Below are positions 1-43,400 of a DNA stretch of 43,400 nt, piece after piece; position 1 is the first letter of the stretch; the number at the start of each line of letters is the position of its first letter. The notes under the pieces were generated by a model that searched no databases, was not told the origin of the DNA, and saw only the letters and a program-made list of their open reading frames with translations. Location: positions 1 to 43,400 of the IMG/VR virus record IMGVR_UViG_3300047557_001944; one strand, given 5' to 3'. The translations under genes and the position numbers were made by a program. The DNA comes from a virus.

Positions 1-238
1 TTGCCTTGTATTCCCATAACATTAAGCTAAACAACCTAGGAAATCCCCTGACAACATTATTGTCACGACTTCCCATATAATCAACATCATCAGACCTTTC
101 TTCATTAATTAATAACTTTGGGTCATCCTCATACTTAAAGGATCTTGAATATAATATTTGGGAACGATACCATTCTTTTGATTTGTCTTGACCACCTGCT
201 TTTTCTCTTAGTTCTTCAAAGATGGTTTTATATGCCAA
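1..238 (-). CDS. T4-type neck/tail-region protein, 5' part only (gp2 or gp3 position)
   Basis: The minus-strand frame stays open from 238 to the window edge and encodes about 79 residues beginning MAYKTIFEELREKAGG. The start is a TTG at 238-236. It is chosen because GGAGG lies six bases upstream (249-245) and no ATG is nearby. The start overlaps the last codons of the gp4-like gene, so the two genes are translationally coupled and co-transcribed. In T4 the gene downstream of gene 4 on this strand is gene 2 (DNA end protector), with gene 3 (tail terminator) next. The sequence itself shows no motif that lets me choose between them. It is rich in charged residues (DKSKEWYRSQ) and has no signal peptide or membrane segment. 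The rest of the gene lies outside the window. The reading frame is secure; the function is positional inference. Confidence 0.6.
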   Translation of the reverse strand, partial: MAYKTIFEELREKAGGQDKSKEWYRSQILYSRSFKYEDDPKLLINEERSDDVDYMGSRDNNVVRGFPRLFSLMLWEYKA

Positions 239-662
239 GGTTATCCTCCGTTAATACTTGGAAAGTCCATCTTCTATCAGCACAAAATTCTTCTGCTGCT
301 TTCCACTTTGCCTGATTTTTTGCGTACTCTTTGACTTCGTAAATCTGTTTTTGTGAGATTTTTTTACCAACCTTTGGTTGCTTTAATTGCTTTTTAGGTT
401 TGACTTCGATTAAACTCTCTTTAATTTCACCTTCAGTTGTTTTATATTTGATGTAGAAGTCTGGATAATATCTATGAATTCGATTATCAAGAGGTGAGAT
501 ATAAGGTATTGAAATTTCTTCACTTGACCACTTCATAATATTTTCATTATGGTCACACCAATACATAAACTTTCTTTCCCATAATGATCTATAAATGATG
601 TTATTATAGTTACCAATATACTTTTCAGGAAAGGAAGGTTTGTATATTCCCTTATAGCTCAT
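228..662 (-). CDS. 4: gp4-like head completion protein (PD-(D/E)XK nuclease-like fold)
   Basis: This 144-aa protein matches what I know of the T4 gp4 (formerly gp50) head-completion family in cyanophages. That family acts on the filled capsid before tail joining. Visible landmarks are YRSLWERKF near residue 24, a conserved PD at 67-68 (HRYYPDFYI) and E86-V-K88 (LIEVKPKKQ). Together these form the PD...ExK signature of the nuclease-like fold reported for the family. The frame could extend seven codons upstream, but the ATG at 662 gives MSYKGIYKP, the usual family N-terminus. It is divergent from the tail-tube-fold gene at 693, as gene 4 is from the baseplate genes in T4. A CTAAATA element at 692-686 may be its late promoter. 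Confidence 0.82.
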   Translation of the reverse strand: MSYKGIYKPSFPEKYIGNYNNIIYRSLWERKFMYWCDHNENIMKWSSEEISIPYISPLDNRIHRYYPDFYIKYKTTEGEIKESLIEVKPKKQLKQPKVGKKISQKQIYEVKEYAKNQAKWKAAEEFCADRRWTFQVLTEDNLGI

Positions 663-685
663 ACATATAATATAGACACTCAAAG

Positions 686-692
686 TATTTAG
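686..692 (-). promoter_or_regulatory. Possible late promoter for the gp4-like gene
   Basis: On the minus strand the sequence reads CTAAATA, 24 bases before the gp4 ATG. It resembles the T4 late -10 element TATAAATA with the first bases degenerate. The match is short in AT-rich DNA, so it is tentative. Confidence 0.35.
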
Positions 693-1454
693 ATGTTCAT
701 AACTAGTAACGATACCTTCGTAAATGATGGTTTGTGGAAGACGGCTAATGCCACAGAATATCTGATACGAAATGAAGGTTTACTAAATCTTTCATTAACC
801 TCAGTTTTTGCTGTCGATATTAAAGCAGGACAAATAGCAGAAAGATTGGGACTCACTAATTACCAAGCACAAATAATATCTGTATTAGCTTATGAAGCTG
901 TTCTACCTGGAAGTTCTTATGAACTCGGTCAAGTATTTGGAGATAGGCAAGGTGTGACTGAGCAGTATCCCACTAGAAGAGTTTATCCACCAGTGGACGT
1001 AAGTTTTTATATTAAAAATGATTATGGTGTTTTATCTTTTTTTGATGAATGGATGAATTTAATATCACCACGTTACGGTACTGAAGGTGGTAAGTTTTCA
1101 AAATTTCCAGTTTTTAAATTTAATTATCCAGATACTTATGAGTGTGATATTAATATCGTAAAGTTTGAAAGAAATCTTAGACCAGAAGGAGAAAGACTTT
1201 CAGCAAAGGGGACAGGTGGAAATATTAATGACCCAAAGACTTATACATATTCTCTTATTAATGCCTTCCCATCGAACATAATATCTGCCCCATTATCTTA
1301 TAGTCAGTCTGATATTTTAAGAACAACTGTCACATTTAATTATGATAGGTTTGTTGTTCAGCAGAATGAAGGAAAATATTTTAATACTAATGCCGAATCT
1401 CAATTTCCTCCTATACCCGATTTACCACCATCTGACTCAAACATAGTCCGATAA
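693..1454 (+). CDS. Baseplate/tail protein with tail-tube-like fold (gp48/gp54 type candidate)
   Basis: This 253-aa protein opens the plus-strand hub operon. Its central and C-terminal parts (PVDVSFYIKNDYGVLSFFDEWMNLIS around residue 100, then TYTYSLINAFPSNIIS and TVTFNYDRFVV around 182-225) follow the pattern of T4 tail-tube proteins. Those have an amphipathic strand, a bending loop, an INAFP-type turn and a final YDRF strand. T4 gp48 (tube cap) and gp54 (tube initiator) share this fold and nucleate the tube on the baseplate, so either role fits. The N-terminal 70 residues are a separate helical segment. The start ATG at 693 has no clear Shine-Dalgarno. The stop codon lies inside the late promoter of the next gene. 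I reject a gp53 wedge assignment, because the LysM-like gp53 features are absent. Exact gp number uncertain. Confidence 0.65.
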   Translation: MFITSNDTFVNDGLWKTANATEYLIRNEGLLNLSLTSVFAVDIKAGQIAERLGLTNYQAQIISVLAYEAVLPGSSYELGQVFGDRQGVTEQYPTRRVYPPVDVSFYIKNDYGVLSFFDEWMNLISPRYGTEGGKFSKFPVFKFNYPDTYECDINIVKFERNLRPEGERLSAKGTGGNINDPKTYTYSLINAFPSNIISAPLSYSQSDILRTTVTFNYDRFVVQQNEGKYFNTNAESQFPPIPDLPPSDSNIVR

Positions 1455-1457
1455 ATA
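1450..1457 (+). promoter_or_regulatory. T4-type late promoter, GATAAATA
   Basis: GATAAATA matches the TATAAATA late consensus at seven of eight positions and lies 26 bases upstream of the gp26-like ATG. The TAA stop of the upstream gene (1452-1454) is contained in the element. Confidence 0.6.
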
Positions 1458-1483
1458 ACTAAAACTGAATTGTATTTTTTAAA

Positions 1484-2215
1484 ATGCCATTACCCAAAAT
1501 TGCAACTCCAACATATGAGTTGACTTTACCATCTACCAAGAAGCAAATTAAGTATCGTCCATTTCTAGTTAAGGAAGAGAAAATTCTGATCCTTGCTATG
1601 GAGAGTGAAAATTTTGATGAGATTGTAAACGCAGTTAAAAATACTCTAAAGGACTGTATTATTACCAGAGGAGTAAAGGTTGACACTCTTCCAAGTTTTG
1701 ATCTAGAATACTTATTTCTTAACATCAGGGCAAAGTCAGTCGGAGAAAGTGTAGAACTTTTAGTGACTTGTCCTGATGATAATGAGACTCAAGTTGATGT
1801 GACTGTAAATATTGACGAGATTCAAGTTGTGGTTCCTGAGAATCACAAGTCTGAAATCAAGGTTGATGATAATATCTCAATCAAAATGAAGTATCCATCT
1901 CTTCAGGAATTCATCGAGAATAATTTTGATTTCAGAAATCAAAATGATAGTGAGGAGACTATTAATAAGTCATTTGAGATTGTTGCTTCTTGTATTGATA
2001 TGGTTTACACAAAAGATGAATCTTGGACATCTTCAGAAGTAACCAAGAAGGAGATGGTGGATTGGTTGGAGACTATGGATTCTAATCAATTTAAAAATAT
2101 TGAGGAATTTTTTGACACGATGCCAAAACTTTCTCACACTATCAAAGTTGTAAATCCAAAAACCAAGAAAGAAAGTGAAGTTGTTCTAGAAGGGTTATCA
2201 AGTTTTTTCGGATAA
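1484..2215 (+). CDS. 26: gp26-like baseplate hub protein
   Basis: This 243-aa protein begins MPLPKIATPTYELTLPSTKK and continues with KYRPFLVKEEKILILAME. That is the characteristic N-terminus of the T4 gp26 baseplate protein family as found in cyanophages (T4 gp26 itself is about 208 aa). gp26 takes part in assembling the central hub. Behind the N-terminal beta region, residues 90-145 are acidic and strand-rich, and the C-terminal part is helical (FDTMPKLSHTIKV and onward). It is preceded by a late promoter and overlaps the next gene in a TAATG stop/start junction, as expected for stoichiometric hub components. No membrane segment or enzyme motif is visible. Confidence 0.8.
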   Translation: MPLPKIATPTYELTLPSTKKQIKYRPFLVKEEKILILAMESENFDEIVNAVKNTLKDCIITRGVKVDTLPSFDLEYLFLNIRAKSVGESVELLVTCPDDNETQVDVTVNIDEIQVVVPENHKSEIKVDDNISIKMKYPSLQEFIENNFDFRNQNDSEETINKSFEIVASCIDMVYTKDESWTSSEVTKKEMVDWLETMDSNQFKNIEEFFDTMPKLSHTIKVVNPKTKKESEVVLEGLSSFFG

Positions 2216-2397
2216 TGATGAGTCATGAAGACTTAGAGTATTATTACCGAACGAACTTTGCCTTGATGCAGTATCATAAATACTCTTTGACTGAGATTGA
2301 AAATATGATCCCTTGGGAAAGAGAGATTTATCTAAGTCTGCTTGAAAACTATATTAAGGAAGAAGAAGAAAAAGCATCAAGAAAGCAAAGTCTCTAA
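2215..2397 (+). CDS. 51: gp51-like baseplate hub assembly catalyst
   Basis: This is a small 60-aa acidic, helical protein (YYYRTNFALMQYHKYSLTEIENMIPWEREIYLSLL). Its size and its place directly behind the gp26-like gene match gp51 of T4-like cyanophages. T4 gp51 is needed for hub assembly but is not found in the finished virion. It shares the TAATG junction with the gene before it and is three bases from the next gene, so it is translated from the same mRNA. The start could also be the second of two consecutive ATG codons. Identification rests on context and the IPWEREIYL motif more than on extended similarity. Confidence 0.65.
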   Translation: MMSHEDLEYYYRTNFALMQYHKYSLTEIENMIPWEREIYLSLLENYIKEEEEKASRKQSL

Positions 2398-2400
2398 CCG

Positions 2401-4521
2401 ATGGATACGAAAGACCTAATTAAAATTAAAAAGGAGAGACTGAGGGAGGAACTAGAGAAGTTAGTTCCTCCTGGATTTTTTTTACAACCACCTCCAAAAA
2501 ATAGAGGTGAGATTTATGATAATCTAGATGAATTTTTAAATATAGATCAAGATCTCTCGATGAGAGTTGGCTATCTTGTAGCATCTAATAAAGGTTATAA
2601 TACAGCAATTGAACATTTAAGATTTTTCGGATTTCATATAGATCAATATCAATCTGTAAAAAATACTGGTTCATTTTTTAATGCTCCCCAATTAAATAAA
2701 GATCTTGAAGAAGCTGCTAACTACATCATTAGGTTTTATGAGTTGGCAAAGATTACTGTCAAAAGAATTGATGAAGAAGTTGATAATCAATTAAAAGTAA
2801 TTCAGAATCAGAGAGATAAACAAAAAGCAGAGCAACAAAAACAAAAGGCAACTAAGTTTGTTTCTGGTGCTACAAGTTTTAGACCAGGAAGTACAATTAA
2901 TGTAAGAGTCTCTAGGGGTCCTGGTATTATTCCAAAGAGGACTGCACCACAACAAGTTCTAGAAACTATATCTAAGAAAACTGCTGATATAGATGTAGAT
3001 GATTCAAAAATCAGTAGCTCTAAAAAATTAGTTACGGATTTAGGAAGAGTAACTCTTCAGATTGAGCAGACGAATAATAATCTGAATCGAGTTGTAGAAA
3101 TTATTGCCGAAGATATTAAGAACACTAAAGATCAAAATAGAAGAGAAGTTGACGAATATAGAAGAAGAGTTGCAAACAGAGGAAGAACTTTAGGTAGAAG
3201 AGAACTTGGTAGTAGTAAAGTTGATGTTGCCGGTGTCGTAAAGAAATATGTCGGCAGTTTCTTTAGTGGAACTGGGGGATCAATTCGTGCTCTTGCATCT
3301 TTTAATTTGCTACAAAAATTATTAGAGGGTGATTTTGTTGGTGCATTAGGACCATTACTTGGAATAGGATTAACTTATCTCCCCCAAGTAGGTGCTCTTG
3401 TTGCAGGATTAATCGGAAAGAAAATTCTAAAAGGAGTCTTTAGTGGTAAAGGAGGAAGAACACCAACTGCTCCTTCTAGGACAAGAATAACTGGAGATGT
3501 TCCAAAGATTCCTAAACTTGGAAAGTTTGGTAAGATTGGTCTAGGTCTTGGTGCATTATCTTTAGGTAGTGCTTTACTAGGTAGAGGTGGATCTGAAGAA
3601 CAAACAAACACTCAACAGAGATTGGAAGATCTTACTCAGCAACAGAAGCAATCTTTAGAACCAGAAAAACTTTCCCCAATACCTCAAAGTGAGTTGAAGA
3701 GATTTGAAAATTTAAATAGAAAATTTGAAGAAGCAATTGATTTCTTACTCAAGAAGCAAAAAGAACAAGAAACTCAAAAAAGAGATAGACCTGGAGGTGG
3801 AGGAGGTTCTGGTGGGGCAGGTAATCCACAATCCTTAAGTTTAATTTCTGGAGATATTCCTAACGAAATGAAATCCTTCATGGATCTCATAGCAACCCCA
3901 GAATCTGGAGGAAATTATGAGGCTATGTATCCAGGAACTACTTTACCTGGAGCAACTGATATGACAATTGCAGAAGTTGCTAGGAGAGCAACTGGACCAG
4001 TTGGAAAATATCAACAAAAACCACAGTTCTTAGAGGAAAGAGCAAGAGCAGTTGGATTAGATCCAAATAAAGATAAATTTAGTCCAGAAAATCAGGATAA
4101 AATTACAAGAGGACATATTACAAATCTTTTAGGTGGAGATGAGTCGAAGGTAGTTGAAAATCTTAGAAGAGATCCATCATCAATTAAGAAGAGACTTGAA
4201 GAAACTCAATTTACTGGACTTCAAAAATACGGATCAGATTTTAATAAGTTGTTTGAGAAGAGAATGAAACAATATGAATCAGCACCTATACCTAGACCAT
4301 TACCTGCCCCTCAAGTACAACGACAACCAGAGAAACAATTAAAACCAGATAATAAAGAAAAAGAATTATCTTTGCTTCCATTAGGATTACCTCCAGCAAC
4401 TCCAAGCATTCCTGCCTCATCTGCAATTGCTACAAATCCTACAACTTCAGTTTCTACTGGTGGTGGTGTGACTGAACTTTTAGCTATGAATTGCAAACTA
4501 TCTTCTGGGTGTGTAGGATAA
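2401..4521 (+). CDS. Baseplate hub protein with muramidase-like domain
   Basis: This 706-aa protein has three regions. The N-terminal third is helical and coiled-coil rich (residues 1-270). The middle (about 278-400) holds a hydrophobic glycine-rich stretch (KYVGSFFSGTGGSIRALASF, GALGPLLGIGLTYLPQVGAL) followed by ITGDVPKIPKLGKFGKIG and NTQQRLEDLTQQQ. Residues about 480-625 resemble phage muramidases: a candidate catalytic Glu501 in PESGGNYEA, then VGKYQQKPQFLEERA near 535. A proline-rich linker and a C-terminus ending KLSSGCVG follow. The likely role is local cutting of peptidoglycan during tail penetration. The middle architecture recurs in the next gene, which has a different hydrolase domain. 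Catalytic function is inferred from short motifs. A tape-measure-like role for the N-terminal part is possible. Confidence 0.68.
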   Translation: MDTKDLIKIKKERLREELEKLVPPGFFLQPPPKNRGEIYDNLDEFLNIDQDLSMRVGYLVASNKGYNTAIEHLRFFGFHIDQYQSVKNTGSFFNAPQLNKDLEEAANYIIRFYELAKITVKRIDEEVDNQLKVIQNQRDKQKAEQQKQKATKFVSGATSFRPGSTINVRVSRGPGIIPKRTAPQQVLETISKKTADIDVDDSKISSSKKLVTDLGRVTLQIEQTNNNLNRVVEIIAEDIKNTKDQNRREVDEYRRRVANRGRTLGRRELGSSKVDVAGVVKKYVGSFFSGTGGSIRALASFNLLQKLLEGDFVGALGPLLGIGLTYLPQVGALVAGLIGKKILKGVFSGKGGRTPTAPSRTRITGDVPKIPKLGKFGKIGLGLGALSLGSALLGRGGSEEQTNTQQRLEDLTQQQKQSLEPEKLSPIPQSELKRFENLNRKFEEAIDFLLKKQKEQETQKRDRPGGGGGSGGAGNPQSLSLISGDIPNEMKSFMDLIATPESGGNYEAMYPGTTLPGATDMTIAEVARRATGPVGKYQQKPQFLEERARAVGLDPNKDKFSPENQDKITRGHITNLLGGDESKVVENLRRDPSSIKKRLEETQFTGLQKYGSDFNKLFEKRMKQYESAPIPRPLPAPQVQRQPEKQLKPDNKEKELSLLPLGLPPATPSIPASSAIATNPTTSVSTGGGVTELLAMNCKLSSGCVG

Positions 4522-4522
4522 T

Positions 4523-6520
4523 ATGGAACAGCAGACTAAAGTAGATATAAAACCGAAAATTACAAGAGCATCTTTTAGACTTTCTGCTTTAGAAAATCTA
4601 AAAGAAGCAACGGAGGATACTAGAAAAAGTTCTGAAAAATTAAAAAGATTATTTGAAAGAAATACTTATCAAAAGAAAACTCAATTAACGGTCCTCAAAA
4701 GATATAAAAGAAGACTTGATGCTATAGAAAGAGAAGAGGAAGCAAGAAGAAAAAGATCATCAAGAAAAAAATTAAAACTTCCAGAACTTAAGAAATTTGC
4801 TGGTTCATTTTTTGCTCCTGGAGCATCAAATGATCCTATGAAAGCACTTGCTACTTTATCATTATTCAAAACAGCAACAAATATATCGGAGGGTAAATGG
4901 TTTGATGCATTTTTATCTGGACTAACAACTGCGGGATTAGTAGCAGGACCTGCTTTATTGGGATTGGGATTAAACTCCATGTTTGGAGATAAAGGAGTCA
5001 AACCTAGAGGAAGAAGAGGACCAAAAGTTTCTGGAGATACTGGTGGGTTTAAATTTAGAACTCCATTTAAGAGAGGAGCAAAAGTAACTGGAGATACTGG
5101 TGGATTAAATCTTCGCAATCCATTTAGAAGAAAACCAAAAATAACTGGTGATGTTGGAAGATTTTCTAAGATAGGAAAAGCATTTGGTAGATTTGGAAAA
5201 TCTGCAATCCCGATTGCTGGTGCTGCTTTAGGTGCTGCTGATGCTGCAATTAGAGCAAACGAAGGAGATGTGACTGGTGCATCAATTGCAGGAGCATCAG
5301 CATCTTTAGATGCTATTTCTGCTGGATTAACAGCAACTGGTATTGGTGTTCTTCCTGCAGCTGCTTTATCTGCTGTATCTTTTGGATTGGATCTTGTTAA
5401 CTTAGTTAGAGATTTAAGTGGTGCTAGTGAAGCAGAATCTAAGAGAAATAAAAAAACTAAGAGGGATAAAACTCCAAAAGAAACTAATACTCAACAAAGG
5501 TTAAAAGAAGAAACTCAAAAACAAAAAGATCTTGCACGTCAAAAACCTACAGAGACTGGTACTTTAACTTTTGCTTCAACATTAAATGGTTACGAAAAAG
5601 TTATTACTAAATTTGAAAAATTTGTAAAGGACTTTAAAGGATTTGGTAAACCAGAAACCTTAGAAGAAACTAGAAGAAATGCAGAAAATGTCGAAAGACT
5701 AGTTGGTAATCAAGAAAGTATTGAAGAACCTGGATATGAATTTACTCAGTTCACAGCACAATATTTAACAGGAGATCCAAATAGTCCTGCATATGATTAC
5801 TCTCACGGAACTTCATCTAACTATCATGATCATATAGCATTTCATGATAGGGAAATGGCTATTAGAGCTTATCAATATTTGGAATCTAAAGGTTTAGATG
5901 TAACAGAATTTCAGGGATTTGATCCAGTGGGAGGACACTCAAGAGGGTCATATCATTATAGAGGATTAGCATTTGATGTTCCAGGTTATCAGTGGGGAGC
6001 AAGTGGTCCTATAGATGATAGACACTTTAATGGATCTAGATTAGTTAGAAAATACTTGAATGAATTTTTTGAGATGGAAAGAACTGGTAATCCCAATTTG
6101 AAACCAAAGAATAAACAACTAAAACCAACTCCAAAACCAACTCCAACTCCAGACAAAAAAACATCCCCAACTCCTACTCCAACTCCCACACCTAATCCAG
6201 ATGCTAGACCGAAAAAAGAAAGAGCTAGTATTAATGGATTTGTCTACGAGATGAAAAACGGAAAGTATTATGAGAATGGAAATGAGATTCAGAAACAACT
6301 ATATGATGCAGTTAAGAAGAATCATAGATCAAAATTTAAAGTAATATCAACTAAAATAGGAGATGATAAATCTGGTGTAGTAATTGCATTCAATCCACAA
6401 ACAGTGGCACCGATGCAACCTCAACAAGATGTTGCACAAGGTTCTTCAACTATTATATTAAATAGTAATAAATCAAAAATTGAAGAAGTATTTACATATA
6501 ATCAATTCCTAAACGCATAA
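4523..6520 (+). CDS. Baseplate hub protein with M15-type D,D/L,D-peptidase-like domain
   Basis: This 665-aa protein is built like its upstream neighbour: a basic coiled N-terminus, then KKFAGSFFAPGASNDPMKAL, a hydrophobic glycine/alanine-rich segment, TGD motifs and NTQQRLKEETQKQKD. Three imperfect copies of a (K)xTGDxGx...PF(K/R) unit of about 20 residues lie at 163-220. Residues about 400-510 hold HSRGSYHYRGLAFDV, matching the SxHxxGxAxD zinc-binding signature of M15-type peptidases (VanY-like), with a further HFNGSRLVRKY helix. A proline/threonine linker (about 532-562) leads to a small C-terminal domain. It probably cuts peptidoglycan cross-links or stem peptides next to the muramidase-like partner. 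There is one base between the genes upstream, and the ATG of the next gene overlaps its stop codon. Enzymatic activity is inferred. Confidence 0.7.
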   Translation: MEQQTKVDIKPKITRASFRLSALENLKEATEDTRKSSEKLKRLFERNTYQKKTQLTVLKRYKRRLDAIEREEEARRKRSSRKKLKLPELKKFAGSFFAPGASNDPMKALATLSLFKTATNISEGKWFDAFLSGLTTAGLVAGPALLGLGLNSMFGDKGVKPRGRRGPKVSGDTGGFKFRTPFKRGAKVTGDTGGLNLRNPFRRKPKITGDVGRFSKIGKAFGRFGKSAIPIAGAALGAADAAIRANEGDVTGASIAGASASLDAISAGLTATGIGVLPAAALSAVSFGLDLVNLVRDLSGASEAESKRNKKTKRDKTPKETNTQQRLKEETQKQKDLARQKPTETGTLTFASTLNGYEKVITKFEKFVKDFKGFGKPETLEETRRNAENVERLVGNQESIEEPGYEFTQFTAQYLTGDPNSPAYDYSHGTSSNYHDHIAFHDREMAIRAYQYLESKGLDVTEFQGFDPVGGHSRGSYHYRGLAFDVPGYQWGASGPIDDRHFNGSRLVRKYLNEFFEMERTGNPNLKPKNKQLKPTPKPTPTPDKKTSPTPTPTPTPNPDARPKKERASINGFVYEMKNGKYYENGNEIQKQLYDAVKKNHRSKFKVISTKIGDDKSGVVIAFNPQTVAPMQPQQDVAQGSSTIILNSNKSKIEEVFTYNQFLNA

Positions 6521-7830
6521 TGGCATCATACTTAAACTACAAAATAAAAGAATTTAAGATTGAGTCCTTGGATGGAACTCAAATTATTGATATGACTTCT
6601 TCTGTTGCATCAGTAAAATATAATGAAGATCTTTGGTCTCCATCTACATCAATTTCATTAGTGCTTGTCAATACTCAAGGATGGTTAACTAAACTTCCAA
6701 TCATGGGAGGGGAAAGGGTTTATTTAATTATAGAACAAGAAGCTACTGGAGAAAGATTAGAGTTTACTGATACCAAAAATACTCATTATATTTACAAAAT
6801 ATTTGCTTCAACTACTGAAGATACTAGAGAAGTATTCTCTATTGAAATTGCCCCAATTGAATTATTCACTAATGAAACAACAAGGGTTTTCAAACGTTAT
6901 CCAGAAAGTGAAGGTAAAGTAGAACCAATTAGTTCTTCTGTGGAGAAGATTCTTAAGAATGTATTAAAAACTAGTAAATCATTAACAATAGAACAAACTT
7001 CAAATAGTTATTCTTTTTATGGCAACTCCAAAAAGCCATTTACTGTTTTGAGTTGGTTAATGAAAAAGTCAATACCATATCTCAAAAACTCAAGTAAAAG
7101 TTCAAAGCAAGCAGGAAGTGCAGGATTCTTGTTTTATGAAAATAAGAGGGGATATCATTTTAGAAGTTTAGATTCTCTCCTTTCTGGATTGAATCCAAAA
7201 ACTCCAAATAATATCACTTATGAAACTTATATTGTTTCAAGAGCAAAAGAGTATGCAACTGCATCTCTGAATTATAGAGTAATTGACACTCCTTCATTTG
7301 AGAAAAATGTTGATGTGTTTAAGAATATGTTGATTGGAATGTATTCCAGTTTAAATTACTTTTTTGATATTAATACTAGAACTCCAAGTGTAATCACTTA
7401 TAAATTGAGTGATAGTTATTCAATCATGAATCATACTTCTGGATCCAATCAAGCACCAAAGTTATTAAATGATTTGGAGAACAGACCATCAAGAATGATG
7501 GCAAAAATTGTTGATAATTATACTATGGAAGGTGTTAAACCATCTGGAAATGTTAGAGATTATAGAGAATATTATCAATCTCAATCTATTGCTAGATATA
7601 ACTTAGCATTTAGTCAGATATTAAATATTACAGTACCATTAAATATGAGACTGACTGTTGGTGATGTAATATATTTGAATATAGGTGTAATAGAATCTAA
7701 AGATGTAAAGGATAAAGATAGATTAAAATCTGGTCTTTATTTAATACAGTCTTTATCACATCAATTCGAAGGAAATCAAGGGTATACTGGACTAAAGTTA
7801 GTTAGAGATTCTTACGGAGAACCAAAATGA
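6520..7830 (+). CDS. gp27-like baseplate hub protein
   Basis: This 436-aa protein begins MASYLNYKIKEFKIESLDGT and has the mixed beta-sheet pattern of hub proteins of the gp27/gpD class (SPSTSISLVLVNTQGWLTKLPIMGGERVYLIIEQ near residues 45-75; KPFTVLSWLMKKSIPYL near 174). In T4, gp27 forms the trimeric torus that carries gp5. Here the following gene is the gp5-like OB-fold protein, joined by an ATGA overlap, which supports the assignment. Length is slightly above T4 gp27 (391 aa). No cysteine motif, signal peptide or membrane helix is seen. The TAATG junction upstream suggests translational coupling to the peptidase-domain hub protein. The family call is by pattern and context. Confidence 0.65.
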   Translation: MASYLNYKIKEFKIESLDGTQIIDMTSSVASVKYNEDLWSPSTSISLVLVNTQGWLTKLPIMGGERVYLIIEQEATGERLEFTDTKNTHYIYKIFASTTEDTREVFSIEIAPIELFTNETTRVFKRYPESEGKVEPISSSVEKILKNVLKTSKSLTIEQTSNSYSFYGNSKKPFTVLSWLMKKSIPYLKNSSKSSKQAGSAGFLFYENKRGYHFRSLDSLLSGLNPKTPNNITYETYIVSRAKEYATASLNYRVIDTPSFEKNVDVFKNMLIGMYSSLNYFFDINTRTPSVITYKLSDSYSIMNHTSGSNQAPKLLNDLENRPSRMMAKIVDNYTMEGVKPSGNVRDYREYYQSQSIARYNLAFSQILNITVPLNMRLTVGDVIYLNIGVIESKDVKDKDRLKSGLYLIQSLSHQFEGNQGYTGLKLVRDSYGEPK

Positions 7831-9779
7831 TATTAGAGCAGAGTTTAATAGACCCACATTTTATTGGTAGAGATGGATTTAGATGGTTCATCGGACAAAT
7901 ACCAGCTGGAAACTCTGTATCAGAAGGAAGATGTAAAGTAAGAATTTTTGGTTATCATCCAGGTGATGCTCAAATTAAAGACAAAGATTTACCTTGGGCA
8001 CATATATTAGTTCCACCATCATTTGGAAGTGGTGCTGGATACTGTGGAACTAATATTAATGTTCAACCTGGGACATACGTATTTGGTTTCTTTATTGATG
8101 GCGATGATGCACAGCAACCAGTTATTGTTGGTGCTTTCTATGATGATCCAAGATTCTTTAATGCCAAATCTCAAGATACTTATAATAAAGTATTGAATGC
8201 GGGAACATCATCGTTCAATCCATTTTATGGTGTTCCACCTAGAAATAGTTGGGTTACAGAATCAGATACTAGTAAAGGTACAAACTCATCTAAAAGAACA
8301 GATGTTAAGGGTTCTGTTGGGGTAGGTAGCACATCAGTATCGAGCGTAGGAAAGAAAAAGACAACTAATAATGTAATTATTGATGTTCCAACTTCTTGCA
8401 CAAGTGGTAAGAAAAAGTTTAATAAAATGCAGAGGGCATTAATAAAACTTATAGAATTTTTAAATACACTCCAAGTAATAAATGATGTTTACATCAACCC
8501 TGCATTAAACACTATTGCCAATATTGGTGAAGAAGTTAAGAAGGTGGCACAGATAATCGGTGATATTATTATTGGAACTATGAGAGGTATTGCCAAAAGA
8601 ATAGTAGATGAAATTTATGAAAAATTAACTGGATTCTTTGGAACTCCTGGAATTCCACCAGCAGTAAAACTTACTACGAGGACAGCAGTAGAAAAAGTTA
8701 TTGATGGTATTCTTTGTGCTTTTGAAAAAATATTAAATCGTGTGATTAAATTTGTATTCGATTTTCTAATGAGAATTGTTAATGATATTATTTCTTTCCC
8801 TGTATGTGCAGTAGAGTCTTTAGTTGGTGAACTTGTCGGTGCAGTATCTAATGCAATTGATGAAGCAATTGGTCCACTTCTTAGTCAGATAACATCTTTA
8901 ATTGGTGGAACTATTGGAACTGTAATGAGTTATGTTGGTCAAGCACTTTCAATTGCCAAATCAGCACTTGCATTCTTATCTTGTGAAGAAATATCTTGTT
9001 ATGAGGGATATGATTATCAAGCAAATAAAGGATGGATACCAAACTCTGATCCTAATTTCCAGAGGGCATTAGGTTTTGCAAAGGCATCTTCTATATCTAA
9101 TTTAACATCAGGAATATCAACAGCAGCAAGTTCTTGGTTGGGTTCAGTTGGAGTTGGAGAAAATTCTTCACCTTATGGACTGGAAGGTGGTTCTTGTAAT
9201 GCAAATGTCATTATTTGTGGATTACCAAACGTAACCATATTTGGTGGCGGTGGTTCTGGTGCAACAGCATCCGCAATCGTTGATGCAGCATCACAAGTAA
9301 TGGGATATCTAATAACTTCTCAGGGAAGTGGTTATACAGACCTTCCGTTTATTTCAATTGATAGTGGTGGTTGTTCTGATGCTGGAGGTGCTATAGGGCA
9401 GGCTGTTATTAATGATTCGGGACAAGTAACTTCAATTATTCCAATTCAAACTGGAAGTGGATATGGTGGACAATCAGATTATACTGGATCAGTAAACTAT
9501 GTTTATATTGAAAATACTGGAATAGGATATACTTCTGGAGACACAATTACTGTTGGAGATAGTGGAGCAGTTCTTACTCCATCTTTAGATCCATCCGGAA
9601 GAATTATTTCCATTAGAGTTGATGATCCTGGATCTGGAATTACTCAGTATCCAGAAGTTGAAATAAATACTCAAAGTGGATATGGTGCTGTACTAAAACC
9701 AGTTCTATCCTTTACTCCTGTTGGAATAGCATCGGTTGGAGTAGCAAAAACAACTATTGTATATTGCTCTGAAAAATAA
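7827..9779 (+). CDS. 5: gp5-like hub spike protein, OB-fold, without lysozyme domain
   Basis: This 650-aa protein starts with an OB-fold domain (residues about 10-105: FRWFIGQIP, CKVRIFGYHP, GTYVFGFFIDGDDAQQPVIVGAFYDDP) typical of gp5/VgrG-type spike proteins. A long helical, partly hydrophobic middle follows (about 195-390). Residues about 470-640 carry several strand-rich units with GSGYT, GSGYG, GIGYT and GSGIT turns. No T4-lysozyme-like domain is visible. The helical middle takes the place of the lysozyme of T4 gp5, and hydrolase domains sit in two upstream hub genes instead. The beta-helical spike that ends T4 gp5 appears as the next separate gene. The stop overlaps the next ATG (TAATG). 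OB-fold assignment is fairly secure; the role of the helical part is unknown. Confidence 0.72.
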   Translation: MILEQSLIDPHFIGRDGFRWFIGQIPAGNSVSEGRCKVRIFGYHPGDAQIKDKDLPWAHILVPPSFGSGAGYCGTNINVQPGTYVFGFFIDGDDAQQPVIVGAFYDDPRFFNAKSQDTYNKVLNAGTSSFNPFYGVPPRNSWVTESDTSKGTNSSKRTDVKGSVGVGSTSVSSVGKKKTTNNVIIDVPTSCTSGKKKFNKMQRALIKLIEFLNTLQVINDVYINPALNTIANIGEEVKKVAQIIGDIIIGTMRGIAKRIVDEIYEKLTGFFGTPGIPPAVKLTTRTAVEKVIDGILCAFEKILNRVIKFVFDFLMRIVNDIISFPVCAVESLVGELVGAVSNAIDEAIGPLLSQITSLIGGTIGTVMSYVGQALSIAKSALAFLSCEEISCYEGYDYQANKGWIPNSDPNFQRALGFAKASSISNLTSGISTAASSWLGSVGVGENSSPYGLEGGSCNANVIICGLPNVTIFGGGGSGATASAIVDAASQVMGYLITSQGSGYTDLPFISIDSGGCSDAGGAIGQAVINDSGQVTSIIPIQTGSGYGGQSDYTGSVNYVYIENTGIGYTSGDTITVGDSGAVLTPSLDPSGRIISIRVDDPGSGITQYPEVEINTQSGYGAVLKPVLSFTPVGIASVGVAKTTIVYCSEK

Positions 9780-10324
9780 TGGCAAACGACGGATTAGTTT
9801 TTTACGATCGTGATTCTGGTGTTTTAATCATCGGAAAAGACGACCTTGATAGAGCAAGGGAAGTTCAATTATCAGCATCTTCTGGAGGAAGTTTAAAGTT
9901 TTTTGAGGATGGTGCATTTGAATTGATGGGTCAACCATCTGCACTTTTGGGGGATAATATTACTAGTCAGTCTCAGCACGGATTAAAGATATATTCAAAC
10001 GGAGATTTGAATATTGCTTCTAGGGGTAAAATTACATTAAGTGCTAGTCAAATTATTATTGAAGGCACTAGTGCAAAAGATGATGTTGTAATTAAAAACG
10101 AGAATGGTGGTATCAGAATTGAAGCAGAAAATAATCTAGGATTGAAAGGACAAAACGTAGCAGTATCCGCATCAAGAAATTGTGTGATTAGATCAAAAGG
10201 TAATGTGCATATTGTTGCAGAAAGTGGAGAAGTTTTTATTATAGAACCAAAGTCAAAATTAATTCCATCGGGTCCAATAGATATTTTAAATAGTGTATTA
10301 TCAGGTTTCGGAGGTTGGTTATAA
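9779..10324 (+). CDS. Beta-stranded spike/needle protein (gp5 C-terminal-like)
   Basis: This 181-aa protein is almost wholly made of short alternating strands (GLKIYSNGDLNIASRGKITL, SASQIIIEG, GGIRIEAENNLGLKGQNVAV, CVIRSKGNVHIVAES). This periodic GDLNI/GKITL/GNVHI pattern is typical of the intertwined triple-stranded beta-helix of gp5C and VgrG needles. Directly behind the OB-fold gp5-like gene, and coupled to it by a TAATG overlap, it is best read as the membrane-piercing spike encoded as its own polypeptide. It has a glycine-rich hydrophobic tail (SGFGGWL). No PAAR-type tip motif is recognised. The alternative is an unrelated small baseplate protein with beta-helical fold. Confidence 0.6.
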   Translation: MANDGLVFYDRDSGVLIIGKDDLDRAREVQLSASSGGSLKFFEDGAFELMGQPSALLGDNITSQSQHGLKIYSNGDLNIASRGKITLSASQIIIEGTSAKDDVVIKNENGGIRIEAENNLGLKGQNVAVSASRNCVIRSKGNVHIVAESGEVFIIEPKSKLIPSGPIDILNSVLSGFGGWL

Positions 10325-11025
10325 TGGCAGTTTTTAGTCAAGTATATTCTGGAGAACTTCACGTTGGTGCTGGAGTTATTCCACCAGTTTCAACTGCAAC
10401 TTTTGAACAGAGTTTGGATCCAACAAAACCATTCTCGATTCATAATTTTGGAATTCATCAGGGAGAGGGAGTTCAAAATCAGATCGGGTTATATAACGGT
10501 TTAGGGGTTTGGAATGAATTGGGTGTTTATAATGGAATAGGACAAGGAATTTTCCTGGGAGGTCATCAAGATGCTCAACCTTATTATGACAGTTCATCCC
10601 CCACAATAAATTATAGTTCTCCTGATGGAAATTTGTTTGGAAATTGGGTTTATAATGGATCAACAATTTGTGCTCCTTGTCCATCGGATGAAAGGGCAAA
10701 GACTAATGTGAAGGATTTGACCAATTGTTTGGATAAAGTTTTAAAACTAAGAGGAGTTTCTTTTGAATGGAATTCGGAAGTCGTTCCCCAAAAATCTTTA
10801 GCACAATCTTCTTCAATTGGACTTATCGCACAAGAAGTTGAAAAAGTAGTTCCTGAATTAGTAGTTGAAGAGAGGATAGAAAATCAAAACTTAAAGACTG
10901 TTGAGTATGGAAACTTAACTGCTTTACTTATTGAAGCAGTTCGTGAACAGCAATCCCAAATCGAGGAACTCAAGCAGACGGTCCAGGAACTGTCCAAAAG
11001 ACTTGACCAGGCACTCCAGGTGTGA
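10324..11025 (+). CDS. Structural protein with C-terminal S74 intramolecular chaperone
   Basis: The start is taken at the ATG in the TAATG overlap (10324), giving 233 aa; an earlier in-frame GTG adds three codons. Residues 1-115 are glycine/asparagine-rich with repeated turns (QGEGVQNQIGLYNG, GVWNELGVYNGIG), suggesting a compact beta fold. Residues about 120-233 are a peptidase S74 chaperone domain: SDERAKTNVK with the Ser-Asp cleavage site, [24 protein letters not shown], a TVEYGNLTALLIEAV helix and a terminal coiled coil. S74 domains trimerise fibre and spike proteins and then cut themselves off. Its position at the end of the hub operon suggests a trimeric tip or short fibre. The last 60 bases are visibly G/C-richer than the rest of the gene. 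Confidence 0.75.
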   Translation: MAVFSQVYSGELHVGAGVIPPVSTATFEQSLDPTKPFSIHNFGIHQGEGVQNQIGLYNGLGVWNELGVYNGIGQGIFLGGHQDAQPYYDSSSPTINYSSPDGNLFGNWVYNGSTICAPCPSDERAKTNVKDLTNCLDKVLKLRGVSFEWNSEVVPQKSLAQSSSIGLIAQEVEKVVPELVVEERIENQNLKTVEYGNLTALLIEAVREQQSQIEELKQTVQELSKRLDQALQV

Positions 11026-11031
11026 TAGACT
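11003..11031 (+). promoter_or_regulatory. Possible sigma70-type promoter (TTGACC / 17 / TAGACT)
   Basis: TTGACC at 11003-11008 matches five of six -35 bases. A 17-base spacer leads to TAGACT at 11026-11031, which matches four of six -10 bases. It lies at the end of the S74 gene and would serve the small protein gene and the tRNA. Confidence 0.35.
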
Positions 11032-11059
11032 GTATAGGTAAGCAACTGACCGAAACCCG

Positions 11060-11230
11060 ATGATGATTTCCCGTGAGCAACTCAACGAACTCAATCTTCT
11101 TCTTGAGGATGTTGCTTCTCACTATTGCGAAGAAAATATGGTGAGTGGTGAAACTTTCTGGACTTGTGTTGAGTGCTTTGCAACTGCTAAGGTTGCTGAA
11201 CTTAAAGGTGAATTGATTTATGATGGTTGA
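11060..11230 (+). CDS. Conserved-looking 56-aa protein of unknown function
   Basis: ATG ATG ATT at 11060 opens a 56-codon frame that ends in TGA at 11228-11230. The product starts MMISREQLNELNLLLEDVA and is acidic and helical. It contains two closely spaced cysteines in FWTCVECFATAKVAEL and a further Cys in HYCEEN; three cysteines do not make a clear zinc motif. Codon choice (CGT, CTC, GAG, frequent CTT) differs from the fibre genes around it and resembles the CobT-like gene at 40.6 kb. No strong Shine-Dalgarno is visible. The gene sits between the hub operon and a tRNA and may be read from the putative promoter at 11003. I do not recognise the family. Confidence 0.6.
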   Translation: MMISREQLNELNLLLEDVASHYCEENMVSGETFWTCVECFATAKVAELKGELIYDG

Positions 11231-11239
11231 CAATCTAAT

Positions 11240-11260
11240 GACCATCATGATATGATGGTC
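11240..11260 (+). terminator. Perfect 9-bp hairpin upstream of tRNA-Leu
   Basis: GACCATCAT and ATGATGGTC form an uninterrupted 9-bp stem with a three-base loop, ten bases after the small gene's stop and six bases before the tRNA. Only a short T-poor tail follows (TTATAAG). It may be a weak terminator, an mRNA-stabilising end or a processing signal for the tRNA 5' side. Confidence 0.5.
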
Positions 11261-11266
11261 TTATAA

Positions 11267-11351
11267 GTCACCTTGTCGGAATTGGTCTACGAAACGAACT
11301 TAAAATTCGTCGGGCGTAACGCCCTTGCGGGTTCGAGTCCCGCAGGTGACA
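11267..11351 (+). tRNA. tRNA-Leu (anticodon UAA)
   Basis: This 85-nt tRNA has a perfect 7-bp acceptor stem (GTCACCT with AGGTGAC) and discriminator A at 11351. Its anticodon stem is ACGAA/TTCGT with loop CTTAAAA (anticodon TAA at 11301-11303). It has the long type-II variable arm expected of leucine tRNAs (GGGCG TAA CGCCC) and a T-arm GCGGG TTCGAGT CCCGC. CCA is not encoded. It decodes UUA, a codon that is common in the AT-rich phage fibre genes. An HNH endonuclease gene follows directly. Confidence 0.95.
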
Positions 11352-11391
11352 TTTAAATAGTTCTAAATGACTATTAGATATATTGAACCAT

Positions 11392-11712
11392 ATGCCTTAT
11401 AAAGACAAAGAAAAACAAAAAGAATTTCAAAGACTCTGGGCTCAGAAAAAATACAATCAATCTGGAAAGAAAGGAGACGTATCTTTACAAAAAAGAAAGC
11501 AAATGGTTATAGATGCTAAAAGTGTTCCTTGTGCAAGATGTGGTCAAGAACATCCACATTATGTTATGGATTTGCATCATATAAATCCTGAAGAAAAGGA
11601 GGGAATGATAGGTTATTTTATAAAGTCTGGAAACTATAAGACTTTAAAAGAAGAAATTGATAAGTGTATATGCGTATGCGCTAACTGTCATCGTTATATC
11701 CATAATCAATAA
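11392..11712 (+). CDS. Free-standing HNH homing-type endonuclease
   Basis: The ATG at 11392 gives a 106-aa basic protein (MPYKDKEKQKEFQRLWAQKKY). A TTG three codons upstream is the less likely start. The C-terminal half has the HNH zinc-finger signature: CARCGQ near residue 42, MDLHHINPEEK near 57, and CVCANCHRYIH near 93-104. The HH pair acts as metal and general-base site, and the second CxxC completes zinc binding. Such endonucleases spread by cutting intron- or gene-less alleles near their own position, here next to tRNA-Leu. It resembles the HNH protein at 40263 in the CxxC...HH...CANCHR layout but is not a close copy. It ends 80 bases before the convergent virion gene. Confidence 0.85.
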   Translation: MPYKDKEKQKEFQRLWAQKKYNQSGKKGDVSLQKRKQMVIDAKSVPCARCGQEHPHYVMDLHHINPEEKEGMIGYFIKSGNYKTLKEEIDKCICVCANCHRYIHNQ

Positions 11713-11731
11713 AAGTCCTAATTTCAAAATT

Positions 11732-11781
11732 GACTTTTTGTTTCAAAAAAGGTCGAAAAAATTTTCGGCAAAAAAATTGCC
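11732..11781. terminator. Cluster of AT-rich hairpins between convergent genes
   Basis: Between the HNH stop and the end of the minus-strand gene are CGAAAA/TTTTCG (11754-11767) and GGCAA/TTGCC with an A5 loop (11767-11781). An imperfect GACTTTTTG/CAAAAA(A)GGTC pair lies just before them. Flanking A- and T-tracts would let these serve as weak bidirectional terminators. Confidence 0.4.
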
Positions 11782-11792
11782 TATAGGGTTTT

Positions 11793-12521
11793 TCACAACC
11801 ACTCATCATATGAAGGATTATTTAAGTAATTTATTACTGCTTGAGAGGAAGAGATTTGAGAATTAAGTTTATTCTTAGACTCTGTATAGGCATATTTCTG
11901 AAGTTGAAACTCAATTCGGTTATTTTTCAAAGTATTTACTATAGACAATAGATTATCTCTTTCCGACCTTTTGGTCGTTATTTGATTGGTTGCATTAGTT
12001 ATACTCGCAGCAAATCCAGAGCAAATTTCTTCAGTACACAAGAAACTAAAGCATTCTCCGATTAGTCCACGATAAGTACCAATTGAGACTTGTGATATAA
12101 AATTAATTGTTCCAATCCCTAAGTTTGAAGTAGTCAAATCTCCCTGAGATTCGGAGTAAGGATTTGGTGCAGTAAATCCATAAGTTTTATATTTTAAGTC
12201 GTCACGATATACAGTTGTAATTCCTGCTGTGGTTCCACATCCAGCAGAAGATGCTGCTTGACCCCAAGTTAATATTTGTTGCTGCAGATTTTTGATTTCA
12301 TTATTAATTTGAATGATTTTATTGTCTAAATTTTTAATTGGAACATCATAATTAGCAATAAGTTCATCTGGACCATATACTTTAATTGGAGTAGATCCAA
12401 CTCCTACGTTAATTGTATATCCTGCCTCTACTACTGATATTTGAGAAACTTGTTTTTGGGATAGTTCTATTCTCTGATTATAAAATTCAATAAGTGCTTC
12501 AGTTTGAGTGCTAATTGCCAT
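11793..12521 (-). CDS. Putative virion structural protein of unknown function
   Basis: This 242-aa protein has two long coiled-coil regions: residues about 10-95, ending IQINNEIKNLQQQILTW, and residues about 175-225, KRSERDNLLSIVNTLKNN. They flank a cysteine-containing central beta region (SAGCGTTAGITTVYRDDLKYKTYGFTAPNPYSESQG, ECFSFLCTEEICSGFAASI). The phrase VGVGSTPIKVYGPDE and the general style match the surrounding fibre and baseplate proteins, which suggests a virion part. It is the only minus-strand gene in this stretch and has its own half of a palindromic late promoter, diverging from the 1744-aa fibre gene. ATG at 12521; no strong ribosome site. I do not recognise a named family. Confidence 0.6.
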   Translation of the reverse strand: MAISTQTEALIEFYNQRIELSQKQVSQISVVEAGYTINVGVGSTPIKVYGPDELIANYDVPIKNLDNKIIQINNEIKNLQQQILTWGQAASSAGCGTTAGITTVYRDDLKYKTYGFTAPNPYSESQGDLTTSNLGIGTINFISQVSIGTYRGLIGECFSFLCTEEICSGFAASITNATNQITTKRSERDNLLSIVNTLKNNRIEFQLQKYAYTESKNKLNSQISSSQAVINYLNNPSYDEWL

Positions 12522-12544
12522 TATTCAAAGAAAACTAATAATCT

Positions 12545-12552
12545 TATTTATT
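12545..12552 (-). promoter_or_regulatory. Late promoter, minus-strand half (AATAAATA)
   Basis: On the minus strand AATAAATA matches the late -10 consensus in seven of eight bases and lies 23 bases before the ATG at 12521. It forms one arm of the 20-bp palindrome at 12543-12562. Confidence 0.5.
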
Positions 12553-12560
12553 GATAAATA
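12553..12560 (+). promoter_or_regulatory. Late promoter, plus-strand half (GATAAATA)
   Basis: GATAAATA matches the late consensus in seven of eight bases, 34 bases before the ATG of the 1744-aa gene, which has AAGGA (12580-12584) as ribosome site. It is the other arm of the palindrome. Confidence 0.6.
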
Positions 12561-12594
12561 AGACAGAAGAAGTATAATTAAGGATAATCTCCAA

Positions 12595-15500
12595 ATGCCT
12601 TTAGCGAGACTAGACAATCTATTAAAGAATCTTAATGGCAATATTCTTTATGTTGATCCGGCACAGTTAGATGCGACAGATTCTATTGACAATAGAGGAA
12701 ATTCTGCTATAAGACCATTCAAGACAATTCAAAGAGCATTACTGGAAGCAGTAAGATTTTCTTATGTTCAGGGTTCGAATAATGACCTTTTTGATCAAAC
12801 AACTATCTTAATATCTCCAGGCACTCACTATATTGATAACCGTCCTGGTTTTTATGTAGATGGAAATACCATTAAGACTTATGCTGGTTCAACATCTTCA
12901 ATACCAGAATTAAACCTTCAAAGTAACTTTGATATTACAGATTCTTTAAACGATTTATACAAATATAATAGTGCTGATGGTGGGGTTATTATTCCCAGAG
13001 GCGTTTCAATTGTAGCAAGTGACCTGAGGAAGACAAAAGTAAGACCTTTATATGTACCAAATCCAACAGATTCTTCAATTCCCAGAACAGCACTATTCAG
13101 ACTAACTGGTGCTTGTTACATTTATGGATTTACAATTTTTGATGGAGACCCTAATGGTAATGTATATTCAAACCCAACTTCTTCAATAAAAACTCCACCA
13201 AGTTATTCTCACCATAAATTAACCGCATTTGAATATGCAGATGGTAAAAACAAATATGTGAAGAATGGTGTAACATTAGATAAAACTGACCTTGAAATGT
13301 ATTATTACAAGGTTGCTAAAGGATATGGTCAAAACTCTGGAATTCCAGTAATTATTGATTGGGGAGTAAATTCGAGTCCAGATCTTTACCCAAATATTGA
13401 AGAAAATAGAATTGTAGGAGACTTAGGAAGAGGAACTATTGTAATATCAGATATTATTGCTGGTGATGGGATTTCCCAAAGTTCAAATATAGTTACTGTA
13501 ACAACTACATCTGAACACGGTCTATCTCCCTTTACTGCAATTCTAATTTCTGGAGTTGGTGATAATACTCAGCAAATAACAGAATATAATGGATCATTTA
13601 TAGTTGCTCAGGTAATAAGTTCAACTCAATTTACATATCGTCTACCAGACTCACCGGAATCTACATTAAATCCAGGATTTACTTCCGGAATTACCCCAAC
13701 AGTAACTACTGTTTCCGATACAGTATCATCAAGTTCACCATATGTATTCAACTGCAGCTTGAAGTCTGTTTATGGAATGAATGGTCTTCACGCTGATGGA
13801 TCTAAAGCAACAGGATTTAAGAGTATTGTAACTGCTCAATTTACCGGAATTTCTTTACAAAAAGACGATAGAGCATTTGTACTTTATAATGAAAGTTCTG
13901 GAACTTATAACGACCAAACTTCTTTCCCAAATCAATATCTTCATCAAAACTCAAGATCTGTCTATAAACCAGATTGGGAATCTTTCCACATAAAAGCTTC
14001 TAATGATGCTTTTATTCAGTGCGTTTCTATATTCGCTATTGGTTATTCAAAACACTTTGTTGCTGATAATGGTGGAGACCAAAGTATTACCAATTCCAAC
14101 AGTAATTTTGGTGCAATAGCATTATCATCGAGAGGATTTAAGGATTATCAATTAGAAAAAGATAATCACGCTTACATAACACATATCATACCACCAAAAG
14201 ATATTACTACTGAAGAAAGTAATATTAGATGTCTAAAGATTGATTCTGGGTTAACTACTTCGATTAACAATCCATCTAGAATATATCTAGATGGATATGA
14301 TAACTTCCTCGATCCCCCTACAGATATTTTCAGAAAGTATAAAGTAGGTGGAAAGAGTTCTGAGAGAATTTATATTGATTCTGATTCCAATTTTGCAACT
14401 GTATCTCCAAATTATAAATTGGAGTTTAATATATCTTCTATAGATACGACAAACAATTTAATTACCATACAAGAAACTGCTTTCACTGGGGTCTCTACTG
14501 GAATACAAACTTCTCAATCTGTTAGGATTACTAGTGAAAATGGTCTATTACCAGATGGAATAGAATCAGATAAAATCTATTTCATCAACTCTGCTACAGT
14601 AGGTGCCGCTTCAACTAATATAATTGGTATTTCTGAAAATTTATCAAATTCTACAGACTCGAATTCAACCGCTTTAATTGATATTAAGAATACTATAGGT
14701 GTTAGTTCTGGAAATTTAAAGATAGTAAGTAAGGTATCTGATAAATCTCCTGGTGATGTAGGTTCTCCATTCCAATTTGATTTCACAAATAATAATTGGT
14801 ATCTTTCTATTGAAAGTAAGCAATCATTTGTAAATCTATTGTCCACTATTTCAGATCCAGTTTTTTATATTAAGAGATTTATTGATAGTAGAAAATCAGA
14901 TGATAAACTTTATAGAGCTAGAGTAGTAATACCAAAGGAATCTGATAAGGCATCAGAATTATCAACTGGATTTATTATCCAAAGATCATCATCTGCTCTT
15001 ACTCAACAATTTAATTCATCTTCAACACTTTCTTCATTCTCTGAATCCAGAAATAGATCCAAAATTATAGATGCTTGGACAGTATCAGGAACTCCAAATA
15101 CTTGTTATATTGTAACAAAATATCCACATAAACTTAAAGTTGGAAGTAAGGTTAATATTTACAACTTGAAGAGTTCTAATGAACCAAGTCCTGTCGGTTT
15201 AGGAACTGGAACTGGATATAATGGATCTTATACGGTATCATTAGTAATTAATGAACTTACTTTTGCTTTCCAGACCACCAAGAATCCAGGAACTATTACA
15301 ACTATATCATCAAGTGTCTCAACTTGGTTAGATCAAAGAAATTGCTCTTCAACAACATATAGAGTTGCACCTTATACAATTTCAAATATTTCAACAGATT
15401 TACCTTATTTCACCTGTGAAGAACTAGCAAATGATTATCAAGTATATAAAATAAACACCATACAGTCTTACTCAGAAGATGTAACCGATGGAATTTATTA

Positions 15501-17829
15501 TGTAACATTAAATTGCTTTAAGAATATTCCATCATTAACTCCATTTAATGTAACAGATTTAAAATTATCCCAAAGTATTGAAGATCTTTATCCTAAGGTA
15601 GATTTGGATAATCCAAATTCAGATCCACTACCAACTAAAACTATAGCTTCTAGAAAGATAATAGGGGAAGTTTTAGTAAATGACAAAGAGAGAAGTGTAA
15701 CTAAGGAAACTATTGTATCATCTTTTAAAGATTTTGGTATTGGATCGGAAATTTCATCAATTTCCAAGAGTGGTTCAACTTGTGTTTTAGCAACAACAGT
15801 AGAGCACGGAATTAGAGGAATAAGGCAACTTTCTGTACCAGGGGGGTCTTCTGGATCTGGATTTACTAATGGGACTTGGTATGATATTCCACTTTGTGGG
15901 GGAAGTGGATCTGGCGCAACTGCTCAGATTACTGTAAGTGGTGGTGCTGTAACTTCTGCGAGGATTATTAATCCAGGATCTGGATATATTAATAATGATA
16001 CTGTAACAATAAGGGGCATTCCCCACTCATCTTCAAACGGTTCATCAGTAGATTTAACTGTTTCATCAACTCATAATTCAGATCTAGGTTTAATACAAAT
16101 ATTAGGATCTTTAAATCCAAATAATGATGGATATTTCCCAATAACATCAGTAACTGCAACTACTATAACATACACAAACGCAAACGGTGCTAACGAATCA
16201 AACGCAGGTTCTTCTGTAATATTCTCTGGTGAAAAGTTAACTGCATCTTCTGCTTCTGGAACTACAAATACAACTATAACTTGTTCAACTAGACATTCTA
16301 TTGCGGTAGGAAATAAAGTTTATTTCTCTTCAATTGCATCAACATTATTTGATGTAATATCAGTTCCATCTGCAACTACATTTGTTGTTTCAGGAAATGC
16401 TTCTAGTGTAAATAGTGCTTCTGATAAATCTTTCTTTGTAGTTGAGTTATCACCTTCATTAAGAGATTCTAATTCTTCATCAGAAAACTTATTAGCAAGA
16501 CAATATGTATTAAGAGATAATATAGTTGTTAGGTCCGCAAATAATTCATTAGGAGATATAACAAGCACTTCATCATCTTTATCATTATCTGCAACTTTTG
16601 GTTTTAATTATGGTGACTTTATTCAAGTTGATGATGAAATAATGTGGATTAAGAGTATTTCCGGTTCATCAGTAGAAATTAAGAGAGGTTGTTTAGGAAC
16701 AAAGGCAACTTCTCATACTAGAAATACTTTAGTTAAGAAATTAAATATTATTCCTATTGAACTTAGAAGAAATTCTATTCTAAGAGCATCTGGACATACA
16801 TTTGAATATCTTGGTTTTGGTCCAGGTAATTACTCTACTGGTATGCCAACAAATCAAGATAGAGTTCTTACAGATAATGAAATCTTAGTATCTCAGGCAT
16901 TACCAACTAGGGGTGGTTCAGTATTATATACTGGAATGAATAGTAATGGTGATTATTTTATTGGTAGAAAGAAATTTAATACTTTAACAGGAGAGGAAGA
17001 ATTATTAGGACTTTCTGAAGAGGAATCTGGGCCAATAACCTCCTTCGATGATTTAACTGTTACAAATTTAACTGTTACTAATACTTTAGATGCATCAACA
17101 ACATCATCAGAATTTGGAAATATTACAGCAGGAATTGTAACAGCAACTTCATTTAATGGACCTTTAACAGGTAATGTAACAGGAAACCTCAGTGGTAACG
17201 TTACAGGAAATCTTACTGGTAATGTAAGTGGTAACGTAACAGGAAACCTCACTGGTGAAGTTAATTCTACCTCCTTCGATACTAATACATCCGGAGTTGT
17301 AGTTACTGGAATTGCTACAGCAACTTCATTTGTTGGTAAAGGAACAATTCCAGTTGGTGGAATTATTATGTGGTCTGGAACACAGTCACAACTTGATGCA
17401 ACTCCTGAATGGAAACTTTGCGATGGATCTAACGGAACTCCAGATCTTAGAAATAAATTTGTTGTTGCTGCTAATGATATTAGTAAAACAGGAACTACAT
17501 CACAATCTGGAACATCTCCTTATGAACCTGGAGATACTGGTGGTAGTGCTGATGCAGTTGTAGTTTCACACATTCATAAACCAAGACCAAATTCCTCTAA
17601 TCAAACAGGTTCATTTTCTATTACTAATCCCAGTGGAACTACAACAGGTTCTTATTCTCTAACTCCAGTAGCAGTAACCACTGGATCAGCATCAGATGGT
17701 CAGGGATATGCTTCAAGTGCAACAACAAATGCTTATGACCCAACTGGAAATGTTATTACTGGTGAATCTGGAACTAACAAGAATTTACCTCCATATTATG
17801 CACTTGCCTTTATTATGAGAGTTTCATAA
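12595..17829 (+). CDS. Giant tail fibre/baseplate protein: beta-helix N-terminus, tail-collar C-terminus (1744 aa)
   Basis: Residues about 15-520 look like a pectin-lyase-type right-handed beta-helix (FKTIQRALLEAVRF, ILISPGTHYIDN, GFTIFDG, GFKSIVTAQFTG, NSNSNFGAIAL). Four modules with a T-x-x-(E/R/P)H-(G/K/S)-(L/I) core followed by a beta unit appear near 307, 836, 1061 and 1227. A GSGY unit is near 1125. GNVTGNL-type repeats cover about 1520-1557. Residues 1582-1744 are a phage tail-collar domain, with GGIIMWSGTQSQL, WKLCDG, TPDLRNKFVVAA and the usual ending LPPYYALAFIMRVS. The collar relates to short-tail-fibre gp12-type tips, so the protein probably contacts the cell surface. ATG at 12595 follows AAGGA by ten bases and a late promoter. 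Exact virion position unknown. Confidence 0.78.
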   Translation: MPLARLDNLLKNLNGNILYVDPAQLDATDSIDNRGNSAIRPFKTIQRALLEAVRFSYVQGSNNDLFDQTTILISPGTHYIDNRPGFYVDGNTIKTYAGSTSSIPELNLQSNFDITDSLNDLYKYNSADGGVIIPRGVSIVASDLRKTKVRPLYVPNPTDSSIPRTALFRLTGACYIYGFTIFDGDPNGNVYSNPTSSIKTPPSYSHHKLTAFEYADGKNKYVKNGVTLDKTDLEMYYYKVAKGYGQNSGIPVIIDWGVNSSPDLYPNIEENRIVGDLGRGTIVISDIIAGDGISQSSNIVTVTTTSEHGLSPFTAILISGVGDNTQQITEYNGSFIVAQVISSTQFTYRLPDSPESTLNPGFTSGITPTVTTVSDTVSSSSPYVFNCSLKSVYGMNGLHADGSKATGFKSIVTAQFTGISLQKDDRAFVLYNESSGTYNDQTSFPNQYLHQNSRSVYKPDWESFHIKASNDAFIQCVSIFAIGYSKHFVADNGGDQSITNSNSNFGAIALSSRGFKDYQLEKDNHAYITHIIPPKDITTEESNIRCLKIDSGLTTSINNPSRIYLDGYDNFLDPPTDIFRKYKVGGKSSERIYIDSDSNFATVSPNYKLEFNISSIDTTNNLITIQETAFTGVSTGIQTSQSVRITSENGLLPDGIESDKIYFINSATVGAASTNIIGISENLSNSTDSNSTALIDIKNTIGVSSGNLKIVSKVSDKSPGDVGSPFQFDFTNNNWYLSIESKQSFVNLLSTISDPVFYIKRFIDSRKSDDKLYRARVVIPKESDKASELSTGFIIQRSSSALTQQFNSSSTLSSFSESRNRSKIIDAWTVSGTPNTCYIVTKYPHKLKVGSKVNIYNLKSSNEPSPVGLGTGTGYNGSYTVSLVINELTFAFQTTKNPGTITTISSSVSTWLDQRNCSSTTYRVAPYTISNISTDLPYFTCEELANDYQVYKINTIQSYSEDVTDGIYYVTLNCFKNIPSLTPFNVTDLKLSQSIEDLYPKVDLDNPNSDPLPTKTIASRKIIGEVLVNDKERSVTKETIVSSFKDFGIGSEISSISKSGSTCVLATTVEHGIRGIRQLSVPGGSSGSGFTNGTWYDIPLCGGSGSGATAQITVSGGAVTSARIINPGSGYINNDTVTIRGIPHSSSNGSSVDLTVSSTHNSDLGLIQILGSLNPNNDGYFPITSVTATTITYTNANGANESNAGSSVIFSGEKLTASSASGTTNTTITCSTRHSIAVGNKVYFSSIASTLFDVISVPSATTFVVSGNASSVNSASDKSFFVVELSPSLRDSNSSSENLLARQYVLRDNIVVRSANNSLGDITSTSSSLSLSATFGFNYGDFIQVDDEIMWIKSISGSSVEIKRGCLGTKATSHTRNTLVKKLNIIPIELRRNSILRASGHTFEYLGFGPGNYSTGMPTNQDRVLTDNEILVSQALPTRGGSVLYTGMNSNGDYFIGRKKFNTLTGEEELLGLSEEESGPITSFDDLTVTNLTVTNTLDASTTSSEFGNITAGIVTATSFNGPLTGNVTGNLSGNVTGNLTGNVSGNVTGNLTGEVNSTSFDTNTSGVVVTGIATATSFVGKGTIPVGGIIMWSGTQSQLDATPEWKLCDGSNGTPDLRNKFVVAANDISKTGTTSQSGTSPYEPGDTGGSADAVVVSHIHKPRPNSSNQTGSFSITNPSGTTTGSYSLTPVAVTTGSASDGQGYASSATTNAYDPTGNVITGESGTNKNLPPYYALAFIMRVS
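17161..17262 (+). repeat. GNVTGNL/GNVSGNL coding repeat
   Basis: Eight consecutive short units of the type GGTAATGTAACAGG encode alternating G-N-(V/L)-(T/S) quartets at residues about 1522-1556 of the 1744-aa protein. Such quartets commonly form a thin beta-structured neck ahead of a fibre tip. Confidence 0.7.
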
Positions 17830-17832
17830 ATA
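17825..17832 (+). promoter_or_regulatory. Late promoter, CATAAATA
   Basis: Seven of eight bases match TATAAATA, 31 bases before the ATG at 17864. It contains the TAA stop of the upstream gene (17827-17829). Confidence 0.6.
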
Positions 17833-17844
17833 ATCTTATAAACA

Positions 17845-17862
17845 GGGGGATAGTGGAACCCA
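17845..17862 (+). promoter_or_regulatory. Shared 18-base leader, copy 1
   Basis: GGGGGATAGTGGAACCCA ends one base before the ATG of the 1663-aa gene and occurs identically before the 1529-aa gene at 23258. GGG and CCC can pair across the element. It probably acts in the 5' UTR of both late mRNAs, since each copy lies downstream of a CATAAATA promoter. Confidence 0.6.
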
Positions 17863-17863
17863 G

Positions 17864-20800
17864 ATGGCATCACAAGACACTTATTTTAAGGTTAAAACAG
17901 GTCTAGGAGTAGGTACAGACGCATTATATGCAGATGCTCTAACTAAAAGTGTAGCAATTGGAGCTTCAGAAGCAACCTATAGTCTAGATGTTTATGGAAC
18001 AATATATGGAAGTAATGATGTTTTAGTTGATAATAATGTCGGTATTGGAACAACAATACCAATTCAAAGATTAGACGTAAGAGGTGTTGGAATTGCAGAA
18101 ACTGTCGGCATCGGCACGACAAATCCAGTACAAAGATTTCAGGTAAATCCTTCTGATGAATTTCCCGTAGTTATAACTGATGAAGGTTATATCGGTATCA
18201 ATATAATCGAACCAACAGAAGTTTTCCAGATTCATAATGATATAGCAGGAGATAATCCAAGAATTGAAGACATAGTTATAACAGGATTTTCTTCAATAGG
18301 AATAAGAACAAGCACTCCATTATATGATTTACAATATAAAACTAGAAATTTAGATTATGATATTGTTATTAATGAAAACGGATTTATAGGTTTAAACGTA
18401 CTAGAACCAGAATATAATTTAGATATTGCTAATGATGTTAGAGTTTCTGGTTTAGCTACAATTACTAATGAGTTTGTAGGTGTTTCTACAATTGGATTTG
18501 CAACTATTACTGAATCATATATAGGAGTTTCCACTATTGGTATTGCTTCTATTACCAGAGAAGTTGTAGGATTTTCTACTATTGGTATTGCTTCTATTAC
18601 CAGAGAAGTAGTAGGGTTTTCTACTATTGGTATTGCTTCTATTGCTCAAGAGGTAGTAGGTGTATCAACTATTGGTATTGCTTCTATTACTCAAGAGGTA
18701 GTAGGTGTATCAACTATTGGTATTGCTTCCATTACATCTGAAGTAGTAGGATTTTCTACTATTGGTATTGCTTCTATTACTCAAGAGGTAGTAGGTGTAT
18801 CAACAATAGGTATTGCTTCTATTACATCTGAAGTAGTAGGATTTTCTACTATTGGATTTGCAACTATTACTAATGCCTATGTTGGTATTGCGACTATTGG
18901 TATTGCATCTGTAGGATTCGCAACAATTACCGAAGAATTTGTAGGTGTATCAACTATTGGTATTGCTTCTATTACAACTGAGGTAGTAGGATTCTCAACA
19001 ATAGGTGTTGCTTCTATTACTCGGGAAGTAGTAGGTGTATCAACTATTGGTGTTGCTTCTATCACTCAAGAGGTAGTAGGTGTATCAACTATTGGTATTG
19101 CTTCTATTACCAGAGAAGTTGTAGGATTTTCTACTATCGGTATTGCTTCTATTACAACTGAAGTAGTAGGGTTTTCTACTATTGGTATTGCTTCTATTAC
19201 TCAAGAGGTAGTAGGATTTTCTACTATTGGTATTGCTTCTATTACAACTGAGGTAGTAGGATTCTCGACAATAGGTGTTGCTTCTATTACTCGGGAAGTA
19301 GTAGGATTTTCTACTATTGGTATTGCTTCTATTACTAGGGAAAAAGTTTTAGACTCTGAAATTGAAAATCTCCTTGTAACTGGAATTACAACAACAGCAA
19401 AACTAGATGTTGGTATTGGAGCAACTTTAATTCGTGCTAGAAGTTTTGGAATTACAACCATAACTGATTTAGATGGTGATAAAATTAAGGAAATTCATCC
19501 CATAGTAGGTATTGGAACAACTTTACCAACTAGAACTCTAGACGTATCTGGAGATTTAAGAGTTCGTGGTGAAGTTATTGATTCAAACAATAACGTAGGA
19601 TATGGATATTCAGTATTAGCATCATCAGGTGCTATTGGAATTAGTGGGAGATTTATTGATGGTGCCAATCTCTTAATTAGAAATAAGGAATTTATTGCCG
19701 AAGAGATTGTTGGATTTATAACCTCAACAGATGGTCTTTTTGGAATTTATGGACCAAACTTCGATTATGGTCCAGTAGGTATAATCACCGGAAGAGAAAA
19801 GTGTAAGAGAGATATTGGATTAATTATTGATGCTATTGCCTTTGATATTACAAAGGGTGGAAATTCACAGTCAGTAGGTGCTGGAGTTTCATATTCTCTA
19901 GGAAATTACTTAGAGAGTAGTGTTCCAGCTCCTACTGGATTATCTGGTTATCCAGGAGGTTACGTTAAATATGCTACTCTTTCTGGAATTAGTTCCATCG
20001 CAACACTAGCACAGTATGTAATTAATAACACTCCTGTACCAGTATCATATCAACCAGAGGTTCCTTCAGGCAAGTTTATTGATGCTTCTAATTTAATCTT
20101 AAGAAATACTAGATTAATTGCTGAGGTTTCTGTTGGAAAAATGTTGGATAATTTCCCAGGATTTACTGTTCCTGGGGGTAACGATAACTGTGTTGATGAT
20201 ATTGTAGATGTACTAGAGGCAATTTGTTTTAATCTAAGATATGGTGGAAATAATAGAGTTTATGATGCTGCTAAGATTTATATAGATAATGATTACTTAT
20301 CCGGTGAAGAAACTGAGTCCGCCTACGCATTTACCGTTGCCAGGGATCTAGCTATTCAAGCTATGAGAAATGATGTGATTGATGTTGGTGGATATACTAA
20401 TGAAGAACAAGTATTTGATTATGAAGTAATTGGTGACATATCAGGTCTTGCAGGAGTTTATGACTTTGATAATGATTGTGCTGATGTTGCTTCTGCATTA
20501 ACCACTTTCTTCACAATTATAACTAACGCAATTTCATTATCGTCTCTACCTACAAGTAGAACTGAACCCCCATATAGAGTTTCTCAATATATTGATTTAG
20601 AAATTGCTGCAGATGGTGATTCCAATCAAAATATATTTGGTTGTGCAAATGTTCTTTCTGCTATTCACAGTGCAGTAGGAATTGTAACCACTATTATTAA
20701 TTCTGGCAGTTTAGAAGCATCTGGAATTAAAATTAATAATCCATCTGGAGCATTAACTTGGCAACCACCAGGAGCAAGAATTGGAAATGAGTGGTTTGTC

Positions 20801-22855
20801 AATAAACTTGGCGATGATAGAAATGGTGGAACTGGTCCTGGAGATGCTTTCTTAACAATCAAGAGAGCAGCAGCTGCAGCACAACCAGGAGATACAATCA
20901 GAGTTTATGCAGGTCTGTATATTGAAGATGGTCCTATTTCTCTAAATGAAAGAGTTGCAGTTGTTGGAGAAGATTTAAGAAGAACTCTTGTAAGTACAAG
21001 AGACAGAACTGATTTATTCTATGTAAAGCGTGGTTGCTACGTTGCCCAAATGTCCTTCGTTGGAGAATCAAATCCAGGAAAGGCTATGGTATCATTCCCA
21101 ACTGAGGGATATGGATATGCTGATGGAACTGAGGAAAATTGGCAGTCACCATATGTTCAGAACTGCACGAACTTTGTCCCTGACAGTATTGGAATGAGAA
21201 TTGATGGTGATAGAGCTGGTGGATTTAAATCTATGGTTCTTGATGCCTTCACTCAATATAATCAGGGCGGATTTGGAGTTTATATTACAAACTTTGGATA
21301 TGCTCAGTTAGTATCACTCTTCACAATTTGCTGTGATACTGCTGTTTATTGTGATACTGGTGGTGTTTGTGACCTTAACAATTCCAACTCATCATTTGGT
21401 AATTATGGTCTTTGGGCTAATGGTTCAACTCCATTACAATATACTGGAACTGTAACTGTAGACCCAAATGCAAATGCCGAATCTAACTTAGTTGATAGAT
21501 TAGTGATTAATGTTGGGGTAGGAGCATCTCAAGAATTTATTGATGCAGTTAAGATTTTAAGAGCTAATAAAGATTTTATTGCATCGGAAGTTGTTGGATT
21601 TATTACAAGCACTGGATCAAATCAAGTTTTCCCAGGTGTGGTTGCTCCATTCCCAGGAATAGGAAGTATGTTTGATTATGGTGGATCTGAAAGGGGCAGA
21701 GATTTCTGTAGAAGAGATAGTAAAATTATTATCGAACAAATTTGTTCCGATATTCTAACTTTAGGAAATAAAAATTCAATCGATGCTGGTTTAGCATATA
21801 GAGATTCTTCTGATAATGTATTAACTTATCTTGATGATTCAAATATAAGACCAGTAGGATTTAATACTGGATATGTTAAGGACGCCGAAATTGCAGCAAT
21901 TAAATTTATTGCTGGAATTTCAACTTATATCGTAAGAAATCGTCAAGTACCATTTACTTTCCAATCTGGAATTGGAACTTTTTCTCAAAAATTCTTAACA
22001 GGAATAACAACTTCATCTGCAATAGATTCATTTATATCAAATAGAGCTGGAATTATCACTAGCATTATTAATGGAGGAAGATTTGCTGCCCCTCCATTAA
22101 TTTTACCAAAGGGACAAAGACCTTATGATGGACAAATTGCGGTTATTGATACTCAATATTATTTTGTAAGCAAAATTGTAATTACAAATCCTGGAAGTGG
22201 TTATGACCCTGCTGTTCCATTAGACCTCACAATATCCCCACCACTTCCACCAGGAGATCCTAATGAAGGATTCTTTATTCCAGCAGAAGCAGCTGTATTT
22301 GAAGCAGATATTGACCCAGTTACTGGAAGTATTAATGGAGTAAATATTATTTCTTCTGGAACTGGATATGATATCAATAATCCACCAACAGTAACAATTC
22401 CAGCACCTCCAGGTATTGGTACTACTGCTACTGCTGTTGCAGTGCTTGATAAACTATTCTTTAATCCAGTTTCTTCAACTCCAGTTTCTGCTGGAGGAAC
22501 TACCACAGTTGTATTTGATGAATTTATATCATATGCTCCTCTAATTGGAGTTGGTTCAACAGTTTATTTCTACCAGTCCAGTAAAATTATTGCTAGCTCA
22601 ATTACATTTGAGTATGTTGGAACTGGTATAAATATTGTAAATGCGATTCCATCTAAAGGAGCCGTTCCAATTGACGAAAATCAAATAATTGCTACAAATG
22701 GAGGTAAAGTTCCATTCACAAGCACTGATCAAAGTGGTGACTTTAGAATTAGTGAAGGTTTGACCATAAACCAAAATACAGGAACTATTAGTGGTCAAGC
22801 ATTTAGTAAGAGCTTACAAGCAGAAGTAACCCCATTAATTTTAGCATTACAATAA
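17864..22855 (+). CDS. Giant virion fibre/structural protein with 15-residue repeats and beta-helix (1663 aa)
   Basis: Residues 1-200 carry fibre-type units (GIGTTIPIQRLDVRG, GIGTTNPVQRFQV). Residues about 203-492 are nineteen tandem units of an EVVGFSTIGIASITR type. A related helical segment appears three times (near 598, 737 and 1224), each with a (L/I)(L/I)R-NK-(F/L)IA-E start and a C-(R/D)-D-I-IDAI core. Between the second and third copies, residues 974-1192 form a pectin-lyase-like beta-helix (WFVNKLGDDRNGGTGPGDAF, GFKSMVLDAFTQ, NSNSSFGNYGLW) matching the 1744-aa protein's N-terminus. GSGY units lie at 1436-1530. The end (VPFTSTDQSGDFRISEGLTI) is a common cyanophage fibre ending. A long structural fibre or side-fibre role is inferred; no enzyme motif seen. 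Confidence 0.75.
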   Translation: MASQDTYFKVKTGLGVGTDALYADALTKSVAIGASEATYSLDVYGTIYGSNDVLVDNNVGIGTTIPIQRLDVRGVGIAETVGIGTTNPVQRFQVNPSDEFPVVITDEGYIGINIIEPTEVFQIHNDIAGDNPRIEDIVITGFSSIGIRTSTPLYDLQYKTRNLDYDIVINENGFIGLNVLEPEYNLDIANDVRVSGLATITNEFVGVSTIGFATITESYIGVSTIGIASITREVVGFSTIGIASITREVVGFSTIGIASIAQEVVGVSTIGIASITQEVVGVSTIGIASITSEVVGFSTIGIASITQEVVGVSTIGIASITSEVVGFSTIGFATITNAYVGIATIGIASVGFATITEEFVGVSTIGIASITTEVVGFSTIGVASITREVVGVSTIGVASITQEVVGVSTIGIASITREVVGFSTIGIASITTEVVGFSTIGIASITQEVVGFSTIGIASITTEVVGFSTIGVASITREVVGFSTIGIASITREKVLDSEIENLLVTGITTTAKLDVGIGATLIRARSFGITTITDLDGDKIKEIHPIVGIGTTLPTRTLDVSGDLRVRGEVIDSNNNVGYGYSVLASSGAIGISGRFIDGANLLIRNKEFIAEEIVGFITSTDGLFGIYGPNFDYGPVGIITGREKCKRDIGLIIDAIAFDITKGGNSQSVGAGVSYSLGNYLESSVPAPTGLSGYPGGYVKYATLSGISSIATLAQYVINNTPVPVSYQPEVPSGKFIDASNLILRNTRLIAEVSVGKMLDNFPGFTVPGGNDNCVDDIVDVLEAICFNLRYGGNNRVYDAAKIYIDNDYLSGEETESAYAFTVARDLAIQAMRNDVIDVGGYTNEEQVFDYEVIGDISGLAGVYDFDNDCADVASALTTFFTIITNAISLSSLPTSRTEPPYRVSQYIDLEIAADGDSNQNIFGCANVLSAIHSAVGIVTTIINSGSLEASGIKINNPSGALTWQPPGARIGNEWFVNKLGDDRNGGTGPGDAFLTIKRAAAAAQPGDTIRVYAGLYIEDGPISLNERVAVVGEDLRRTLVSTRDRTDLFYVKRGCYVAQMSFVGESNPGKAMVSFPTEGYGYADGTEENWQSPYVQNCTNFVPDSIGMRIDGDRAGGFKSMVLDAFTQYNQGGFGVYITNFGYAQLVSLFTICCDTAVYCDTGGVCDLNNSNSSFGNYGLWANGSTPLQYTGTVTVDPNANAESNLVDRLVINVGVGASQEFIDAVKILRANKDFIASEVVGFITSTGSNQVFPGVVAPFPGIGSMFDYGGSERGRDFCRRDSKIIIEQICSDILTLGNKNSIDAGLAYRDSSDNVLTYLDDSNIRPVGFNTGYVKDAEIAAIKFIAGISTYIVRNRQVPFTFQSGIGTFSQKFLTGITTSSAIDSFISNRAGIITSIINGGRFAAPPLILPKGQRPYDGQIAVIDTQYYFVSKIVITNPGSGYDPAVPLDLTISPPLPPGDPNEGFFIPAEAAVFEADIDPVTGSINGVNIISSGTGYDINNPPTVTIPAPPGIGTTATAVAVLDKLFFNPVSSTPVSAGGTTTVVFDEFISYAPLIGVGSTVYFYQSSKIIASSITFEYVGTGINIVNAIPSKGAVPIDENQIIATNGGKVPFTSTDQSGDFRISEGLTINQNTGTISGQAFSKSLQAEVTPLILALQ
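18470..19339 (+). repeat. 45-bp tandem repeat, nineteen units (15-residue period)
   Basis: The unit is about 45 bp, encoding E-V-V-G-(V/F)-S-T-I-G-(I/V)-A-S-I-T-x. Eighteen units have 15 residues and one (NAYVGIATIGIASVGFATIT) has 20. Adjacent units are often nearly identical in DNA; variation concentrates at the V/F position and at the last residue (Q, R, S, T). Confidence 0.9.
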
Positions 22856-22859
22856 AAAA

Positions 22860-23234
22860 ATGGCTCAATTACCTTTAAATCAATATAGAACATATACTGG
22901 AATAGTTAGTACTACTAATACAGTTTTATACTCAACTAGAACTGGTTATACTAGTATTATTCTTTATGCACAAGTTGCCAATACAGGAACTGGTATTGGC
23001 ACAGTATCTTTTTATCATCAAAGAACAAATAGAACTGGTCCAAGTACAGTATCTACTGAAATTATAAGTAACGGATTAATTCCCCCAAATGATTCTTTAA
23101 TTTTACTTGATGGTAAGTTAGTTTTAGAAAAAACTGCTAATGTTACCGATAAAATTACTATGGTTGGTGTTTCAACAACAAATCCCAATCATTTAAAATA
23201 TACAATTAGTGTTCTTGAAACTCTTAATCAATAA
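22860..23234 (+). CDS. Small virion-associated protein, 124 aa, unknown function
   Basis: The protein (MAQLPLNQYRTYTGIVSTTNTVLYSTRTGYTSIILYAQ, then VANTGTGIGTVSFYHQR and DKITMVGVSTTN) is strand-rich with no helix or cysteine motif, a pattern of a single beta-sandwich. It starts four bases after the 1663-aa gene and must be read from the same mRNA. A likely role is a small fibre or baseplate decoration, in the manner of short proteins between fibre genes in related cyanophages. That role is inferred from context only. The late promoter of the next fibre gene lies just beyond its stop. Confidence 0.6.
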   Translation: MAQLPLNQYRTYTGIVSTTNTVLYSTRTGYTSIILYAQVANTGTGIGTVSFYHQRTNRTGPSTVSTEIISNGLIPPNDSLILLDGKLVLEKTANVTDKITMVGVSTTNPNHLKYTISVLETLNQ

Positions 23235-23239
23235 TTAAT

Positions 23240-23247
23240 CATAAATA
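23240..23247 (+). promoter_or_regulatory. Late promoter, CATAAATA
   Basis: Seven of eight bases match the late consensus, 31 bases before the ATG at 23279, the same spacing as the promoter at 17825. The 18-base leader lies between promoter and gene. Confidence 0.6.
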
Positions 23248-23257
23248 AATTTACAAC

Positions 23258-23275
23258 GGGGGATAGTGGAACCCA
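23258..23275 (+). promoter_or_regulatory. Shared 18-base leader, copy 2
   Basis: Identical to 17845-17862 and placed three bases before the ATG of the 1529-aa fibre gene, ten bases after a CATAAATA promoter. Confidence 0.6.
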
Positions 23276-23278
23276 ATT

Positions 23279-26200
23279 ATGGCAAGATATCTAAGTAGAA
23301 GAACTGTAAGAACACCTCAGTCAAGATTAACTCCAGACAGGTATCAATATCTAGGACTAAATCAAGCTGAGCCTAACTTAGGTGATCCCCCAGGTGGTAA
23401 TCTTCCAATTGGTCAGCAGTATATGCTGATCAGTTTAACAGAATATCCAGGACAAAGATATTGGGTTGCCGTTCCACCAGGTCAAATTGAATTAGGCATT
23501 ACAGTAAGAGATGAGGGTCAAATAGTTGGCGGAAACGCCGGTATTGGTTCAATTACTCAGTTAAACTTTGTCGGTTCTGGGGTAAGAGTAACTGGTGTTG
23601 TTACTGAAGGTCTTGGTATCGCTACAATATTTATAGATTCCCTTTCTTCAGTTCTAGAGCCTATTGATAGTAATCCAAGATATATTGGATTTACAACCGT
23701 TAGAGGAGGTGGTGTTTCTACATCATTAGATATAGCACCTAATACTTTAGTATTCATTCCAAGTACTCAAAATCTTGGTATTGGTTCAACACAGCCAAAC
23801 TACGATTTAGATATTGGTGCCGGAACTACTATTAAAATAGGTGGAGATTTAGTAGATAGTTATGGAAATCTAGGTCCAGTAACTCAAGACAGATATTTAA
23901 AATCTTTAGGCCCTGGATTGGGGGTAACATGGGATATTGCATTAGGTGAAAGAGGACCACAAGGAATCCAGGGAATTCAGGGAATCCAGGGAACTCAAGG
24001 AATTCAGGGAACTCAAGGAATTCAGGGAACTCAAGGAATTCAGGGAAGACAAGGAATACAAGGAACTCAAGGAATTCAGGGAATTCAAGGAAACTTTGGA
24101 CCACAAGGAATTCAGGGAAATCAAGGTATTCAAGGAATTCAAGGAAATTTTGGACCACAAGGAATCCATGGAATTCAGGGATTTCAGGGAAATAAAGGTA
24201 TTCAAGGAATTCAAGGAAATTTTGGACCACAAGGAATCCAGGGAATTCAGGGAAATCAAGGACTTCAAGGACTTCAAGGAACTCAGGGGTTACAAGGGAA
24301 TCTTGGAGTTCAGGGAATTCAAGGCATTCAAGGATTTCAGGGAATTCAGGGAATTCAAGGTGTTCAGGGAATTCAAGGAACTCAAGGTACTCAGGGAACT
24401 CAAGGCATTCAAGGAACATTTGGTCCTCAAGGTGTTCAGGGTATTCAAGGGACTCAAGGTTTAACTGGTTCTGTAGGATCTACTGGTGCTCAGGGAACCC
24501 AGGGAATCCAGGGAACTCAAGGAATCCAAGGAATTCAAGGAATCCAAGGAATTCAAGGAACTCAGGGGATTCAGGGGATTCAGGGAACTCAAGGAATTCA
24601 GGGATTGCAAGGTGCCACTGGATTAACTGGTTCGCAAGGAACTCAAGGAATTCAGGGAACTCAAGGAACTACAGGAACTCAAGGTTTTCAAGGAATTCAA
24701 GGACTTCAAGGAATTCAAGGACTTCAAGGAATACAGGGTGTTCAAGGCATTCAAGGTTTAACTGGAGATACGGGAACAACAGGATTTCAAGGAATACAGG
24801 GTGTTCAAGGTAGAGTTGGTTCTCAAGGTGTCCAAGGAATTCAAGGAATTCAAGGTACTCAAGGAATTCAAGGAAGACAAGGAATACAGGGTACTCAAGG
24901 AATTCAAGGTATACAAGGATTAATTGGTAGAGGAATTACAGTTCTAGGTTCTGTAGCAACATCTACTTCATTACCAGGATATCCAAGTTCATATGGTGGT
25001 TTATCTGGTGATGCGTATATTACTGAAGATGATAGTCATTTATGGATATGGAATGGATCCACTTGGGTTGATACAGGAACCGTAAGAGGACCTCAGGGAA
25101 CTCAAGGAATTCAGGGAAGACAAGGAATACAAGGAATTCAAGGAATTCAAGGAATTCAAGGCACTCAAGGCATTCAAGGAATTCAGGGAAGACAAGGAAC
25201 ACAGGGAACATTTGGTTCAACAGGCACTCAAGGCACTCAAGGAATTCAAGGTATCACAGGCCCAAGAGGTTTACAAGGATTTCAGGGAATACAGGGAATA
25301 ATTGGATCTGTAGGAGCACAAGGAACACAGGGAGTTCAAGGAACTCAAGGATCACAAGGAACATCTGGATCCCAAGGTGCTCAAGGTATTCAAGGAATTT
25401 CTGGAACAGGACTCCAGGGCATTCAAGGTATTCAAGGAACATCTGGATCCCAAGGTCTCCAAGGAAGACAGGGAACACAAGGTATAACAGGTTCCGGATT
25501 CCAAGGTATTCAAGGAATTCAAGGAGGAACTGGAACTCAAGGATTTGCTGGTAATGATAGTACTATTCCAGGACCTCAAGGTATCCAGGGAAGACAAGGA
25601 ATTCAAGGTATATCAGGGGTTTTAGGATCTCAAGGAACTCAGGGACCAATTGGACCACAAGGAACTACAGGAACTCAAGGATTCCAAGGTATTGCTGGTG
25701 GAATAGGTTCTCAGGGAACTCAGGGAATTTCTGGTTCAATTGGTATTCAAGGAAGACAGGGTATTCAGGGAATTGGTGGTGCTGGTGGAACCCAAGGTAT
25801 ACAAGGTATTCAGGGAACTACAGGTTCTCAAGGAAATCAAGGAACTCAAGGAACTCAAGGATTACAAGGTCAACAGGGAAATACTGCTCTTGCTGTTGAT
25901 TCTGCAAGAATTTTATCTCCAAAATCTTCAAATTATACAACTGTAGATACTCAAGGTTCTTACATTTATTGGAACCGTAATATTGGGGATGGTGGGACTT
26001 GGTTTATTAACCAACAAGGTGCTGGTGCTGGTGGATTTAGATTTTCACACTCCAATACAAGTAATGTATTGAATAATAATTTTGTATTAATTAATTCATT
26101 TGGTGATTTATTCTTTGATGGATATTCAGATACAACAACAAGTCAGGGAAGAGGTATATTCTGGACTGGTTACGATAAGGAAGGAATAGGAGATAGGAGT

Positions 26201-27868
26201 GATACTGCATATATTCGTCATTTAACTAATGTTGGAGGATTGCCTGGTTCTGTACTTGAAATTGCATCACAAAATGATGTTGGTGATGGAGTAAACTTCT
26301 GGGTTCCTGATAGTAATGCAGTAAGAATTAATGGAAATATTGTCCTAAACGCTGCCAACTATACATCATATACTGGGGGAACTGCCACCAAGATACAAGA
26401 TACTGTTGCAACTAATGATTTTATTCGTGTTCAAGGTGGTTCTGATGGTACTAATTCTGGATGGTTAGAAATTGCTACAGCAGACGATGGAACTGAACCA
26501 ATTTATGTTCGTCAATATACAGGAGTATTTTCAACAGTAGCAAGAACTCTCACTCTTCTTGATGGTTCTGGGCAAACAAGTATTCCAGTAAGACTTGGAA
26601 TTAATAGAACTCCAGGTTCTTCATATCGTCTAGATGTAAATGGTGATGCCAATATTGATGGAACCCTGTATGTAGATGCAATTTCATCTTCTGGAGGTAT
26701 TACATCTGGATATTGGTTAAACACAACTTATGGAACAAATGAAATTAAAGCTGGTACTGGTGATGGTGCTAGTAGATCTGTTTATAATATGTGTATTCGT
26801 TCTTGGTGGGGAATTGGATTTAGAGATTACACAGATGGTTCAGTAGTAAAAGCATTTTTAGATTGTAGAACTGGAAACTTTGAAAGTGATGGAACTATAC
26901 GTGCTGCTTCTTTTGTTGGTCGAAGTGATAATGCATTTTATGCAATTGGAACTAATGCTACAAATGATGTTTGGGGAGGTTCTATTGAAATTCGTGAAGT
27001 TAATGAAGTAGGAAATACAAATACAACAAGTCCTTATGCCCCAGGTATTACATTCCACTGGGGAAATGTAGCTGCATCTGCAATTAAGATGTATAGTGAT
27101 GCTTCAATTAGATTTATTGCACAGAACTCTACAGGTTCTTCTTATCGTTCTATCTATTGCGATACACTTTATGCAAGTTCAGTTGTAACATCAACCATTT
27201 CTTCAGTTACTGGTGATATTAGTCTTACTGGAGAACTTAATTTTATAGGAAATAATAATAAGTATATTGATTTCTATACATCTTCTGGGCAAGCAGCACA
27301 TTTAAGATTAGTTAATGGAAATGATTTTAAAACTGGAATTAGAATGTTTAGAGATGGTGGAGTTGAACTCTATCATAACGATTTTAGAGAGCTTTATACG
27401 ACTTCTTCTGGTATTGTCGTAAATGAATCCGTCCAGTTAGGAACAGTATCTACTGGTTTTTATGGTGATACAGTTAATCTAGCAGTTAGAATGCCAGCGA
27501 CATCTCCAGGAGGAGGTTTTTATGTTCAAAGTAATTCTGGAGCACAAACTTGGGCACTATTTACAACAGGAAATCTAACTGTATATGGAACAGTAACATC
27601 AAGTTCTGATGTTAGATTAAAAGAGAATATTAAATCTATAGATAATGCCTTAGAGAAGGTTCATAATCTTCGTGGAGTTGAATTTGATTGGAAAGATACA
27701 AAACAGCACCAAATTGGTTTAATTGCACAAGAAGTTGAGGAAGTAATTCCAGAAATTGTTACTGAGAAAAATGGAACAAAATCAGTTGCTTATGGAAACT
27801 TGGTTGCTGTATTAATTGAAGCAATTAAAGAACTTAAGAATGAAGTAGAACAACTTAAGAATAAATAG
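23279..27868 (+). CDS. Collagen-like tail fibre with C-terminal S74 chaperone (1529 aa)
   Basis: Residues 1-222 form an N-terminal attachment region ending [17 protein letters not shown]. Two collagen-like G-x-y stalks follow (about 226-546 and 604-867), mostly GIQ and GTQ triplets. They are split by a 57-residue insert ([38 protein letters not shown]), a domain often seen within phage collagen stalks. Residues about 870-1430 are fibre beta modules shared with the 3364-aa protein. The C-terminus is an S74 domain: [17 protein letters not shown] with its Ser-Asp site, [36 protein letters not shown] and a coiled coil. The chaperone would trimerise the fibre and be released by self-cleavage. Host-recognition fibre is the likely role. 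It is preceded by a late promoter and the shared leader. Confidence 0.85.
23954..24916 (+). repeat. Collagen-like coding repeat, first stalk of the 1529-aa fibre
   Basis: Roughly 107 G-x-y triplets, dominated by GGAATTCAA and GGAACTCAA 9-mers. Proline occurs mainly in GPQ; Q fills the third position in most triplets. Confidence 0.9.
25088..25881 (+). repeat. Collagen-like coding repeat, second stalk of the 1529-aa fibre
   Basis: Roughly 88 triplets, more varied than the first stalk (GSQ, GFQ, GRQ, TGS interruptions). It is separated from the first stalk by a non-collagen domain of about 57 residues. Confidence 0.88.
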
Positions 27869-27880
27869 GAGTAAAAACTT

Positions 27881-28396
27881 ATGGCAATATTACAAACAGA
27901 TGCTGATAGCATAGCACTTACCGATAATTCTGGGAAACAATTAGTTAGAACTAGTGGAAGTGTAATAGATGTAGGATTTTCATCAAATTCTTTGAACTAT
28001 AATACAAATCCACCTAATATCTTTCAACAAAATCAAGAAGTAAACGGACTTACGGTTTCAATAACACCAAAAAGTTCTTCTTCAAAGTTTTTATTATCAG
28101 CTCATATAAATTTTAATGGAACTCCCCTAAATTTCTTCTTTTTTAATTTTAGAAGATATGTTAATGGATCATTTAGTGCAAATTTAGGATCTTCTGCAGG
28201 TATTACAGTTTATAGTAGTGATGGTCAGTTTGAACTTAGGGGAACTCATTCTCCTGTTTCCTTTAGTTGGTTAGATAGTCCATCAACGACTGCAACTTTA
28301 ACTTACGGAGTTGGTGCTAGGGCAACTGGTGGAACAGCTTACTACAATAGATATGATGGAATTTTAAGTACTCTTAGAGTTTTGGAGATTGTTTAA
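27881..28396 (+). CDS. Putative fibre-associated beta-sandwich protein (171 aa)
   Basis: The protein is strand-rich (MAILQTDADSIALTDNSG, VNGLTVSITPKSSSSKFLLS, NGTPLNFFFFNFRRYVNG, TATLTYGVGARATGG, ILSTLRVLEIV). The phrase ITPKSSSSKFLLSAHI recalls the C-terminal jelly-roll-like domains of phage fibres (TPxSxSSKILV), here as an independent protein. It follows the S74 fibre by 12 bases with AGGAG nine bases before the ATG, and abuts the next gene with no gap (TAA then ATG). It is plausibly a fibre tip, adaptor or head-decoration protein. I am confident of the gene and only moderately of the fold. Confidence 0.6.
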   Translation: MAILQTDADSIALTDNSGKQLVRTSGSVIDVGFSSNSLNYNTNPPNIFQQNQEVNGLTVSITPKSSSSKFLLSAHINFNGTPLNFFFFNFRRYVNGSFSANLGSSAGITVYSSDGQFELRGTHSPVSFSWLDSPSTTATLTYGVGARATGGTAYYNRYDGILSTLRVLEIV

Positions 28397-28720
28397 ATGG
28401 ATAAAATAGAAATCATTATAAAAGCTATAAATCAAATAAATCCAAATTCTAGATGGAAAATATATGGTGAAACATATGAAGATATAGAATGGTTGGAAGA
28501 TAGTGAATATAACCCATCAAAGGAGGAATTGGAGGAAGAAATACAAAAACTTAAAAATGAATGGGAAGAAAAAGAGTACCAAAGACTTCGTGGTCCAGAG
28601 TATCCATCTTTAGGAGATTTTGCAGATGCGATGTATTGGAACTCAAAAGGAGACTCATCACACCTAGAGGCATACTTTGCTGCTTGCGAAGCAGTCAAAA
28701 ATAAGTATCCTAAACCATAA
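28397..28720 (+). CDS. Small tail-assembly-type protein (107 aa)
   Basis: An acidic, helical protein: N-terminal KIEIIIKAINQINPNSRWKIYGETYEDIEWL, an EEEIQKLKNEWEEKEYQRLR coiled coil, and a C-terminal YPSLGDFADAMYWNS...AVKNKYPKP. The combination of QRxRxxEYP-S-xGD-xxDA-x-Y and a final AVKxKYPKP is a recurrent small phage protein found next to tail-fibre genes. Its role, perhaps in fibre assembly or as a chaperone, is unproven. It starts immediately after the upstream stop, so it shares that transcript. No Shine-Dalgarno stands out. Family recognition is by C-terminal motif. Confidence 0.6.
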   Translation: MDKIEIIIKAINQINPNSRWKIYGETYEDIEWLEDSEYNPSKEELEEEIQKLKNEWEEKEYQRLRGPEYPSLGDFADAMYWNSKGDSSHLEAYFAACEAVKNKYPKP

Positions 28721-28721
28721 G

Positions 28722-28729
28722 AATAAATA
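28722..28729 (+). promoter_or_regulatory. Late promoter, AATAAATA
   Basis: Seven of eight consensus bases, 20 bases before the ATG at 28750 and just after the stop of the 107-aa gene. It would drive the 113-aa gene and the giant fibre. Confidence 0.5.
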
Positions 28730-28749
28730 ACTAATAATTCCCATTAAAA

Positions 28750-29091
28750 ATGGCAGTATCAATTGTAAACCTTTCTATAGAACAGGGGACTGATTTTTCT
28801 TTGTCGTTAACCCTTAAATCTAATGGTGCCCCAATAGATTTAACTAATTACAATTTTACTGCCAAAATGAAAAAGCACTATAGTGCTTCAAACTATTATC
28901 CATTCTTAATTACAAAAGAACTTCCATATTCTTCCGGGAAAGTGACTATTGGTATGGCAAGTTCAATCACCTCTACTATATCTCCTGGAAGATATGTTTA
29001 TGATGTTCTAGCAACTACTGGTATTGGAACTACTGCTAGCACATCTAAATACTTCAAAGGAACTATAATAGTAGAGGGAACTTCATCCTAA
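28750..29091 (+). CDS. Small baseplate/fibre adaptor protein with BppU-N-like pattern (113 aa)
   Basis: [40 protein letters not shown] followed by [30 protein letters not shown] and [10 protein letters not shown] matches a common small phage protein pattern. In it a GxDF-strand, a D-L-T-x-Y turn and a GRYVYDV strand build an Ig-like beta-sandwich, similar to the N-terminal attachment domain of upper baseplate proteins. It directly precedes the 3364-aa fibre, overlapping it by one base (TAATG). The probable role is attaching the fibre to the baseplate. The name is inference; the fold pattern is reasonably clear. Confidence 0.6.
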
Positions 29092-32000
29092 TGGAAATTG
29101 AAGTAGATGTTTCTAGTACAAATATAAGTGTAGATTTATCTCAAGGAAGTAATATTGAAATAACTTCATCATCTTCTGGAGTTGATGTTGGGATTCCCCC
29201 TTCAGATGATATTAATGTAAATGCTTTACTTCCAACAGGACTTCAAGGATTTCAGGGTATTCAAGGATTTCAGGGCATTCAAGGAATTCAAGGATTTCAG
29301 GGTATTCAAGGAGTTCAGGGTATTCAAGGACCTCAAGGTACTCAAGGTGTTCAAGGAATTCAAGGTGTCCAGGGACAGCAAGGAATATCTGGACAATCTT
29401 TTAATCAGGGAATTCAAGGTATTCAGGGTATAACTGGATCTCAAGGAATTCAAGGTATTCAGGGGAATCAGGGACCGCAGGGAATTCAAGGTATTCAGGG
29501 TATTCAGGGTATAACTGGATCTCAAGGAATTCAAGGTATTCAGGGGACTCAGGGAATTCAAGGACCTCAAGGAACTCAAGGAACTCAGGGAACACTGGGA
29601 TTACAAGGAACACAAGGAAACTTTGGACCCCAAGGTGTACAAGGAAATCAAGGTGTTCAGGGAACACAGGGAAACTTTGGACCCCAAGGTGTACAAGGAA
29701 ATCAAGGTGTTCAGGGAACACAGGGAAACTTTGGCGCCCAAGGTATTCAGGGAATTCAGGGAACTTTTGGTCCACAAGGAGTTCAAGGTAATACTGGTAT
29801 TGGTTCACTAGGACTTCAGGGAATACAGGGATTTCAGGGAATACGAGGAAATGGAATTCAAGGTATTCAGGGTTTATCCGGAGTTCCAGGAATAACAGGA
29901 GCTCAAGGATCTCAAGGGATTCAAGGTCCATTTGGATTTGTTGGTAATCAGGGAATTCAAGGTAGACAAGGAATTCAAGGAATTCAAGGAACGACAGGTA
30001 TTGGTTCTCAAGGATTTCAAGGAATTCAAGGATCTCAGGGACTGCAAGGAATCCAGGGATCTCAAGGTACTCAAGGAATTCAAGGTACTCAAGGAATTCA
30101 AGGTACTCAAGGAATTCAGGGAACTCAGGGAATTCAAGGAACTCAAGGTACTCAGGGAATTCAAGGAACTCAAGGTACTCAGGGAATTCAAGGAACTCAA
30201 GGTACTCAGGGAATTCAAGGAACTCAAGGTACTCAGGGAATTCAAGGTGTTCAAGGAATTCAAGGCATAACAGGTGCTGGATTCCAAGGCATTCAGGGAG
30301 AACAAGGAATCCAAGGAATTCAAGGAAGTTTTGGACGACAAGGAATCCAGGGAATCCAGGGCAGACAGGGAGTTCAGGGAAATCAAGGTATTCAGGGAAT
30401 TCAAGGACCTCAAGGCATTCAAGGTACTCAAGGAATTCAGGGAATTCAAGGATCTCAAGGTACTCAAGGAATTCAGGGAATTCAAGGAATCCAGGGAGAA
30501 ATAGGAACTCAAGGAATCCAAGGAACTCAGGGAATTCAAGGACCTCAAGGCATTCAAGGTACTCAAGGAATCCAGGGAATTCAAGGACCTCAAGGTACTC
30601 AAGGAATCCAGGGAATTCAAGGACCTCAAGGTACTCAAGGAATCCAGGGAATCCAGGGAATCCAGGGAATTCAAGGACCTCAAGGTACTCAGGGAATTCA
30701 AGGACCTCAAGGCATTCAAGGTACTCAAGGAATCCAGGGAATTCAAGGACCTCAAGGTACTCAAGGTATTATTGGTCCAGTAGCTGGTTCTGCAGGCCAA
30801 GTTGTATATAAAGATTCTTCTAATAATCCAACAGGATCTAATAATTTAACCTTTGATGGATCCAATCTTTATGTTGCTGGTAATATTACTGTTGGGGGTA
30901 CTACAGCATTTCTTGCAGTTAATGAACTTAAAGTTACTGATAAAGATATTGTAGTTGGGTTTACAACAAATGCGTTAAATCAAGAGGTTTCTTCAGATAC
31001 TACAGCAAGTAGTGGTGGTATTGCTGTTGCTTCTACTGAAGGAACTCCATTAATTAGTATGAATTCTGGTGGAGAAATTACTCCAGATACCTATAAGCAA
31101 TTGATGTGGTTTAAGTCTGGTAGTTTCACTGGACTGAACACTGATGCTTGGATATTTAATTATGGTGTTGGTATTGGGAAAACGCAGATTAATAATGGAG
31201 TAAGACTTGCTGTAGGTGGAATGCAAGTTACTGATACAACAGTAAGCACTCAACAACTTAATGTTTCTGGCGTATCAACAATATCAGTCAATAGTTCTTC
31301 AGATGCATTAAGAATCACACAAACAGGAACTGGTAATGCTCTGGTAGTTGAAGATGATACAAATCCTGATGCAACTCCCTTTGTAGTTACTGGTACTGGT
31401 TCTGTCGGCATAGGAATCACAAATCCACAACAAGAACTTCACGTATATGTTGGGTCTGGAAATGCAGATGTCAGAATTCAAGCTGGTGCTGCATCTTATA
31501 TGGATGCTTTCCATAGTTCCACCACTGCAACATATGGATTATGGGGATCTTCATCTACAAGTAGATTCGTAATAGGTACTAATCTCGCAGAAAGATTTGC
31601 AATAGATGCATCTGGTAATGTTGGTATTGGGGTCACAAATCCATCAAATTTACTTCATATTTCAGGGTCTTCAGGGACATTATTAAGACTGGATGGTGGT
31701 GCTGGTGGAACTGGAACTAGAGATATTTTTATCAGTGAATTTAATACTGCTACTTATGGTGGAATTATAAGATATAATAGTGAGGCAGACTTATTTACTT
31801 TTGGTACAGTAGAAAACTCCGTAGTTATAAATGCAATAAACGTTGCTAGAACAACTGGAAATGTTGGAATAGGATATTCTTCCATAAATTCATTAGCAAA
31901 ACTTTCAGTTTCAGGGACCACTTTAATAAACACCAATAGTTTAACAGGAACAGCATCTCAAACACTACAAGTAACTGGTGGTGCTTATATTTCTAGTAAT

Positions 32001-35000
32001 CTTGGGGTTGGTGTTACTAATCCAGGGACTGCTTTAGAAATATTTGGTAGTGGTCCACACTTAAGAATTGCATCAAACGCTACAAGTGGTTATGGATTTA
32101 TTCAATTGGGAAGGAGCGCTACAGCATCTCAAAACTGGCATTTTGGAAGTGAAGGAAATAATTATTTAAACTTCTGGAATGGTATCTGGGGATCTGGAAT
32201 TGGTCCACTATTATCACTATATTCTGCTGGATCTACAACCACTCATGCAGTTCTTATTAATAATCAATCATTAACAGGAACAGCATCACAACCACTTCAG
32301 GTAAATGGTGGTGCTTATGTTTCTGGTAATGTTGGAATAGGACTGACAAATCCAGCAGATAAACTTCACGTATCTGGAACAATAAATGCAACTTCAGATA
32401 TAAGTCTTGGTGGAGAATTAAATTTATATGGAGTGAATAATAAGTATATTGACTTTTATACTAATTCAGGACAAGCAGCACACTTAAGACTAGTTGATTC
32501 TGGAAGCACATCATTCCATGTTGGGGTTAGAATGATTCGTGATGGTGCTACTGAATTGTGGCACAATAATGCAATTAGAGTTACAACAACTTCTTCTGGA
32601 CTTTATGCTGGTGGAGCAACTTTAGGTTCTAATGTTGGAGATATCTTAACAATTGGTGAATTTTATCATAATAATGGAAATGCTTCCTATATTAGAATAG
32701 TATCTACTAGAACTACCACTACACAAAATTGGACAGGAAGTTCAACAAAAATTCTTAATGTAACTGATGTAACATCTCAAGGATATATTGAATTTAATCC
32801 TAATGGTGCCGAAAGTGGAATAGCATTTGGGCAGAGTTCAAACGAATTTGCAAGATTTTTAAATAATGGAAATCTTGGAATAGGACTAACAAATCCAGGA
32901 CAAAAACTAGATGTATCAGGTTCTATAAGAGCATCATCACAACTTATATCAACTGTAGCAACAGGAACAGCACCATTAAGTGTTTCTTCTACAACTCTTG
33001 TAACTAACTTAAATGCTGACTTACTTGATGGTAAGAATACTGGAACATCAGGTAATACAATTCCACTTTTAGATGGAATTAATACTTGGGGGGGAATTCA
33101 ATCATTCACTAGTCAATTAAATGTAGATTATGTAACAAATGAAACTAATGCTCATATATTTGTAAGAGGTTCTAGTGGAGATTTGTCCAGAGAAGGAAAA
33201 ATAAGACTTGGCGGAACTTTTGGATCTGGTACAGATACTGCCACAAGATTAATTGCTTCTCTTCGTGCTGGATTTAGTGGTGGAACATGGGGTACTGAAT
33301 ATCTTGATTTTTATCTGAATAATGCTACTAATGACTCCACGTCCGATGATTATCAAGGAAGAGTGATGAGACTTGGTTATGGCGGACAAACTTGGTTAAC
33401 AGGGACTGCAGATCCTGTCTTGAGAGTTGTTCAGGGAACTGCATCGAGTGGAAGGTGGGTTATCCGAGCAGAGACTACAGGAATTACTAACGATACTGGA
33501 ATCTACCAAGATGCATCAAACAATATGCAGTTTGCTGCAAGAGATGGTTCTGGAACTTTAAGATTAGTATTAGATACAAATAATACTTCAGGTTCTTATT
33601 TGAATACAACTGCAGGATTTAGTATTGGTAAAAATACCACAACTTCAGGATATACAGATTTAGGAACTAACTTAAGAATTGGTGTTCATAGTAAGGCAGG
33701 CACCTATTCTATGTCCGGTACAACTACAGTTACTGTAACTTGTACTAATCACGGATTAACTACTGGAGATTCAGTTTATATTGACTTTACTTCCGGAACT
33801 GCGGTTGATAATTATTTCAATCAAGTAACAGTAACAAATGCAAATGTATTTACTGTTACTGCTGGTGGGGCTTTGACTACCAGTGGAAACTGTACAATTT
33901 ATCCAGAAACTCAATTAAGATTTACTGGCGTTTTTGGAGATGGTGGTAACACATACGACCATACAGTAATATCTGACAGACTTTATGGTGCTGTAGATAG
34001 AGCAGAGTTACTTATCTTTAAAGGTAATGATGGTGGTACATCAATTCAAGATAATATAAGACTTGCTGCTTCTGGTGATATTTACTTCCATGCTGGAGCT
34101 GGAACTCTTGCTTATAATGGATACATTAACTCTTTCGGAAACTCTGTTGCTTCTTCTACTGTTTCTATTCTTGCATCTGGTTTAGTTGGTGCGGGTACTG
34201 TAAGTCCATCAACAAGACTTGAAGTATTCAATACAGCAACTTCTGGTCATCTTACATTAGCAGCAAATGATGCTAGTGCCTCAGATCAAACTGGAATAGA
34301 TCTTGATTGGAGAGTAAAAGATCAAGGTCACGTAGTTGGAAGAATAAGATCCTATTATACATCTTCTCTTTCTGGTGGTTCTGGAGGTCTTAGATTATTC
34401 ACTAGAAATGTTGGAACTCTAGGTGAAGTAATTAGATTACAACCAGATGGTGCGGTTGGTATTGGAGTATCAAGTCCAATTAGAAGATTGCATTTAGCAC
34501 AAAATACTGCAGCAGAATTTATAATTGAACAACTTGATGGCAGACCAAATTTCAGAAAGTGGAATTTTGTTGCAGATGCTGGAAATTCACTTACCACAGG
34601 AAATTTCTATCTGAGATTATTAAATGATGCTGGAAATGCAACATCAAAGACTTTTTGGAGTATTACAGGTTCCACTAATACACATTTCCTATATGATGGT
34701 CTTGTAATTAATACAGGATCTACCACAGGAACATCAAATCAAAATCTTCAAGTTTCTGGTGGTGCTTATATTTCTGATAATGTTGGTATTGGGGTCACAA
34801 ATCCAGCATTTAAATTGGATGTAAATGGGACTGTTGGAATTAGAAATACCTTAGGAATTAGTGAATCTGGAGGATCTGGGAATAGATTATTAATTTCCAC
34901 TTCTGGATCTAGTGCAATATTTAATCAAAATGACAACTCTAATATAGTTTTTCAAACTTCAGGAGCAACAAGATTTACTATTTCTCATACAACTGGAAAT

Positions 35001-38000
35001 GTAACAGCAACAGGTACTGTTCAGGGTACACAACTTATATCAACAGTAGCAACAGGAACATCACCATTAACTGTTTCTTCTACAACTCTTGTAACTAACT
35101 TAAATGCCGACTTACTTGATGGATGGAATTCAACTGGATATGTTCAATTAACAGAAGCATCAACAAACTGGAATAATTACCACCACCCTGGTGGACAATA
35201 TTATACTGCAGTTCATGGTGTTGCAAATAATCATAATAACTTTATACATGAAGGATTCTATCATGTAGATCCTAATGGTGGTGCAAATAATCCGACAAAT
35301 ACTTATGCTTATTTGAGAGTTCATAGACATTTGAATAGTAACTATGGACTTCAAATTCACTATCCATCTGGTGATGCTTCATATTATGAAATGAGGCAGG
35401 CATATGATAGTGCTGGTAGTAGACTTTGGACTTCTTGGTTCACATATCCTTCACTAGAAAGAAATAATACTTGGACTGGAGCACAGTTATTTACTGGAAA
35501 TATTGGAAACTCTCCAAGTGGTGCTACTAATGGTGTTTGGGTTGGACAAAGTGCTACTGGAGATGGACAAATTCAATTAATTGGAAATTCTTGTCAGATT
35601 GACTTCTCAAATGGAACTGAAGATTTTGACATGAGAATCATCAGAGCGGGTGATGATATTTTACAAATTAATGGTGGGGGACTTCATCTAGAAAATGATT
35701 TAAGATTAACAGGGACATCACCAACTATTGCTTTAATTGATACAGATCATGCAACTGCAAGTATTCATGTAAATTCAAATGTTTTTCATATTTTAAGAAA
35801 CTCTGCAGGTGCTGCTGGATGGAATGCAGTTGATGGAATATGGCCATTAACAATAAATCTTCTCAATAATGATGCAACTTTTGGAAGAACTGTTTATTCT
35901 GGTGCATATCAAAATGTAGCTCATTTTTCTGCAGACTGGAGAAATGATGGTGTAACAGCATTAAATGCATCTTACAACTATATAATGACTTCTGCAAATG
36001 ATACTGGACAGAAACTAGTAATGTTTGTAAACAGTTCTACAAGAACTACTGATGGTGGCGCAAATTCTGCAACGGTTAGAAATGATGGTGGACCTTTCAA
36101 TTTGGGAAGTAATTCTTATCAAACAACCATTTTTGGATCTAATACAATAGTTTCTGGTGCGTTGGGTGTAAACAGTCAAACTCCAACATCGGGATATGAG
36201 TTTGATGTAAATGGTGATGGAAGATTTGTTGGAAATCTTTGGGTATCAGCAGGAAATACTACTGGTGGTGGAATCATACTTGCTGATGATGGTGATATTG
36301 TAGATCTTAATGATGGTTATGCATCCATGAGATTTAGTCTTGGGGTTAGAATTTATAGTGGAAACAGAAGTGGTACTCCAGTCATTACTTTAGGTAATGA
36401 TGGTAATGTATCTGGTAATAGATTTATATCAACAGTAGCATCACCAACAGCACCATTAAGTGTTGCTTCTACATCTCTTGTAACTAACTTAAATGCTGAT
36501 TTACTTGATGGATATAATGTAGGAACTTCTGGGGGTACAATTCCACTCTTAAATGGTTCTAATACTTGGAGTTCTCAACAAACTTACAATACAAATATTT
36601 TCTTCAATTCTGGAACTGAAAGACAAATCATATTTAATAATGGAACTACAAACATTTATTATTATGGAAACTCTTCTTGGGTTGGAATGTATGATGGGAC
36701 AAATGGAAGACATGTTTGGTACTATGTACCTGCAGACAACAGATTTTATGTTGATAGAAGTGCCACTTTCAACTCTGATATTATAGTACCACAAAATAAT
36801 AATACTACAGGTGGTGGTATCAACTTTAATGGTGCTGGAAGTGCATTTATTCGTGGAAGAAACCAAGATGGTGCCAGCAGCACACTTTCAAACCTTCAAC
36901 TGCAATCTTGGTTTGGTATTGGTTTTGGACCATCAATTTCAGGACAAACTGTTCCAGTTGGTGAAAATGCTTTCTGGATTAATGTAAGAGATGGAAGTTG
37001 GGGTTCAAGAGGTGGTGGATCAATTGGAGGAGGTATTAGTGTTTCTGGTTCGGTTGGATTAACTGGAGAACTTGATTTTGGAGGAACTCCAAATGATAAG
37101 TACATAGATTTCTATACTAAAAATTCTGGTGGCACAAACTTTAATGCTACCTTTAGGTTAGTAAATCACGATTCTACATCATTTCATAATGCAATTGTAA
37201 TGCAAAGAGAGGGTGCTGTTCAACTATACCATAATAACTCTTTAAGATTTGATACTATAGTAGATGGGATCAGAATACAACAATCAACTGCTTACTGGAC
37301 TGGATTTGCTCCACAGAATAATTATGTTTCCGCATCTTTAGAAGGTGGTTGTTATATCGACTTTAGAAATGAATCTGGAGTACCTAAAGGAAGTATTCAT
37401 CATATTTTCCAAACTAATGGTGGTACAGAATTAAGATTCTATGTTACTGCAGACAGTGTTGCCAGAGGAACTGATAATAGAACTCAAATACTAGAGTTGC
37501 AGTCAAACTCAACTGCAGTATTTAATCAGAGTAAAGTTGGTCTTGGTGTTGCGCCAAACTTAGCAGCAGCATTTGGACAAAGAGCAGCAGCATTATGTCT
37601 TGGCGATAGCGATACTGGTATTGCTCAAAATGGAGATGGTCAATTAGAACTTTGGTCTAACAATACAGAAGTCATTAACATAGCATCAAACCAGGTTGAT
37701 ATCTATGATCCCACAGTAATATCATTTAATGGAAATCAGTTACTGATGTATCATAGTGGAACAACACCTACAGTTATCCACAGAAATGATTCTTTCGATT
37801 ATTATATTCTTCTTTCTAATGCTACTGCTGGAGCAACTGGTACTTGGAACACTCTAAGACCACTTGTAATTAATTTAACCAGTGGAGTTTTGAGGTCTGA
37901 TAATGGACAAGTTTTCACAGGAGGGACGAGAATTGGGGGCGCTGCTTCTCGTTCTAGTTCCGGATTAACTGCAGGATTTACAAATAATACTACATTTGCT

Positions 38001-39185
38001 GCTAATACTGATGTTGGAGATGGAGTTAGAACACTTTCTCTTGTAAATGAGAGCACCACTACAAATGCGATGAGTGTTCTTGCATTTAGAGTTAATCCTA
38101 GTAGTGCAAATGCTAATGCCATGTTGGACATGAAATTTGTCCAAACGGGTGCTACAAATACCTCAGCATTACATTATTCATTCAATCATAATAATAGTTG
38201 GGTAGATAGGTTTACAATTCTTTCTTCTGGAAATATTGGAATAGGAAAAACTAATCCAGGATCTATTTTAGATGTTAATGGAGAAGCAAGATTTACTTCA
38301 GATAATGCTATTGTTGCAACAGGAACTGCTGCAAGTGACGATGTTTGGGGGGGTTGTATTGAAATCAGAGAGATTAACCAAGTTGGTAATACTCAAACTG
38401 GATCTCCTTATGCCCCCGGTATTACATTCCACTGGGGAAGTGTAGCTGCATCTGCAATTAAGATGTATAATGATGGGTCTATTAGATTTATTTCTCAAGG
38501 ATCTACTGGTTCTACTTATAGACCAATTTATGCAAATCAATTTATATCTAACGTAGCAACAGGAACAGCACCATTAAGTGTTTCTTCTACAACTCTTGTA
38601 ACTAACTTAAATGCTGATTTACTTGATGGTATTGACTCTGGAAGAGTTATTTTTGGAGGTAACACAACTAAAGTTACTAATGTCTCCAATATTAATAGTG
38701 CTTTATCTTGTGGGTTTTATGATATTAATAATGGAACTGGAAGTCCCACAGCAGGTACTTGGCATCATGTGATTAACTCCAGACATAATAATGAAGGAAA
38801 TCATTATGCGATGCAAATTGCTGGAAATTTCTTTTCTGGTTCTGTTGGAGATTTATTTTATAGAGTTATTGATAACGGAACTCCAACTTCTTGGCATAGG
38901 ATATGGCACGCTGGTAATTCTTATACTTCTAAAGCTTGGGTTAGATTTTCTGGAACAACAATAAACGGTTCTGGTAATGTTTCTAGTGTTAATAATACAA
39001 GCACTGGAAATTATACTGTTAATTTTACTAGCGCACTTTCAAGCGCTAATTATTCAGCAGTATCAGATTCTTCAAGCACTACCGCTTCAAGAGTAACTGG
39101 ATATAATACAGGATCACTTAATTTAATTACTTATGATTCTGGTCTTGTAAATGCATCAACTGTTTCTGTTATAGTGATGTTATAA
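29091..39185 (+). CDS. Giant collagen-like tail fibre (3364 aa)
   Basis: A 45-residue N-terminus ([20 protein letters not shown]) leads into a collagen-like stalk (residues about 50-562, G-I-Q and G-T-Q triplets). The remaining 2800 residues are repeated fibre modules: many GIG(V/L/K)TNP turns, three (T)GTASQ-LQV-GGAY-I-S units, four copies of a [18 protein letters not shown] unit, an HGL-type module near 1553, and two knob-like segments. Those are near 2025-2130 ([27 protein letters not shown]) and near 3183-3285 ([36 protein letters not shown]), recalling pyocin-knob repeats. The C-terminus ([28 protein letters not shown]) is a common fibre ending. No S74 chaperone is present. Very probably a long receptor-recognition fibre. 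Confidence 0.85.
29238..30777 (+). repeat. Collagen-like coding repeat of the 3364-aa fibre
   Basis: At most about 170 triplets with short interruptions (GQSFNQG, GIGSLG, GNGIQG). Long near-identical blocks occur, for example the paired units around 29623-29730 and the GTQGTQGIQ blocks at 30110-30240. Confidence 0.9.
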
Positions 39186-39219
39186 TTATTAATATATAAT
39201 AAATTACTATTTTTTTAAT

Positions 39220-39486
39220 ATGACAGATAAATTAATAATTTACCCACAAGAAAATAATACAATTTCAATATTGATTCCTACTGGAGAACTTCCAATTGAT
39301 GATGTTTGTCTTAAAGATGTTCCAGATGGAATACCTTATATTTTAATAAATAAATCAGATTTGCCAAACGATTGGATTTATAGAAATGCTTGGGATGCAG
39401 ATTTCTCAAATCCAGATGGTTATGGTATTGGTTCAGAAAAATGGATGGAACTAAAAAACAATCAAAAGGAGGAAAATATTTTATGA
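39220..39486 (+). CDS. Small fibre-linked protein, 88 aa
   Basis: Begins MTDKLIIYPQENNTISILIPTGELPIDDVCLKDVPDG and contains IPYILINKSDLPNDWIYRNAWDADF. The VP-x-G-x-PY-xI-x-x-xDLP-xD-x-x-(F/Y)RNAW pattern is a recurrent small protein beside phage tail-fibre and tail-assembly genes. Its function is not established. It starts 35 bases after the giant fibre and overlaps the next gene by four bases (ATGA). Their co-occurrence suggests a joint role in fibre assembly. No strong late promoter directly precedes it, so it may be read through from the giant fibre. Confidence 0.65.
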   Translation: MTDKLIIYPQENNTISILIPTGELPIDDVCLKDVPDGIPYILINKSDLPNDWIYRNAWDADFSNPDGYGIGSEKWMELKNNQKEENIL

Positions 39487-39761
39487 TTAAAATAAATGTA
39501 GAGAAAGCGAAAGAGATTCATAAAGACATTATTAGGCAAGTAAGAAATCCTTTACTAGAAAAGAAAGATATTGAATTTATGAGAAGTTTGGAATCTGGAG
39601 ATCTTGAAAGAATGGATCAAATTAAAGAAGAAAAACAAAAACTTCGTGATGTTACTAAAATTGTTGATAATGTAGAAATTAATGAGAATAATGCAATAGA
39701 AGCAACTCAACAATTAAAGCAAGTATGGGATTCTTCTATTCTTGGTGATAATCCATTATAA
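39483..39761 (+). CDS. Small helical tail-assembly-type protein, 92 aa
   Basis: The ATG at 39483 is chosen because AAAGGAGG (39465-39472) precedes it by ten bases. The frame is open further upstream, but that part is the shadow of the previous gene. The product (MIKINVEKAKEIHKDIIRQVRNPLLEKKDIEFMRSLESGD, then QIKEEKQKLRDVTKIVDN) is helical. It matches a frequent small phage protein with a KEIHK-x-x-IRxxRxPLLExxDxExMRALExGD core found beside tail genes. The role is probably in tail or fibre assembly and is unproven. Its stop lies within the consensus late promoter of the next gene. Confidence 0.7.
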   Translation: MIKINVEKAKEIHKDIIRQVRNPLLEKKDIEFMRSLESGDLERMDQIKEEKQKLRDVTKIVDNVEINENNAIEATQQLKQVWDSSILGDNPL

Positions 39762-39764
39762 ATA
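39757..39764 (+). promoter_or_regulatory. Late promoter, exact TATAAATA
   Basis: An exact match to the T4 late consensus, 35 bases before the ATG at 39800. It contains the upstream gene's TAA stop (39759-39761). Confidence 0.7.
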
Positions 39765-39799
39765 ACTAAGTATTTCAACCATTAGTTTTCGATTCTATT

Positions 39800-40030
39800 A
39801 TGTCTGAACAAAATAATGTAACCGAGCAGCAATCACATCTTCAAAGTGCTGTAACTCAACAACAAAAAATTGTAGATGAAATTAATTCTCTAAGCAATCA
39901 GTTAGTAATTAAAAGAGAGCAAGCAACTAAACTACAAGGTATTATTGAATATCTAAATGGTATTGGAGTAAAACTACCTGAAAATACTGAAGTTTCACCA
40001 GAATTTACTTCTGAAGATCCTAATAGCTAA
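39800..40030 (+). CDS. Small coiled-coil virion or assembly protein, 76 aa
   Basis: MSEQNNVTEQQSHLQSAVTQQQKIVDEINSLSNQLVIKREQATKLQGIIEYLNGIGVKL is a nearly continuous coiled coil with an acidic disordered tail. Short proteins with this QQQ-x-I-x-EIN-x-L-x-x-Q-L-x-x-KRE-x-A-x-K-x-QG-x-IEYL pattern recur among cyanophage late genes; no function is assigned that I know of. It has its own exact-consensus late promoter. A short inverted repeat (AAGATA/TATCTT, 40033-40049) follows the stop and could end the late transcript. Confidence 0.6.
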   Translation: MSEQNNVTEQQSHLQSAVTQQQKIVDEINSLSNQLVIKREQATKLQGIIEYLNGIGVKLPENTEVSPEFTSEDPNS

Positions 40031-40032
40031 TT

Positions 40033-40049
40033 AAGATATAATTTATCTT
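40033..40049 (+). terminator. Weak inverted repeat after the 76-aa gene
   Basis: AAGATA and TATCTT pair with a five-base loop two bases after the stop codon. No T-tract follows, so it is at best a weak end or stabiliser of the fibre-cluster transcript. Confidence 0.3.
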
Positions 40050-40095
40050 CAAACCTGACAGAGTGATTCTAGATAACTTTTGATATTGTGTCAAG

Positions 40096-40124
40096 TTGAC
40101 AGATAAATTTTTTTATAATATAAT
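40096..40124 (+). promoter_or_regulatory. Consensus sigma70 promoter (TTGACA-17-TATAAT)
   Basis: TTGACA at 40096-40101 and TATAAT at 40119-40124 are both exact matches and are separated by exactly 17 bases. Initiation is expected near 40131. This is the strongest host-type promoter in the window and stands alone in an otherwise late-promoter region. Confidence 0.85.
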
Positions 40125-40130
40125 ATTAAA

Positions 40131-40231
40131 GTCTTAGATTCTTTGTATCTTTGAGAATCCAAGACCCGTTCAAGGTGGTGGGACGGTTTACAAGGTGGAA
40201 CACAGAGGGGTATTTTTACCCCTCTTTTTTT
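40131..40231 (+). ncRNA. Predicted structured small RNA of about 100 nt
   Basis: Bounded by the consensus promoter and an intrinsic terminator, this interval has no ATG-initiated frame of useful length. Stem 1 begins at the predicted +1: GTCTT (40131) pairs with AAGAC (40161), and GATTCT (40137) with AGAATC (40154), across an A/C mismatch. Stem 2 is CCGTTC (40166-40171) with GGACGG (40181-40186), including one G-U pair, exposing AAGGTGGTG. CAAGGTGG recurs at 40191-40198, in a second largely single-stranded region. The third element is the terminator stem. Possible roles: a trans-acting phage sRNA, a decoy exposing Shine-Dalgarno-like AAGGUGG, or a leader attenuator for the genes downstream. 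Existence well supported by signals; function unknown. Confidence 0.72.
40204..40231 (+). terminator. Strong intrinsic terminator
   Basis: AGAGGGGTA (40204-40212) and TACCCCTCT (40217-40225) form a perfect 9-bp stem with a TTTT loop, followed by six T residues. It ends the small RNA transcript and is followed without a gap by a late promoter. Confidence 0.9.
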
Positions 40232-40238
40232 ATAAATA
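40231..40238 (+). promoter_or_regulatory. Late promoter, exact TATAAATA, for the HNH gene
   Basis: An exact late consensus begins at the last T of the terminator tract and lies 24 bases before the HNH ATG. Just downstream, AGGGCAC (40241-40247) and GTACCCT (40253-40259) can pair with one mismatch, placing a hairpin directly before the start codon. Confidence 0.68.
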
Positions 40239-40262
40239 ATAGGGCACAGAGTGTACCCTATT

Positions 40263-40553
40263 ATGAGTAATGTAGAAAAATACAGAAAAAATCAATACGA
40301 ATATATTCTCTCCAAAAAAAGAGTTCCTTGTTCAGACTGTGGTGGGTTATTTCCTGAAGTTTGTATGGATTTTCATCATTTAGATGAAGAAACAAAGGAA
40401 AATTCTTTAAAAAAATGGAGAACATCTATGTCTGGTAGAATGCGTAGATGGAGTAAAAAAAGAATTGATGAAGAATTGGAAAAATGTGTAGTTATATGTG
40501 CTAACTGTCACCGTATTAGACATTTTAAGATTGATAACCAGGACACTCCCTGA
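40263..40553 (+). CDS. Free-standing HNH homing-type endonuclease
   Basis: The ATG at 40263 gives a 96-aa basic protein; an in-frame GTG four codons upstream falls in the leader hairpin and is less likely. HNH landmarks: VPCSDCGGLFPE near residue 20, CMDFHHLDEETKE near 34 (metal-binding His pair), a basic stretch RMRRWSKKRIDEEL, and CVVICANCHRIRHF near 76-88. It is probably a mobile DNA-cleaving element placed between the small RNA unit and the CobT-like gene. It has an exact late promoter, so expression late in infection is expected. It shares the layout of the HNH protein at 11392 but differs in most residues. No intron boundaries are visible. Confidence 0.85.
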   Translation: MSNVEKYRKNQYEYILSKKRVPCSDCGGLFPEVCMDFHHLDEETKENSLKKWRTSMSGRMRRWSKKRIDEELEKCVVICANCHRIRHFKIDNQDTP

Positions 40554-40621
40554 ACTGTCCCTTTAATCTCCCAAAGACCCCTTTTTTCTTGTATGATACT
40601 AGAAGTTCAAAAGCACACCGT

Positions 40622-42808
40622 ATGTCCGTCAATCTAGAAGTCAAAGGATCACTCGCAAAGTGTCTTGCGACTGAGAACCTGATTGTTGAGCACAAGAAAG
40701 TTCCGACTGCTTGCTTTGACGTTGATCGTCGTGTTCTGACTCTTCCTACCTGGGATAGAGCATCTGCGACTGTGTATGACCTTCTTGTTGGACACGAAGT
40801 TGGTCACGCACTGTTCACCGACAATATTGACTGGACAGAAGAATATCCTGAAGTTCCCAAAGATTTTGTGAACGTTGTTGAGGATGTTCGTGTAGAACGT
40901 CTGATGAAGAAAAAGTATCCTGGTCTTTCTAAGACTTTCTACAACGGTTATAATGAACTGAATGATCAAGACTTCTTCTCTACGAAAGATGAAGATCTCA
41001 ATAAACTCTCGTTTATTGACCGCATCAATATGTACTTCAAGATTGGTGCATTCCATAACATCGAGTTCAACGATGATGAGAACGAGTTTCTGACTCGTAT
41101 CAGTAAAGTTGAAACCTTCAAAGAAGTTCTTGATATTTCTCGGGAACTTGTGGAGTATCTGAAGTATCGTCGGGAACAACTTCCTGAGATGCCTTCTAAC
41201 GTTCCTATGTCCGATGAGATGGGAAGTGGTCAGGAAGTAGAACTCCCTCAGGATCAATCTACTAATCAACCTGGTCAATCTGAAATGGAGTCTCAACCCT
41301 CCGAACAGGAAGACGGTGAACTGAATCGTACTGAAGCACCTACGGGTGAGAAGATGGATTCAGAGGGGAATGGTATGGATAACCAAAACGGTAGGGATGC
41401 TAGTAATAAGCACGGTGATCTTGAAGATGAACTGAAGTCTAAGACTTCTCGTTCCTTTGATGAGAAGTCCCAAAATTTGGTGGATAAGTTTGCTCAGGAG
41501 ACTGCTTATGTGGAACTGCCTGAAGTTATCCTTGAGAACGTTGTTATTCCTAATGAATGGGTACATCAGAAGTGCTCTGAGTTTTACAACAACGCACAAG
41601 AATCTGATGGTTATGGTACTTGGTGGAAAGAATCCCTGAAGATTTGTGTTCAAGAATACAAAGAATTCAAGAAAACTGCAGAGAAAGAAGTCTCTTATCT
41701 CGTAAAAGAGTTTGAGTGTAAGAAGTCTGCAGATCAGTATGCCCGTGCTAGCACTGCTCGCACTGGTGTTCTGGACACTCAGAAACTGCATACCTATAAG
41801 TTCAACGAAGACCTGTTCAAGAAAGTATCTGTAATTCCTGATGGTAAGAATCACGGTCTGGTCTTTATTCTTGACTGGTCTGGTTCGATGCAGGATTGGA
41901 TTCTCGATACCTGTAAGCAACTTTTCAGTTTGATTTGGTTCTGCCGAAAGGTGAACATTCCCTTTGAGGTGTATGCTTTCACTCTGGATTGCAATTCTTA
42001 TGTTGAACTGCAACCAAATCATCCCCAAACTTTCAAGAAAGTAAAGGATGTAATTGCACTGGAATCTTCTTTCCGACTGATGAATTTCTTCACCAGCAGC
42101 GTGAGCAATCGTGTTCTTGAAGAGCAGATGCAAAATGTCTGGAAGTGTGCTTACTCTTTCCAGAAACGTGCGATTGGTTCTCCTCGTCATATGGACCTTT
42201 CTGGTTCTCCTATCGGTGAATCCATCATCTGTCTGCATAAAATTATCCCTCACTTCCAGCAGAAAAATAAACTGCAGAAGGTGAATGTGGTATTCCTGAC
42301 TGATGGTGAAGGTTATGTTAATGCTGCAACCAAAGAAAAGAAGAATGGACGGGGGGAAACGTTTGTTGGTTTCACTAAATACAACAAAACAAATCTCCGT
42401 GATCGTAAAACTGGTCGAATCTATTCCAGTTATGACTATGGAAACTTCCCTGTCTATGCAAAGGTTCTGCTGCAATCTGTGAAGGACCGTTTCCCTATGG
42501 TGAATCTGGTTAACTTCAGGATTACTCCTTCCCGTGAGTTCCAGAACTGCTATCGTTGGTACGGGAATGACTACAACGAGTATGAAACTGCTAAGAAGAA
42601 ATTCAACAAAGATAGTTTCATCACCTTCAAGAACACTGGTTTCGACCAATTTAATGTGATTGCATCCAATACTCTTTCTCAAGATGAATCCTTTGAGGTG
42701 CAGGAAGGTGCTTCTAAGGCACAAATCAAGACAGCATTCTCCAAGATGCTGAATAAGAAAAAGACCAATAAGAAACTTCTCAGTGAGTTTATTGGTATGA
42801 TTGCATAA
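40622..42808 (+). CDS. cobT: Phage CobT-like protein: HExxH metallopeptidase-like motif and VWA domain
   Basis: This 728-aa protein starts at the ATG at 40622 (MSVNLEVKGSLAKCLATENL), the typical start of cyanophage CobT-like proteins; a TTG 33 bases upstream is rejected. Residues 58-62 are HEVGH within LLVGHEVGHALFTD, a zinc-metallopeptidase-type motif. A long acidic, Gln/Ser-rich linker covers about 200-265. A VWA domain begins near 410 with MIDAS motif D418-W-S420-G-S422 (FILDWSGSM) and later VFLTDGEG. CobT normally partners the AAA+ protein CobS in cobalt insertion. In phages the pair may instead act as a MoxR/VWA-type chaperone or protease complex (inference). No cobS lies in the window. 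TATGAT at 40592 could be a weak -10. G/C and codon use differ clearly from the fibre genes. Confidence 0.85.
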   Translation: MSVNLEVKGSLAKCLATENLIVEHKKVPTACFDVDRRVLTLPTWDRASATVYDLLVGHEVGHALFTDNIDWTEEYPEVPKDFVNVVEDVRVERLMKKKYPGLSKTFYNGYNELNDQDFFSTKDEDLNKLSFIDRINMYFKIGAFHNIEFNDDENEFLTRISKVETFKEVLDISRELVEYLKYRREQLPEMPSNVPMSDEMGSGQEVELPQDQSTNQPGQSEMESQPSEQEDGELNRTEAPTGEKMDSEGNGMDNQNGRDASNKHGDLEDELKSKTSRSFDEKSQNLVDKFAQETAYVELPEVILENVVIPNEWVHQKCSEFYNNAQESDGYGTWWKESLKICVQEYKEFKKTAEKEVSYLVKEFECKKSADQYARASTARTGVLDTQKLHTYKFNEDLFKKVSVIPDGKNHGLVFILDWSGSMQDWILDTCKQLFSLIWFCRKVNIPFEVYAFTLDCNSYVELQPNHPQTFKKVKDVIALESSFRLMNFFTSSVSNRVLEEQMQNVWKCAYSFQKRAIGSPRHMDLSGSPIGESIICLHKIIPHFQQKNKLQKVNVVFLTDGEGYVNAATKEKKNGRGETFVGFTKYNKTNLRDRKTGRIYSSYDYGNFPVYAKVLLQSVKDRFPMVNLVNFRITPSREFQNCYRWYGNDYNEYETAKKKFNKDSFITFKNTGFDQFNVIASNTLSQDESFEVQEGASKAQIKTAFSKMLNKKKTNKKLLSEFIGMIA

Positions 42809-43400
42809 TGACTTCTGACTATTATACTTATGCTTATCTGAGAGAAGATGGAACCCCTTACTATATTGGTAAGGGGAAGGATAATAGAGCATATGTGAAG
42901 GGCAGAGGGCAAGTAAAACCACCAAAAGATAAATCAAGAATTATATTTCTCAAGAAAAACTTAACAGAAGAAAAGGCATTCCAACACGAAAAATATATGA
43001 TTTTTGTGTTTGGAAGAAAGGATTTAGGAACTGGTATTCTTCGCAACAGAACTGATGGTGGTGAAGGAACTTCTAATGTTATAAGAAGTGAAGAAACCAG
43101 AAAAAAAATGAGTGAATCAAAAAAAGGTAATAAAAATGGTATGTTTGGGCATAACATTTCTGAGGAGAATAGAAAAAAACTAAAAGAGAGAATGTCTGGG
43201 TCTAAAAATAACAAGGCAAAAAATATATTGATAATTAATATTAGTGGAGAAAATTATATCGTGTGTGGAGAGTTTATTGAATTTTGTAAAAGTAAAAATT
43301 TGCCTTTAGATGGAATTAAAAAAAGAATACAAAGAGGAAGTCAAACACCAACTAAATGTGGGTGGTATGCGTTTGATATTACTGATAAAAGTGAGAAGGA
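42808..43400 (+). CDS. GIY-YIG homing endonuclease, 3' end outside the window
   Basis: The ATG at 42808 overlaps the CobT-like stop codon (TAATG), and the frame is open to the window edge (about 197 residues). The N-terminus has the GIY-YIG core in the form YTYAYLREDGTPYYIGKGKD followed by an RAY motif and a conserved helix (KNLTEEKAFQHEKYMIFVFG). GTGILRNRTDGGEGTSN is a typical family segment. Residues about 95-135 contain NUMOD3-type DNA-binding repeats (SEETRKKMSESKKGNKNGMFG, SEENRKKLKERMSGSKN). The last part (FIEFCKSKNLPLDGIKKRIQRG, CGWYAF) looks like a NUMOD1-type helix-turn-helix. Low-GC codon use contrasts with the CobT-like gene, which fits a recent arrival. It probably cuts a sequence near the cobT end in phages lacking it. 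Confidence 0.88.
   Translation, partial: MTSDYYTYAYLREDGTPYYIGKGKDNRAYVKGRGQVKPPKDKSRIIFLKKNLTEEKAFQHEKYMIFVFGRKDLGTGILRNRTDGGEGTSNVIRSEETRKKMSESKKGNKNGMFGHNISEENRKKLKERMSGSKNNKAKNILIINISGENYIVCGEFIEFCKSKNLPLDGIKKRIQRGSQTPTKCGWYAFDITDKSEK

Follow-up and report, generated by a model that had tools for sequence, protein, structure and literature searches.

Organisation of the RNA gene and its surroundings

In IMG/VR virus record IMGVR_UViG_3300047557_001944, positions 1-43,400 (the whole stretch analysed, 43.4 kb, hereafter the window), we identified a complete small-RNA gene at 40096-40231 on the plus strand, composed of a promoter, two hairpins, a linker and an intrinsic terminator. The gene and the features surrounding it are listed below.

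40037-40094, minus strand: divergent promoter and conserved leader; TTGACA at 40094-40089, 17 nt, TAGAAT at 40071-40066 (11/12 match); leader CACTCTGTCAGGTTTGAAGATAA
40096-40124, plus strand: host-type (sigma-70) promoter; TTGACA at 40096-40101, 17 nt, TATAAT at 40119-40124 (12/12 match)
40131-40165, plus strand: 5' hairpin (hairpin 1, RNAfold); predicted +1 at 40131, 6 nt past the -10 element
40144-40152, plus strand: loop of hairpin 1, 9 nt, UGUAUCUUU; family consensus UGUANCUUU
40166-40186, plus strand: hairpin 2, 6 bp, CCGUUC/GGACGG
40172-40180, plus strand: loop of hairpin 2, AAGGUGGUG, containing GGUGGUG; family core GUGGUG
40187-40203, plus strand: unpaired linker; second occurrence of GGUGG, in CAAGGUGG at 40191-40198
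40204-40232, plus strand: intrinsic terminator; perfect 9-bp stem AGAGGGGUA/UACCCCUCU at 40204-40225, then a T-tract
40231-40238, plus strand: T4-type late promoter TATAAATA, assigned from sequence
40236-40244 and 40256-40264, plus strand: arms of a 9-bp hairpin (predicted fold) that pairs the HNH start codon
40263-40553, plus strand: HNH homing-endonuclease-like gene (phrog_3106, E 1.6e-22), inserted directly behind the RNA gene and not part of the RNA
40571-40610, plus strand: probable remnant of the RNA gene, its original terminator 3' arm and spacer, GACCCCTTTTTTCTTGTATGATACTAGAAGTTCAAAAG (compare locus L040)
40622-42808, plus strand: phrog_459 peptidase gene (E 3.1e-257), the conserved downstream neighbour

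The promoter, reported in the initial annotation as TTGACA-17-TATAAT, is indeed exact and has no second exact counterpart in the 43.4 kb, against an average of 0.12 expected from dinucleotide shuffles. The same annotation had placed the +1 at the base of an 11-bp stem with one mismatch; the start at 40131 stands, while the length was nearly right, RNAfold giving 12 bp (5 + 7 around one A/C mismatch) with the loop TGTATCTTT. Its AAGGTGG in the second loop, repeated twenty bases on, was found as CAAGGTGG at 40171-40178 and again at 40191-40198, a spacing of exactly 20 nt, and the perfect 9-bp terminator stem with its T-tract is present as described. The RNA of the window folds with -35.9 kcal/mol against -24.3 +/- 3.3 kcal/mol for shuffles (z -3.6), and none of 200 shuffles folded as well. 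It holds no ATG, and the distances between its motifs differ by 1 nt in alignment A4.

Distribution of the RNA family

By BLASTN the family lies at the edge of detection: the search returned one barely significant relative, Synechococcus phage S-SRM01 (E 0.06), and the remaining matches of the RNA gene reflect similarity of AT-rich promoters or terminators. On reading by eye, promoter, 5' hairpin, GGUGG loop, linker and terminator all recur in the S-SRM01 copy. An exact 22-mer scan of viral contigs gave no match to the RNA gene; searching IMG/VR for TTTGNATCTTTGAGAA, the conserved loop, and filtering for flanking features yielded at least about 20 copies among the matches listed. With a covariance model, 80 loci fetched through the peptidase gene yielded 34 with the RNA, and 80 fetched through the glutaredoxin gene yielded 51. 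The resulting alignment contains 65 matches, 64 of them distinct, from IMG/VR contigs and S-SRM01. When whole records were searched with the model, each large record carrying the RNA had one strong copy, among them S-SRM01 (240 kb), G001 (213 kb), G002 (211 kb) and G003 (247 kb); among 26 records, the RNA was absent in four and present only as a weak copy in one.

The model search did not find the RNA in S-CRM01, S-PM2, P-SSM2, Bellamy, ACG-2014g, SynMITS9220M01, DSL-LC02 or DSL-LC03. Other cyanophage isolates gave weak hits, none above 26.6 bits, which were discarded, the best four proving on reading to be terminator-only. Nor was the family found in 300 host-family genomes, and a host origin was rejected: the two weak hits there (35.9 and 30.3 bits) show none of the conserved loops and resemble terminator pairs that arose by chance. 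Several copies have decayed. The one in L046 (1458-1542) has lost the promoter and hairpin 1, the one in L280 (288-367) has lost hairpin 2, and in L019-L024 little beyond the terminator is left, behind another open reading frame.

Conservation of the fold, the unpaired motifs and the promoter

In the alignment of 64 versions, 92.9% of pair cells hold standard pairs and compensatory double changes occur in 24 of the 27 base pairs (10 of 12 modelled pairs in hairpin 1, 6 of 7 in hairpin 2 and 8 of 8 in the terminator). The covariation score is 0.477, compared with 0.208 +/- 0.008 for shuffled columns (0 of 500 as high) and 0.08-0.17 for structures slid out of place; this alignment was fitted to the covariance model, which favours structure. 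Because of that bias, each sequence was also folded alone, and these independent folds recovered hairpin 1 in 62/63, hairpin 2 in 62/63 and the terminator in 63/63. Judged by sequence comparison, the pattern shows an RNA fold under selection. Sequence conservation itself falls on the unpaired parts, namely the UGUANCUUU loop 1, the GUGGUG of loop 2 and the GGUGG of the linker, with mean unpaired probabilities of 0.92 for loop 1, 0.95 for loop 2 and 0.80 for the linker motif in the 54 members having it.

Upstream sequence was long enough to assess the promoter in 64 members; 63 of these retain it, and in all 64 the best site has a 17-nt spacer. Thirty of the 36 glutaredoxin-side promoters match at 12/12 positions and six at 11/12; on the peptidase side, 27 of 28 match at 10 to 12 of 12. 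Elsewhere in these loci, randomly chosen positions seldom score above 9/12. The stem starts 5-7 nt past the -10 element in 63/64 members, and the only clear promoter loss is that of L046, a shortened copy from which hairpin 1 is also gone. Since the promoter is conserved at fixed spacing across the members, early transcription by the host polymerase can fairly be inferred. The proposal of a self-contained RNA gene of about 100 nt behind a host-type promoter is thus borne out at the level of sequence, with promoter, hairpins and terminator kept across the 64 versions; the promoter and both stems, on whose maintenance in relatives the initial annotation had made its proposal depend, are retained with extensive covariation.

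Genomic context

The RNA ends 32-45 nt upstream of the start codon of a glutaredoxin gene or of the phrog_459 peptidase gene in 77 of 86 loci, in records fetched mainly through these two genes, so that other contexts may have been missed. The two contexts are different genomic places, since about 135 kb separates the glutaredoxin and peptidase genes in S-SRM01. A tail-fibre region ends just before the RNA in the window, in S-SRM01 and in L004. All 36 glutaredoxin-side members carry a TATAAAT late-promoter core directly past the terminator, peptidase genes that have no RNA upstream still carry a similar short leader, and at least nine loci have an endonuclease gene separating the RNA from its neighbour. 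From this arrangement the downstream genes look independent of the RNA.

On the other side, the divergent promoter stands back to back with the RNA promoter; the same element adjoins the RNA in many peptidase-side relatives and is missing from many glutaredoxin-side members. Similar promoters form a dispersed family with several copies per genome (TTGACA-17-TA..AT followed by the leader CACTCTGTTRGGKTTGAAGATAA or AGGTTTGTTGCYKTTGAAGATAA), seen in the window, L004, L047, S-SRM01, G001 and G003. In L009, L042, L047 and L061 a copy of this family faces the peptidase gene instead of diverging from the RNA, and behind the L047 copy comes a terminator-like hairpin of its own, which makes it a candidate for a second small RNA. 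A further, promoter-proximal leader, TCTCAGTTCA, directly 5' of the start codon, is common to small genes, mostly in GC-richer stretches (80-100 kb of S-SRM01, L389; 120-140 kb of G001, L401; 120-140 kb of G002, L426).

Homing endonucleases behind the terminator

Four different endonuclease genes were found directly behind the RNA terminator, in both genomic contexts, which marks the site as a homing hotspot. In addition to the HNH gene of the window, these are a homing-endonuclease relative that is GIY-YIG-like by eye (L031, 3258-3962), an HNH/NUMOD3 type (L063, 3074-3940) and an HNH/AP2 type (L221, 1285-1923). The GACCCCTTTTTTCTTGTATGATACTAGAAGTTCAAAAG string, which directly follows the RNA in L040, is separated from it in the window by the HNH insertion. 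A related HNH gene occupies the same position, upstream of the peptidase gene, in P-SSM2, a phage without the RNA. As the TATAAATA late promoter overlaps the 5' arm of the hairpin that pairs the HNH start codon, a late transcript would lack that arm. The arrangement recalls T4 homing endonucleases such as I-TevI, which are expressed only late.

Search for a target

Base pairing was searched in the start-codon regions of four phage genomes, and only some of the eight probe-and-genome tests beat shuffles; in G002 the pairing was no better than in shuffles, and in G001 the reversed probe did equally well. The best pairing involves hairpin 2 of S-SRM01, 14 nt of which match the leaders CTCAGTTCACACCACTGAACC-ATG of two genes, one encoding a GP88-family protein. 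It was rejected as a target, the match being lost in the homologous leaders of G001 and G002, and across these phage start-codon regions no pairing target is conserved between genomes. The divergent leader was also dismissed as a partner: native pairs with loop 1 barely beat swapped ones (80 of 2000 permutations as good, a comparison confounded by relatedness), and for the other motifs of the RNA native pairs were no better than swapped. Pairing with Yfr1 was set aside after the host Yfr1 copies were read, its complement being resembled in some members only, in a variable stem.

Role of the RNA

The gene probably encodes an independent and probably early, trans-acting phage small RNA of T4-like freshwater cyanophages; its transcription, early timing and action in trans are what we infer from the features above. 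Host RNA polymerase would start at 40131 from the near-consensus promoter, probably right after infection, and stop at the terminator; the product, about 100 nt long, would be protected by two rigid hairpins and the terminator. This architecture would leave three conserved motifs exposed and free of pairing: the loops UGUANCUUU and GUGGUG and, for the majority of members, the GGUGG of the linker. It would most likely work in trans, its G-rich motifs pairing with CCACC-containing host or phage RNAs or being bound by an RNA-binding protein, and gene expression might thereby be tuned during infection. The natural copies without hairpin 2 (L280) or without promoter and hairpin 1 (L046) are a counterpoint to the stand-alone RNA. 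We also entertain, as a speculative and rather doubtful extension, an early RNA class that hijacks host RNA-based or RNA-protein control through its paired GGUGG sites, with the gene serving in addition as a landing site for four unrelated types of homing endonuclease.

The main alternative, although an unlikely one, is a decoy whose repeated unpaired GGUGG sites titrate a host RNA-binding protein, comparable to the GGA sites of CsrB/RsmY. Two unpaired copies of the motif in most members, and a strong promoter with a stable fold as would suit an abundant titrating RNA, speak for it; one subgroup (A4 rows L026 and L045) nevertheless has a single motif, the motif differs from GGA, and no known GGUGG-binding protein was identified for these hosts. 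Quite unlikely, in our judgement, is a cis-acting 5' leader or attenuator, in which the RNA would sense something and the terminator would gate read-through into the glutaredoxin or peptidase gene. The RNA is always upstream of a same-strand gene and mostly at the short distance given above, as a leader would be; however, the gene downstream is one of two unrelated genes and not a constant gene or pathway, and the endonuclease genes that can intervene have late promoters of their own. The window, moreover, shows no antiterminator by eye, with no complement between hairpin 2 and the terminator arm. The late promoters past the terminator, the leaders of RNA-less peptidase genes and the intervening endonuclease genes together favour the stand-alone RNA over a leader. 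The initial annotation had also seen a faint resemblance to the glutamine-riboswitch families of cyanobacteria and cyanophages. No known riboswitch model matches: the glnA and Downstream-peptide models are absent from 40000-40350 even at E <= 10, with no hit at the gathering score, and the idea fails on this ground.

Very improbable is a function at the DNA level where the tail-fibre module ends, such as a transcript required by a replication origin. The paired divergent promoters, present in the window and in many relatives, and the single strong copy per genome would agree with such a role, but the covariation reflects selection on an RNA fold, the cumulative GC skew does not turn at the RNA in any of four genomes, and many glutaredoxin-side members have no divergent promoter. 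We give the least credence to mimicry of a ribosome-binding or Shine-Dalgarno site, which had been suggested for the two G-rich sites. Reasoning from the known anti-Shine-Dalgarno tail, GGUGGU could bind the AUCACC close to the 3' end of 16S rRNA, one of the pairs being G-U; yet the conserved motif is GUGGUG, its U positions are themselves conserved, and the better-pairing GGAGG occurs in the loop or linker of only 2 of 64 members, for which reason the idea fails.

Comparison with known systems

No family of Rfam 15 reaches its cut-off for the RNA, and we found no description of it in the literature, a search that did not extend to the S-SRM01 paper. The T4-like cyanophages are known to carry structured intergenic RNAs, the glnA, wcaG, manA, PhotoRC-II and Downstream-peptide motifs of Rfam (PMC9964418, PMC2864571). 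The cis-regulatory ones among these lie in the leaders of particular genes and none matches the window, whereas the RNA described here comes with a terminator of its own and adjoins one or other of two genes. In CsrB/RsmY, repeated G-rich motifs are likewise placed in loops and single-stranded stretches; our RNA differs in having GGUGG/GUGGUG and not GGA/ANGGA, and one or two sites in place of many, homology being judged here by the Rfam scan alone.

The cyanobacterial small RNAs Yfr1 and Yfr2 are short and transcribed on their own, form hairpins, expose conserved motifs in unpaired stretches and act in trans by base pairing (PMC2190773, PMC2662882, PMC6778093). The cyanophage RNA resembles them in being short, with hairpins and conserved unpaired motifs, but it matches neither their sequence nor any Rfam small RNA model, and the ACUCCUCACAC of Yfr1 is absent from it; the GUGUGA half of hairpin 2, similar to a Yfr1 complement in only a part of the members, is not conserved. 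Stand-alone small RNAs encoded by other phages (reviewed in PMC12197685) are of the same kind and could regulate host or phage genes, and no sequence relation to them was found. The RNA is a new family within this known kind, the phage-encoded small RNAs. Few cyanophage small RNAs are known beyond the cis-acting Rfam motifs, and the gene described here is widespread and strongly conserved. Its presence in the cultured pair of S-SRM01 and Synechococcus KCZYC6 makes transcription, timing and targets directly testable, and the RNA would offer a handle on the RNA-level control of host and phage genes by freshwater cyanophages.
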